In this document: one piece after another, positions 1-64,000 of the stretch | Layout of the letters: each line of letters starts with the position of its first letter | Numbering within the stretch: the first letter of the stretch is position 1 | Assembly: GCF_019059575.1 (NCBI RefSeq) | Contig: NW_024883029.1 | Coordinates: 1 to 64,000, forward strand | Length of the DNA: 64,000 bases | Direction of reading: 5' to 3' | From: Amphibalanus amphitrite | Lineage: Eukaryota > Arthropoda > Thecostraca > Balanomorpha > Balanidae | Notes under the pieces: model-generated | The model's input: only the letters and a program-made list of their open reading frames with translations | Told to the model about the DNA's origin: nothing | Database searches by the model: none | Position numbers and translations under genes: made by a program

Positions 1-32
1 TCCCTCCCTCTCCCTCTCTCTCTCTCTCCCTC

Positions 33-84
<52 letters not shown>

Positions 85-91
85 CTCTCTG
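1..91. repeat. (CT)n microsatellite
   Basis: The window opens inside a nearly pure CT dinucleotide tract with a few CCCT interruptions. It probably extends beyond the left edge. No coding content. Confidence 0.95.
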
Positions 92-1555
92 TCTTCCTAC
101 CACCCCTCTATCAGCTCTGGTGAATGCACATTGTTGGCAGAGAGATCACACGGTGACAGTCGGCCTCTCACAGCGTCGGTACAGAACGAGCTGCCCATGC
201 TGCCCCGTTGCATGGGTAGAGAGCTGGTAGTCGCTGCATGCCGCCGGTTATACACACACTGTCCATTGCACAACATCAGGCACATGTCAATGCAGCTTAC
301 CCACCGCTGTTTTCTCTCCCCCGTCACAAAAACAATCACCCCTCTCTCACTTGCAGCCCTAGAGATATCTTTATTCGATATGAATTAAACATTGTGGTGA
401 GATAATCGCGCAATATAGCTTGCAGCATACGGTTCTTTGTACGCTGATTGTCAGCCTCCAGACGTCATTTCGGTTAATGAACTAGTAATGTGTATTTACA
501 TTACAGCTGCGACGATACCTTCACGGCTAGCGGTGCGAGTAATGATTGTGTTGTCGCTCGATTTATGACTGATTAAGATCCACCTGGACGCGTGACACTA
601 ATAATGGTCATACTCGTACACATGGATCGACTTCCTTCAACAATGGCTTAATTAATACTCGCTTCCTTCAGACACACATGTCAACGCTCCATATCAAGGA
701 CAGGTATTTTCCCAGAGCAAGTGTTATTCCAAGCTTGAGGATGATTGTTGTGGCAGAATACACTATTGGAAAAAAATATAGGTATTATTTGGTATAGGTA
801 CAATGTTTATCACATTACTAATTCTGTACAAAAATCGCATTTGTGTCAGTTTTTTTCTCATTTTTAACGGCTGAATTCAACCGGATTACAAGCGACTTTC
901 ACGTACCTATAATAAATTATTCAGTCATGAAAATGCAATTTAGAAGCGTCCTGGAGCTCGGCAAGGTAACTGGAAATAGCAAAGTCCTGCTGTATGATGA
1001 TGTTGATGAATTTAGAATCATCAAGCATCTTTGAAAATGTTGGCTTTGTCCGTCTACGGAAATCGGTGGCGCCTTCACAGCGCCTCCTATAAAGCTGGTC
1101 ATTCCGTTTGGGCTCATCTGCCGCCGCTTCAGTACCTGCCAGCAAAGCCGCTGAACCCGGGGGTCAAGCGGGCGTCATAGCTAAGTGCCAGAGGCCAGTC
1201 CGAACTGCACTTTCTTAATCGCCAGAGCGCTCGCCTGCGCCCCCGTATGATAATCCTAAGGAGGCTGCTCATTACCATTCTGATAAATAGACGGCTGAGC
1301 TGGCGGCGGCGGCGGTAGCGCCGGTTGAGCAAGTTCATGAAGTCCCGGGCTGTGTGTCCGTCCCACACTGCCCGCCGGCTACTCCCCCTCTCTCCGCTGC
1401 TCTCTGCCTCTCTCCCCGCGGTGCCGGCGTCTCTAATGGTCAGTCACGTGTGAATGCCGTGCCCCTGACCCGGTGCTGTCCCCGTGCCCAGCCCCCGGCA
1501 GCCCGGCTCAGCATCAACCGAGCTCCTCACGGACCATTGACGCTCCTCAGCCGCC
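92..1555. other. Unassigned DNA, GC-rich toward the right
   Basis: I see no convincing gene here. Open frames are short and have no recognisable domain. From about 1060 to 1555 the sequence becomes GC- and CpG-rich with a small GGC/GGCGGC run near 1300-1320, which could be the edge of a gene or promoter region, but no exon with splice signals could be supported. It ends at the target site of the hAT-like element. Confidence 0.5.
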
Positions 1556-1716
1556 GTCTGCGTTAGGGTGCATCAAACGCCCCGATGTCTTCAAATCGAT
1601 CTGTCTGTTGATTCAATTTGTTCCACTGGTAGCACAATGACGCTGTGCAAAATTAAAATTATATCGGATGCCATCTAGGGGGTCCGCATCAGCTATGAAC
1701 ATGCTTCATCACTTAA

Positions 1717-3804
1717 CCTTCCCCGATGGAGGGGCTTGGTGCGACCACTGCTGTTTTTGTCGCGACGGGTCGAAACACGTCCGATTAGGGAACTTTAATT
1801 TGGCTCCTGACCTTTGATACTTAAGCCTGAGCATTCGGCATTTGCTGCATTTTGATATCAGGTCAGGTCAGTGACCTATGACGTCATACGCGAACCTCTC
1901 GATGGTCTAAAAATGTTGTATAGCTTCGCAGCGCTCTCAGAGTCGGGGAATGTTTCGCAGGGAGACGAAACTGAAGAAATCACAAGCTTTCAAATTTGTA
2001 CAACTTTTTTCCTCTGATTTTCTTTTCCGTAAAGGTCGCCTGAGGTCATAGGCGGCCGAACGGGAGAGGGGGGCAACGGGGCACCGTGCCCCCTTTGATT
2101 TTGGCATGTTAACATTAGCCCTATTGGCGTTGCATGGAAAGAATGGGACCAAAAGTCGGCAGTGCCCCCCCCCCTAATTGAAGGTGTTTCATCGCCACTG
2201 TTAGAGGTCCAGGTCAGTCACGTGACCCCTCCATTTACCGTTATGCCCCATAGGTAATGATACAGGAACTGCTCAGTTAGCGCCAAATATGATCCAAATT
2301 TGTTTCAGGACTTGAAATCCTATTTTTGTGCCCGTTTTCGTGGATTGATGCCTGGTCTGTATTCAACTTGGGCCATGACGTCTTTTGACATCACTAAGAG
2401 TATTTGAGATCATCGCAAGTTTTCCTCAATAAGCCGAAATTAAGCACGAAAATAATAACTATAAATAGTTTCAGCTTAGCCCACTGATACACATTACCTA
2501 TATTTAGGAAGTAGGACTTTTGATGGGAGGGAAGACAAATTGCTTCGTTAAGCTCCAATGACTAACTGAATTTGTTCGGTTAAAGCGGTTCTTGCCATAT
2601 TCTATGGTTCTGTGCTTCAACGACATGACCTGCTTTTAGACGAACTCATAATTATGTAAATGACACCGATATTAACACCGATATTATTGGTTTAGAGTGA
2701 CTCGTGAGTATTTTGTGAGCAATCCGCAAATAATTCTCATGTAATTTGATGAGCACGTCTTCGACAACTAGAGTGAGCCGCTCTTCCCGTCGGTAATTGT
2801 TCGTCAACCTCAGGATGGACCAAGTCCCTGTGGAGCGTCGCAACTCTTATTGGACTCTCATCCTTCGCAGACAGGTGTAGTGCATCCGACGTTGTCAACG
2901 ACCTTGCGGTTTCAGTAGCGACCTCCGAACTTGATATCTTGGTTTTGTTGCCGCTACTTGCACAATTGAGTGTTGCCGGGGCTTGGGTGCGGTCTTGCCG
3001 GGGTGTGGCTGGCGATGATCAATCTGACTCGGTTTCCATATTTCTCCCATTGACCCAAAACAGCACGAGTAGGTCACGACCACGTGAACGACATTATCTC
3101 AGGTCACCGGAATGGAATATCTGAGCTTCATCTCCTTGTGAAAGACCCTTCCTCGTGCGTCGACGAGTGGATGCAACGCTGAATGGTCGGCGCTATATAG
3201 TTGTTGCACCAGAAACATAGCCCAGGAAGGGGGAGAGAGCGCAGGCCTTTCAAAAAGCAGACCCACTGACACTACAGTAGCGTCTGATGATAGGAGCATT
3301 GTCTACTCATCTTGTAAGCGTGAACATTGAAGCGTTTGGGCATTGAACACCTACGAAGTAGTTTTGTTGCCTTCGTAACATGTTTTGAAGCTGTCTGTGG
3401 TGGTTGACACCTACAGCCTACTATGGATAGCTAGCATGAGGACGCCCACTGGTTGACCTGACCTGACCTGACCCCACCTAGCCTAAATGCATAGAGACAT
3501 CATCTTTGATCAAAACTAATATGAAATTCGTAATCAGCACCCCGAAAAAAAACCTACAACAAACTAAATTTAGCAAGTCCTACCGGTCCCGATTTTCCCG
3601 ACTTTTGGGTCATTGACCTGACCTGGAAGGTCAACCAATGACCTAGGACCTTAAAAATGGACATGATCGACTTCTTCCCATTACGGGAAACACGCTAGTA
3701 ATTCCGTGAAGCTCTAGCTTGATCAGGGACCGAACAGCAAGAGGGTCCAACGGACCCCCTCCCCTGTACGTTAGACGCACACCAAACACCAATGCGGGCG
3801 AGGG
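1717..3804. mobile_element. TTAA-flanked AGGTCA-rich repeat (family B) nested in the hAT-like element
   Basis: TTAA occurs at 1713-1716 and 3805-3808. The right end (GCGAGGG before TTAA, preceded by a C-rich run and a conserved segment from about 3310) matches the right end of the better-preserved family B element at 22462-22773. The left end CCTTCCCC resembles the family B left end only loosely. About 1.1 kb in the middle (2200-3310) has no match that I can see and may be another insertion. TGACCTGACC-type motifs near 3457 and 3614 are shared with the other copies. Confidence 0.55.
2049..2199. mobile_element. ~150-bp MITE, copy 1 of 3
   Basis: The sequence runs from TAGGCGGCCGAAC through CACCGTGCCCCC, TTAACATTAGCCCTAT, GCATGGAAAGAATGGGACC and a poly-C run to AATTGAAGGTG. 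It matches 27625-27773 and 43295-43459 over its whole length. The ends in the other copies form an imperfect inverted repeat around GCGGCGGAA, so it is probably a miniature inverted-repeat element. Confidence 0.75.
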
Positions 3805-4173
3805 TTAAGACTTTTAGATGTGAAGTCTGATACATTTCAGATTAATTTGGTGAACAGTTTTAGGATAGCACTAGCAATTATTAGCGATGCTAAAAGATAT
3901 TTTGACCTAAGAATAATTTTAGATAACTTATAATTAAATACCATTAATGATCAAATTCATGAAATTTCGTTAACTTTAGGGTCGATGCGGACCCCCTAGA
4001 TGGCTTCAGAAATTCTTTAAATTTGGCATGGTTGATACATTTAGGATACGTAATGTATCAACCATAACAAATTACGGATACGTAACAAATTAATTTCGGT
4101 GACAGGGGGTTTGCAGAAATTTTTCGAAAAAGTGGGGCGTTTGATGCACCCTAGTCTGCGTCCATGTGGAAAC

Positions 4174-4193
4174 CACTGACCCCCCCCCCCCCC
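4174..4193. repeat. Poly-C tract
   Basis: A run of about 15 cytosines after GACC. Similar C or G runs occur inside several transposons of this window and are likely places for length polymorphism or assembly error. Confidence 0.8.
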
Positions 4194-4995
4194 GGCGTCA
4201 TCGGTCATCGGCCATTGACTGTCTACCGTGCCAACTTGCGCAGAGGTGCCGTCATGAGCAGTTCGGATAGGAAATCACTCTTACGCAAACAGTCACCGTT
4301 AATTTCACTGCTAAACGTTGTTATTACGGTGCCAAGCGTTTAGCCAAGTCGGTTAGTACCCCAGACACCACTCATCACCTATAGCAATTTACGATCTCAC
4401 TAAGCAGCCTGGACTTGGCTGTTCTGATGCGTCTCCACACATTGCGAAACACTCCATTCGCGCTGTCCTTGAGACCGTGAAACTGGCTGCCATTTCAGTG
4501 GCAGGAAGTTGGCAGATTGAGGAGCGGGGGAGGTCGCTTCAATAGCCGTCAGAGCTGTTCCAGGGTTGGGGAAAGCTGGGGGCGAGGAGAGATGATCATG
4601 ACGAGCAGCGCGCCACCAGAACAGAATGGTGGCGGAAGAGTTTGCCTTTTGGTGGGTGCTTATAATCCTGGCTGATAGTGTTGTCGTGATCGGACTAAGG
4701 AGGGGAATGGGAGGGGAGGATAAAGACAAGGAAGGATATGAGCTTAGCGAACACAAAAACAGGGTGCATGCACGGCGTAAAAACGGGCGGCATAAAAGTA
4801 GGTATAGGTGCAGTAAAATTTAAGATTTGCTAAAACGAAGCAGTAAAATGAGAAAAGAGAATAAATATAGTAAATTATTATTTTTCTTTATTGAAATGAG
4901 AAAGGTAAGGAACACAATTGAACTGTCTAATAAGGCACTAAAACAATATCGATGACGGTGTGCTAAGCTGCTCTTTTCAGAGGAGTGACCCGTTC
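4194..4995. other. Unassigned DNA
   Basis: No gene supported. The longest open frame (4400-4756, minus) is Ser/Pro-rich, has no domain and no splice context, and overlaps a plus-strand frame of similar quality. Confidence 0.4.
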
Positions 4996-5009
4996 CACCG
5001 GTCCTAGAG

Positions 5010-5160
5010 GAGGTGAGCCGCCCGTGAGCCGCTCTTCCCAGGGGGGTGGGCCGCTCTGAACTCAGAGTGAGCCGTCCGACGTGAGCCACGGTGGACCGCT
5101 CCGCAGAGAGGTGAGCTGATGCAGGCGAGCCGCTCCACTCAGACGAGGTGGACCGGTGAC
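5010..5160. repeat. Degenerate GTGAGCCG-type tandem repeat
   Basis: Short variants of GTGAGCCGCTC and GTGGACCGCTC recur about every 15-25 bases (for example GTGAGCCGCCCGTGAGCCGC near 5013 and AGTGAGCCGTCC near 5067). A similar motif stands alone near 2772. The array is too degenerate for an exact unit length. Confidence 0.5.
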
Positions 5161-5737
5161 CACAGCAGGGCGTTCATTTCATCCACAGTCTCCAGCCGAG
5201 AGGTAAGCACCCTCTCACGGCCGCGGCGCACGGCACGCGGCCCTTCAGACGCGCTCGGACCAGTGCCTGTAAACAGAACGGTATACGGAGCACCGCCCCG
5301 ATAAAAACGGCGGCCGCACCGCCGGACCAGGTCGCTCTGATTACGCGGCCTGATCCGGGACCCTGTAAGGACGCTCCGGTTACAGAGCGGTGTCATTACC
5401 CAACTGTATTTGTGTCTTTGTGGGAGGCGATGGTGTCTGTCAAAGCAGGTTTGATTACTGCTGGATGTAGGGTTACCATGTGCATACATACATGTATGAG
5501 CATTATCTCGGGCCTGTGTGCAGCAGTTCGACACCTACATACTTACAGCGCGTTTTAGTCACTGAGCGCAGGTTAGCTCTAAAGTAATTAACCAGCTATA
5601 CCTATATTTGTCATTGATTTATTAACCGTACCTACCTACGTCCTATCTTGCAATGAGATGAATCTATAGTCATTGATTTGAATTTGTAAACACCGGATGT
5701 TATTTGCCAATATTTGGTTTTATCATCAAGTTTTTAC
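5161..5737. other. Unassigned DNA
   Basis: No gene supported. The 131-codon minus-strand frame at 5139-5534 and the overlapping plus-strand frame lie in a GC-rich stretch and show no domain or splice context. Confidence 0.4.
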
Positions 5738-5826
5738 GAGCGAGCGAGCGCAGCGAGCGAAGCGAAGTCTTTTCAATATAACGGAAAAATATCAGTATGA
5801 GCGGCCCGGCCCGGCCCGGCCCGGCC
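5738..5826. repeat. GAGC-rich simple repeat and (GGCCC)n pentanucleotide
   Basis: 5738-5768 alternates GAGC and GAAG units. From 5801 to 5826 GGCCC is repeated five times. These lead straight into the degenerate tandem array at 5830. Confidence 0.8.
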
Positions 5827-5829
5827 TGT

Positions 5830-6550
5830 AACGCTTTTGAGAGGCCTATATCTCAGCAACCGCTGGACCGATTGGCCTGAGGTCTTTTTTGCTGGGTAGC
5901 CCCATCCCTTCTACCCCGTAATTGACTACTTTTGATACATCTCAGTGACCGTCGTGGCACGTGCCACGTGAAAAGTCAAGGGTGTTCAAGCAGTTTTGCA
6001 AAAGTTATGATTTTGAGAGGCCCATATCTCAGCAGCGGCTTGAGCGATTGTCTTGCGGTCATTTTTATAGGGTAGCTGCATCCCTTCTACCAAATGTCGG
6101 ATACTCTTCATCTATGTGAGTGACCCCCACTGCACGTGCAAAATACAACAATCAGAGGTGCCAAATTTGTTCCCATTTCAGTAACTCGGTAATTACTCGG
6201 GCGATTTCGGTGAAACTTGGCATACAGGTAGGCACCCACCAGGCAATGCATTCCCATGTGTTGCGGTTAGGGTGCTACTGCACGTGCGCACGTGCAGGGG
6301 GCGTTTCCAGATCTCGAGAACGGCTGGGCCGATTGCGCTCAAATTTGGTACACGGTTGGGGACCGGTTAGTAGGGTGCCGTGCAAAAGTCAGTTTGGACC
6401 CCGTTTGCACGTCCGCACGTGCAGAATGCCGCTTCCAGATCTCAGGAACGGCTGGGCCGATTGCGTTCAAACTTGGCACACCGCTAGCGAACGGTTAGAA
6501 GGGTGCTTTGCACAAGCCCGTTGGAAGCACCCTCTCGCCCTTCCGCACGT
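5830..6550. repeat. Degenerate long-unit tandem repeat with CACGTG in most units
   Basis: A conserved core resembling ATCTCAGCAACCGCTGGACC, followed by CGATT and AAACTTGG and then a short GGGTAG or AGGGTG block, recurs near 5850, 6027, 6190, 6312 and 6438. Spacing is uneven (about 120-180 bases). Most units contain a GCACGTGC or CACGTG palindrome (near 5958, 6133, 6280, 6415 and 6545). Open frames across this stretch (for example 6120-6653) reflect the repeat rather than a protein family I can name. Confidence 0.65.
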
Positions 6551-6559
6551 GCAGGGCTC

Positions 6560-7900
6560 ACTATCTCGCTCGCTCGTTCTTCGCCCAAAAGGCGTTTTAC
6601 TGGTTAGTAGTTCCCGTGATGTCAATCTGTGTTTGTGGCTTGCTTGTAAGTGAATCGGACCTTTCCTTTAGGCGCCCATATCAAATGCAGCATTTTCATT
6701 ATCGGTTTGCATCGGTTCTCGTGGTCGGATGTTAGCGTGCCTAAATCATAGCGATCCTCTGATAGTGATAGCTGTCTATTATGTAGATTGTAGACGACCG
6801 TCGATATATGTAATGAATACCACAACAGTTACAACTACAATGCCGGTGCACACGTCACAGAGGTTGCAGCTGATGAATGGATACCACGCTCAGTTACCCG
6901 CTAAAAACCAACATCCTTTGTCGGGCGGCATTCTGTCTAGCTACGAACAGTCCCTGCAGCGTCTCCCCATTGTGCGCCGAGTTAAACGTCTCTTCATTTC
7001 AGACCAGTGACGCAGAACGCTGAGAGCTTCCGCTTGTTTGCTGCCTCAGTGAATGTCTGCATTGCGTTTTACTGCCGGCGCCTTTCCCACAGTTGCACGT
7101 GTCTCACAGACGACAGCCTGTTTTAGACACTGTCGACCGTTCCAGACCACAACTCCTCAGCTATGATGAGCGCTGCCGGCACGAGCGCGATAAAAGCGAA
7201 AGCAATCCCAGTGTTGGCATGGTTACTGGTGTGCTAAAGGACCATTTACCTCGCGCCTGGGAGCCCCACATCACCATGTCGTGATGCGCCTATTTGTTTC
7301 ACGTCCAGCATTACTGAGTGATACGAGACTCGGCACCTTTTTCATCCAGTCATTAGCGCATGCATGTCCGTAATCGCTCGCATTACGGCCAAATAACGGC
7401 TGTGTACTTGCTGACAAGATCAGCGAGGGACCTGCCCTGCTCGACAGTCAAGATTCGATTATGATACCTACCCAATCGCATTTGTGGCTGGGACGTTGAT
7501 TGAAGGTGGTCAGACAAATAGACTGGTGGCACTCCTCCCCAATCGGTCACCTGGCCTGCAAGGTCACATAGGGGTAGAGAGTAGACGCAGAAGGCAGAGC
7601 AGGGACTAGGGGGAAGTGGGAGTCGAGCTGTTTCCTGTCCATGGGCTTTGCGTGTCCCGGTTGGGGGGAGGGGGGACTGGATGGGCGGTCAGGCGGAGGC
7701 GAGGGCGGGGCCGGGGCAGATGGGCGGACTCAGGGGCAATCGCAAGGGTCGGGCGGTGGTCTGAGATTGCTGTGAGGATCACACAGAGTGGCAGTAATCT
7801 CCCCGCCGTGCGTGTGCCACGCCCCGTGCTGGTCCCATCACTCACTGTCGTCTGCGCAGATTGGGTTGTCGGTCCGTCTCGGCGGGACGCCTCCACCGGC
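6560..7900. other. Unassigned DNA
   Basis: No gene supported. 7600-7900 is G-rich with GGGCGG and GGCGGAGGCGAGGGCGGGGC runs, giving overlapping open frames on both strands that look like composition effects. Confidence 0.4.
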
Positions 7901-7909
7901 CGCTGGTAG

Positions 7910-8095
7910 TGGTGGACCTGTGACCTGCCGTCAGAAATGGGTGACCCGACGTCTGGGCTGGGTGACCGGCTGTCAGAGCTGGGTGACCGGCACGTCTGAC
8001 CTGGATGACCTACTGCCGGAAATGAGTTGAACTGTCAGGGCTTAGAAGACCTCTGTCAGCATTGGGTGAACCGCTGAGAGAAGTAGACGATCTGC
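7910..8095. repeat. Degenerate ~22-30-bp tandem repeat
   Basis: The phrase GGGTGACC followed by an xGTCTG or GCTGTCAG block recurs at least five times (near 7940, 7958, 7981, 8003 and 8063). It is a decayed minisatellite with no coding support. Confidence 0.5.
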
Positions 8096-9126
8096 TATCT
8101 ATCTGGGCTGATTCGTAAGATCAACTCAAAGTTAACTTATCTGAATTCACTATCATAGTGAGTACATACCTACCATAAACTATGGTAGCACTTAGCAGAC
8201 CATATGGTTGTGTCTATATACTTTCAACGGTTTGGCCCGAAGCCACTTGAGAGGCATCGTCCGTTTTGGCGTAGGTGAATGTCGACACTGTGTGATGTGT
8301 CAAAATATGAGTAGTCAAACAATCATCTGCAATGATAGTTGCAATGATCGCACACCAATTTGCCTTCATTATTCAGCAATTGGTAGTGACCTCATGATAC
8401 CATGCAATCATTTAAACACCAGTGAAAGCTTAATGGTTATGTATTCAGCCACCTCTTCCGCTCATCATTCGTTATCATTACCTCCGATTACCTGAATGAC
8501 TACCCGGCACCTAGACACTGCCAAAACAGCAACCACTAACGGCCAGCGAACTGTCGGTACCACTCAGCTGATGATGATAAATGACGTCACAGGTGGGTCT
8601 GCAGTCTGCACCGGCGGCGGCGGCGGGCCTCCTCAACTAGCGGCCACGGAGCGGTGTCGCCCTGAATGACAAACAGTCTCCCCGCTTCCCGGTGCCGGCG
8701 AAAGGGAAGTCAACACTGGCTGCAAGGTCACACCCGTCGGCTAAGCCGGGTCAAATGCTAGATGAAGTGAATACGGCGATACTATCAACATGGCCGCTGG
8801 AAAGTGGCAGAGGATTTAGCCCGCCGTTTTTCTTCTATGTGTTGATTTATTGTGATGTTGACATGACATGAATATTAATGTGGGGTGCGCAGTGGCCCAT
8901 TTTCATTAGGTATAAACAATGTTTCATTTGTGACTTTCCAGGGAAATGCTTCGTTATCCATGCTGGTGAGGTAGCATGAGTGCTTTCACCTTAGTGCTTT
9001 CAAGCTGCAACTACCGGTAAACATAATGCTACCGGTGCTTTTTGCAGTGTTAAGAATTCCAGGCTATCAGTCAGCAAACGATCAAAAGCAAGGTAAGTGA
9101 TTGTATGCTTACATTAGGTATGCGTA
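8096..9126. other. Unassigned DNA
   Basis: No gene supported. There is a CGG run near 8613-8628 and otherwise mixed AT-rich sequence. The 95-codon plus frame at 8208-8495 has no recognisable feature. Confidence 0.4.
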
Positions 9127-9420
9127 GGTACACTCGGGGGCAGATTGATGTTCCACAACTCTTTATCCACCGGGTTCCTATGGCTCAGCATTGGCAGCAG
9201 CCGCCTGGTACCGGTAGACTGTGCCGCTTCACTTACTTGTCAAGCGGCACAGCCTACCCACACCGTATGACACCGGTCTGGGTCGGTGGCTGGAAGGCGA
9301 TGTGGGCCGCCTGTGACGTCAGCGCAGCGGTGAGGGCCGAGCCCGGAGGCATGGCTCGGGTCGGCGCGGCGCGGCGGCTGGCGAGGGCTGGGAAGTGAGG
9401 TGGGGTGGGAGCATGGACCA
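9127..9420 (+). repeat. Arm 1 of a large inverted duplication (interrupted by the foldback element)
   Basis: From GTAGGTACACTCGGG to GGAGCATGGACC this segment matches the reverse complement of roughly 11762-12052 with only scattered differences. The match resumes after the foldback insertion (about 10426-10466, ending GCGCGAATTTAATC). The matching open frames in the two arms (9105-9398 plus, 11788-12150 minus) look conserved only because the DNA is duplicated. Confidence 0.85.
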
Positions 9421-9742
9421 TCGCGCGGCTGAGAGAGTGTAGTTAACTTTCGCGTCTCAAGGCGCCAATTATTCTACCTAACATTGCTCTACCTGGCATT
9501 GGGACAGCCGATAGAATTTATATCACACGTGCATCGAGTTGCGGAGCTACATTGTTTATACCTAACAGATAAGTATTAAGGCCTTGATTGAGCTCATTGG
9601 TGTCTATTATTTCGCACAGCAATCGTCCAGAGACTGGGGTTTTTGGATAGCGCGGCGTCCCAACTTTAAGCAACTCTTACTGTTCTTCTAATGTGGGGTC
9701 GCAGCCACCAAAAGCAAACCGTTCCAACTAGGAACAAATAAG

Positions 9743-9826
9743 TCACGCGCCTGGGACGGTTCGAACCGGGCTTCTCGAACCGGTCACCCTGCGACACTAG
9801 CGTGTATCCACTGAGCTACCGAGACC
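9743..9826 (-). repeat. tRNA-like (SINE-head) module, minus strand
   Basis: Read on the minus strand it begins GGTCTCGGTAGCTCAGTGG, a pol III A box with a D-arm-like start, and ends with GGTTCGAACC, a canonical B box (754-767 in the 9 kb block). The middle does not make a convincing anticodon arm, so this is a tRNA-derived module rather than a functional tRNA gene. Confidence 0.7.
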
Positions 9827-9923
9827 AGCGACCACCCGCCGCGGTCAAACGAGATCAAATGTCACAATACAGTCATTGGCGGTCAGCGGGTGAATGTCAT
9901 TTTGTTTTGTGCAGTCGAGGACC

Positions 9924-10004
9924 ATTCTCGGTAGCTCAGTGGATGAACGCTCCTGTCGTGAATTGGCCGGTGGGAGAAGCCCGGTTCGAACCCCCCTGAG
10001 TGGC
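9924..10004 (+). repeat. tRNA-like (SINE-head) module, plus strand
   Basis: TCTCGGTAGCTCAGTGGATG (A box) at about 9926 and CCGGTTCGAACCC (B box) at about 9981 lie about 55 bases apart. It is the inverted partner of the module at 9743-9826. The D-stem and anticodon stem pair poorly, so I do not call a tRNA gene. Confidence 0.7.
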
Positions 10005-10469
10005 CGACTTTTTGGCTCCTAGTTGGAACGGTTTGCTATTGGGGGGCTAGCCCTGCGACCACATATTAGAGCAACAGTAATAATCGCTTTAAATTGGGGC
10101 GCTGGCTGCGGCACTACTCATAACCCCCAGTTCCCACGTTTCTGGACGATTGCCGTGCGAAACAATAGACACCAATTTGCTCAATCAAGGCCTTAATACT
10201 AATATGTTATACAAAATATAGCTCCGCACATCGATGCACGAGTGACATAAGTTCTATCGGCTGTCCCATTGCCACGCTTAAGTGTGTCGTAATATGCATG
10301 GCAAGTATGATGATAGGCGCTGTCTTGGGGATAGGACATTTTAACAACTGCTTTAGCACAATTGTTAGGTAGAATAATTGGCGCCTTGACACGCGAAAGT
10401 TAACTACACTCTCTCAGCCGCGCGATGCACGGTCTTGCCGAATACCAGATTAGCGCGAATTTAATCAAA

Positions 10470-11189
10470 AACCCGACTTTCGATAAACTGTTATTTATAC
10501 CTATCAGTGGGTAGGAAATTGCCTGAAGTTATCGGATAGAACCTTATTTTTAAGCCACTTTACCATTTAAGGACTTATATCCCTGCCGAAAGTAGACCCA
10601 CGCTCCGGTTCCTAAAATCGGGCTATGGTACCGATAAATATGTCCAGTTTTCAACGTAAATTTTACGGAAGTTTCGAGAAGATATATGAGAAAATAGCAT
10701 ATCACCGGATAGCACAATTCATGATGAAGCTGTTTCTGCTATCATGGTAGCTTTTCAATGAATGGTTTTTGAGTTTAATGAGTTAGAACAAGAGCCCTGC
10801 ATGTGTATCGTTCTCACGATAGTATTTAATAAAGAAGTTGAAAAATGTCAAAATGGATAAAAATGGATATGACGAATAGGGCATGGCTGAACTCTCCGCA
10901 CCTTTCTGAACATGAGCGAGCAAGTTTCAGCTGCCAGTTTTTGCCTATTTGCCGTCAACTCAGCTTTGAACATGTCTAGTCGGCCGCCCTATGTGACCTG
11001 ACCAAGGTCGGGGGCGGCGCGGCCGGACAGGCTCCAGCCTAATAAACTATCTCAAGCACACGAAATCGTGATTTCATGCACTCCTTGCAAGGTCCGATGC
11101 TTCACTTATGCATTGTTGGTCTTACGTGACGTCATTTATGACGTCACTAGGGTAATAAGAGTTTTTCGTCAATAACTCCCGATTAAATT
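10470..11189. other. Unassigned DNA
   Basis: AT-rich sequence without a supported gene. It includes TGACGTCA-type motifs near 11127-11146 and runs into an AGGTCA-rich dispersed repeat. Confidence 0.4.
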
Positions 11190-11663
11190 GAGCTAGCGAG
11201 TCGAGAAAGCCACCAATGGACTCAGGAAGACTTGCCGAATCGAATGATATGCAACATGACCTCCTTCAACCAACTTCGTGATCTGGAGGACTCTGACCTG
11301 ACCTTGACCCACCCACGGACCTTGACCCCTTAAGTTAACTTCAGCCGAACAAAAAGTATACCATTCGACGCGCCTGCGTGAGGCGAACATGATGATACCA
11401 AAATTGCGGCTCTGCGGCATTTTTTCGCTAAGTTATTAATAAAAAATGAATCCGCGCCTGGGTCACTTGACCTGACCTCAGAGGTCACAGGTTGGCCTGA
11501 GACCTTAAAATCGGATACAAGTCGCTGCGTCTCGTAACGGCGCACACGCTCGTTTTTTTCCGCGGGGCTCTAGCTCCATCAGGGGCGAAACAGCGACGGG
11601 GGTCGTACCAACCCCCCCCCCCCCTTCGGCCGGCGCGTATTTTGAAAACCAATAAGTCCGGCG
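11190..11663. repeat. AGGTCA-rich dispersed repeat, partial family B copy
   Basis: The right part (GACCTTAAAATCGG, CACACGCTCGTTTTTTTCCGC, GCTCTAGCTCCATCAGGG, poly-C, then GGCGAGGGG) matches the right ends of the copies at 3640-3804 and 22600-22773. The left part (CAATAACTCCCGATT and GATATGCAACATGACC) instead matches the related repeat near 26190-26280, so this copy looks chimeric. Confidence 0.65.
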
Positions 11664-11726
11664 AGGGGTAAGTGTCAGTTTTGGAACCAGAGAACCATTT
11701 TCAGTGGATCCGAGCGGCGCTGGGAT

Positions 11727-12052
11727 TAAATTCGCGCTAAACTGGTGTTCGGCCACACTGTGCGATGGTCCGTGCTCCCGCCCCACCTCACTCCCCAGCC
11801 CTCGCCAGCCGCCGCGCCGCGCCGACCCGAGCCATGCCTCCGGGCTCGGCCCTCACCGCTGCGCTGACGTCACAGGCGGCCCACATCGCCTTCCAGCCAC
11901 CGACCCAGACCGGTGTCATACGGTGTAGGTAGGCTGTGCCGCTTGACAAGTAAGTGAAGCGGCACAGTCTACCGGTACCAGGCGGCTGCTGCCAATGCTG
12001 AGCCATAGGAACCCGGTGGATAAAGAGTTGTAGAACATCAATCTGCCCCCGA
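11727..12052 (-). repeat. Arm 2 of the inverted duplication (empty-site copy)
   Basis: The reverse complement matches 9127-9420 and then 10426-10466 continuously, without the ~1 kb foldback element that separates those two blocks. It therefore represents the pre-insertion arrangement. Confidence 0.82.
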
Positions 12053-12779
12053 GTGTACCTACATGTCAAAATGGCAAGGTACATGCATAGAGGTTTAACC
12101 AATAGTCTATACTTCAACAACCCGATCAACTCTCCGCACATAACGTCCATTAGGTATTTTTAAGAGTTTTTAAGAGCTTCATTAATCATGCAGGTCTGTT
12201 AACATCCAAATAAATTATCGCAACATATTGCATTTACACATGCTCTTCTGTTCTCCTGCTGAGTATATCACTCGACCCTTGCGTCTCATCGCCACAACCC
12301 CATTTCATGGTGTTACTCTTGTGTGAATGATTGCAGTTTCTTTTGTTGGTGCTTCTGGCACAGATGTCGTTGCAGTCTCCATGGGTATGCAGACCTTTCG
12401 CGCTTCGCTGCTCCGATGGACCAGTAGCATGCAATCTGTGCTAATGTATGTGACTTATAAGTGCCTAAAACGTTTTCGGCGGGATTATAAGTGAGAGGCT
12501 AAAGATGCTGAAGTCACTGTTGTGACAACTAAGCTAACTAGCAAGATTTCGTTGACCGACGTTATGGTTTGCAAGCGATAGGCTCGCCCGCCATCGGGCT
12601 GGTTCTGTTACCGTCTGCTCTTACGGTCCCTGGAGAAAAACGATCAAGGATTTTTTATGCGTCATAGTCCATGTATCCCGCTCTTTAGCTTAGTTACGAT
12701 CGGTTGATTCAGTTCAATCATATTCCACTCTGGGTTCACTCTTCCCAATTCCCTCCTCACGACTATCATCATTGCCACG
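12053..12779. other. Unassigned DNA
   Basis: No gene, RNA gene or recognisable repeat supported in this stretch. Confidence 0.4.
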
Positions 12780-13085
12780 TCTATAGCCGTTTACGTTTCA
12801 GTGTCTTAGCTGCGGCTTCATTATCAGTTTACGTCCGTCTTCATCTCCGTTTACGTCTCCAGCTTGGCCTTGATCTCTGTCTCCGTGTCCGTCTCCGTCT
12901 CATCCCCGTCCCTGTTTCCGTTTCTGTCTCCGTCTCCGTATCCATCCTGTCTTGGCTTCCGTCTTCATTTCCTTTCCGCCTCCGTCTCTTCGTCTCTTCA
13001 TCTCTCCCGTCTCCGTTTCCATTATGTCCCCGTCTCCGTCTCGTCCCGTCTCCGTCTCCGTCTCCGTCTCCGTCTTCGTCGAGGC
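12780..13085. repeat. Degenerate (CTCCGT)n hexanucleotide repeat
   Basis: CTCCGT and variants (TTCCGT, CTCCGTTTC) dominate the segment, most regularly at 13028-13077. Long open frames on both strands here (Arg/Ser/Val-rich on plus, Thr/Glu- and Arg-rich on minus) are by-products of the hexamer period. Confidence 0.85.
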
Positions 13086-13720
13086 CCACATTCACAGCGG
13101 GTCAGCAGGGTGATCCGTCACAGCCCCGTGCCGAGGAGACGCAGCTCACAAACCCCTGAGCCAGCCAGCCGACCGGCCGGACCGCCGCGTCGCGCACTTT
13201 CACTTTCCGGGAGGGGGCGGCGAGCGACGACTGTGAGGCGGCGCTCCCGCTGAGCTGCCTTCCGCTGGCTGTCGTCAATGATGAGACATATTTTCGGTGG
13301 CGACTAAGAAACGCTGACCTCCCACTCTCCTCTCTCCTTTGTCCGCAGTCATTGTCCTTTTTTATTTAACAGTTTCCGCCGTTAACTCCTTGCTCATGCG
13401 TATCTGCTCAGCCTAGTGCAAGAGCCCCTTGTGCTCTGACTAAAGATCTCAGCGATAGTTGTTGACAGCTCGTCTGAAAGGATTTGTACCGCTCGATGAC
13501 GTCACTCGGGGTGGTATTTGAGCCCATTGTCCCGTTACAGAATAGGGTGAGGCACTCGCTTTTTGTCAGTTACCAAGCGGAGATGTACGATGGAATTGCC
13601 GACGATATTCCAACTGATCCGGTGTGCTTTCCGACCAGCATTACGTGTGAATGTCTGCGGTAGAGACTGGACAATTCACCATCTCTTTCTCTCCAGCTCC
13701 GCCTTGTTATTTATGTCAAG
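13086..13720. other. Unassigned DNA
   Basis: GC-rich at the left, mixed later. No splice-supported exon was found. Confidence 0.4.
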
Positions 13721-13900
13721 CACCAGGACATACCCAGGACACACCGGGGTGTGTCCGGGACGCACCAGGACAGGCACCAGGACAGGCACCAGGACAGGCG
13801 ACAGGACAGACCCTTGGAAGACACCAGAACACAGGCACCAGAACACATCCAGGACAGGCAGCAGGACAGGACACACCCTTTGCAAGCACCAGGGGACACA
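13721..13900. repeat. ACCAGGACAGGC-type minisatellite
   Basis: A 12-bp core GCACCAGGACAG is repeated perfectly near 13770-13800 and is degenerate on both sides (ACACCCAGG, CACCAGAACACAGG). The overlapping open frames on both strands (for example 13563-14099 plus, 13716-14075 minus) arise from it. Confidence 0.8.
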
Positions 13901-15747
13901 CCCTGGTCTCGGTCCGGTAGACGAAGCCTGCAGAGGAAGACGAGATTCTTACGAGGAAGAAAGCTGTGGCGCCGGGTCCGTCCGACCCGCCCGCCAATCG
14001 GTCACGCTCCGCCACCCGTCCGAGGGGCTGAGCAGGTCCCTGCTGTCGTGCCCCCAAAACACTTCCGACAAGCAATTGCGAAACGTGTGGAATTACTGAG
14101 GCTCATCTTTAATGTTCGACAGCCACTTTCGCTGTAGTGCATCGTGAGTTGTATCATTGTGCAGGGTCCCTTCGGCCTTACGTATGTTGCATACCATCAT
14201 GGCTGCCGAGGAATCAGTTGGCAAAATGGGAATATTCATACAATAAGCAATGAAACTGAACATTGTAATTGATTACTCATAACCAATGTATTGTCTTCGT
14301 CATAATGTCATACACCAATTCACATCTGACAATGTCGTGGTATCATATAATCAACACAAATCTATTCCGTTCACTGCATTTGTCATAGAAATTATGTGTC
14401 TTTCCCGTCACCAACTTCGTCAGATTCAGTTTTGAGCACGAAGAAAATGACTGAATTTGTAAATGACTATCGGTATATTTCCATATGCACGGCTGATCTT
14501 TTGCTAGGCTTTCAGTGAACCAAGTGCGGGCAGCATTAACAAATTACATGTGTGGCAATGAAGTTTCTACACATGAACAAACGTGTGTCATCCGTTCATT
14601 ACATTTAATTGAAATTTATTGCATTAATGTCCCGTAATTAGCGTAAGTAATCGACCTTGAGCTAACTACCCAGGATCATCTTTACATTCGGGGCATATAA
14701 GGTCATCAGCTGTAAATCAGAGTGGTGAGAAAGCAGGCATTTTACGAGTCATTCGTGCTTCCTATCCAAACCTGAGAGAAGTTCACATGTAGAACTGTGT
14801 GCGCAATAATCATTTCAAAATGCTGGAACAGACCATTAAGATTACTTCATTATAAATCTGTCTGCGCCATTTGTATGACATCATCTCTGATCTCTGTCGG
14901 TATATAGCCCCGGGGGTCTGTCCCGACGGTCCCACATCCCGCTGTTGGCAGCCAGCGGCCCCCTGTCTCCCCCCCCCCCCGGGCGTGGGAGCCAGCGTGA
15001 CAGGACCTCAGCGGCGCGCGTGTCACAGGCGCCGTTACCAGTCAGCGCTCGTGCCGGCGGCCTGTTACAGCACGGACGCTCGTGCCCAACACTCGCTCAC
15101 CGCCTGTCGCACATGAGGTGCGTGCCAGTCGGCGATGTTGTCACAAAGAATGACGAAGGAGACGGAAAGCAGTGGAGAAGGAGGGTTGAGCAGTCACATG
15201 GATTGTGGGACGAGCGGAGTTGTGCACTGTGTATCCCAAACAACCTGGTGAACGTTAACTACACACATGATAAATAATCGGAAATGATCGGTGGCGCGAG
15301 AGATTTATCGGTACATCAGCCAACATATGTGAAAGAAAAGTACAACATCTTAATGATTAAATCTTTAATAAGTTGCTTTGTTGTCGAAGCCTGGGCATTT
15401 AAAATAACAGGACGTAAGTGCAATGGTTCCATTGTACATATGTAGGTGCTCCTGGCTATGAACACATATTTCCTCCAAGCATGCCAATTTTCAACCCCAA
15501 CTACCTAAGTGTCAGTCGTCAGGTCAGGTCATCATCAAGTGGCTTACCAATTGATTAGAACCATTCGAACGATTAGGATTGACAGGATATCAAACATACT
15601 TTTCTCTTGACTGAGAAAATAGGGAATATGTAGCGATAGCTACTGGCTAACTATCGCTTTCCCTGCTTCGTTGTAGCGACCACCGTCATCACCTTGCTCA
15701 TTTCAAATGTGTTAGCGTGTAGAAAGCCATGCTCGAGCCTCGATATA
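13901..15747. other. Unassigned DNA
   Basis: No gene supported. AT-rich from 14200 to 14860, then GC-rich near 14900-15120 with a poly-C run at about 14969-14980. A GTCAGGTCAGGTCA motif lies near 15518. Confidence 0.4.
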
Positions 15748-17723
15748 TAGGGGAGAGTGGGGCAATGGCGAACGGTGGGTAATGCCGGCCACCCATCTCT
15801 AGTGAGTACTTTGTCCATCACTAATCAGCTGATATTGTTTACATTTCAGTTGAGCGCCATTCTAGCACGTGGTGCAAGTTTTTCACGGTAGTTCCATGAT
15901 TTTCATTTTTATAGCGTTAAATGTGTTTTTCGTATCTGATTTTTAATTTTTGTTGCATCTATTTGCTGACTGTGAAATGTGTCAACGCATTTTCAGAAGT
16001 GCTGCTTTGCAATGACCTTCAATTAAGCCTTTCTTAGGCGACTGCTGGATGTGAGGCGTTTGCGGCGCAATGCCTTTGACTGCACTACCTGCTTTCTTAA
16101 AATAAAGCTGACCTCGGGGTAATACCGGACACGTGTCCGGAATGACTCCACGTGGTTTTGTTTGCGACTTCCGTCGTTAAAGCTCAACGTTTCGGGTTGC
16201 TGTGTTTACGGCTGTGTTAGTTTGCTTGCTGTGTTTACGGTTGTGTTAGTTTGCTGCTCTGTTGGTGCCGCGCTGTTGTGTTGCAGCGAGTGCAGTGTTG
16301 TGTTGCAGTGCAGTGTACTGTTAACTGCTGAATATACAGCTGTCGTTTCTTAATTCTCACTTAAATTTCCATCAAAAGAACGGTTTAAGGATGAATACCA
16401 GCGACGATATTTCGATTTTTTGTGCTATTGCACTTAGTGGCCGGCATTATCCCTCGCTTTTTTGCACCTCCATTTTTCACCACATTTTCGCGTAGGCTCT
16501 GAATCTGTCATCAGTGATCTGAGATACTAAAACTGGGTGCTATCTGCAGGGTTGTGCTCGACTCAAAAAAATTGCCGACTCGACTCATCATTTAACTTCA
16601 GAACGACCCCCACCAAACACGATTTGGCAGCACTGTAATGAGGCCTGCTGGGCGTGAAGTTTTCCCTTCACCATAGGGTTTACACACAAACTGGTCAAAG
16701 TTTGAGCCAGGATATACTAGTCTAAAAATGCAAAAAACGAACAAATTTTGGCATCAATAGATTCAGCATTTCATCGTGTGCCTCAAACCGTCCATCATTT
16801 GGCCTCAAAGGAGGTAAAAATTGTTCAAAATCGAAGTTGAAAAGATGCTTTCTGAGCACATAATCTGGTAGCAATCACGTGACCTGCTATAAGCAGCTTA
16901 TCGATAATTTACAAACATAATTATTAATATGCTGCTTTAAACAACATTAATCATACATTTTGAGCTTTCAGTACTTTAAATAAGGTCAAAAGATCGCTAA
17001 ACACAAAAGTTAATACAATAGTCACGTGGGTTTCAGGAAATGTCACAGGTGCGTCAAATTTGTGACTGGGGCTTTACTTTCAAACATCGGATCTACCTGT
17101 TTCTTATAGGTATCTTGCTTCAGAAAGCCCTGACTCAACTCTGACTCAAACAAGGAGCTGATTTTTCCCTTGACTCGACTCATGACTCAAGCGGCTCAAT
17201 GAAAATATGAGTCGACTCAAACTTGACTCAAATTTTTTGTTGAGTCAAGTGACTTGACTCAAAATTGACTCAGATAAAAAAGTTGTTGAGCGGGGGCGGG
17301 GGTGAAAAAAATCCGGCAGCAGAGCCACGGCAAAGTTGTTAAGCGGGGGGGGGGAATGAAAAGCTTGTTTCTAGAAAGTTGAGTCAGCTGACTCATGTTC
17401 CTAAATGTTTGACTCAACTCAATGTCAAAAGTTATTTTACTGACTCAACTCTGACTCAACTCAACGCCTTAATATTTTTGTCCGACTCAACTCTGACTCA
17501 ACTCGACAGCTCAAAATTTTATCCGACTCGACTCAAATCTGACTCATTTGAGTCAGAGTTGAGTCAAATTTCTGACTCGACTCATGAGTCAAGCACAACC
17601 CTGGCTATCTGAAAGCCTATTCCTTTGGCTATAACCACAGTCAAAATCACCATAAAATAGCATCAAATAGCTAAGCTATTGAGCAAAATGCTTATGGTGT
17701 CGCCATTGCCCCACTCTCCCCTA
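15748..17723. mobile_element. Terminal-inverted-repeat DNA element (GGGGAGAGTGGGGCAA type), interrupted
   Basis: A perfect 24-bp inverted repeat, beginning TAGGGGAGAGTGGGGCAATG at 15748, has its complement ending at 17723. The outer TA may be a TA target-site duplication. Outside the nested hAT-type element about 920 bases belong to this element; they include a second copy of the theme (GGGTAATGCCGGCC near 15778, GGCCGGCATTATCCC near 16440). No transposase is visible. A lone GTAGGGGAGAGTGGGG end also occurs at 26707. Confidence 0.82.
16547..17603. mobile_element. 1057-bp hAT-type non-autonomous element rich in TGACTCA motifs
   Basis: Starts CAGGGTTGTGCTCGACTCA at 16547 and ends with the complement of CAGGGTTGTGCTTGACTCA at 17603. 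An exact 8-bp duplication GCTATCTG flanks it (16539-16546, 17604-17611). CAGGG termini and an 8-bp TSD are typical of hAT elements. The right half (17107-17600) is built largely from TGACTCA/TGAGTCA and CGACTCAACTC repeats; I count at least 15 exact TGACTCA or TGAGTCA heptamers. It sits inside the element at 15748-17723. No coding frame of interest. Confidence 0.92.
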
Positions 17724-19233
17724 TTTATTGCTATTGGCTCATAATCCTGGTTGTTGCCATCTGGCAGCAACAAAAACTGTCTTCCAATAGCCGGAAGGGG
17801 CAGTAACATTCATCAGAAGCTGCCCTGGGATCTCATTAAAATCGGATCGTGCCGTCCGCCGGGGACTATGTTCCAATCCTCTCACTCATTGGTCAATACG
17901 GCGAGGAAAGCAACAAGAAGACAAAAACACCAATATCACTACGACTTGTCGAAACTTTATCTCGCTTGAGAGGCGACAATGTACCGAAAAATAAAAATAA
18001 GTCACTCGAGGACCGATTAAAGGGACCCTCCCACCTTCAAAAAAGTTAATGAATTGGCATGAAAGTGATGTCCCTTGGTTCAGAAAGAGCGAAAACGAAT
18101 ATCTACCAAATTTCACAGAAAAATATTCACTGGTTTTCAAGATATTAGGCTTTTACTTTTGTTTACTTTTTGGGATCTCCCCTGTTACTAGCGACTTTAT
18201 TTGGAAGCAATAATTTGGCAGCCTTAACCCTCGCATGTGTAGGGGGGGTCGGATGGACCCCCCCATGGTTTTTCGCAAATAACTCGCGTAAAAAGCGGCC
18301 GATCGCGACGAAACTTTCAGTACCCTCGCATTGATCAATTTTACACCTACCCTGAAAATTTCATGACCCTGACCCAAATGACCTTTGACCTGTGACCTCT
18401 TTTCCGAGACCATGTTTGGCAGGAATCGCGATTTGGCGTACGTCGGCTCGCATTAGCCGCGCGTTTGCAAGCTTTTCGTGGTTTCAAACGTTCAAACATG
18501 TGATTTGATGTTGCTCCCATGCATTAGGGTGGGTGTCAAGGTCACCTGAAGGTCAGGTCAGGTCATTGATCTTTGGTGACCTCGGGTGACCTCAGTTCAC
18601 TTTTTCGAGTTTTACATGTTTCTAGGCTAGTTTTTGGAGCTGAATTCGAATTTAGCAACCATTTGAACATTTACGAAGTAGATTTGGTGCCTTCGTAACA
18701 TGTTACGAAGCTGTCAGAGGCGGTTGACACGTACTACGAATACCCGTCACGACGCCTACTGGTTGACCTGACCTGACCTGACCTGACCCGACTTCGTCTA
18801 AATGCTTAAAGGTAGTGTGCCACCTTTGAAAGATTTCCCGTTTTATTTTTCCTAGGATGAGAAGCTTCTGTTTTTACCTAATATCGCAAAAAAAAAAATC
18901 AAAAATGGGCCTGGAATAGTGCCTTTTTCGCCTAAAAGTTTATCGGTTTTTAGATATGTATAACAACTGTAGTGGGCTCACCTGCAAACAGGCGTCGGGC
19001 AACAATCGCGAATGCGGCGCACTTGTGACAATAAGCAAAGGTCATTATAGTGTTACGACCATACGACGTACGGGAATGAGTTATCAGCTGTCTAATCGTA
19101 GACAACACAATGTCGAGCCTTAAACTGTAAGCCTGTATTGGTATTGTTTTTTAAATTTGGCTGTCGAACATTAATTTGTGGTTTGAAATATGATTTTATG
19201 TAAAATAATTGATATGAAACAGCCGTCTCTTAA

Positions 19234-22013
19234 AGGGACCATCCCACCTTAACATTAGTTTTGAGTTGAGATAGCCAAGTTTGCGGCCAGGCTCAGAAAC
19301 CACCATTTATCCTGGTCGCAACCCCCGCAGGTTTATGGTGTTCAAGAAATTTCTTCCCTTTACTTGCAGGGTGGGACCAGCTTAGTCCCTATCTCTTAAC
19401 CATTAGCGGTTTTTCGATGACGTCAGCAGTCATTTCAACGCCCGCCATTCCTTGAACCCGAGTTTTGCTGACCTTGAGCTCCCTTTTTTATCAACGTGAA
19501 ATCCGTCGTCGGCGCTGACATGAGAAAGCCTATTGCTTTTCATTTTAATTTGAATATTAGAAGATACCCACCACTGGAACTTGGACTGATATTATACCAA
19601 GGCCGAATATGATCAAGCTGCCTGCTATATCTGGAGCTTGGTGTTCAACTTCAACATGGAATAAAAAACAAAATATCAAAGCAAACTGGATATGGTACTG
19701 CAAGTGAAAGTCCAAAGAAATTTGAAGAGCTGACAATTGACATTAATTCTTTTCCTGTAAGGTTTCCATATGGAAATCACACCATGAAGAAATATGTTTG
19801 ATGTTAACAGTTGAAAGGGGATTGATCTTCCAGTTTTGACGAAAGACGCTGCTGACTGTCTTTGGAAAAGGATGTCGGCATGAGGTGCAATTGTGCTTGT
19901 GAAGTGGTTATAACTGGTCTTTTCACAGTATTAAATTAAATGTGCCATTGCAGCCAAGTGTGTTATCATATAAGGTAAAATCAAAACTACAATGTTGGTT
20001 TTACGAGCATTGAGAAGGCTGGTAGGTAACACCTGCCTGTGCTCGTAAATCACATGCTGCCAAAGTATTCTAAATTAATTTTATCATACACTTTTGTTGT
20101 CCAGAATGGTTGCACTATTGTTTGGTATCATATTATTCCATGTAAATATGGTAGTGTAAAGTCCGACCAACATGTTACCAGATTTGAAGCTGTTACGTTA
20201 CCTAAGTACCTGTTTTTTACTGGCGTGGTGAATGTCACCTGGATTTTGTTTTGAGGTGCAGACCTTGTAACTCTGACTACATGGGTTTGAAACTATTATC
20301 TATTCTGTTTTTACTGGCCTGGTGAATGGCGACTGATGTTCGTGGATGGCACTGAAACAAATTTTGAGTGTCATGTACAGTGTTTTAATACAATGCTGAG
20401 GGCTGAAAGTTGTCTTGTTTAGAGTGGTGAACGTTCAGGATATGCCAGCCACCATGGTGGGTCAGAGTTAATGTGTTGCAACTTGCAGTCAGTTCGGCTT
20501 CGGCAAGCACATGGATGGGCATACGCATCAAGACCTGCTCTGCCATACTTTCAGCCAATTTTACCTAGGTAAGTCTTTTCTTTTTTTCTGCCAAAAGCTA
20601 TGACATTGTGAATTTCAGTGCTGTGGCCTGTGTGTAGCTTTCAGGAAAGCAATTCTTAATAAAGCTCTGATAAAGTGCAAAATCAGCAATGCAGCCCTCT
20701 ATTACATTTTCTACAACATCTTACTTGTTCCTTGCATGGAGAGAAAAATGCAATGTTATGAATTCGTTTATTCACATAATTTGACAAGCATGCAGTTACC
20801 TGCTACTATCACTGCACAAAACAGAGCAGAAAACATAAGTTGATCAAACACAAGACACAACAGAAGTTTACAACATAGGGCTGCCGAACCTGCTTCCTCC
20901 CACCACAGTTGATGCCATTTCCTAGCCTGGCTTGATGTGAGCACTGAATAGCTGCTCTGTCTAATTACAGCTCACTACCATTCAACTTAAACTACTATCT
21001 TTAAAGTAAGAGTGAGAGCGTTCAGTGTTCATAGCAGCTCGACAGACGACAGACAACAAACATCTTGACAAACCAACCAGTATTTGATTTGGCTAATGAT
21101 TTATGTGCTTGTTGTATCATGGCCAAACTACTTTAACAGCAATAATCCCTGTTTCATCTTGATCTTGCTTTTATTTCCATTTGAACTCAGATCTTGAAAC
21201 AATCATCTGAAGTGATATCATCTACTGGCTTCTGTTTCTCTTGAAAGAAAGTTTAAACAACAATGATAAACTAAGGCAGGAGATGTGAGTTGTGGCAGTA
21301 GATTTTTGATTCAACATATGTCAACCTTATATTGCTTGAGACCTCTGTGACAGACAAACAAATATTTATAGTTTTTTGATAGTTTGGATTCTTGGCTTGA
21401 TTTAGCAGATCAGCTGTGAACCTTGACTTTGAAATCACATAAATGTCATGGTACCCGAACGAATCCTCGCATGACATTTCTTCGTAGCACAATTTTTCGT
21501 CCGCATTTCTTCGTCTACAAATCTTCGTCGGTGCATTTATTTGTCCCTCAATGCTTACTTTTGCATATAGGTATTTGCGTTGAAGAAGAAATGCGAGCCG
21601 ATTTTCATATACCCTGATGCGAGACAAAGTAATGGGATACGAATAAATGCCCTGACGAAGATTTGCAGACGAAGAATTGCGATACGAAGAAATGCCATAA
21701 GAAGATTGTCCTGGAATCCTTTATTGGCCATCATATATTGACCTTGATAAGATAAACGCATCATTCGCGCAATATTTGTCGCACTTTGATACCAAACTAT
21801 TGCTTCCAAATGCCGACGTAAAGAAAACCTTTACGTGACGTCATAGAAACAGCGGAGTTCCCAAAAAGTAAACAAAAATAAAAGTCTTATATCTCGAAAA
21901 CGGGTGAACATTTTCCGGTAAAATTTGGTAGATGTTCATTTTCGCTCTTTGTGATTCACGCTACATCACTTTTATGCCAGTTCATTAACTTTTTTGAAGG
22001 TGGGAGGGTCCCT
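19234..22013. mobile_element. TTAA element F (innermost shell), 2780 bp, same family as E, inverted
   Basis: TTAA at 19230-19233 and 22014-22017. The left end (AGGGACCATCCCACCTTAAC onward, at least 45 bases) matches the reversed right end of E. The right end (about 21825-22013) matches the reversed left end of E. F is therefore the same family as E in opposite orientation. It is far longer than E's own ~490 bases; its interior (19450-21400) shows no protein I recognise and may be a longer family member or carry captured DNA. Confidence 0.82.
21450..21705. repeat. Foldback repeat with TTCTTCGT motifs inside element F
   Basis: The left half has CATTTCTTCGTAGCAC, CATTTCTTCGTCTAC and AAATCTTCGTC, each about 20 bases apart. 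The right half carries the complement (GACGAAGATTTGCAGACG, GATACGAAGAAATGCC). Together they can form one long imperfect hairpin with a loop of roughly 60-80 bases. Confidence 0.7.
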
Positions 22014-23094
22014 TTAAGTTATGACCCCATTACACCACACGCAAGTGGCAGAAATGACAATGATCAGCTGACGCATTTTTCTTGGCCGAAGTCAGAGCGC
22101 GCGGCCCGACGCACCACGCGTATTTGGAAACTCCGACCTCGACGAGCATCAGAAGCCACCTAACAGGCGTGTTCGAAACCACAGGAGATGATGATGAACG
22201 GGTTTATCGAAACTTGATTGGATGAGCCTATCGGTAATAGCGATTTTAGTGTGTGCATTTATTGTTCATAGTGGTGTGAAATGTGGTTGGGGTACGACCG
22301 ACAACCCGTCGGGGCGAATTTCGCACTGGGGTACTCAAAATTTGAAGAATTTAAGACGTTTCCATAAGTTTTAAAGGTATGGATAAGTTCTAAAAATCCG
22401 GTTCTCCTTATCCGGGTCATTAACTCCATATGGTCCAAGAAAGCTGGCACACTACCTTTAAAGACATCGTCTGTGATCAAAACTAACACGATATTCGTGA
22501 TCAGCACCCCGAAAAACCCCTTAGCAGCCACACTTTACGACTTTCTAATAGGTCCCGATTTTCCCGACTTTGGGTCATTGACCTGACCTGGAAGGTCAAC
22601 CAATGACCTAGGACCTTAAAATTGGGTATCATCGGCTTCCTCTCGTCACGGGCAACACGCTCGTTTTTTTCCGCGAAGCTCTAGCTCGATCAGGGGCCAA
22701 ACGGCAAGGGGGGTCCAACCGACCCCCCCCCCCTACACATTAGAAGCTGGAAAACGCCGCACACATGCGAGGGTTAAAGTGCGGCAGACGTTGCGCGCAA
22801 AGCAGCGTATACTCACCACGTGTTAACGATGGTTTTAGTCTAAGATTTAAAAATCGTTAGATCTCCGCTGACGTCACAAATTCTAAGGGGGCATTCCAAT
22901 GCATTAGCCCCTTAGAATCCGAAAACTGCAAGTTTGAAATTCCATATCTTCGAATTAAAGCATTTTTCGATGTTGTGAGTGCCCAAACCGGTATTTGCAG
23001 GCCATGGCCACCAATTTGGCTATCTCAACTCAAAACTAATGTTAAGGTGGGAGTGTCCCTTTAAGACCGTTAAAAAGGATCAACTAATCAGAAG

Positions 23095-24150
23095 CAACGG
23101 TCAGTGGGAGAGTCGGAGACGTTCAGTGGGGTCAATGGGAGACGGTCAGTGGGGTCAATGGGAGACGGTCAGTGGGGTCAATGGGAGACGGTCAGTGGGG
23201 TCAATGGGAGACGGTCAGTGGGGTCAGTGCGGTCAGTGGGAGACGGTCAGTGGGAGACGGTCAGTGGGAGACGGTCAGTGGGAGACGGTCAGTGGGAGAC
23301 GGTCAGTGGGAGACGGTCAGTGGGAGACGGTCAGTGGGAGACGGTCCGTGGGAGACGGTCACTGGGAGACGGTCATTGGCTGTCATTGGGAGACGGTCAG
23401 TGGGGTCAGTGCGGTCAGTGAGAGATGGTCATTGGGAGACGGTCATTGGGAGACGGTCATTGGGAGACGGTCATTGGGAGACGGTCAGTGGGATACGGTC
23501 GGTGGGGAGAGTGGGGTCAGTGCGGTCAGTGGGAGACGGTCAGTGGGAGACGGTCAGTGGGAGACGGTCATTGGCGGTCATTGGGAGACGGTCAGTGGGA
23601 GACGGTCATTGACAGTCATTGCCATTGGGAGACGGTCAGTGGGAGACGGTCAGTGGGAGACGGTCAGTGGGAGACGGTCATTGGCGCCTTGGCGGTCAGT
23701 GGGAGACGGTCATTGGCGCCTTGGCGGTCATTGGGAGACGGTCAGTGGGAGACGGTCAGTGGGAGACGGTCAGTGGGAGACGGTCAGTGGGAGACGGTCA
23801 GTGGGAGACGGTCAGTGGGAGACGGTCAGTAGGAGACGGTCAGTTGGAGACGGTAACTGGTCAGTGGGAGACGGTCAGTTGGGTCAGTGAGAGACGGTCA
23901 GTGGGAGAAGGTCAGTAGGGTCAGTGGGATCAGTGGGAGACGGTCAGTGGGGGACGATGAGAGGGGGGGTCAGTGAGAGACGGTCAGTGGGGTCAGTGGG
24001 AGACGGTCAGTGGGGTCAGTGGGAGACGGTCAGTGGGAGACGGTCAGTGGGGGACGATGAGAGGGGGGTCAGTGAGAGACGGTCATTGGGGTCAGTGGGA
24101 GACGGTCAGTGGGGTCAGTGCGGGCAGTGCGGGCAGTGGGAGACGGTCGG
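23095..24150. repeat. 14-bp minisatellite (GGGAGACGGTCAGT)n
   Basis: About 1.05 kb of GGGAGACGGTCAGT and variants (GGTCATT, GGTCAATG and extra GGGGTCAGT or GCGGTCAGT blocks). Because 14 is not a multiple of 3, every forward frame cycles through the same 14-residue peptide, so all three forward frames stay open for 100-300 codons. These frames are not evidence of a gene. Confidence 0.95.
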
Positions 24151-24159
24151 TACTCGGCA

Positions 24160-24960
24160 GGATCAGCGAAAGAAGTTCGGTGACGGGGTGGGAAGGTTGG
24201 TGGCTGGTGTCCAAATGTCGAACCTAAGATCACCCCATTGCACAGTGGGGATTTTTCCGATCTAGCGCCTATTAATTCAAAAAATATTTTTTTGGATTTT
24301 TGTTTATTTTTTGTGTCAGTAGGGCTAAGAAATGTCTAAATTTTTCATATATGGCATTGTTTTATCTGTATGTCCACAGCAAAACTAGGAAAAATGCGCC
24401 CAAAGTTCACACTCATGCGTGATTACTCAATGGGCTCAGCAAGGCCCGAAAGTATAGCTCAATTTCATTGTCCTGTCCTGTTGGTTTTAATCTTGCGAGG
24501 TCTTAAAGTTGCATATCGTCTGAAAGGCACCTTTATTAGGAATGGAATGGCAAACAGAAAGTATGCCACAACCTTACTAAGGTCACAAAAATGCCCTTTA
24601 CAGAAAACCCTTACAGACACCATATTGAAGGAATGGTATTCTAAATAAATGTAGGAAATCAACAATGTTCTCCACACTTTTCCACCCCGAAGTATATCCT
24701 ATCGAATTCGCCACTTTCTTCTGCACAAGACAACGCCTAGTTTGGCTGCCGAAACTTGCCTGAACACGGAATATTCACATTAGAGTATCTTAACACCCCA
24801 CTCGAGGAGCGCTAGGGCAAACAGCACGATATAGGTATGTTCCGGACATAGGCGAATAATTTTACTTCGTGATTTATATGATGCATATTTTCTGAGACAC
24901 ATTCATTAGGAATAGGATGACAAGCGTAAATTATACATACCGTAACCTTATTCACCATCG
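24160..24960. other. Unassigned DNA
   Basis: AT-rich sequence between the minisatellite and a family B repeat. No gene supported. Confidence 0.4.
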
Positions 24961-24966
24961 CAATTC

Positions 24967-25660
24967 GCACTTGTGGGGAGGGGGAGGGGGAAGGGGTCGG
25001 ATAAAACCCCATGGTTTTCCGCAAATTACTCGCGCAAAAAGCGGCCGATCGCGCCGAAACTTTCGGTACCCCCGAGATCATCAATTTTACATCTAACCTA
25101 AAAATTTCATGACTCTGACCCAACTGACCTTTGACCTGTGGCATATTTCTCGAGACCATGTTTGGCCGGAATCGCGATTCGGCGTATGCCAGCTCACATT
25201 ATCCGCGGTTTCCAGTCTCTTTGTGGTTTTAAACGTTCAAATATGTGAAATGATGTTGGTGCCATGCATAATGGTGGGAGTCAAGGTCACGTGAAGGTCA
25301 AGTCAAGGTCATTGACCTTTTGATGACCTTGGTTCACTTTTTCGAGTTTTACTTGTTTCTAGGGTAGTTTTTGGTGCTGATTTCGATTTTAGCAGCCATT
25401 TGAATATTTACGAAGTAGTTCTAATGCCTTCGTTCCATGTTACGAAGCTATCAGTAGTAGGTGACACTTCTATGGATGGCCGGCAGGACGCCTACTAATT
25501 GATCTAACCTGACCTGACCCGACCTGGCCTAAATGCATAAAGACATCGTCTGTGATCAAAACTAACATGAAATTCGTGATCAGCACCCCAAAATACCCCG
25601 TAACACCCTAACTTTGCAAAGTTTCAAGAGGTCTCGATTTCCCAACTTTAGTTGGGTCAT
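24967..25660. repeat. Family B AGGTCA-rich element, uninterrupted but 3'-truncated
   Basis: Matches element B from the G-rich start through CCATGGTTTTCCGCAAATTACTCGCG, CATGACTCTGACCCAA, TTACGAAGTAGTTC and AAAGACATCGTCTGTGATC to about TTTAGTTGGGTCATT at 25660, where it breaks off into a different repeat. It is the empty-site reference for element C. No TTAA is seen at its left edge. Confidence 0.75.
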
Positions 25661-25674
25661 TAACCTTCGCCCCA

Positions 25675-26700
25675 GTGGGGGGGGGGGGCATATGTTACCA
25701 CCCTGTCGCGTTTTTCGCGTGTCAATAAAAAACCGCGGCGCGTAGCGCCGCGCCGCTTGGGGTAGCTTTTGGTACATCAAATTTGGACAATGTGTGAATT
25801 TTTTGACCCCAGGTCATGTCAGGTCAGGTCACCAGGTCAAGTTAACTGACCAAGCCTAAAAAAAAGTTTGCAATCATGTCCAGCCTGCAGTGTTTGTCAG
25901 AAAGGTTTTAAACTTCGTGGATTGCATGCTGTTATGGGCGCCTACAATTCTTATATCTCGGATTTTTTATATCCGTGACCTAAGGTCAGGTCAGTGGCGT
26001 GACCTTTCCATTACAAGTCAATGGATAAAAATGAAAATGCCTCTAGATCGGTGTGTACGCATAGGAACAGTCCAAATATTTCAGAATCACAATGATTTAG
26101 TCCACTCGTGATGGCCAAGGTGTCATTTTTGCTGATAGCCTCTAGAAAGGTCATCCGAGGTCATTTGAGGCTACAAACAGTTTTTTGCCAATAACTCGCG
26201 ATTGGAAAGAGATAGAACGCTGGGGATGGTCTCATTGTGTTTGTCTCGTTAAGACGCATCGACTGATATGCAACATGACCTTTTCCGGTCAGGTCATGAC
26301 CTTGACCTGAGGTCAAATTTTCAAGTTGACCTTTCAAGGTCAGATTATAGTTCATTCGACGCGTCTCGGCGAGGGGAACACAATTCTGGCAATAGAAATG
26401 TCGTGGCTTTTTGTAGTCGAAAGTTATTGTCGAAAAACACTTTTCGTAAAAACAGCCATTTTTGGAGTTTTTGCCCTCTGGAGGCTAAACCGTTGACCTG
26501 AGGTCAATATTGATAATGACTTTGTCAAAAGGAGAGTTCAAAAGCTATCGATTGCTCTTTCATGCGTTTTTCTAGCTACCATAGTTCCTGAGATAGCGGC
26601 ATGTTTTCTGAAAAATATAATGACATTTGGCAAATTTTGACCTTTGATGACCTCTGGTGACCCCAATATTGCTCTAAGGTGAAAAATGACCGAAATACTT
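25675..26700. repeat. AGGTCA-rich dispersed repeat, second family
   Basis: Starts near a run of 13 Gs (about 25677-25689) and contains CAGGTCAGGTCACCAGG, AAAAGTTTGCAATCA, CTTATATCTCGGATTTT, GTGACCTAAGGTCAGG and AATAACTCGCGATTGG. The same block order occurs at 39135-39720, so this is a dispersed element. AGGTCA or its complement TGACCT appears repeatedly. No coding support. Confidence 0.7.
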
Positions 26701-27624
26701 TCAAACGTAGGGGAGAGTGGGGTGGGTTGTATCAGTTTTTACTCCCAGACCCATAACCTCGTAACTATCCGTGATAAACTCATTATTTCCATACTATTCC
26801 CTTCCTTGATTCTTCTGCTTTTTTGTGCAAAGTAACTTTTCCGCTACCTCTACCAGTTTTTCTTCTACGGTCTCCCGAATAGAACAATGTTTTTGATACA
26901 ACTTGCCCCATGGCTTGGGTGAGTTGTATCACATGGTGGGGTAATTTGTATCACTATTTCACGTTTCAGGGAGTGTGCTTGCTACTGGTTTTGAACATAA
27001 CAACAACATTAAATGGGGTTAATACAATGTATACGTATGCTCAAAGGCTTCACTTTATTAGACCAAACTTAGGTCAATGCAATCCGAACGAAACATCAGC
27101 CGCGTTTACATAGGGCTAGTTGCCAGATAGTGGAATTCCACTAACGAGACATTTTTTCCACTAACGAGACATTTCAGGCACCTTCAGATAATTCTGACGA
27201 CCTATCCGGCCAGAAGGACCAAACCGATTGACAAAAATAAATACATCGTGGCGGATGAATACTACCGAGGTATTTCAGGCCTAGACATAGTATAGATGTC
27301 GCAACTCGCGGCCTTCCCGGCAGTAAGGGCGAGGTATAGATGACGCTTCTGCAGCAAGTCACTGGAACGTGTGAGTCGTGGAATGGAACGGAAGATACGG
27401 AACGGGGGCTTCTTAACGGAAGCTTATTCGTTTTATTTTCATTTAAGAATTGATTTCGTGCGCTAGGAAAAGAACATTGTCTTCTTTTTTCTTACGTCTG
27501 CACCCCCCCCCCCCCCGTCCCTTCCATCCTTTGGATCAGCCAGTGTGCAGCAAGAGGGTTCATCGGAGAAAAACAACAAAGAGCAATCCTCCCTGAGCCT
27601 GTCAGGTCAGAAATAACCTGAGCA
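26701..27624. other. Unassigned DNA with one isolated transposon-like end
   Basis: GTAGGGGAGAGTGGGG at 26707 matches the terminus of the element at 15748, but no partner end was found downstream. A segment near 27100-27145 (GTTTACATAGGGCTAGTTGC onward) has an inverted copy near 45610-45665. Confidence 0.5.
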
Positions 27625-27773
27625 TAGGCGGCGGAATGGGGAGGGCACCGGGGCACCGTGCCCCCCTTTGATTTTGGCATTTTAACATTAGCCCTATGGG
27701 CGCTGCATGGAAAGAATGGGACCAAAAGTCGGCGGTGCCCCCCCCCCTTAATTGAAGGTGCTCCGCGGCTACT
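27625..27773. mobile_element. ~150-bp MITE, copy 2 of 3
   Basis: Same sequence as 2049-2199, with ends TAGGCGGCGGAA and CTCCGCGGCTA forming an imperfect inverted repeat. It contains a nine-C run and a cluster of Gs. Confidence 0.78.
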
Positions 27774-28800
27774 GAACCTGATGACCGTTCGTTATGCCCT
27801 ACTGCCCACGCTTCTTAAAATTTCAGTAGTAGTCAGTTATCTGGCCAATGTTTCCGTATAGGGGTTGGCAAACACAACTGAGCCTCGTGAGTGGGATGAG
27901 TACTGGACACAGAAGTGGACAATCTGTTGGCAAGGAGCCCGCAAGGATAATATCTCGAAACTCAGGACTACGTATACAAACACTTTAAAAGCATCTAAAT
28001 CTATACTATAATCGAAAGCCGCATTGTTGTGAACTACCGGCACGTGCGTCCAATCACCATCAAGAACGGAAGTCCGACCTACAGCAATCATAGATGTATT
28101 GAAGACAGTCCGATCATAGATGTATTGAAAAATAACTAGCAACTTTAAACATCGCCTTCCTCAGCCACGCTCTACACCGCATCACATAAGAAAACCGCCA
28201 ATATCGATTACAAAACACACATAAAGGAATTTCGTAGGTAGAGATCAGAGGAATACTTCACCTCCTTTATCTGGCGCGTCAATAGGTATAAAGTAATCTT
28301 TGGCGTCTACGCACTAGCAACATCTATAATGCAAACAGCAGTTCAGAAACCATCCACTAAAATTGCAACAAGGCAAGGGTTGGTCAAAATAAATTATAGT
28401 CACCGTGATAAATAGCAAACGAAATACAGAACAAGCAAGCACAACAAAGCATTCCACACTCGTTTAGACTGTACCTACAATATGCCTACATAAGACATTG
28501 CAGCAGTGTACAAGGGAAACATTCTTTAAAGATGCTAACGTGAGGAGTTTTACAAGTTTGGTGAACATAGTTACGAATTACGAGTCACTGCACAAGAAAT
28601 GTCGCGGTCGCCAGCCGGCCCAGGCGAAAGAGTCGACGGAGACGGCGTCAAACAAACCCGAGAGGGGGTAGTTTCATCCGCATCAGCGGAGGCGCTCTCT
28701 CTGTTAAGGTCGTCAGTTACCAGCCGCAGCACCCTGCTGGCGATTTGATAGCTGCTCTCATTCTCAGCTGGCTGAGCGCCATGTGCCGGGTCATCCGGCT
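27774..28800. other. Unassigned DNA
   Basis: No gene supported. Sequence is AT-rich until about 28560, then GC-rich as the LINE fragment is approached. Confidence 0.4.
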
Positions 28801-28804
28801 CCAT

Positions 28805-30085
28805 GATTTCCCCTTTCATTAGCAGCTGCTGTTGTAGTTATTGTTGTTGCGTTCCTTTCAGCTGCTGCCGCAGCATAGCCGTACGGTTCTGGATGGTTCT
28901 CACGGCGGCAGCCAGGGTCACCAAATCCGTCTCCCCGTAGCCACACCAGACTCGGGAAAATGTACCGAGATGTAACGAGCCAATGTTGCAGCACTCGCGG
29001 CATTCATCGGTAGGACTCCGCCCAACCCAATGTCGGCACTGGCAGGAGCCCGACCAGTGGTCCAAACGAAACTGATGAAAATCGACAGCTGATGAGCGGT
29101 CCTCCACTGACGCCGGACGGGTGGCGACGGCGCGGCCGGTCCTGGAGCTGGAACAGCAGAATGGACCGGTCGGGACACGCGGCTCATCAGTCCATTCGTC
29201 CTGCTACTCCCCGTAGACCCCAGCTCCTTCGCTGCAGGTTCTCGCGTCTGCCGACCGGTCCGTCCACACCCACGCGGCTCGATAGGGGAGGGGAGGGCAG
29301 ATATCATTACGTCGCTTGAAGCAGTTCAGCTGCCGAGGCTCTTTGTCGCAACGCCGCCAGCGCCACGCATCGCAGCAGCACATACCGTGGAGTGCCAGCC
29401 TCTTCGCGGCAGACGCGGCATCAGGCAGCAGGGCACTCCACGTCGTTGAATTGTGGGCATCCGGCCTCGGGAGGCGGCCGATGCAGAGCAGGTACTGGCG
29501 GATGTCGATAACGACTGCACGGTCGGCCTCCAGGACGGAGCCAGGACAGCGGTCGACCCATATCGACCGGTACCATCCGTCCGGCCAGCTCCGCTGCCAG
29601 GCGCGCGCAGCGTCGCGCGCGCGCCTGCCTTGCAGATAGTGCCCACGTCAATCGGCGCTACCGTTGGGATAGACGGCGGTCGACCCATATCGACCGGTAC
29701 CATCCGTCCGGCCAGCTCCTCCAACACCGCTCTTAGGGCGAATAGCTCGCCGCGCGTGCTAGAGCAGAGGGCGCCTGCCGCGACACGCACCTCTCGGATG
29801 TCGCGGTTCGGGGGGGGGGGGGTGGCCCCTCCTCCTCCATCTAGCACACCATCGGTGGCGGAGCTGTCTGACCAGATCAAGCTCGCCTCAGACGGGAGCT
29901 CCGCCAGACGACTTTCCGCCGCCTTGGCTCGCCAGCCGTCGCGCCCAAACTCGCTTCAGGCCGTGAGTCTATAGCCGGCGCGGTGGCGTGGCTTCGCCAT
30001 GGTAGCCTTGGGCGGGTTGTCCTCAGAGAACGCATTCGCATTGGCGAGGAGGCGAGCAGCGCCACGAGTCCTGAAAAGACCAAAC
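28805..30085 (-). mobile_element. Degenerate non-LTR retrotransposon (LINE) 3' region: RNase H and Cys/His C-terminus
   Basis: On the minus strand an RNase H-like segment (about 29880-29640) reads WSDSSATDG, GGGGA and ALCSSTRGELFALRAVLEEL, matching the Asp- and Glu-containing core of LINE RNase H. Around 29435-29375 a CRVCREEAGTPRYVLLRC stretch is a Cys/His motif typical of LINE C-termini; the same motif is seen at 39740 on the plus strand. A second LINE-like tail (DLVTLAAAVRTIQNRTA near 28900) ends in a CAACAA-rich 3' end near 28848-28860. Frames are broken repeatedly, and a 40-bp piece (GTCGACCCATATCGACCGG onward) is present twice, at 29552 and 29678. The assignment to an RNase-H-bearing LINE group is inference. 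Confidence 0.7.
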
Positions 30086-30089
30086 AATA

Positions 30090-30970
30090 TCAATAGACAA
30101 TCAAAACTGTAAAAATTGGCATTAACTGCGCAACTGATGTTTGCTTGTTTGTTTATTAGGGTTTACGGGCGCTGCGGTGGTCATTTTGCACCCATGAAGC
30201 TGTTCTGGTGAACCTGCGCAACTGAGCAGTGATCATGCTATAACTTATGTTTGGCGTAGTACCAGGGTTCCACCTAAAATTTCGGCGCACGTCAGGTGTA
30301 ACGTCACATGCGACAAATTCAGCGCATGTCAGTTGGGCAAACTAAGGCTGATGGAATAATATAAAACGAGGGCACCAAAAATTGATCCTAAATGACCATA
30401 CTTGGACATTAATGCAGACCCTCTCTGTATCACCAATTGTCAGAAAACAAGCGGTTTCAAGGAGCGTTAGAGAGTCATGAAGCCAGGATAAAACACAGTG
30501 CTATTTTCTAAAAACAGTTTTTACATGATAGAGTTAGGCAACTCTCTCTCCGTTTACCATTCGCAAGGCCAAAAAGGCCAATTGGTTTTGAAAGACATTG
30601 GATTACAAGCTGAGCATTTTTTACTTTATCATAAAATGTTAAACCTGCGTGCAGATAAAGTCTGAACGGTGGTTTGTAGGCTGATAGGTTGGAGGTTGAA
30701 GGTTAGTAGGGAAGGTAAGGTCAGGATAATTTCTGCTTTTTATTTTCATTGGACTTCAGTCTTCATCAACACACGCATCAAAAATATCATCTATTTGAGC
30801 ATCTTCAAGCCTCAATATACATGTTGTACCACAAAAAATTAAAAATTGATGTCATGCCAACATATGGTCATGATTTTTACCACCAGAATTGAATTAAATG
30901 CCTATTGATGCTTTACCTAATATTTTGAAGCCTGAAATCTGATTAACCAAACATTTTTTTCTTGTGTTGG
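30090..30970. other. Unassigned AT-rich DNA
   Basis: No gene supported. It leads into a polypyrimidine tract and AG at 30974, see the candidate exon. Confidence 0.4.
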
Positions 30971-30974
30971 CAGT

Positions 30975-31188
30975 CTAAAATTTGGCTGGCTTGAGCGCGA
31001 TGCTATTGCTCTAGCAGAATCTCAAACGGATGTCTACCAAGTGCCACTCCCAAGAAAGTTTTTCAAGATTCTAAAACCACAAACTTTGTTGCTGCCTGAT
31101 CGTGTGATGGTAAATCAAATGATAGCACTCCGTCTGAGGCCAGTTTTACAAACAGAAAATAGCCACCTGCCGGATTATTTTGCCTAAA
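30975..31188 (+). CDS. Candidate terminal coding exon, unknown protein
   Basis: A T-rich tract (ATTTTTTTCTTGTGTTGGCAG) ends in AG at 30974, followed by 71 open codons to TAA at about 31186-31188. The predicted residues look protein-like rather than repeat-derived (for example WLERDAIALAESQTDVYQ, PLPRKFFKILKP, MIALRLRPVLQ). I do not recognise the family. No upstream exon or start codon was located, and no clear poly(A) signal follows at once. It could be the last exon of a gene whose earlier exons lie upstream, or a fragment left by a transposon. Confidence 0.35.
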
Positions 31189-33240
31189 GGCTAATTCACA
31201 TATGGAGTGTAGGTAAATGGTGAAGCCCTCACTGCTTACATGCCTATCGCGTTTACCCTCTGTATGTTGTACCTACGTGGAATGGATATATGAGGAGAAA
31301 AATTCCAGGCAGCTATTTTTGTTGGTAAATCGGGTAAAGTAAAACTGGCCTCTGAACGAAAATTTGGACTGAGTGAGATGTCGGCTCTTTGGTGGTTTGG
31401 ATAGGAGTTGATGATTTTAATTGAAAGATTAAAAGGAAAGGGTTTCAAGACAATCGGCATGACAAACCAACACCTTACCTGCAGTTCAAGTTTGTCGATT
31501 TCTTCATCAAAATCTAGTCTTCGTCTAGTCCACAAATCAAGACAAAATTACTGGATAGGTACAACTTCTTCTTCTTCTTCTGAACCTCACCTGCCACCCC
31601 CTACACTTCTACCTTATTCTGATAAATATCTTTACATAATTTTCACAAGAATGCCACTCAACGGGGTAGATCTAAAAGAGTACAGGGCTTAAGTTTTGAG
31701 CTACAGAGTTCTCAGTGATTTTGAGACACCCAATATGTCTTTGGCACGCCGTATTTGTCTCTCACCGCTTGCGAATTCGGCGATATGATTGGTCGAAGGC
31801 CGAGGCTATGGGTCCAAGAAAAGGCCAAGATTCCTGCCAAGATTCTTACAGATAGCCAAGGCCGATGACTGACGTGACTGACGGCATGTTACTGCCCTTG
31901 GCATATTGCCAATGCACTGCTCCGTCATATCGGCAGTGATGTCAACAGTCATATCGGAAGTAATATGGTAGCTATACGCAAAAACCATTTGGTGTATGGC
32001 TACCATACTTTTCCGATAACGAGACATTCTAGATCAATCTCTCTACTGTTGGCGACATCTGCTGAGAAATCCCAAGACCGAACGCAAGCACATAAAAGTA
32101 ATGCACTCTAAGGATGCGTTCGAAATCTGGGAAGTGACGGATTTCATTCCTCAATGCGTGTCCCAGCGTTCCCCATGCTGTTTGTTCCGCCATCTATTGC
32201 CATGTTTCGCATTCGCACTTCATGAATTCACCACCCCGCCAAGTAGGTTGGTATCAAGTTGGTATAGGTGTCGCATTGCTCTGGTCGATTAGGCTGAGCC
32301 AGCTGTCTGGAGAGTGGAGCCGATCCAAAAAAACGCAGAAATTCAAAACACCGACTCCAAAGCAATGGCAATTGGCAGCATGCATATCATTAGAGCGTAA
32401 TTCTGTCGTGATTGCGTCAGAAGCAAACATAATGACAAGAGTTTCTTGTGTGTCGGTAGGCGCGTGTGGAGTCGCTGGACCGACCGGGGACGTACCCAAG
32501 GGGGGACGGACGGGGTGCGCCTCCCCCCTAGGGGTTTTCAGGGCCCATGCTGGCAGAAGGCCAACGTTGGCCAAAATCACGTCTGAGACGAACGAAATTC
32601 ATGGGAATCCCCCAAAAAATCACGTCAGGACTCAGGACAATCAAGGCTCTCCGACTCGCCTGCCACCTAGGGCCCTTCAATTTACTGCGTGGGGCCTCCT
32701 GTGAATAACCGCTAGTGTCTGTGTCTGACCACTAGGACCCTGGACCCCTCTGACTCCTCGGGTAGAGGGCCCTCTGTAGGTAGGAGGCTCTCTCTACGGG
32801 ATTCCTCCGCTCCCCCCTCGGCCAAATTCAAGGTTATACGTGCCTGCGCTAAGCCGGGGTCGGAGAGAGGAGTTGACGACCGAATGACAAAGAGTACTCG
32901 TCCTGAAAGTAAACATTTGGAATATAAACAATCCAAAGCTGTTCAGTATTTATATCATTCGAGAGCAGTGCCTTCAATTTGGATACACTTAGCATTCATT
33001 TCCCACACCCGTGTACACTCCACGAAGGCTTCTCCGCTGCGGACTCCCGCTTCCGCCGATGCGTCAGTTCTGTTATGGTCGGTAGTGGCGATTAACACGG
33101 CGATATCCTTGGAGCGACACAGGACGACCGAAACACGATGGCGGCGACCATGGAACTGTTTATTTTTTATGTGCTTCCATATGACCGGGGGGTGAGACCA
33201 AATGAAGGGAAAGGAAAACGTGCCCCATCACAACACCCCC
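31189..33240. other. Unassigned DNA
   Basis: A near-consensus splice donor CAG/GTAAGG is present on the minus strand at about 31482 after WTRRRLDFDEEIDKLELQ, but the upstream part hits a stop, so no exon is called. A hairpin with arms of about 28 bases lies at 31951-32018 (ATCGGAAGTAATATGGTAGC and its complement). From 32460 to 32880 the DNA is GC-rich with no supported gene. Confidence 0.4.
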
Positions 33241-33582
33241 CCCCCCCTCAAGACGCATGCGTCGGTACAAGATACGCATTGCGTCTAACACATAAACAAA
33301 AATGTACACCACACACGGTGTGGACGCACGAACTCAGTCGTACGTCTGGTCCGCCCAGCGCACGGTCAGGGCCGGACGGCGACGGCGGCGCGTCCCACGG
33401 CGCACTGAGCTGGGGTCGTCGGCGCTGTTCCGCAGCACCGGTGGTGCCGGCTGTCCGCCCGCCGGCGCAGCGGCGGCGGTCTCCTCCGTGCCGTCGGGTG
33501 CCGAGCTCGGAGCGAGCTGCTGCCGGCGCCCGGGTGCAGGTGTGGCGGCGCCCTCCGAGATGAGAGATCTCTGGGGTCGCAG

Positions 33583-35340
33583 CTAGCGCTGGTTCCGCCA
33601 GTAGACTCGGCCACTGGGCAGCCGGACCAGGTAGTCGCGCCGCTGTCCGACCGCCGTGATGACGCCGACGCGGTCCCACAGCCCCGACCGCGGGTCTTGG
33701 ACGAGCACACGCTGACCCATGGTGAGCGCGCTGTGCTGGCGGGCTGTCGTGTCGTACCGCTCGGCTGTTTCCTGTTGCTGCGCGGCGGCCCTGGCGTCAC
33801 AGTCGTCCGCCGCCCGCTGCCAGCAGTCGGCGAAGGCCCGGTGGTGCGCCGGCACTGCCGATCTCAGCGGGTGGCCGAACAGGACCTGAGCCGGAGAACG
33901 GCCGTCGGCGCGCGGCGTGTTGCGCAGCTCCAGCAGCCCCTGCGCGTAGGCGTCCGTGTCGAGCTCGCCGCTGCTGGTCGCCTTCTGGATGAGCCGTTTG
34001 GCGGCCTTGACCGCCGACTCGGCGTGCCCATTAGACTGAGGGTAGTGCGGTGTAGAGATCTGGTGCTCCACTCCCCAGCGGCGCAGAAACTCTCGGGTGA
34101 GCCGGGCGGTGAACTGGTGTCCACCGTCTGTCCGGAGGGTGGTGGGCACGCCGGTGGCCGCGAATATCTGGCGCAGGCTGCAGACCAGGTCTCTGGCAGT
34201 CGCCTCGCCGGCCACGTGCGACACAAACGGCCACCCGGACAGCCGGTCCGCGTATACCAGGAACGTGCGGCCGGCCCAGGCGAAGTAGTCAGCGGAGACA
34301 GCCTCAAACACTCGTGATGGCGTCTTTTCCGGCATCAGCGGCCCCTTCTGCTGACTGGGCAGGTACTGCTGGCAGGCCGGGCACGCTCCCAGATGGTTCG
34401 CAATGTCACTGTCCAGGAACGGCCAGTAGACTACCTGCCGCGCGCGGCGTTTGGTGCGCTCGACGCCCTGGTGACTGGCGTGCAGACGCTCGAGCGTGGC
34501 GCGCCGCAGACTGGGCTGTATCACGAGCCGCTGGCCGCACACCACCAGGCCGTCGTCCACGGCCAGCCGGTCCCGAACTCCCCAGTACGGTCGGAGGCGC
34601 GGGTCCAGCTGTGACCGGTGCTCTGGAAACCCGTTCAGGATCAGGTCAGTGAGTGCGATGAGCTCCGGATCGGCGGCGGCGGCGGCGCGCACCTCTGTCA
34701 GCGCCGCGTCTTTGAACGGGCTGGGACCGTCGTCCGCCCCGTCGGTGGCCAGCCGTGAGAGCACGCTGGCGAGCTGATGGCTGGCGTCCCTCTCGGCTTC
34801 CTCGTCCTCAGGCGCCGGGTCATCCACCGGCGCGCGCGACAGCGCGTCCGGGATGGCGTGCAGCTTGCCTTGCCGCCAGATGGCGAGCAGGTTGAACGGC
34901 GCCAGCCGTTCTCGTAGCCGCTGGAGCCGCGGATTTTCGATCTCCGCAAGGCTCTTACTGTTGAGGATCGGGATGAGCGGCCGGTGATCGGTCAGGACTT
35001 CAAACCGCTGCATCCCGCCGAGATAGATGCTGCATTTCTTGCAGGCCCAGGCCAGGGCCAGCAGCTCCAACTCGATCACGGCGTACCGCGACTCGGCGTC
35101 CGATAGGAAGCGTGAGCCGCACTGGATCAGTCGCTACCGGCCTGCGGCGTCTTGCTGCAGCAGGCAGTAGCCCAGGCCGCCGGAGCGAGCGGCGTCAGTC
35201 TCAAGGACTGTGCGGCGGCGAGGGTCGAAGAAGTCGAGCACGGGAGGCGACGTGAGTGCCATCTTCACCGCGCTGAACGCCTGCTCGTGCGCTGGCGTCC
35301 ACAGCCACGCGTTCCGCGGCCGCAGCAGCTGTCTCAGCGG
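33583..35340 (-). pseudogene. gypsy pol, RNase H and integrase part
   Basis: RNase H begins just after the TAG at 35343 (VLETDAARSGGLGYCLLQQD), is interrupted by another TAG near 35137, and continues SRFLSDAESRYAVIELELLA with FEVLTDHRPL. From 35079 a 498-codon open frame holds the rest. Integrase follows: the HHCC zinc-binding region (LHASHQGVERT and CPACQQY), then the catalytic residues in VSADYF, LRTDGGHQF and SNGHAES, spaced as in Ty3/gypsy enzymes. It ends with a short basic/aromatic tail before the stop at 33583. The integrase frame is intact. Confidence 0.85.
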
Positions 35341-37365
35341 CTAGGCGGCGGCGGCGACCTCTGGGGAGAAGGCGCCGAGCTGGGTCACCAGGCCGAGGAA
35401 CGACCGTAGGTCGGTGATGTTGCCCGGCCTGGGGAAGGCCTGGATGGCACGGACTTTCTTGCCGTCGGCGGTATAGCCAGCCGAATTGATGCGAAAGCCG
35501 CAGAATTCGACCTCGTCTTCCGCGAACTGACATTTGTCCGGGTTGAGTGTGATACCGTGCTGGTCACACCTTAGCAGAATCTGCCGCACGTGCTGCAGGT
35601 GGGCGGCGTAGTCAGCGTCATAGGCCAGGACGTCGTCCACGACCTTACACGTGCGCGGGATGTCGCCGAGCGCGGCGTCACCGCGCTGGTTGTACACGTC
35701 GCCAGAGCTGACGATTCCCATTGGAGCCCTCAGGTACCGGTAGCGGCCCCACGGCGTGATAAAACACGTCAGGTCTCGTCTCTGTCTTCTGGCCGGATGG
35801 GGACCTGGTGGTACCCCGCCTTGCTGTCCAGCTTGGTGAAGTACGCAGCGCCGGGTGAGACGAAGGCGAGTGCGTCTTGAGGCGAGCGGACCGGGTACGT
35901 CGGTCGCTTCACGAACCAGTTCAGTTTCGTGAAGTCCACGGTCAGCCGACAGCCGGACACTGTGCCGTCTGACGACCCCTTGGCCACAGGAACGATCGGA
36001 TGACACCAGTCTGTGGGGTGCTCCACCGGCTCGATGATGTCCTTTTCCATCAGCTCGTCGAGTTGCAGTCGCACGTCCTCTCGCCAACAGAACGGGATAT
36101 TCCGGGCGGTGGTCACAGCGTGAGGGACGGCGTCGTCCGTCAGCTCGATCTTCATCGGCTCCCCCGTCATCTTCCGCAGGGTCGACTCCGTATCGAAGAC
36201 CCTCGGGAACTCGGCTTTCAATTTGTCGAAATCTGCCCGCCGCTGCCGTGCGGAGGGGGTGCCACCGGCGGCCGGGCGGCGGCGCGCGCGTAGGGCCGGG
36301 CGGCGGCGCCCGCCCGGTCGGGTCGGCGCCGGCCGAGCTGGCGGCCGGCCGGTCGGCGGCAGAGACGCGGCTTATGTCCCGGGTCTCCTCAGGTGCCGCC
36401 GTCGTGCCGCTGCAGCGCCGTAGTGCGGGCTGTCTGCCGGCGGCGGGGGCCTCAGGCGGCTCGCCGGGCGGCGGCGGCTCCGGTGCCCCACCGTCCGTCC
36501 CAGTCTCGGCTGCCGAGCCGCGCTGGCAAATCTGCCGGGGAAAGCTCGCCGGTAGAATTCCCAGGCCGATACAATCGTGCCACGACAGCAGTGGTGAGTG
36601 CAGTGCTCGCAGAACGGACACCTGCACGGTCTGTATGACGTCACCGAGCTGCAGGGTGAGGGCGTACGTGCCCACACAGTCCAGCCGGCGGCTGTCGGCG
36701 GCCCACAGCACAGCCGTGGAGGGCGTGAGGTCCGCTCTGCTCACTCCCATGGACTCGGCTTGTTGCAGTGAGAGGGCTGATATCTCGGCGCCTGTGTCGG
36801 GCGTCCATACGGTCGTCCGCCTGACTCCGTTTGGCAGGTGCAGCTGTAGCCGGACCTGCGGCGACCGGTGGGCCGTCACACTGTTGAGGCGCGCGCCCGG
36901 CGTCCGGGCTGCCGGCGGCGCTGGCTGCTGCCGGTTCCCCGTGTCTCTCGTGGTTGCATTCGCTGCCAGCACCGAAACCTGCCGGTGCGACGCGTCGGCA
37001 GCCGTGCTGACACGGCGGCGGCTGATTGCGCTACGGTGGCGCCGGCCCCTCCCCTGGCGGCTGCTGCTCGCGCTACGGAAGCGCCAGTCCTGTCCCTGGT
37101 GGCTGCGCTCGGAACTAGGCGTCTGCCGGCGCCGCTCTTCAGTGCCCGCGGCATGCCGGCAGACCGAGGAAAAGTGGTCCCGTTCGTGGCCATCGGTGGC
37201 AGGTGCGACCCAGGGCGGGGCAGGCACGACCGTCCGTGTGCTGCGCGGCACCGCAGCGGTCACACCGCCGGGTCTGGTCGGCCGAGCGCGAGTCCGCGCC
37301 GCTCGGCCGACCGCGCTGTCGCCGGTACTCGGAGAGCCGGCGCAGAGACGGCTCGCCCGGGCCAC
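35341..37365 (-). pseudogene. gypsy pol, protease and reverse transcriptase part
   Basis: The minus frame carries an aspartic protease with the DTGAEIS active site at about 36790-36805. RT sequence begins in another frame (35769-36221: ELTDDAVPHAVTTARNIPF, RLTVDFTKLNWFV, YFTKLDSKAGYHQVPI). It returns to the first frame with CFITPWGRYRYLRAPMG and the palm motif VVDDVLAYD near 35630-35655. The catalytic Asp pair is kept, with Val in place of the usual Tyr before it. The frame ends at a TAG at about 35343. A single base shift near 35770 and one between protease and RT are required, so the copy is broken as read. Confidence 0.8.
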
Positions 37366-38134
37366 GGATCGCCGAGCTGTTGAGACGGGCGCTCTCGGAC
37401 GCCCGGCACAGGTCGGCGGCCATCTGGAAGGTCAGATCGGGCAGTTCCAGCATGCGGCGTCTGGCCTCGTCATCACTGGTGCCCACCACCAGATGGTCTC
37501 GGAACCTATCATCGGTGCAGTTCGGGCAAAAATCACAGCAGGACGCTATCTCCTTCAGGGCGCAGATAAAATCGTCCACTGACTCGCCTGGCTCCAGCAT
37601 CCGCATGTTAAACTCGCAGCGGTCGATCACCACGTTCCGCTGCCGCCGAAGGTGGGTGTGCATGGCGGTGATTACATCGGCCATGGACGCCTCGGCCGGG
37701 ATGGGCAGGCCAAACCGGACCACGCGGGCCCAGTCGTCGTCGAGAACAGCGAGCAGGGCGGCCCGCTGCTCAGCCTCGGTGAGATCGCGGACGCCGGTGA
37801 GGAGGCAGTAGCCGGAGAACTTCTCTTTCCAGGCCTCAAACTCCTTGAGGGTAGCGGTAGCCGCCAGCCGGGGCGTGGGCGTGCCGGCGGCGGGCATGCG
37901 TGCACGCGGCCGGGCGCCGGAATCGGGCCCCGCGGCTGCCTGGGCGGGTGCCGTGGCGTCCTGCACGGCCGTCGGGCCGGGAAGCACCCGCTCCAACAGC
38001 GCGGCCATCCGCTCCTCACGTCGCGCTGCCGCTGCAGCCAGCTCCAATTACTGCTGCAGCATGCCCCGAAGTAGCTCCATCTCAGACGGCTTCTCGGCGG
38101 CGGCGGCCGACTGCGCCTCATCGCCGCCCGCCAT
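37139..38134 (-). pseudogene. gypsy gag (capsid and zinc knuckle), with a premature stop
   Basis: Gag packages element RNA. The frame starts at an ATG at 38134 and meets TAA after 28 codons (about 38047); it then stays open for 300 codons to 37139. The central part (LKEFEAWKEKFSGYCLL, FNMRMLEPGESVDDF) fits gypsy capsid regions. Near 37250 there is a Cys/His cluster, CDRCGAAQHTDGRACPALG then TCH, a single zinc-knuckle-like motif with unusual spacing. It overlaps the start of the protease/RT frame by about 230 bases, as expected for gag-pol frameshifting. The early stop may be mutation or error. Confidence 0.75.
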
Positions 38135-38149
38135 CTTGGACGCGCGCGC

Positions 38150-38800
38150 CGCACACAGATGTCACTCGCGACTGGCGACACGAGCATGAATCAGAGATTA
38201 TCCCAGCCGCTCGCCAGGTTTCGTGCCCCACCCCACGCCAGCCCGTCATCGACTTCAGTCGGCTGGGCGGCCCATCTTCCGCGATAGTCCTGAGGGCTTG
38301 CCCTCGGGGAGCGCGTGCGCCTTGGCGAAGAGCTTCGCTACCAGCACGTCTCGCCGGGCGGCCAGCGGGCACCGGCATCAGTCCGACCTCCGCCATCACT
38401 GCGTGGGCTGGGGTAAACAAGGGGCAGCCGGTGATATACGGGTCACCGCCCGCATCTCCCTCTGGAGGAGTTCCACGTGGGATTGTGGCGTCACCAGGAG
38501 CCAGGTGGCGGCCGCGTGCACCAGCACTCCACGGACGTATCCAGACGCTACAGCGCAGAGCTGTCGTTCCTCTAGTCCCCAGCCCCGCGCTGTCCGCTTG
38601 CGAAGCTGCTGGATCCCGGGCGCACTCGGGAGCGGAGACTGCGGCAATGGGCCCCGAAGTGAAGGAGCAGGTTGAGGGGGTGGCTCCGAGTAGTTTGAGA
38701 CGGTCGGCTGCTGGAGCCGACTTTTCGTCGACTTTGATGGCGCAGTCCACGGCGTCCGCGGCGCTCTAGGAGACGACGAGCAGCTGCGTATTTCACCCGC
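38150..38800 (-). mobile_element. LINE fragment (reverse transcriptase C-terminal region), minus strand
   Basis: On the minus strand YVRGVLVHAAATWL and SHVELLQREMRAVTR are typical of the region just after the RT palm of RNase-H-bearing LINEs. In another frame HAVMAEVGLMPV and GPPSRLKSMTGWRG continue the same protein, so at least one frame change is needed. It abuts the 5' side of the gypsy gag. The plus-strand fragment at 58300-58700 shows the same motifs. The antisense frames on plus are shadows. Confidence 0.72.
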
Positions 38801-39134
38801 TACCAGCATCTTGGACTATTTTGCCCAGCGCACCACAGCGTCCGTCGCCTCCTGAGTCCTGCATCCGGCCCCAGCTCAGTGTCGTCTGTTTCTATTAACA
38901 CTCTGAAATGACAAAACAATTAGCAATTAAAATCAAAGTTCAGCACTGACCAAGTTTGACCAAACTTGCCATTTCAACATAACACAGTGAGCTGTCAGAA
39001 TGCTGTTCTTTTGTGCTTTGACACAGTTGCAAAATAGGTACCTTCATACGTATATCATAGAAGTAATTACTGGTTACTATTATTGGAGGATTTTTTTACA
39101 CCGTTCTCGTCAAGTAAAATACATTATTTTCTTT
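38801..39134. other. Unassigned AT-rich DNA
   Basis: No gene supported between the LINE fragment and the next AGGTCA-rich repeat. Confidence 0.4.
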
Positions 39135-39720
39135 AACCCTATTCCTGGCGGGGGGGGGGGGGCTGGTTTTTCTTGTGCCATTGCCAAACGCCGCAAGACT
39201 GAAAGCTCATACTCGGTGACTTTTTAAAACATTCATTGCGCACATTTTGACAAAAAAGGTTACCGGGTCAGGTCAGGTCAGGTCACCAGAGGCGGTTTGG
39301 TGACCCCACCTCAGAAAAGTTTGCAATCACGCCAGAGCTAGAGTTTTTGACCGATCAATTTCTTCTCTTCAGGTTTTAGTTTGAGTACCAGTATGTGCAA
39401 TTTGTATATCTCAGAATTTTCATATATGTGACCTGAGGTCAGGCCAGACTCGTGACCTTTACATTGCAAGCCTATGGGAAAATATTGAAACGCCTCCTGC
39501 TTCGTGTAAACGAGTCAAAACCACCCAATTCTTTCAGTATTATGGAAGATTATCTCATCGGTGATGATCCTGGTGCCGCTAATTGACAGGGGCACCGGCA
39601 AAGGTCATCTGACGTCATAAATCGTTTTTCTGTCAATAAATCACGACATGATGGTGCTAAAGACTTGCAAGTGGTACCAAACTGCTCGCCTGGTCAAGGC
39701 GCGTCGTTTGGTATGCAGCA
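39135..39720. repeat. AGGTCA-rich dispersed repeat, second family, copy 2
   Basis: The order of blocks (poly-G at 39149-39162, GGTCAGGTCAGGTCAGGTCA near 39267, AAAAGTTTGCAATCA, TTTGTATATCTCAGAATTTT, GTGACCTGAGGTCAGG) matches 25675-26280. It passes into the LINE 3' end around 39700. Confidence 0.7.
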
Positions 39721-39974
39721 TGACCATACCCCGGTGCACCGTGTGCCGGGAGGAGGCCGCCACGCCCCGGCACCTCTTCTTCCGGTGCCCGGCCCTCATG
39801 GGCTGGCGTCTCCGGAGGTACGGGACGATTTTCCCGAGCCCGGAAGACGTCCGCGACGACGGAGAGGTGGCGGCCCTGGCGGCCGCCGTGAGGGACCTCC
39901 AGAGCCGCACGGCTACACCGCGGTAACGCGGCTGGATGGAACCACAACAACAACAACAACAACAACAACAACAG
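39721..39974 (+). mobile_element. LINE 3' terminal fragment with (CAA)n tail
   Basis: The plus strand encodes CTVCREEAATPRHLFFRCPA followed by VAALAAAVRDLQSRTA, the Cys/His-containing LINE C-terminus also seen at 29435-28870 on the minus strand. A stop is followed by GGATGGAACC and then ten or so ACA/CAA repeats (39944-39974), a typical simple-repeat LINE tail. The tail directly abuts Ig-domain sequence at 39975. Confidence 0.75.
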
Positions 39975-40620
39975 GTGCGCGGCGCTGAGCTGACGCCGCT
40001 GCTCCACTCTGGTCATGTCGAGGTCAGTGGCCAGCAGCTGGTGGTGCGCCGGGTCAGGTCAGGGGACGCGGGCGTATGCCGAGATCGCCGAGCTCGGAGG
40101 TGGGCAGCGCGGCGCGGAACACGCGACTGGAGGTGACAGTGACACGCCGCGCTGTCATCGAGCCCGGTCAGCTGCTGGTGACCACCAGACATCCCGCTCA
40201 GCTGACCTGTCACGTGACGCCGCCCCTGGCAGCCAGCGACATCGTCTGGTTCAAGGACGGCCGCCGTCTGCCCGCCGCCGCCAGCCGGCCGGCTCTGCAG
40301 CTGACCGGCGGCAACCGCTCCGTGGCCGGCATGTACCAGTGTCACGTGACCGATGACCTCGCCACCACCCAGGTCAGCATCGGATCGTTGCCGGCTCGGC
40401 TGCTGTTGTCGCTGGTTCAGCAGACGGTGCAGCCGGTGGTGGACACTGCGGTCACATTCACCTGTGCGGCCACCTCGTCACCGCCGCCGGCTGTCACCTG
40501 GACGAGGGACGGCGTCAGCGCCGACCAGCTGGGCGGCAGGTTCCACGTCCAGGACAGCACCTCTGGAGTTAAGGACGTCACTAGTCAGCTGACGATTCAG
40601 CAGGTGTTCCGTTTCAGCAG
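39975..40620 (+). pseudogene. Dscam-like Ig-domain fragment, plus strand
   Basis: Two to three consecutive Ig domains of the Dscam type, without introns. The first is partial (VSGQQLVVRRVRSGDAGV), then a frame change near 40075. The second spans about 40140-40370 (LTCHVTP, IVWFKDGRRLP, SVAGMYQCHV). The third spans about 40400-40600 (VQQTVQPVVDTAVTFTCAA, VTWTRDGV, SQLTIQQV) and stops before its second cysteine. Dscam proteins are cell-surface receptors in neurons and, in arthropods, haemocytes. The fragment ends at an inverted repeat. Lack of introns plus frameshifts suggests a retrocopy or degraded duplicate. Confidence 0.7.
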
Positions 40621-40714
40621 GTGTCACAGCTAACCTCTCCGACGGATCACCCTCCCGGTTCTGAGCTCCGGGGTCACTGCCTCCCATTGACAGACTTTTC
40701 TGGCGGCGGCAGCG
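40621..40714. repeat. Inverted repeat arm bordering the Dscam-like segment (left)
   Basis: From GTCACAGCTAACC to AAAGTCT-complement this ~90-bp block is the near-exact reverse complement of 42992-43072 (shared pieces include CCTCCCATTGACAGAC and GGATCACCCTCCCGGTTCTG). The two arms flank the inverted and re-inverted Ig/FN3 pieces. Confidence 0.82.
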
Positions 40715-42480
40715 GAGATATCATTGCTCCGTCTGCGGCGTGGATGGCCAGCCGGGTGGTAGACTCTGTGGTGCCGGCCGCGCTGTGGGCGCTCACCAAC
40801 AGCTGGTAGACTGTGACCGGCAGCAGACTGCACAACTCGGCTACGTCCAGGTCGGCCGGGAACGGGCCCTCGCGCCGCCGGCCAGCCACAGGCAGCTGAG
40901 ACCGATGGAGGAGGGTGACACGACCCGGCAGGTCAGCTGACGCGGCGCCACCTCCGGCACTCCCTCCTCTGTGGTGGCGGTGACGGGCGAGCTGGCAGGA
41001 CCCTGGCCGGCTCGGTTACAGGCGCTCATCGGGACTGAGTATGCCGTGTTGGGCTGCAGGTGTTTGAGGAGCAGCACCAGCTCCGGTCGGCAGACGGACC
41101 TGGTCAGGGTGATCTGGTCGACCAGCCGGACGTAGGTGGCCTGTATCCGTCCGTGGGTCAGCGACTGCGGCGGCGGTGGGCTCCACGTCAGCCGCAGGGT
41201 GCGAGGCCCGGCAGGTCGTAGCCGGGCGCCGAGCGGCGGCCCGCCGCCCGGGCGGCTCCGGCTCGGTGTGCACCCTCAGCGCGCCGCTGGGCTCGCTGCT
41301 GCCGTGCCGATTCACGAAGAACACATGCAGCCGGTACGAGGCGCTGGGCTGGAGGCCGGCCACCAGCGCACTCCGCTGCCGGGCCAACACTGTCTCATTG
41401 ACTCCCAGCTGCCAGACCCAGCCGGCGGCTCGGCGACGCACTGAACCACGTAGTGCGCCACGACGCTGTTGCCGTCGTACCTGGGCGGCCAGGCCACCAG
41501 CACGGATCGCAAGGTGACGGACGCCAGCCGCCGATCGGAGGGCGGCTCCGGCCGCTCCGTCACTATCACGTGCCGCGCGGTGCTGTCCTCGCCGTGACTG
41601 TTGCGTACGTGTAGGTGCCGCCGTCGGTCCGTCGCGCCGCCGTCAGTGTCAGCTGGGAGGAGCCGTCCGCAGCCGTTACCTGCACAGTGACGTCTCCGTC
41701 CGCCGGGGTCACCGGAGCTCGGTCGGGATCGCCAGCAGATGGCTGCGCCGGTACCAGCTCAGCTGCAGCGGCCGGTCACCGAACGGCGCCAGACACCACC
41801 GAGGCGGCTCTCTGACGCTGCTGGAAACGAGCCGGCACCGTAATGCCGTGCGGCGCGGCGCGCCGCAGCGGCTCGTCCACGCCTTTGTCGGCGCTGTAGC
41901 CGTTTTCTATGCCGCCGATCTCGGCGACCGTCAGCGGCGACAGGCAGCCGTCGGCGCCGCCCGACGGAGGATGAGCCGCCTGTTGGCGGAGCCCCGGAGC
42001 GCGGCGGCTGAAGTGAAAGTCCAGTCCATGAGACAATAAACGGTGGCTGATCGGCCGCCGAACAGTTGAAGTCACGACGCTGCCGCCCAGTGCCACTTCC
42101 CTGTCCACCATCTGGTGAAGCCAGCGCGGCGGCACTCTGACGCGGAGCTCGGCCGAGTCCGAGTGGCGGCTGCCGGTTACCGCGTTGGCCGCAGCCTGGT
42201 CGGCTCGCACGCACTGGAACACCAGGCTACTGTAGAACTCTGCGCCGACCGTCTCCAGGCGGTGGACGGCCAGCGAATGGTTGCCGCGCGGCCAGCTGAA
42301 GGTGATGGGCAGGTCGCCGAAGGTCACCAGACACGAGACCTGCGCCCGGTCGCCCACCTCCAGAGACGCCGGTAAGCTAAACGGAGCGATCCGCGGCGGC
42401 TCGATAACGCTGACGTCGACGAGTCCAGTGGCGGTGCGCCCGTCGCTGCCGGTGGCTCGGCAGCTGTAGAGGCCGCCGGC
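40715..42480 (-). pseudogene. Dscam-like Ig and FN3 domains, minus strand, scrambled
   Basis: On the minus strand, from right to left: an Ig domain (MGDRAQVSCLVTFGDLPI, AELRVRVPPRW, 42357-42090) and the start of the next (ALGGSV). Then an Ig end (GTYTY, NSHGEDSTARHVIVTERP, about 41640-41560) leads into FN3 no. 1 (SVLVAWPPRYDGNSVVAHY, YRLHVFFVNRHGSSEPSG), a second FN3 (RLTWSPPPP, LKHLQPNTAYSVPMSACNRA, TATTEEGVPE), and the beginning of a third. That joins directly to what looks like the end of a last FN3 (LLPVTVYQLLVSAHSAAGTTES, 40835-40740). The order follows Dscam up to FN3 no. 3; the jump to the final FN3 is a deletion. Several frame changes are needed. Confidence 0.68.
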
Positions 42481-42499
42481 CTCTACGGCGGTCTGGGCG

Positions 42500-42991
42500 G
42501 CGCGGCCGCCCGGCCTGGCCGGGCGATTGAAGATGAAGCTGAAGGATCTAGACCACCACCAGAGCTACGAGGTGTGGGTGGCGGCCGTCAACGAAGCCGG
42601 GCAGGGCGCACCATCCCGAGCGCTGCTCTATCGGCCCAACACAAACATTGCGGCACGAAAAAATAGCCTCGTTCTCGCGACTGGTACTTGCCGAGCAGGC
42701 GCGGCCGCTACTGGTGCAGTGCCTGGCGGTGGGCTGGCCGGCGGCGCGACCCGTCTGGAGCGCCGACCGGCCGCTGGCGCAGCTAGGCACCGCCATCCGC
42801 GAGAATGGCAGTCTGTTATCAGCGACGAGCCGGCAAGCCCGAAACTGGACCTGCTCGGTGGCGAGCGACGCGATGACGTTGCGTGTGCTGGTGAAGCGTC
42901 CGGCGCGCGCCGCAACGCCCGCCGTGCTCGGCGTCGGCCGCCACTGGGTGCGGGTCGGCTGGAGTCTGCTGGGCTGGAGTACTTTTCTGCT
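42500..42991 (+). pseudogene. Dscam-like FN3/Ig/FN3 fragment, plus strand
   Basis: Plus strand: end of an FN3 domain (LKDLDHHQSYEVWVAAVNEA, 42540-42600), then in a shifted frame an Ig domain (KIASFSRLVLAEQ, LLVQCLAVGWPAARPVWS, ENGSLLSA, WTCSVAS; 42650-42880) and the start of another FN3 (VLGVGRHWVRVGWSL). The FN3-Ig-FN3 order matches the unique Ig that interrupts the FN3 series in Dscam. It fills the gap left on the minus-strand segment but in opposite orientation. The frame change falls at an A run near 42658-42664. Confidence 0.7.
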
Positions 42992-43072
42992 GCCGCCAGA
43001 AAAGTCTGTCAATGGGAGGCAGTGACGCCGGGGCTCAGAACCGGGAGGGTGATCCGTCGGAGGGGTTAGCTG
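42992..43072. repeat. Inverted repeat arm bordering the Dscam-like segment (right)
   Basis: Reverse complement of 40621-40714 (AAAAGTCTGTCAATGGGAGG, CAGTGACGCC, AACCGGGAGGGTGATCCGTC). It follows the truncated FN3 on the plus strand just as the left arm follows the last FN3 on the minus strand. Confidence 0.82.
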
Positions 43073-43074
43073 TG

Positions 43075-43235
43075 ACCTCCCACCGGGGAAGGTCAGCTAT
43101 CACTGGGAAGGGTTCGCTGCCACCAGCCACCGGGCAAGGTCATCCCCCACCAGGGAGTGTCAGCTGTCTTTGGGGAGGATCAGATGGCGAGGATCAGCTG
43201 TCACTGGAGAGGATTCAGCTGTCAGGAGAAATACC
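43075..43235. repeat. Degenerate ~25-bp tandem repeat
   Basis: Variants of GATCAGCTGTCACTGGAGAG recur (near 43091, 43158, 43180, 43192, 43216), a decayed minisatellite adjoining the inverted repeat. Confidence 0.5.
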
Positions 43236-43294
43236 ACTTGTATTATGGGGTTTAGAACAGCTGGAATGGCAGCTCTGTAGCTTGAGCAGACACC

Positions 43295-43459
43295 ATGGGC
43301 GGCCGAACGAGGAGGGCACCGGGGCACCGTGACGTGCCCCCCTTTGGTTTTGACATTTTAACATTAGCCCTATGGGCGTTGCATGGAAAGAATGGGACTT
43401 GGACCAAAAGTCTGCAGTGTCCCCCCCCCCCCCTAATTGAAGGTGTTCCGCCGCTACTG
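43295..43459. mobile_element. ~160-bp MITE, copy 3 of 3
   Basis: Same element as at 2049-2199 and 27625-27773, with small insertions (GACGT after CACCGT; CTTGG before ACCAAAAG). It ends GTTCCGCCGCTA, the complement of the left-end motif. Confidence 0.78.
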
Positions 43460-46055
43460 GCTGACACCTGACATTAGCGCATATTTTAAGTCTTAGCACC
43501 CCAGCAACCACTCTAGCCAAGGATTTATGTTATCAATTTGGTCTGAATCTTCTGAATGGAAGGGTTCACAAGGACATAGTCCCCGCTGAGAGGAACATGT
43601 TGGCATGCCCTCCACATTCTAAGCACACATACTGGGCTAGGGCAGAATTTGGTCTGAAATCATATGTACGCACAAAACCATGCATAGCCAATCCCTTACT
43701 GACAAAGGCTGGCTACAGCCTGCCAGCAGCCATAACCATACCCGTGAGGAGTCTCATAGCAGCACGCGGAGCACGTGCTGCTCCGCTACCGGGCCCTCGC
43801 TGGCTCCCGTCGAGGTATTGGGTTTACGTGGAAATAAAAACTAATTCGGACGCTCAAACATGGGATAGTGTACAAAGCCCCGAAACACTCTGCCTGGTTG
43901 ATATAGCCTTGACCAGTATATGTGTACATGTGCTTTATATGAAAAGGGCTTAATTTTCGCACAAATAGCCACCTAATTTTTGGAGCAAATCACTCAGAAA
44001 TTTCGGCGCAAAATCGTTTGCGCCGAATTTCGGCGCAAGATGGTCTCACGGGCGTCCGGCATAGTGTATGGATGTTTTCCAGTCTGGCCCGTGAGGAGTC
44101 TCATAAGCAAGATATATTAAACATTAATTTTAATTCTGAAATAACTCCCATGCCTGCATGATACAGGAGTGTGGTGAATTGAAAAAATGCAACTAGGTAA
44201 TGCAGCCACTCGGACAGAATTCAGCCATTCATCATGCTGTTGGTTTTGTAGGTACTCGGAGCACTCAGCAGTGTACCAAAATCATATTTTTGCTTGGGTG
44301 TCAGAGGGGAAAATTGCTGACCAAAAAAAGGATGAGAGTGAAAATTGTCGGTCAGGTAAGGCCCAAAAAGAGTGGGAAAATGATCAAAAACATTAATCTA
44401 TCTACAATTGTGACAGATGTAAAACAACCATTCCCGCAATTGCTCCTTCTCGGTGGGATTGGGAGTGGAAAATTGGGCTTGAAAACTGGAGGCGAGAGTG
44501 GAAAATGATTTGCATTTCGATGTCGTTTCCCACCCACATCTACAAATTTTGGGACACTGCGCATCAGTCAATGTACATTATGGTTCAGTCGCAAGCCTTG
44601 CTTTAATCAACGAAAAAAAAATTCTAACATGCATCATGAATTAACAAAATTTTTATTCATATTTTTGTTTTTACCTTTTCTCATTATTTCATGCACACCT
44701 TAAAATCATGAAACTGTAGCGAGCAACTGATTTGAAGATAGGAAAGTCCTTGCTACATTTCTCGACATTATCAAAACATCTTTTTCCAAACATACCTATC
44801 AACATCCTGGAAATATGACTTAGCAATATATTGAGGTTCCATACCCTTGACAAGGCAAATGCACAAACTTTTAAACCAAAACAACTTTACCAACTTTTAA
44901 ATAAATTTGTGACTTCCACTCCTACTCCTTTACAAAAAATCATTGTTGTTGCCTGCTGGATCGAAAAGCGAAAGAGCGCCCTCGCCCCTTCCGTGAGACC
45001 TGCACAAACTTACCAGGAGTCTGCAGTCAGAACACGACACCGTATTCATATTGAAAGAGGGCATAGCGTATAGAAGAGTAGCGACTAGCGTCTCATTGAC
45101 CTTAGGCCAAAATATTTCACTTGATGACATCCACGCAACGCAAGGCCAATGCAGTGTAGATAGGCATATCAATATAGAAATGATATGTCCAAATATGTCT
45201 TTGCCGCGTCATAGTTGTAACGCACTGCGGGGAACTCCAGAGATCTGATTGGCTAATATTAGCCAATCAGTAGCATATGTTACTGGAAACTGTCATAGTG
45301 GAAGTAAATTGGTAGCTGTTTCAGCTACCAAACTGATGAAGGAAATAGGTAAAATTGCTTATTTTACACGAACACCTGTCATACGCTAATCAAAGTAGAG
45401 CTAATGAAAATGGCATTATCCCACAAAGGAAAGCCAATTTGCCACGTAAGCCACCATGAATAGATTTGCTGAGCTTGTCATCACGTTTTTTTAACAAAAA
45501 CAGTCAATGAAATAATGTAATTTACGAATTTCTAGCACTCACATGCATATTTTCGTCTGCACACCGAATTGCGTCCAGGATATTGGCCATGGCGTATTTC
45601 TCGGGAACCCTCTGTTAGTGGAAATTCCACTATCTGGCAACTAGCCCTATGTAAACGCGGCTATCAACAGACTAGACGCAAAAGTGGCCCGTTAAGAGCA
45701 AAGAAGCCAACACATTGTGCCGAAATGGCATGGGTGGAGAACCTGCCCCGGCCACCCCGGCCGTGGCCGGGGTAACTTTCAGCCTACCCCGGCGCGGCCG
45801 GGGTAACTTTTCTACTCTTGTAAATCCTAAAAGCTGTCTCCATACGAGAAAAGAAAACTCACGCTCTTCGAATGTTGACTTCCATGGGCGTAATATTGCA
45901 AATCAGGTAGGTATTTACCATTTACTTAACTTGCCATAATCTCCAACCCTAAGACCCGCGTGTGGTCGCCAATGCCAAGATTGCTCTCAAATCCTGTTCA
46001 GTTTCGAAATTTTGGCGCGCCTTCGGCGCACTTTTTCAAAACTACTGCTTGACCT
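43460..46055. other. Unassigned DNA
   Basis: No gene supported. A GGCGCAA/TTGCGCC-rich block at 43990-44040 and the segment 43900-43975 have inverted counterparts near 57090-57260, so part of this is dispersed repeat. 45610-45665 is an inverted copy of 27100-27145. At 45745-45810 two GC-rich hairpins (CCCCGGCCGTGGCCGGGG and CCCCGGCGCGGCCGGGG), each followed by GTAACTTT, lie side by side. Confidence 0.45.
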
Positions 46056-46966
46056 CATTTACCGGGGTTACATGAGCGATCCGTTCCAAATACGCACTAC
46101 GCTAATGCGCATCAGCTCCCCACAAACGGATCTACGGCACCGGTTACATGAGACTAATTCGTTTTATCTACGTCAAACGGATCTTGTTTGGCTCACCCGG
46201 GCTGACTCCTCGACGGCCGGTAATTCGCATCACAAACGGAATAGGATTAGCGTACAGTCATGGCGCAGTTGCGGCATTTACCGGGACGACTGAGCTAAAT
46301 TTTAAATACTTATATCATTTGATAGGCTCAAAAACATTTAAAATTAACATGAAATCAAAAAATGAAAACAAAGTTCTCTTGTTTTAAGTCAGTGGGCACT
46401 GATTCGCCATGCAGCGACAGCAGGGTGGTCAGAAAAAATTATCTTTCAAAATATTTCATTCATTTTATTTCACATGCAAAGACTAAACCAAAATACCAAC
46501 ATTTTTTTGCTATTTTCTACGAAGCAGCCAATAAAAAAGTTGTTAAGTATTTTGCATTTTGACGCTTCCAGTCAAGCTTCCAGTCAGCAAAGAATAGTTC
46601 TTGTGAAATACGGCCCGAATCGTGTGCCTCGGACGTTTCGGTTACATGAGCGATCCGTTCCAAATGCGTATATATCTTTCCCGAGCGAAAAAAGCAAACA
46701 TTCCAGTTTTTTGGCGCTTTTGTTTCAATTGTGGTGGTTCTGTTCGAAGACCCATACAGATGGTGTTTGCGCAAAATTTCTAACGGAAAATTGCCTACTA
46801 TTTAGTGTCGACAGCTGCATATTAACTTTTTGAACACGCCTCCAACACTGCTTGTTTATTGGCTGTCTGTGGTATTGGGCTGTGTTGCTGTATATACCGT
46901 GTGTTGCTGGGTGATTGTGATAATATTTTCATAATTAACCTTTTTATTCAGCGGTAGAGAATTCTG
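46056..46966 (+). repeat. Dispersed repeat X (plus orientation)
   Basis: From CCGGGGTTACATGAGCGATC to AACCTTTTTATTCAGCGGTA this block shares long stretches with the reverse complement of 54498-55590, including the piece with TTTTTTGGCGCTTTTGTTTC, GACCCATACAGATGGTGTTT and GTCGACAGCTGCATATTAAC. GGTTACATGAGC recurs inside (46146, 46641) and CTCATGTAACC marks the end of the other copy. Probably a decayed DNA element. Confidence 0.65.
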
Positions 46967-47215
46967 AAAATCCCAGGAGGTGCTACAAACCCCTAATTGT
47001 CCACCCCTGTTTTTTTATTTTAAGTTCCATCCAGTACCAGTAGGTATGAGTGTTTGTGGCAATGGAAGGTAGGTGAAACATTTCATTATTGTAATTTTAA
47101 TCTTTTGAGACCTGAATTTCAACATTCTCTTGAGAGCCTGAGAGCATTCATGCCAAGGTTTCTGAGTCTGTTTCATGATAAAGAGACAATATTTATAATG
47201 GAGTCAACTTGTGGG
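46967..47215 (+). repeat. Dispersed repeat Y, copy 1
   Basis: AAAATCCCAGGAGGTGCTAC to TGGAGTCAACTTGTGGGTC is almost identical to 54252-54497 in the same orientation. Confidence 0.82.
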
Positions 47216-48160
47216 TCAAGTCAGCGGAACTTGATAAATGAGTATGACATCACCTCTACGCCTGTCGCCTCCTGTATTGTAGTGATGGCAGGTTCAATGC
47301 TGAGTCTCAGAATAATAGCCAGCGAGCGTATACTGTTGTTTTGTATTTCTATGCCCGATCGGCCCTTATGTGTAATGTCTTGCATTTCTAAATATTGAAC
47401 TGTAATGAATGAGACGCTGTAATGAGGAACTGTAATGAAAAGACTGCCTCAGACTGCCAGGTTCTATTTAACCAAATATGACTGCATGTCTGCTACAGAA
47501 TGAAACACTGACAAACACTGACACTGACATCAGGCACTGACAAAGTGAATGCACAAGAACGATAAGGACTTCTGGACTTCAGAGCAAGAGATACACCCTA
47601 CGCTCAGGAACGCCGCTGTCACCACATATAGCATACAGCACCCGGTCGTGCCCATCATTATTCATTAGCCTACAAGCCCCACCAGACGCTAACCGGCCAC
47701 GATTTTACCGCCCTCTACGAAAAGCAGTAATCTCACTTTGCAGGCGACCTCTACAACGATAGAGGAATCGACAACTGGCAATCCGGCCTGATCGCGTCTC
47801 TCCGGTCTTACCACTTTGGCTATGCAGTGGTGGTAAACGGTAATGGGCTTCCGCGATTACCATAAGCTCCAGGGAGGTGCCATCCCCACACCTCCCCTGC
47901 CGTCCCCTGCATCGCCATCGTTCATCACAAATGGCTATAATTAGGATCTGAATGCCAAAATTCATCGGTAGGAAGTTGCTTTCAAGCACTGTCCAGCTCT
48001 CAAATGGGCGATAGCCACAACGCCCCCTGCAGTCGCACCAGTCTTAAAATTGATAGATCCACTCTACTGACAGGCACGGTGTATATTCAACCCAAAATGC
48101 ACATAAATATCACAACAAAACAACCCCTATTCCCTGCGTGACCATGTGAGTAGCACTCCC
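47216..48160. other. Unassigned DNA
   Basis: Includes the region just beyond the RFT1-like stop codon (its 3' side, minus strand). No consensus poly(A) signal is obvious in the first 100 bases. The 94-codon minus frame at 47705-47989 has no recognisable feature. Confidence 0.4.
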
Positions 48161-48162
48161 CG

Positions 48163-48309
48163 CTAGCTGCGCTTCAGTTTATCCCCGACCCGCTCCCTGA
48201 CCGCCTGGAGGAGGCGGGGCTCGCTGTACACCGCCGCGGCCACCACGGCGGCCCCACAGAGCGCGCCCACAGCCACATGGACGGCGGCGGAGCTGGGGTA
48301 CAGCCAGCT
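48163..48309 (-). CDS. RFT1: RFT1 last exon, 3' part (after the hAT insertion)
   Basis: Continues GSES with [18 protein letters not shown], a final hydrophobic helix, and [14 protein letters not shown], ending LKRS and TAG at 48163. Removing the element and one copy of CTCGGAGC joins it to the upstream part in a single frame. Length and composition fit the C-terminus of RFT1. Confidence 0.85.
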   Translation of the reverse strand, partial: SWLYPSSAAVHVAVGALCGAAVVAAAVYSEPRLLQAVRERVGDKLKRS

Positions 48310-51300
48310 CTCGGAGCCAGTGTCAGAAAAGTGGCCGGTTTCTCAATTTTTTTGAACTTGGAAGATTTGTTCTGTGAGATTTTTCACTGCTAATAATCAC
48401 TTTTTTTGTTCCGTCACTGACTAAATATCAACTGCAACTGGGCATCACAGGACTGAAAGGGAAACTTACTAAAGAAACATGTTAATTGAAAATTTGACAT
48501 TGTGCTTTGTTCTGTTTTCAGATCTCCAAAGCAGCAAGCAAGCATCCTGCAAGTACTATTGAAACAGATAAGAAGCAGTTACTCCACAATTTCACCATGC
48601 AATCATCATAATTGGATCAGTTAAAATGCCAGTCATTCATTACTTTCCAAAGTTGAGGTGCTTACAAGATAGAAGTATTGACAAACCATGTCAAACTATC
48701 CAGCAAGTTTTAAAACAAGCGTGAAGGAATGAATCCAGTATACGTGCCTTGAATGTATGCTATTGAGTGTGTTTGTGAAATAAATAAATGTTTCCATTCC
48801 ATCACATTTCTCACCTGGTTTGTCTACGAATGAGAATCAGATGTTTACGAAAGAGAATCAGCCCGTGACAGGATGATACCTACCATCCAATTCAACCATG
48901 ATCACCTGCATGTCACGTGCACGGAATGAGGTTAGATGCTTCTTACAATAAATCAATATTATCACGAACAGCCACCCATACCAATACCTACGACTTGAAT
49001 GGCAAGTCCTCAGTCCCAGCCTCACCACAACTGCAACGTCTTTGCACAATGCACAATCCACACCACGTTTATGGATACACTGCCATTCCTTTTGCGTATT
49101 CTTTCATCAAATCAGTAACTACCGATTTCCTGCTGTCTCGTCCACTATTGGGCAGGAAACGATTTTTTATGCAGGAAACACTGACATCACGAAAAACTAA
49201 ACATCACTTTTGACCGTGATGCGCATTATTTGTCGAATTTCCCAAAAGACGGTCGCTTTTGCCCGTTCAGTGAGGCTGCCATATCCTCATAACGGCATTT
49301 CAATGGCAGTGCATTTCTCAGTTTACCATATTCTTGTTCCGTGGCACGGAACAAAAGTAAGGGTAGAATAAAGGTTGAAGTAGGCTTGCAATCGGTTCAA
49401 ATTAGGTATGGCATCATAGATTGTTCAATTCTGATTGTTTCTATGTCAAATTTTTATATTTTTATGGACGTTTTCATATAGTTTTATTGAAACGCCGTGA
49501 CCATGTTTCGTCACGGAACAACTCACTTAATTTGGAACGTTTAAGCAATCTCGACTTGTATTTATAAAAAATTGGGTACCGTTAGAATCGTTGAGAGACG
49601 GCGCTTTTCATAGCATAAAATTATTGCCCAGTTGATGCCGATTGCAGGTATAATACCGACATATGCTGATATCACTTTTACATGAAGTAATGTTTGTCTA
49701 GGGCATAAAATCCCTTTGCTTATTAATATATCATTTGAAATAAAGCAGCCAGATTGAAGTCTAATATTCATTTATTTTAGATTCTTTTTAAATATTATAT
49801 GCTATTTTGAAGTTTTCATCAATTTGAATCATTTTTATCAAATTGAAAACCAGTAAAGAGGAAATCCCTTTCCTCTAATTTCCCTCGCCGAGTCATCCTC
49901 CGCGCCATTTCTCAAGGCTCGAGGTGCGAGGCGTCCGTTTCAGTTTGGGCAAGCGCGTGGGCCGTGGGCAATTATCTATTATTGATTACATATAATCATT
50001 TGTGGCATGGTTTTTGGGGGTTGTCTTGCACAAGACCTTTTTTCTTTAAGTGCTGGCATGTTTTTGTGTCTTTGTGGTTCGTTATTTGTTGGTTATTTGC
50101 TTCAAGCTGGATTGCGTCAAATTTGTCAAACTTGCATTATATCAATATAGGTATAGGTAGGTACAAGGCCATTTATACTGATACTATGTAGGTAGGTAGG
50201 TACCAGTCCACTTGGCTATGTTTTGATTTTGCTTAAAGGTATTTCAAATAGTATTTCAATATACTTAGCAGTTTTTGTTTCATGTGAAAATGTGTCATTT
50301 GAAAAGCATATTCTGAATGTTGTGTATATTTTTATACCCCATTCATTTTTCTCACTGCATTCACAATTTTAAGAATTATTTGTATATTTTCCATTATGAA
50401 TAATTTTGAGCATTAGTGGTCATCCATTACCTGCATGTCCAGATTTGCTAACTAATTACAAATAAGTCTAACACTTGGGCTGTAAGGCCACAACCTGCTG
50501 CGTTCCTTGAACCCTTATTTTATATCTAGAAGCTGCTGTTTCTGACTGAGACTCTGGCAAATATCTTGTATACTTAAAGCATACCTAGAACAATACGCGT
50601 GGCCCTACAGTGTCTTACTTTATGATTTTTGTTCCGTGAGCAGCTAAACATTTTGTTCCGCGAACTTAGATCCCCAAACCACTTTTCTGACACTGCTCGG
50701 AGCCGGCTGCCAGCAGGCCGGCGGTCACCAGCGCGGCAGCCACGGCGGGCGGAGACCGAGCAGCGGCGGCACGGACACCGCCGGCTCCAGCGGCAGACCG
50801 GCCACGAACCGGTAACTGGCGACACACGGGGCGGGGACAGGGTGAGAGAGGTACGGGACACTGTATCGGGCATCAGCGACACACGGGGTGGGGACAGGGT
50901 GAAAGGGGTACGAGACACTGCATCAAGCGCCAGCAACACACTGGACGGGGCGAGCGGGCAGCAGCAGCATAAAATGGGACGAAGACATGATGGTTGAGAG
51001 TGGCACGGGACACTGTATCGGGAACCAGCAGCATACGGGGAGGGGACGGGATGAGAATTGAGAGGGCTACAGGACACTATTGGGGACAGCAGACATTCGT
51101 ATCAGTCGATGGACGGGTGAAGTAACGAGATCCAAGTATATCGAGATCGGCGAATAAAGCGTGATATTGACTATCCATGACAGATTGGATAATGATGTAA
51201 ATAATTAGACCAATTAGGACAAATCAAATCTATTCAAAAACACAAAAACTCACCAAACGTATATCCTGGTCAGCATATTGACGCAGTTGGCGAGGATAAA

Positions 51301-53865
51301 TCCAACCCCGCCGAATAGCCTAGTAAAGATCCCTGTCGAGATGACGAATATCACAGATAGCAGCACCATCTTCCGGTTATACCTGAAACACCGGAAAACG
51401 TCACAACACCTGTCAAAGCGCCCGATAGTAATGTTCCTAGCTTCACTTTATCGACACGACTGGCCAGCCTTTCCACTTCGCCTTTAGCCGCAAAAGGCAG
51501 TCTAACAACAAAAACCAATATGAGAACGTCATTTCCTAATCCGCTCAGCCTCTACCGACACTCCTTACTAAGCCACCGACCATTTCCCGACTGCTTTCCA
51601 TAAACCCTCCACGGCACTTACCCATTGATCTGTTCCTGGCGCATCACCGCGAACGTGTAGCACTCCAGCACTCCGTTCACCGCCAGTAAGAGCACGTAGG
51701 CGCACTGGGCGCGCAGCAGACTGACGGCCGGACCGGCGGTCAGCAGGGCGCCTCCGTACAGTCGCAGCAGCAGGTCGGAGTAGCTCCAGCCGAACGTGAC
51801 GGCAACCAGACCGAGCAGGCTCATGGCGCGCGCAGCAGGTCGTGCAGAACCCGGCCCGCCGCGGCAGACACCGGCTGCAGGGAGAGGAGGTAGGGTCAGA
51901 CTCATAGCGCGGAGTAGGTCGTGTAGCACCCGGCCCGCCACCGCAGACACCGGCTGGAGGGGGAGTGAGCTGTCAGGCACCGGCTGGAGGAGAGGTGCCA
52001 AACTGTCCCCTTCCAGTGACTGGCGAGAAGGGGAGAGATGGCCAGAAGGATAGAAGCTGGGCAACAAAACAAACCGAATGACAAAAAAGACACCAAGATG
52101 AAGATCACAACGACTGGCAGTAAGGACTTATAGCGGAGATGAAGAGTAGCTACGAGTATAATTGGCTAATATCAGAGTGTGTGCTTACAGCTTTTTCGGC
52201 GCCTCACCGGGCATCGACACACTGTGGTCAACGTTACTGATATTTTCACCAAATGCCACTACTCCTCAGTAAAAAACAAAAACAAAAACAAAAACTAACA
52301 TCAAACACCTCCTACCACACAATCAGCCGGCCACGTTGCCACCTACCTTTCCCCGTTCCACTGTGCGCGAGAAGTAGACGTAGGCGTTCTCCTCGACTGG
52401 CTGAAAGAGGAAGCGGGCCGCCAGGCTGCCCAGGTTGGCCACCACGTCGTACAGGCCCTGCTCGGAGAAGTCGAGCAGGTGGAAGGCGGTCATCAGGTAG
52501 CGCTCGCCCTCCGTCAGCAACTGCTTCAGCAGGCCTTGTTTGAAGAAGCTCCAGGTGAGGGCCAGCTGGTCACGGTCCAGCGCCGGCTGACGGGGAGGGG
52601 AGGAGAGGTATTACTGTTCAGTGAAGAGAGATGGCAGCAAGGGTCACATCACCACCGTCGCGACAGGAAATGTTAGAGGCAGACGCGGTTGCTGGGAAAA
52701 CGTGGCAGCACAACTTTGGCTCTATTTCTGAGGATACTCGATCCAGCGCTGCCGTGAGCTGTCTGTAACACAGGTAGGTCTTAATACCGTTTGACTGCAA
52801 TCTAAGAGGCCTTAGACCTAAAGTTCTAGCTAAATGAAACGAAGAATGCGACGACTTGGCCAAAAGAAACCACTATGACCGCGAAAACGCTTGACTACAT
52901 TTGAAACCCCGCCCCTTTACAAATAGTTCACTGGCCTCACCTGTCCCGGCACCAGTCTGGGTCCCAGCTCGCTCGCCGACTTCACCGGTAGACAGTTATC
53001 CGGTGAGCGGACGTGCCAGAGCAGGGTGCCGTAATAGATGACCACGAGGAGAGCGGAGCTGACCGCGTGGCCCACACAGTAGGCCCAGATGGCGTGGGAC
53101 GGGTACAGGGCGATCAGCCAGGCTTTGAGCGCCACCCGACTGCACAGACTGACCATGTCGGCTACCACCTTGGGAGAGAGGGAGAGCGGGTGGGTGAGAG
53201 AGTGGTGAGAGGAGATGGGGAGGGGCGAGAAGACGATAAGAGAGTCAGAGATAATCCACATATGCCAGCAAGGTAGGGAGAATACAGTACTTCAACGCGG
53301 TGTGAACGATCGACGATCCGCAAACGACTGTCACAGCAGGCGATTTGAGCTTCAGATATAATTTCACTGATATAGCAGAGTCATCGGGGAACCGACGCGC
53401 CTCAAATATTTTCCCCTGACACCCTGTTCCTCTCCTCTGCGTCACCCCACCGCCGTCATTCACCTTCAATTTGACAAATAGCATGGCCTGCGCCAGGATG
53501 ACCAGCGGCTGGGCGGCCGTCTCCAGTACGACCATGGCCGCGGTGACCCACACGCCCAGACGGTACTCTGAGGTGACCTCAGGCGCCGGCTGGCTGAGCG
53601 CGTGCAGCCAGAGGCCGGCCAGCGCCGCCGACACCGCCGCTGACACGGGCACGCTAAAAGGGGAGCGGGGCGTCAGTCAGAGGCAATTACAACACTGCTC
53701 TTTTGTAATACACTCAATTCACTGGCAATAAAACATTACATAGGTACTTATGGAAAAAAGTAAAGGGTGCATACCTGACACTGATGATGCCCAGGACATC
53801 AGATGTAATATACCGGAGAATGACTGCATTTGTGATGAATGTGAACAGTACACTCGGTAGGTTAT
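48163..53865 (-). CDS. RFT1: RFT1-like ER lipid-linked oligosaccharide protein, seven exons, 5' end missing
   Basis: RFT1 is a multi-pass ER membrane protein needed for N-glycosylation, linked to translocation of Man5GlcNAc2-PP-dolichol. Exons on the minus strand: 53775-53865, 53464-53653, 52941-53168, 52347-52586, 51622-51953, 51254-51382 and 50704-50815 continuing at 48163-48309. All have AG/GT borders with compatible phases. Strong family matches include [79 protein letters not shown] and [16 protein letters not shown]. The initiator exon was not found, nor the ~40 residues that other RFT1 proteins have between exons 1 and 2 as listed. The last exon is split by a hAT-type element and has a frameshift near 50741-50755. 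It is either a recent null allele, a decaying copy, or partly sequence error. Confidence 0.9.
48318..50695. mobile_element. 2378-bp hAT-type element inserted in the RFT1 last exon
   Basis: Perfect 17-bp inverted termini CAGTGTCAGAAAAGTGG (48318) and its complement (50695), flanked by an exact 8-bp duplication CTCGGAGC (48310-48317 and 50696-50703). CAG-type ends with an 8-bp TSD point to hAT. The interior is AT-rich with no frame resembling a transposase, so it is non-autonomous. TTTTGTTCCGTG-like motifs occur near both ends. The perfect TSD and termini suggest a recent insertion. Confidence 0.95.
50704..50815 (-). CDS. RFT1: RFT1 last exon, 5' part (before the hAT insertion)
   Basis: Acceptor CGCCAG at 50816-50821. 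The phase set by the preceding exon gives [20 protein letters not shown] and onward, which matches the family, but runs to a TGA at about 50726. The residues that fit RFT1 after that ([18 protein letters not shown]) are in a different frame, so one base has been lost or two gained near 50741-50755, in a CGCCCGCCG run. Confidence 0.8.
51254..51382 (-). CDS. RFT1: RFT1 exon
   Basis: Acceptor TTTCAG and donor GTGAG. It starts and ends in phase 2 and encodes [14 protein letters not shown] then [20 protein letters not shown], matching RFT1 closely. Confidence 0.9.
51622..51953 (-). CDS. RFT1: RFT1 exon with an internal 79-bp duplication
   Basis: Using acceptor CTCCAG at 51954-51955 and donor GTAAGT the frame is open. 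A 79-bp unit (51875-51953) that contains the acceptor and the start of the exon is repeated at 51796-51874. The second copy has two extra bases (CGCGCGCC against CGCGCT), and 79 plus 2 gives 81, so the combined reading stays in frame and adds 27 residues. Splicing at the second acceptor would hit TGA. The rest reads [15 protein letters not shown] and [19 protein letters not shown]. Confidence 0.82.
51796..51953. repeat. RFT1: 79-bp tandem duplication spanning an RFT1 splice acceptor
   Basis: Copies 51875-51953 and 51796-51874 (about 85% alike by eye) both begin, on the minus strand, with an AG acceptor and CCGGTGTCTGC. A third partial acceptor-like piece, CTCCAGCCGGTGCC, lies just upstream near 51978-51990. 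Confidence 0.85.
52347..52586 (-). CDS. RFT1: RFT1 exon (most conserved)
   Basis: Acceptor CGTCAG and donor GTAGGT, exactly 80 codons. Contains the family hallmark [20 protein letters not shown] and [20 protein letters not shown]. Confidence 0.92.
52941..53168 (-). CDS. RFT1: RFT1 exon
   Basis: Acceptor CCCAAG and donor GTGAGG, 76 codons in phase 0. It continues KLK with [20 protein letters not shown], then a long hydrophobic stretch and LVPGQ. Confidence 0.82.
53464..53653 (-). CDS. RFT1: RFT1 exon
   Basis: Acceptor TTTTAG and donor GTGAAT. Encodes a membrane segment and [20 protein letters not shown] then [11 protein letters not shown], a conserved RFT1 block; ends in phase 0. Confidence 0.85.
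53775..53865 (-). CDS. RFT1: RFT1 exon (N-terminal part)
   Basis: Acceptor TTTCAG before 53865 and donor GTATGC after 53775. It encodes [20 protein letters not shown] and onward, the first conserved RFT1 membrane segment, ending in phase 2. Confidence 0.85.
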
Positions 53866-53928
53866 CTGAAAGACATTTGATAGGTATAGCTTCAGCATCA
53901 ATATGTGCAACACAGACCATGCTATTCT

Positions 53929-54219
53929 GGGCCCTGTTTCACCGGTGATAGCAGCACGCTGCTATCACACGTGTCAAATTGGGTTTCCATGGAAACATCA
54001 GCAAACCATGACGCCGTCAATCTGTGTGATGTCATCAAATATTGCTGCCAACAGCTTCACGGCCGTACGATCAAACACATCGCATTCAACGAAACAGCAA
54101 CTCTGTTCCAAACGCAGCTCACGGATTACATGAAACGTCATTAGTGTGACCTCATCACATTACGTCAGCTCGCGCAATTTGATAGAAGCGTGCTGCTATC
54201 AACGGTGAAACAGGGCCCT
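53929..54219. mobile_element. ~290-bp MITE with GGGCCCTGTTTCACCG ends
   Basis: GGGCCCTGTTTCACCG then GTGATAGCAGCACGCT at 53929 is mirrored by the complement at about 54180-54217. It lies just upstream of the first recognised RFT1 exon, so it is in an intron or the upstream region. A clean target-site duplication was not found. Confidence 0.75.
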
Positions 54220-54251
54220 GGTCTCTGCAGCATATAGGTACTACATTGGTG

Positions 54252-54497
54252 GAAAATCCCAGGGGGTGCTACAAACCCCTAATTATCCACCCCTGTTTTT
54301 TATTTTAAGTTCCATCCAGTACCAGTATGAGTGTTTATGGCTTGGAAGGTAGGTGAAACATTTCATTATTGCAATTTTAATCTTTTGAGACCTGAATTTC
54401 AACATTCTCTTGAGAGCCTGAGAGCATTCATGCCAAGGTTTCTGAGTCTGTTTCATGGTAAAGAGACAGTATTTATAATGGAGTCAACTTGTGGGTC
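54252..54497 (+). repeat. Dispersed repeat Y, copy 2
   Basis: Near-identical to 46967-47215 in the same orientation (AAAATCCCAGGGGGTGCTAC to CTTGTGGGTC). Confidence 0.82.
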
Positions 54498-55590
54498 TCT
54501 ACCGCTGAATAAAAAGGTTAATCCAAGGTTAATCATCAAAATATTATCACAATCACCCAGCAACACACGGTATATACAGCAACACAGCCCTATACCACAG
54601 ACCACCAGACAGCCAATAACAAGCAGTGATGGAGGCGTGTTCAAAAAGTTAATATGCAGCTGTCGACACTAAATAGTCGGTGATTTTCCGTTAGAAATTT
54701 TGCGCAAACACCATCTGTATGGGTCTTCGAACAGAAACACCACATTTGAAACAAAAGCGCCAAAAAACTGGAATGTTTGTTTTTTTCGCTCGGGAAAGAT
54801 ATATACGCGTTCCAAATACGCACCACGCTAATTCGCATCAGCTCCCCAAGAACGCATTCAGTGCACCGACTACATGAGCAAATTCGTATCAGTGACGTCA
54901 AACGGATCTAGTTTGGCTCTCGGCCCGATGCGCATTACAAACGGAATAGCATACAAATGTGGCGCACTTCCGTAGCAATAGAGGTGACTAAATTAAAAAT
55001 TCATTATCTTATGTCTTTTTTGCATTTAATCTGCTCAAAACATTCTCAATTAACTTAACAAAAAAAAGTTGAACATAAAGTTGTCTTGCTTTGACTCATT
55101 GGGCAATTGCCTCTCTTGATTCGTCTGTAGTGCTGTCAGAAAAATGTTTCAACTGAAATTATGTGGATATTTACTATTTGGTTTTCACTATATTTATTGT
55201 TGAAAACTTGGCAAAATACCGACATATTTTTCAAAATATTATTTCAAAAGAAGAAAATGAAAAAAATACCTATTATTTTGCATTTTAATGTTTCTTTTTG
55301 CGAAGAAATAGTTCCTGTAATACGTATCTTGGTCCTATTCGCTTCTAAGCCTCTTTCTCAGCGGATTTTGTTCGGACCGCCGATTCGTATTAGCAGGTGG
55401 ATACATGAGTCGGTAGTACGCTCCTGATTCGCATTAGCGGTGAATCCGATCGTGATACGTATTTGCTTTGCTCATGTAACCGCGGATCGGATCGCCGATT
55501 CGTACTAGCAGGTGGCTACATGAGTCGGTAATGCGTTCCTAATTCGAATTAGCGGCTAAATACGTATTTACTGTGCTCATGTAACCCCGA
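54498..55590 (-). repeat. Dispersed repeat X (minus orientation)
   Basis: Begins TCTACCGCTGAATAAAAAGG, the complement of the end of X at 46966, and runs to CTCATGTAACCCCG at about 55585. Inside, tandem-like variants of GATTCGTATTAGCAGGTGG and TACATGAGTCGGTA occur near 55380-55550. X is attached to the left of Y in one place and, inverted, to its right in the other. Confidence 0.68.
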
Positions 55591-55680
55591 TAATTGCCTT
55601 CAACTGACCTGCCACCAACCGCAACCACACCCGTTTATGAGCGTACCCGTCAGGGTGCTCATAAACACCGAGCGGCCATC

Positions 55681-55768
55681 ATGCTTCGAACTCGGACTGT
55701 TGTAACCGGGCCGCGTGCTCTCGCCACGCGGAATCCAACGCTCTATGCAACTGAGCTACGAGACCGGG
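55681..55768 (-). repeat. tRNA-like SINE head, minus strand
   Basis: Read on minus: GGTCTCGTAGCTCAGTTGC (A box, with a well-paired D-stem GCTC/GAGC), a perfect 7-bp hairpin CCGCGTG/CACGCGG, and GAGTTCGAAGC (weak B box). The anticodon stem of a normal tRNA cannot be formed, so a tRNA-derived SINE is more likely than a gene. Confidence 0.55.
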
Positions 55769-55769
55769 A

Positions 55770-57658
55770 CCGGTCGATATTCCTGGATCGACTCCCTGTT
55801 TGTATCACGGTACATAGAATACTAGGTAACACCGGTTTGTCCGCTCAACACAGGGCCAATGGTCACCACTTTCTTCAGCTGACGTCTGTGACCTTGAGCT
55901 GACCTAGGATGATAAACAGCTGACAATTTAGGCCATTTGGAGCTCACTTGACAGCTGAAGAGCGTGATTTAAAATATAAATATTTGTCAGGCACTGACAA
56001 AAGATATTATTCACCAGTCATTTTTTAAGCACATTCTGTCATAAATTAGTTGACTCCCTCTGGTCTTCCACACGGCAGAAAATGCAAGTGCAAATTCTGC
56101 CGTCTTGAAGTGAGCCAAACGCTTATGAAACACATGGTCGTTTCTCTCAAATCACAACGGAAACTGCGAGAAAACAAGAGAGAGTCGGACTCTACAAATG
56201 AATGAATTTGGAAGAAAAATAACTGTATTTTTTCCTGTGGAAATGTTGACTTTGAAAACATTGGCCATCAACTTTAAAATTGCCCCCAAATATGAAAATG
56301 TGTGAATTGACAAAACAGGCAATCTTGCTGTTTTTGCCCAAGTTTGTTCATGATTGAGAGATATTCGATGCGAAAATGCACTGATATATACTTTTGAAAG
56401 CGAGGTTTTGATCAGTGTATTAATTTTGATTTTTAACTTAACGCTAGTCCCACTTTTCTCTCCAAGAAAATATATTTGTCAATTTTTCAATAACCATATT
56501 ATGCGTCATTGCTTTAAAAATAAAGAGAGTCGGACCGTAATTCTTTCAAAATGACTGATCGTGCTCAATATCTATCGGAATATATCAACAGATTGGCCAG
56601 ACTCATTGGCTAAATATGTTTAAATCACATTTTTCTTACTTTCTGCAGAATTTCCTGCAAAATTTTACTGTAGTTTAAGCTGCGTTTCCTGCAGATTGTG
56701 TTCACAGACCAATGGGAGACAAGTATTTCTTCATCAACAGGTTTATTCGCCATCAATTGGTCTAGCTGGTGTTTTTCGTATGCGCAGCTTATGTCACAGC
56801 TGCGTAAGAACAGGTTCGCTTTAAATCATTATGGGTATTTCTTTTCGGAATATCAAAGGTCAATGTTGATGTGTTTCATAAGATTTGTGGTGGCGGGATT
56901 ATCGTCATTAACTAATTACTTGATATCAGATTTTAATGGGGAGTGGTGTAATTCCCGCACGACTGTTGACTTTCATTGTAATTGCCTGAGCTGGTTCCTG
57001 GGCCGCCTCAGATAGCAGGATGGTGTGTCAAGTATCAACTTGACAGGAAGGTGGGTACCCAGACACTGAAATTTCTGTGTAATTTGCGCCAAAAATTAGG
57101 TAACTATTTGTGCAAAAATTAAACCCTTTTTATATAAAGCACATGTGCACATCTACCGATCAAGGCTATATCAAGGCTATGGCGTCTGCCGCCATGCGCC
57201 GAATTCGGCGCATGCGAAGTTACCTACGCCGGACATGCGCTGAAATTTTCGGCGCAATCCTGCCACTATGCCGGACATATTAGGCATAACGTGTATTATT
57301 TCCAGTCTGGTACAAAACACAAATCAAACCTTACCTAACCCCATGTTGCATGTTCATATGAACTGTAGATCAGATATTTTTTTGAAAAAATACCCATCTT
57401 TCATCCTTTCAGCATACCTACAACCTACTAAACAGCCTTGGTATCAACCTAGCATTCATACTTTATCTGCACATACATATTGATATATGTGGTATGTTTT
57501 GTTCAGTAGGTTATATGTAGTAGGTCAGCCGTCAGGTGCCTACATGCTATCATTTGTCATGCTTTGATTTCAGATGGTGTCTTGTGGGCTTTATAGTGGG
57601 CTTTGTGGCCCTCGTGCAAGGGTTAAGTGTTGATGCACATAATGCAATGTGTTTTTTC
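55770..57658. other. Unassigned AT-rich DNA, part dispersed repeat
   Basis: No gene supported. 57080-57270 contains CATGTGC, TTTGCGCC and GGCGCATGCG motifs that mirror 43900-44060. The 105-codon plus frame at 56698-57015 lacks any recognisable domain. Confidence 0.4.
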
Positions 57659-57898
57659 CATGGACGCAGGAACCTCACGTAAAGTTTGGGAGGGGGGGGC
57701 AGAGAACTTCAATGTCACTTTGTGGGAACCGTAATACCCCTATGAACAAATTCTTTGCAGTTTCGTGCTCATCTCACCTTGCCGAACCATTTCTTGCTCT
57801 TAGTTTTGAATTTAAATGAAAAATAAATATTTTACTTTAAAAATTAGCATAGCTGAAAAGTGGGGGCATGTCCCCCCCCTCCGCTCCTACGCCTATGG
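57659..57898. mobile_element. ~240-bp MITE with CCATRGRCGYAGGA ends
   Basis: CCATGGACGCAGGAACC at 57659 mirrors the complement of CCATAGGCGTAGGAGCGG ending at 57898. A G run and a C run lie just inside the two ends. No coding capacity. Confidence 0.68.
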
Positions 57899-58139
57899 TT
57901 TTTCTTAATGGTACAAATCATCCACATTCATATGTGAAGGGTAGGTAGTTACCTACAGAACCAAATCAATGCCTCAATTGCTCATTGTTTTCTTACAATA
58001 AGTCCCCCTCCTCTGCCAATCGCACTAAAGTATCTACTGTCACAATGCCGTGTGCGTCATGATTTCTCAACTCTATGCTTACAATATATTTCCATTTGTC
58101 AATCACATATTGTTTTTTTTTACAGGCTTTCCGGTTATG

Positions 58140-59165
58140 ACTGAGGCCGGCATCTCACCTGTCCTGGCTACGCCAAATCACTGCGGATGCCGGATGCCGA
58201 GGACCGGAGAGCCAACCGCTTTGAGGCGTGAGCTCTGTGGCGTGGCTCGAGTGACGGCTACGGCGCCGTCGACCTGGTTGAATAGCTGGGGCCTGGACGA
58301 GGGTGCCCTTAGTACGGTGGCCAATCGGTTACGTCCGAGGGGTGCTCGAACACGCTGCCGTCGCGTGGCTGCCGGCGGCCGCCCCCTCGCACGTGAATCT
58401 TCTGGAGCGAGGACTGCGAGAGGCGGCCGCATCATCACCTGTGTCCGCGCTCAACACCGTGCCACGCACTAATGGCGGAAGCCCGACTTTCTCCGATGGA
58501 GGAGAGAAGCTGGACGCTGGCTGCCAGGCTGCTGGGGAGGGCGCTGGCTCTGCCATCAGGGGACCCCCTGCGCGCGACCGCCAAGGCCTCGGCACCGGCG
58601 CGCCTGTCTTCGGTCCGAGGCTGGAGATTGCGAGGCCGCCAGGCCTGGGCGAGAGCGAGAATCCCACCGTGTCAACAGACGGCCACGGCTGGCGTCACCT
58701 TCCGGTTGGACGTGTGCCCGATCCGGGCTGGGGCCACGGCGGCGGAAAGGGAAAGCGTGGCTACGCTGCACCTCGCGTTCCTGCCCCTGTGTGCTGTCCG
58801 GCTTTGGACGGACGGATCTGCGGAGGGCGGAGTCTTCAGGTGCTGGGCGGGAGCCGTGCTGGTCTGGCTGTATTTGTATTTGTATTTGTATTTACATTTA
58901 AGAGCGATCCACATACAAAGTGCGTGGCGATTACTGCTCAGAATCCGTATCCGCGGCTGCTGATCTAATCATTCAAAACATTTGCACATTCACTCACGTC
59001 AAAACAAGGACAAGGCTGGACGAAGAGGCCGAGGAACTGCGGGCCCCGGCCGGAGAGCTGTGCTTTAGCTACCGCGCGGAGATGGTGGCGCTGGTGACCG
59101 GTCCGGAGACCCTACTCGGAAGAGACAGAGACCAGGACCTGCGTTCCGTACTTATCTGCTAACTG
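58140..59165 (+). mobile_element. LINE fragment (RT C-terminus and start of RNase H), plus strand
   Basis: YVRGVLEHAAVAWLPAAAPS and HVNLLERGLREA (58330-58430) match the fragment at 38150-38800. In a second frame ARLLGRALALPSGDPL and LSSVRGWRLRG follow, then the RNase H opening RLWTDGSAEGG with AGAVLVW (58795-58865). A (TTTGTA)n-type microsatellite and about 150 bases of unrelated sequence interrupt it (58866-59010). It may resume as GELCFSYRAEMVAL (59045-59090). Frame changes make it non-functional. Confidence 0.72.
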
Positions 59166-60785
59166 TGCGGTGGTGCTGGTGCAGTGCAGCATTTTTGGAT
59201 GGATAGCTACATTTCACGATTAAATAGCTGTTACGTTTCAGTGCAGGTGGCGTGACGAACAATGTGGTAGTTATCTGTTGGCCACTTCTGCGGCCGCTGC
59301 TATTTCCTACTCGAAGGCGGGCGCGCTGTTTGGCTGGGCCGCCAGGATGTTCCCATTATGTGTCGACGACAAAGCGAGTGTATTCGTGTTCTTTTAATGC
59401 ACAGAGGTCTGTTGTATATTTGAAGTTTTATTTTAAGTTGACGATTGCGAAGGGCAGATTCATCTTCTCTCTTTCATTTGTGTTGCCACTTTATCGTTCA
59501 TGTTTGTTATAAGTGTCCATGCGGCTTGGTTGTCATCTTTATTCCTGATGTATTTTATTTTACGAACATGCTGGTGATCAATGCAATACACTTTTGGTTA
59601 ATAATGCTGCTTTAGCTCTGATCCTTTGTGGTATGTCTTGACTGTACTACTGCGATAGCGATTTTTCCTCACCAAAATATGCAGGCAACCAATGTAAATG
59701 CTGCCAAAAGTTTGTCATTACGTGATGTATCTAAAAAACATCGAGTTCCTGAACGTGGTCGTGTACTACGTAACCGGAAACTCAATAGGACGCAGAATTC
59801 TGTGAAGCAAAACTACAGAAGTGAGGCTGGCCACGCCAAAATCAAGTGAGATATGTCTAGCCTTTCTTCAGCCGCCAAGGCTTCGATAGACTATCCCCGG
59901 GTTCGGTGTCTCTCGAACTACGAAGATTTAACGTCGTCCGGCTAATCCTGGTTAAGGTCAGCGGGGATTTAGCTGTGGTTATGGAACAGGATTGGCCGTC
60001 CGAGAGACTCCGAACCTGGGGTATGTTGCAGCACAGCTATGTCGACCGAGTGTCGTCGCAAGCTGCACCACTAGACGAGAACAAATAAAACCGTCCCGTC
60101 CTAGGCTGACTAGGCTTAGCTAGGTGGCAGCACAGTCGCGCCGGCAGGGGGCAGTGCCACAACCAGCCGACTGATATTTTCGTGTGACGTCAGAACCGGT
60201 GCCTCCCTGGTTTGTATTATAAGAGCCGCCCAACATTGAAAAAGGCTACGCCCGTGGATGTCAGTGACCTATTTTAGTGCTTTGCTTGGTTCGATCTGTC
60301 AATTTCTCTGTAAAGCTTATGTCCATCAAGTTAGCGTTGTATTCGTATTCGTTTTCAGCGTCGAGTTCAAAACATCGCCAAACTATGCCAAACGATAGAT
60401 CTTGACACGCTGATTCCAAAAATATCACTCATTTTTTCCTAGGTCAAATATTTTGACCTCTAGGGTTGCAACTGCAACAGCCATACTAACTGCAACAGCC
60501 ATACTGGGAAGATAAAGAAGAAGTCATTATGAAATTTCTATTTGATGATAATAGGAAACATATGGAAGATAAGAAACAAATTCTATACAGCATGTGGAAG
60601 TTAAGATATAGAAGGCAAAAAGAAAAAGAGCTCAATACTATCATGCACCCCATACCAACTCATAGCGCGATAGCTTAAGTACAGTTTAAAAGAATAGGAG
60701 GAGCCGTTGCAAAGGCAAATCCTCTAAACCATCATCATCATCATCATCAGGGGCAAAAAACCTCTCTGGCTATAAACAACAATAA
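59166..60785. other. Unassigned DNA before the satellite
   Basis: No gene supported. AT-rich with a short (CAT)n tract at 60733-60749. The 73-codon plus frame at 59628-59849 and the 60-codon frame at 59906-60088 show no recognisable family. Confidence 0.4.
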
Positions 60786-63700
60786 GGTACTTCTTTATTT
60801 ACCGTCCAATCTGGCTGAAACTTACACAAAACATGTGCCGCCACACAGGGATGCGTCACAAACAACAAAATCGCCGATCGAGGTCAAAGGTCAAGGTCAT
60901 ATTTGCGAAAAACCGTTATTTTTCGACGGGGTACCAAATAAAAACTTTATTTACCGTCCGACCGGGCTGAAACTTACACAAAACATGTGCCGCCACACAG
61001 GGATGCGTCACAATCAACAAAATCGCCGATCGAGGTCAAAGGTCAAGGTCATATTTGCGAAAAACCGTTATTTTTCGACGGGGTACCAAATAAAAACTTT
61101 ATTTACAGTCCGATCGGGCTGAAACTTACACAAAACATGTGCCGCCACACAGGGATGCGTCACAATCAACAAAACCGCCGATCGAGGTCAAAGGTCAAGG
61201 TCATATTTGCGAAAAACCGTTATTTTTCGACGGGGTACCAAATAAAAACTTTATTTACCGTCCGATCGGGCTGAAACTTACACAAAACATGTGCCGCCAC
61301 ACAGGGATGCGTCACAATCAACAAAATCGCCGATCGAGGTCAAAGGTCAAGGTCATATTTGCGAAAAACCGTTATTTTTCGACGGGGTACCAAATAAAAA
61401 CTTTATTTACCGTCCGATCGGGCTGAAACTTACACAAAACATGTGCCGCCACACAGGGATGCGTCAAAATCAACAAAATCGCCGATCGAGGTCAAAGGTC
61501 AAGGTCATATTTGCGAAAAACTGTTATTTTTCGACGGGGTACCAAATAAAAACTTTATTTACCGTCCGATCGGGCTGAAACTTACACAAAACATGTGCCG
61601 CCACACAGGGATGCGTCACCATTAACAAAATCGCCGATCGAGGTCAAAGGTCAAGGTCATATTTGCGAAAAACTGTTATTTTTCGACGGGGTACCAAATA
61701 AAAACTTTATTTACCGTCCGATCGGGCTGAAACTTACACAAAACATGTGCCGCCACACCGGGATGCGTCACAATCAACAAAATCGCCGATCGAGGTCAAA
61801 GGTCAAGGTCATATTTGCGAAAAACCGTTATTTTTCGACGGGGTACCAAATAAAAACTTTATTTACCGTCCGATCGGGCTGAAACTTACACAAAACATGT
61901 GCCGCCACACAGGGATGCGTCACAATCAACAAAATCGCCGATCGAGGTCAAAGGTCAAGGTCATATTTGCGAAAAACCGTTATTTTTCGACGGGGTACCA
62001 AATAAAAACTTTATTTACCGTCCGATCGGGCTGAAACTTACACAAAACATGTGCCGCCACACAGGGATGCGTCACAATCAACAAAATCGCCGATCGAGGT
62101 CAAAGGTCAAGGTCATATTTGCGAAAAACTGTTATTTTTCGACGGAGTACCAAATAAAAACTTTATTTACCGTCCGATCGGGCTGAAACTTACACAAAAC
62201 ATGTGCCGCCACACAGGGATGCGTCAAAATCAACAAAATCGCCGATCGAGGTCAAAGGTCAAGGTCATATTTGCGAAAAACCGTTATTTTTCGACGGGGA
62301 ACCAAATAAAAACTTTATTTACCGTCCGATCGGGCTGAAACTTACACAAAACATGTGCCGCCACACAGGGATGCGTCACAATCAACAAAATCGCCGATCG
62401 AGGTCAAAGGTCAAGGTCATATTTGCGAAAAACCGTTATTTTTCGACGGGGTACCAAATAAAAACTTTATTTACCGTCCGATCGGGCTGAAACTTACACA
62501 AAACATGTGCCGCCACACAGGGATGCGTCACAATCAACAAAATCGCCGATCGAGGTCAAAGGTCAAGGTCATATTTGCGAAAAACCGTTATTTTTCGACG
62601 GGGTACCAAATAAAAACTTTATTTACCGTCCGATCGGGCTGAAACTTACACAAAACATGTGCCGCCACACCGGGATGCGTCACAATCAACAAAATCGCCG
62701 ATCGAGGTCAAAGGTCAAGGTCATATTTGCGAAAAACCGTTATTTTTCGACGGGGTACCAAATAAAAACTTTATTTACCGTCCGATCGGGCTGAAACTTA
62801 CACAAAACATGTGCCGCCACACAGGGATGCGTCACAATCAACAAAATCGCCGATCGAGGTCAAAGGTCAAGGTCATATTTGCGAAAAACCGTTATTTTTC
62901 GACGGGGTACCAAATAAAAACTTTATTTACCGTCCCATCGGGCTGAAACTTACACAAAACATGTGCCGCCACACAGGGATGCGTCACAATCAACAAAATC
63001 GCCGATCGAGGTCAAAGGTCAAGGTCATATTTGCGAAAAACTGTTATTTTTCGACGGGGTACCAAATAAAAACTTTATTTACCGTCCGATCGGGCTGAAA
63101 CTTACACAAAACATGTGCCGCCACACCGGGATGCGTCACAATCAACAAAATTGCCGATCGAGGTCAAAGGTCAAGGTCATATTTGCGAAAAACCGTTATT
63201 TTTCGACGGGGTACCAAATAAAAACTTTATTTACCGTCCGATCGGGCTGAAACTTACACAAAACATGTGCCGCCACACAGGGATGCGTCACAATCAACAA
63301 AATCGCCGATCGAGGTCAAAGGTCAAGGTCATATTTGCGAAAAACCGTTATTTTTCGACGGGGTACCAAATAAAAACTTTATTTACCGTCCGATCGGGCT
63401 GAAACTTACACAAAACATGTGCCGCCACACAGGGATGCGTCACAATCAACAAAATCGCCGATCGAGGTCAAAGGTCAAGGTCATATTTGCGAAAAACTGT
63501 TATTTTTCGACGGGGTACCAAATAAAAACTTTATTTACCGTCCGATCGGGCTGAAACTTACACAAAACATGTGCCGCCACACCGGGATGCGTCACAATCA
63601 ACAAAATTGCCGATCGAGGTCAAAGGTCAAGGTCATATTTGCGAAAAACCGTTATTTTTCGACGGGGTACCAAATAAAAACTTTATTTACCGTCCGATCG

Positions 63701-64000
63701 GGCTGAAACTTACACAAAACATGTGCCGCCACACAGGGATGCGTCACAATCAACAAAATCGCCGATCGAGGTCAAAGGTCAAGGTCATATTTGCGAAAAA
63801 CCGTTATTTTTCGACGGGGTACCAAATAAAAACTTTATTTACCGTCCGATCGGGCTGAAACTTACACAAAACATGTGCCGCCACACAGGGATGCGTCACA
63901 ATCAACAAAATCGCCGATCGAGGTCAAAGGTCAAGGTCATATTTGCGAAAAACTGTTATTTTTCGACGGGGTACCAAATAAAAACTTTATTTACCGTCCG
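60786..64000 (+). repeat. 152-bp satellite array, at least 21 units, runs off the window
   Basis: A 152-bp unit repeats head to tail with only a few substitutions per copy. Landmarks per unit: ATGTGCCGCCACAC, GGGATGCGTCAC, TCGCCGATCGAGGTCAAAGG, ATTTTTCGACGGGGTACC and TTTATTTACCGTCCGATCGG. The first unit is partial and more diverged (CCAATCTGG). Each unit contains AGGTCAAAGGTCAAGGTCA (60881-60899 in the first full one). Since 152 leaves a remainder of 2 when divided by 3, a 95-codon ORF spans nearly two units and recurs in every copy; it is a by-product. From 62963 a three-unit higher-order pattern of 456 bp appears. Confidence 0.97.

What the first reader, a model, noticed from the sequence alone, without database searches (positions are those of the whole stretch)
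18017..23064. Four TTAA-flanked transposons nested one inside another
Each of E, B, C and F has its own inverted ends and its own TTAA pair, and the boundaries close like shells. C is proved by an uninterrupted family B copy at 24967. E and F belong to the same family in opposite orientation, so that family was active before B inserted and again after, or together with, C. This gives a relative time series of piggyBac-like activity: E, then B, then C, with F last or carried by C.
Basis: seen in the sequence. Interest (0 to 1): 0.78.

Follow-up and report, generated by a model that had tools for sequence, protein, structure and literature searches.

The report
Four nested TTAA transposons in barnacle
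In a barnacle genome four small jumping DNA elements, probably of two different kinds that share one four-letter landing site, jumped one inside another recently and left a readable order of events.

Summary
Four TTAA-flanked elements close like shells: E 18017-23064, B 18224-22777, C 18806-22461, F 19230-22017. In the same assembly, Amphibalanus amphitrite, each occurs alone at unrelated TTAA sites. The order E, B, C, F therefore stands. All four families have near-identical copies. F is identical over 2788 bases to four other copies; private substitutions are 0 of 2788 in F against 10 of 2271 in E+B+C.

Two corrections. First, only B looks piggyBac: it starts TTAA-CCC, like 18 of 18 readable piggyBac elements here. 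E, F and C have the AG...CT ends published for Kolobok, but no transposase was linked to them. Second, "F carried by C" is not supported: 40 of 40 scored C copies are uninterrupted, and 18 of 18 F copies examined lie outside C. However, E/F-type ends fill that same TTAA of C in 15 loci. Of the 9 measured on both sides, only the window's insert has F's length. This is the best open lead.

New members of a known kind.

The parts
18017..23064 (+). Element E (outermost, first in): 498 nt when rejoined (18017-18223 plus 22774-23064), ends TTAA-AGGGAC, TIR 20/21
   Evidence: solo copies 497 nt, 20 of 31 extracted sequences identical; window copy differs by 1 substitution and 1 base of length
18224..22777 (+). 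Element B, inserted in E at its TTAA 208: 902 nt when rejoined, ends TTAA-CCCTCGCATGTGT, TIR 17/17; piggyBac-type ends
   Evidence: 39 other places match the left arm at 96-98%; 7 of 7 loci read have both ends
18806..22461 (+). Element C, inserted in B at its TTAA 583: 872 nt when rejoined, ends TTAA-AGGTAGTGTGCC, TIR 21/22; Kolobok-type AG...CT ends
   Evidence: 40 of 40 scored candidates uninterrupted; 6 of 6 fetched copies have TTAA at both ends and unrelated flanks
19230..22017 (-). Element F (innermost, last in), 2788 nt, non-coding, E-type ends in opposite orientation to E, inserted in C at its TTAA 425
   Evidence: four other identical copies; 18 of 18 flank pairs read are TTAA-bounded, all different
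24993..25666 (+). Old diverged relative of B (82%), uninterrupted at the C site

Best explanation
Four independently mobile, non-autonomous DNA transposons inserted one after another, each into a TTAA inside the previous one, duplicating that TTAA: E into host DNA, B into E, C into B, F into C (shown by anatomy and by solo copies). B is most likely moved by a piggyBac transposase, and E, F and C by Kolobok-type transposases (inferred from end sequences only). The nest can form because two superfamilies share one 4-base target and every insertion brings more TTAA (rejoined C has 7 internal TTAA, E 6, B 2). All four insertions are recent relative to the spread of their families. F is the youngest.
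For: Rejoined E: 40 of 40 scored candidates full length, 20 identical sequences with different flanks. B: 7 of 7 loci uninterrupted with the TTAA that C occupies here. C: 40 of 40 uninterrupted; 6 of 6 fetched are TTAA-bounded, the F site reading TTAA in five and TTAT in one. F: four other copies with the same full score over 2788 nt, 18 of 18 flank pairs TTAA-bounded and different. Private substitutions: F 0/2788, E 1/497, B 5/902, C 4/872; F versus the rest pooled p = 0.0003. Ends: 18 of 18 readable piggyBac elements are TTAA-CCC; a piggyBac family with a PF13843 protein ends TTAACCCTCGCACG, 12 bases in common with B. Kolobok has RR...YY ends; T2 MITEs have TTAA-AGGRR.
Against: No transposase was found for E, F or C: PF20700 matches at 4 contigs, and the one locus looked at showed no TTAAAGG end in 4.1 kb on either side; 150 THAP matches were not examined for ends. 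C's AGGTA does not fit AGGRR. 12 of 30 piggyBac loci gave no readable end pair. E, though first by nesting, shows the fewest private substitutions of E, B and C (difference not significant, p = 0.70; F versus E alone also not significant, p = 0.15). Window B differs from its siblings by 1.0-2.9%, so B's own age is poorly bounded. The C site is filled by E/F-type ends in 14 other loci, so chance alone may not explain the C/F meeting.
Confidence: 0.85

Rival explanations
1. All four elements are piggyBac-derived: E, F and C are moved by piggyBac transposases that accept AG ends.
For: All four duplicate TTAA; piggyBac transposases are numerous here, 116 matches; in L045 a piggyBac transposase lies between a pair of E ends; no Kolobok transposase was linked to E, F or C.
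Against: 18 of 18 readable piggyBac end pairs are TTAA-CCC. In L045 the gene has its own TTAA-CCC pair and the rest rejoins to a 497-nt E copy (494 identities). Published Kolobok ends fit E and F better.
Confidence: 0.15
2. C arrived with its passenger: a composite of C plus an E/F-type element moved as a unit, and the window holds one such copy, so F did not insert last by itself.
For: The left C/F junction occurs 12 times and the right one 12 times, 15 loci in union; shared C variants (AAAAGCC in 6, CATTTC in 9) suggest a lineage of C that already carried an insert.
Against: Of 9 loci with both junctions only the window has a 2788-nt insert; the others are 475-485 (five), 1355, 1498 and 2955. 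The window has the other C variant. 40 of 40 scored C copies are uninterrupted and 18 of 18 F copies read lie outside C. F has fewer private changes than C (p = 0.003).
Confidence: 0.08
3. The four pairs of ends are internal repeats of one larger transposon, or the product of an inversion.
For: E and F share ends in inverted arrangement.
Against: E, B, C and F each exist alone with TTAA and unrelated flanks; no second copy of the E/B/C junctions among 40 scored candidates.
Confidence: 0.02
4. Assembly artefact: near-identical repeats were misjoined into an apparent nest.
For: The assembly seems to hold duplicated haplotypes (L034 and L035 share both flanks), and the elements are near-identical repeats.
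Against: Each inner element sits exactly in a TTAA that is unbroken in siblings, and the two sides rejoin without loss; three such coincidences by misjoining are unlikely. Not tested with reads.
Confidence: 0.04

Closest known systems
T2 MITEs / Kolobok superfamily (Xenopus; PMC6004289, passages read)
   Same: TTAA target, AG...CT ends; E and F fit TTAA-AGGRR; short non-coding high-copy elements with recent activity
   Different: No Kolobok transposase tied to them here; C has AGGTA; F is 2788 nt, long for a miniature element; different sequence
piggyBac superfamily and its non-autonomous elements
   Same: B: TTAA target, TTAA-CCC end, 12 bases in common with the end of a PF13843-coding family of the same genome
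   Different: B is non-coding, and only the first 12 bases match; the second end of that autonomous family was not seen
KolobokP (PMC9587614; abstract and four sections read)
   Same: TTAA target, RR...YY ends, ~450-660 nt end units that can move alone
   Different: KolobokP carries its units as direct repeats around coding DNA; E and F here are inverted, non-coding and of different make-up. The paper found none in arthropods
Nested insertion as a relative clock (for example REANNOTATE, PMC2672092; seen only as a search listing with the start of its abstract)
   Same: Same logic: the inner element is younger
   Different: Usually applied to retrotransposons (recalled); here four TTAA DNA transposons of probably two superfamilies

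Membership tests
piggyBac (element B) | TTAA target duplication | tested here: met
   window and 7 of 7 loci
piggyBac (element B) | CCC-type termini like piggyBac elements of the same genome | tested here: met
   TTAACCCTCGCATG versus 18 of 18 readable piggyBac pairs TTAACCC; L072/L074 TTAACCCTCGCACG
piggyBac (element B) | Encodes or is moved by a PF13843 transposase | not testable with these tools
   rejoined B is a 902-nt element; a related end was found on a PF13843 family, movement not testable
piggyBac (elements E, F, C) | CCC-type termini | tested here: not met
   termini are AGGG or AGGT
Kolobok (elements E, F, C) | TTAA duplication with 5'-RR and YY-3' termini | tested here: met
   AG...CT in E, F and C; definition from PMC9587614
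T2 MITE (elements E, F) | terminal AGGRR | tested here: met
   AGGGA in E and F; definition
T2 MITE (element C) | terminal AGGRR | tested here: not met
   AGGTA
Kolobok (elements E, F, C) | autonomous partner with a DDE/THAP transposase and the same ends | tested here: inconclusive
   PF20700 (chosen from memory) at 4 contigs, one locus read, no such ends; 150 THAP matches, ends not read
KolobokP | long terminal direct repeats around an internal coding region | tested here: not met
   E and F ends are inverted to each other and no long coding frame was found in F
Nested transposons | outer element found uninterrupted elsewhere, inner element found alone | tested here: met

The most novel reading that the evidence does not exclude
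One TTAA of element C (position 425 of 872, one of its 7 internal TTAA) is a favoured landing site for E/F-type elements, or part of a composite that moves as a unit. Fifteen loci carry such a junction there. In the 9 with both sides the inserts have at least four lengths (475-485, 1355-1498, 2788, 2955 nt). If the insertions are independent, these elements choose particular TTAA sites inside other transposons well beyond the 4-base rule and so build nests non-randomly.
Probability: 0.3. Interest if true: 0.55.

Novelty: new member of a known kind. Interest (0 to 1): 0.42.

Why it matters
The nest, together with solo copies of every layer, shows that piggyBac-type and probably Kolobok-type elements were active close together in time and recently in an acorn barnacle, with an order that needs no molecular clock. 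Five identical 2788-nt F copies, the window's included, point to a very recently active source. The repeatedly filled TTAA in C makes target choice beyond TTAA testable within one genome.

Tried and rejected
One larger element or an inversion: rejected, because all four elements exist alone with TTAA and unrelated flanks.

'F carried by C': not supported. My earlier belief that the C/F meeting was unique was wrong: the junction recurs.

All piggyBac: disfavoured by ends. Kolobok transposase by way of PF20700: family chosen from memory; 7 matches on 4 contigs, and no TTAAAGG or TTAACCC within 4.1 kb on either side of one of them. THAP: 150 matches, ends not read. KolobokP: structure does not fit. 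An exact search for E's left end in the genome did not complete. The Rft1 exon had no match in solved structures. Paper searches for the barnacle assembly gave nothing usable; the organism comes plus the contig length. One search oriented three C copies wrongly; one search is the corrected run. Whether nesting is more frequent than chance was not tested.

Full report
Observation. The window (C1532 of an assembly of 807,550,619 bases in 2644 contigs) holds four pairs of inverted ends, each bounded by TTAA, that enclose one another: E 18017-23064, B 18224-22777, C 18806-22461, F 19230-22017. Terminal repeats are 17-22 nt at 95-100%. E and F share subterminal sequence in opposite orientation, 87% over 174 nt at one end and 92% over 60 nt at the other. 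F has no open frame over 149 codons stop to stop.

Organism. A piggyBac transposase from the assembly is 98% identical, over 84% of its length, to an Amphibalanus amphitrite protein. Another A. amphitrite hit lies on a contig of 310901 bases, the length of contig C778 here. The window also has Rft1 exons and immunoglobulin and weak fibronectin matches. L034 and L035 share both flanks, probably a duplicated haplotype, so copy counts are not counts of insertions.

Each layer exists alone. E: of 2088 candidates 40 were scored, and all 40 match the rejoined sequence at full length, 99-100%. Thirty loci were read; of 31 extracted sequences, all TTAA-bounded, 20 are identical. The window's E differs from these by one substitution and one base of length. 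B: of 6256 candidates 40 were scored; besides the window itself 39 places match B's left arm at 96-98%. Seven of these were read: 7 of 7 have both ends, different flanks and an unbroken TTAA at the C site. The window's B differs from them by 1.0-2.9% in substitutions, and two of them are identical. C: of 1860 candidates 40 were scored, all uninterrupted, 99%. Six were fetched: 6 of 6 have TTAA and unrelated flanks, and differ from the window by 0.57-0.80%. The F site is unbroken in all six, reading TTAA in five and TTAT in L077. F: of 2283 candidates 40 were scored; 28 other places match all 2788 positions, four of them with the same score as the window itself, that is, identical. Flank pairs were read for 18 of those 28: all TTAA-bounded, all different, none within C. 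The query across the E/B and B/C junctions had no second full match among 40 scored candidates. Successive insertion in the order E, B, C, F follows.

Timing. Substitutions private to the window copy: E 1 of 497, B 5 of 902 (against 7 siblings), C 4 of 872 (against 6), F 0 of 2788. F against the other three pooled (10 of 2271) p = 0.0003; against B 0.0009, C 0.003, E 0.15. E against B+C p = 0.70. Siblings were the best-scoring ones and some changes may predate insertion. F being last is supported by nesting and by sequence; the order of E, B and C rests on nesting, and E, first by nesting, has the fewest changes of the three.

Superfamilies. There are 116 matches to the piggyBac transposase domain. 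Of 30 loci read, 18 gave a readable end pair, all TTAA-CCC. In the other 12 a single TTAACCC lies nearby in 9 and none in 3. In L045 a piggyBac with its own TTAA-CCC pair sits inside an E copy that rejoins to 497 nt with 494 identities. One family (L072, L074) starts TTAACCCTCGCACG exactly where homology between copies begins, 12 bases in common with B; its second end was not seen. Its protein matches PF13843 and solved chains 6x67 ('Transposase'; piggyBac from memory) and 9c0f (piggyBat). B is therefore best filed with piggyBac. E, F and C begin AG and end CT. PMC9587614 (abstract and sections 3, 5, 9 read) says Kolobok also duplicates TTAA but unlike piggyBac ends 5'-RR and YY-3'. PMC6004289 (passages) gives TTAA-AGGRR for T2 MITEs; E and F meet it, C does not. 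No transposase was tied to these ends: PF20700, my choice from memory, matched on 4 contigs, and the one looked at had no TTAAAGG within 4.1 kb on either side. 150 THAP matches were not read.

Why a nest. Every element targets TTAA and brings TTAA: rejoined C has 7 internal sites, E 6, B 2. Other stacking: at least 4 of 30 E copies lie directly against another TTAA-type end. L027 lies against an end equal to that of the L072/L074 piggyBac family; L010 and L036 against TTAACCCGCG ends; L028 against an E-type end. One F copy (C397) adjoins an E-type end. Whether this exceeds chance was not tested.

The C site. The left C/F junction (up to 1 mismatch) occurs 12 times and the right one (up to 2) 12 times; reversed controls 0. 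In union that is 15 loci, 9 with both sides. Insert lengths: 475, 475, 476, 477, 485, 1355, 1498, 2955 and, in the window alone, 2788. Nine right junctions carry the variant CATTTC and six left ones AAAAGCC; the window has neither. The inserts were not read, so 'E/F-type' rests on the junction letters and on length. This may be a C lineage that already carried an insert, or a favoured target. It complicates the simple picture and is the best lead.

Verdict. A real, recent four-layer nest of non-autonomous transposons, probably of two superfamilies. Nesting as a relative clock is known. No repeat database was at hand, so it is not shown that the families are undescribed. One library search on barnacle transposons and one on TTAA MITEs with Kolobok or piggyBac listed, among the titles shown, no paper on barnacle TTAA elements.

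Noticed in passing
L045:719-3863: A second nest: a piggyBac element with its transposase (825-3476, TTAA-CCC ends) inside an E copy.
   Followed up: partly
L038:482-1997: An 84.6% E relative (482-966) and an E copy (1501-1997) share the same 12-base flank on facing sides, as if a third TTAA element with AGGAAATAG ends lay between them.
   Followed up: no
L010, L027, L028, L036: At least 4 of 30 E copies sit directly against the end of another TTAA-type element.
   Followed up: partly
L034 and L035: Same flanks on both sides: probably a duplicated haplotype in the assembly.
   Followed up: no
window 23093-24140: Large minisatellite of about 14-base units (GGGAGACGGTCAGT) directly beside the nest.
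   Followed up: no
window 21462-21707: Foldback (inverted arms of 54 and 76 nt) inside F; related pieces near F and E copies elsewhere.
   Followed up: no
window 33583-37431: Frames that read like a Gypsy-type retrotransposon (from memory, no family search done). Described only.
   Followed up: no
window 51618-53676: Exons of an Rft1 gene on the minus strand (PF04506).
   Followed up: no
window 3343-3778 and 11459-11622: Further old B relatives at 79%.
   Followed up: no
G000, several contigs: THAP-domain frames in many copies with equal scores, for example frames of 539 aa on 7 contigs: possible transposase families, ends not read.
   Followed up: no
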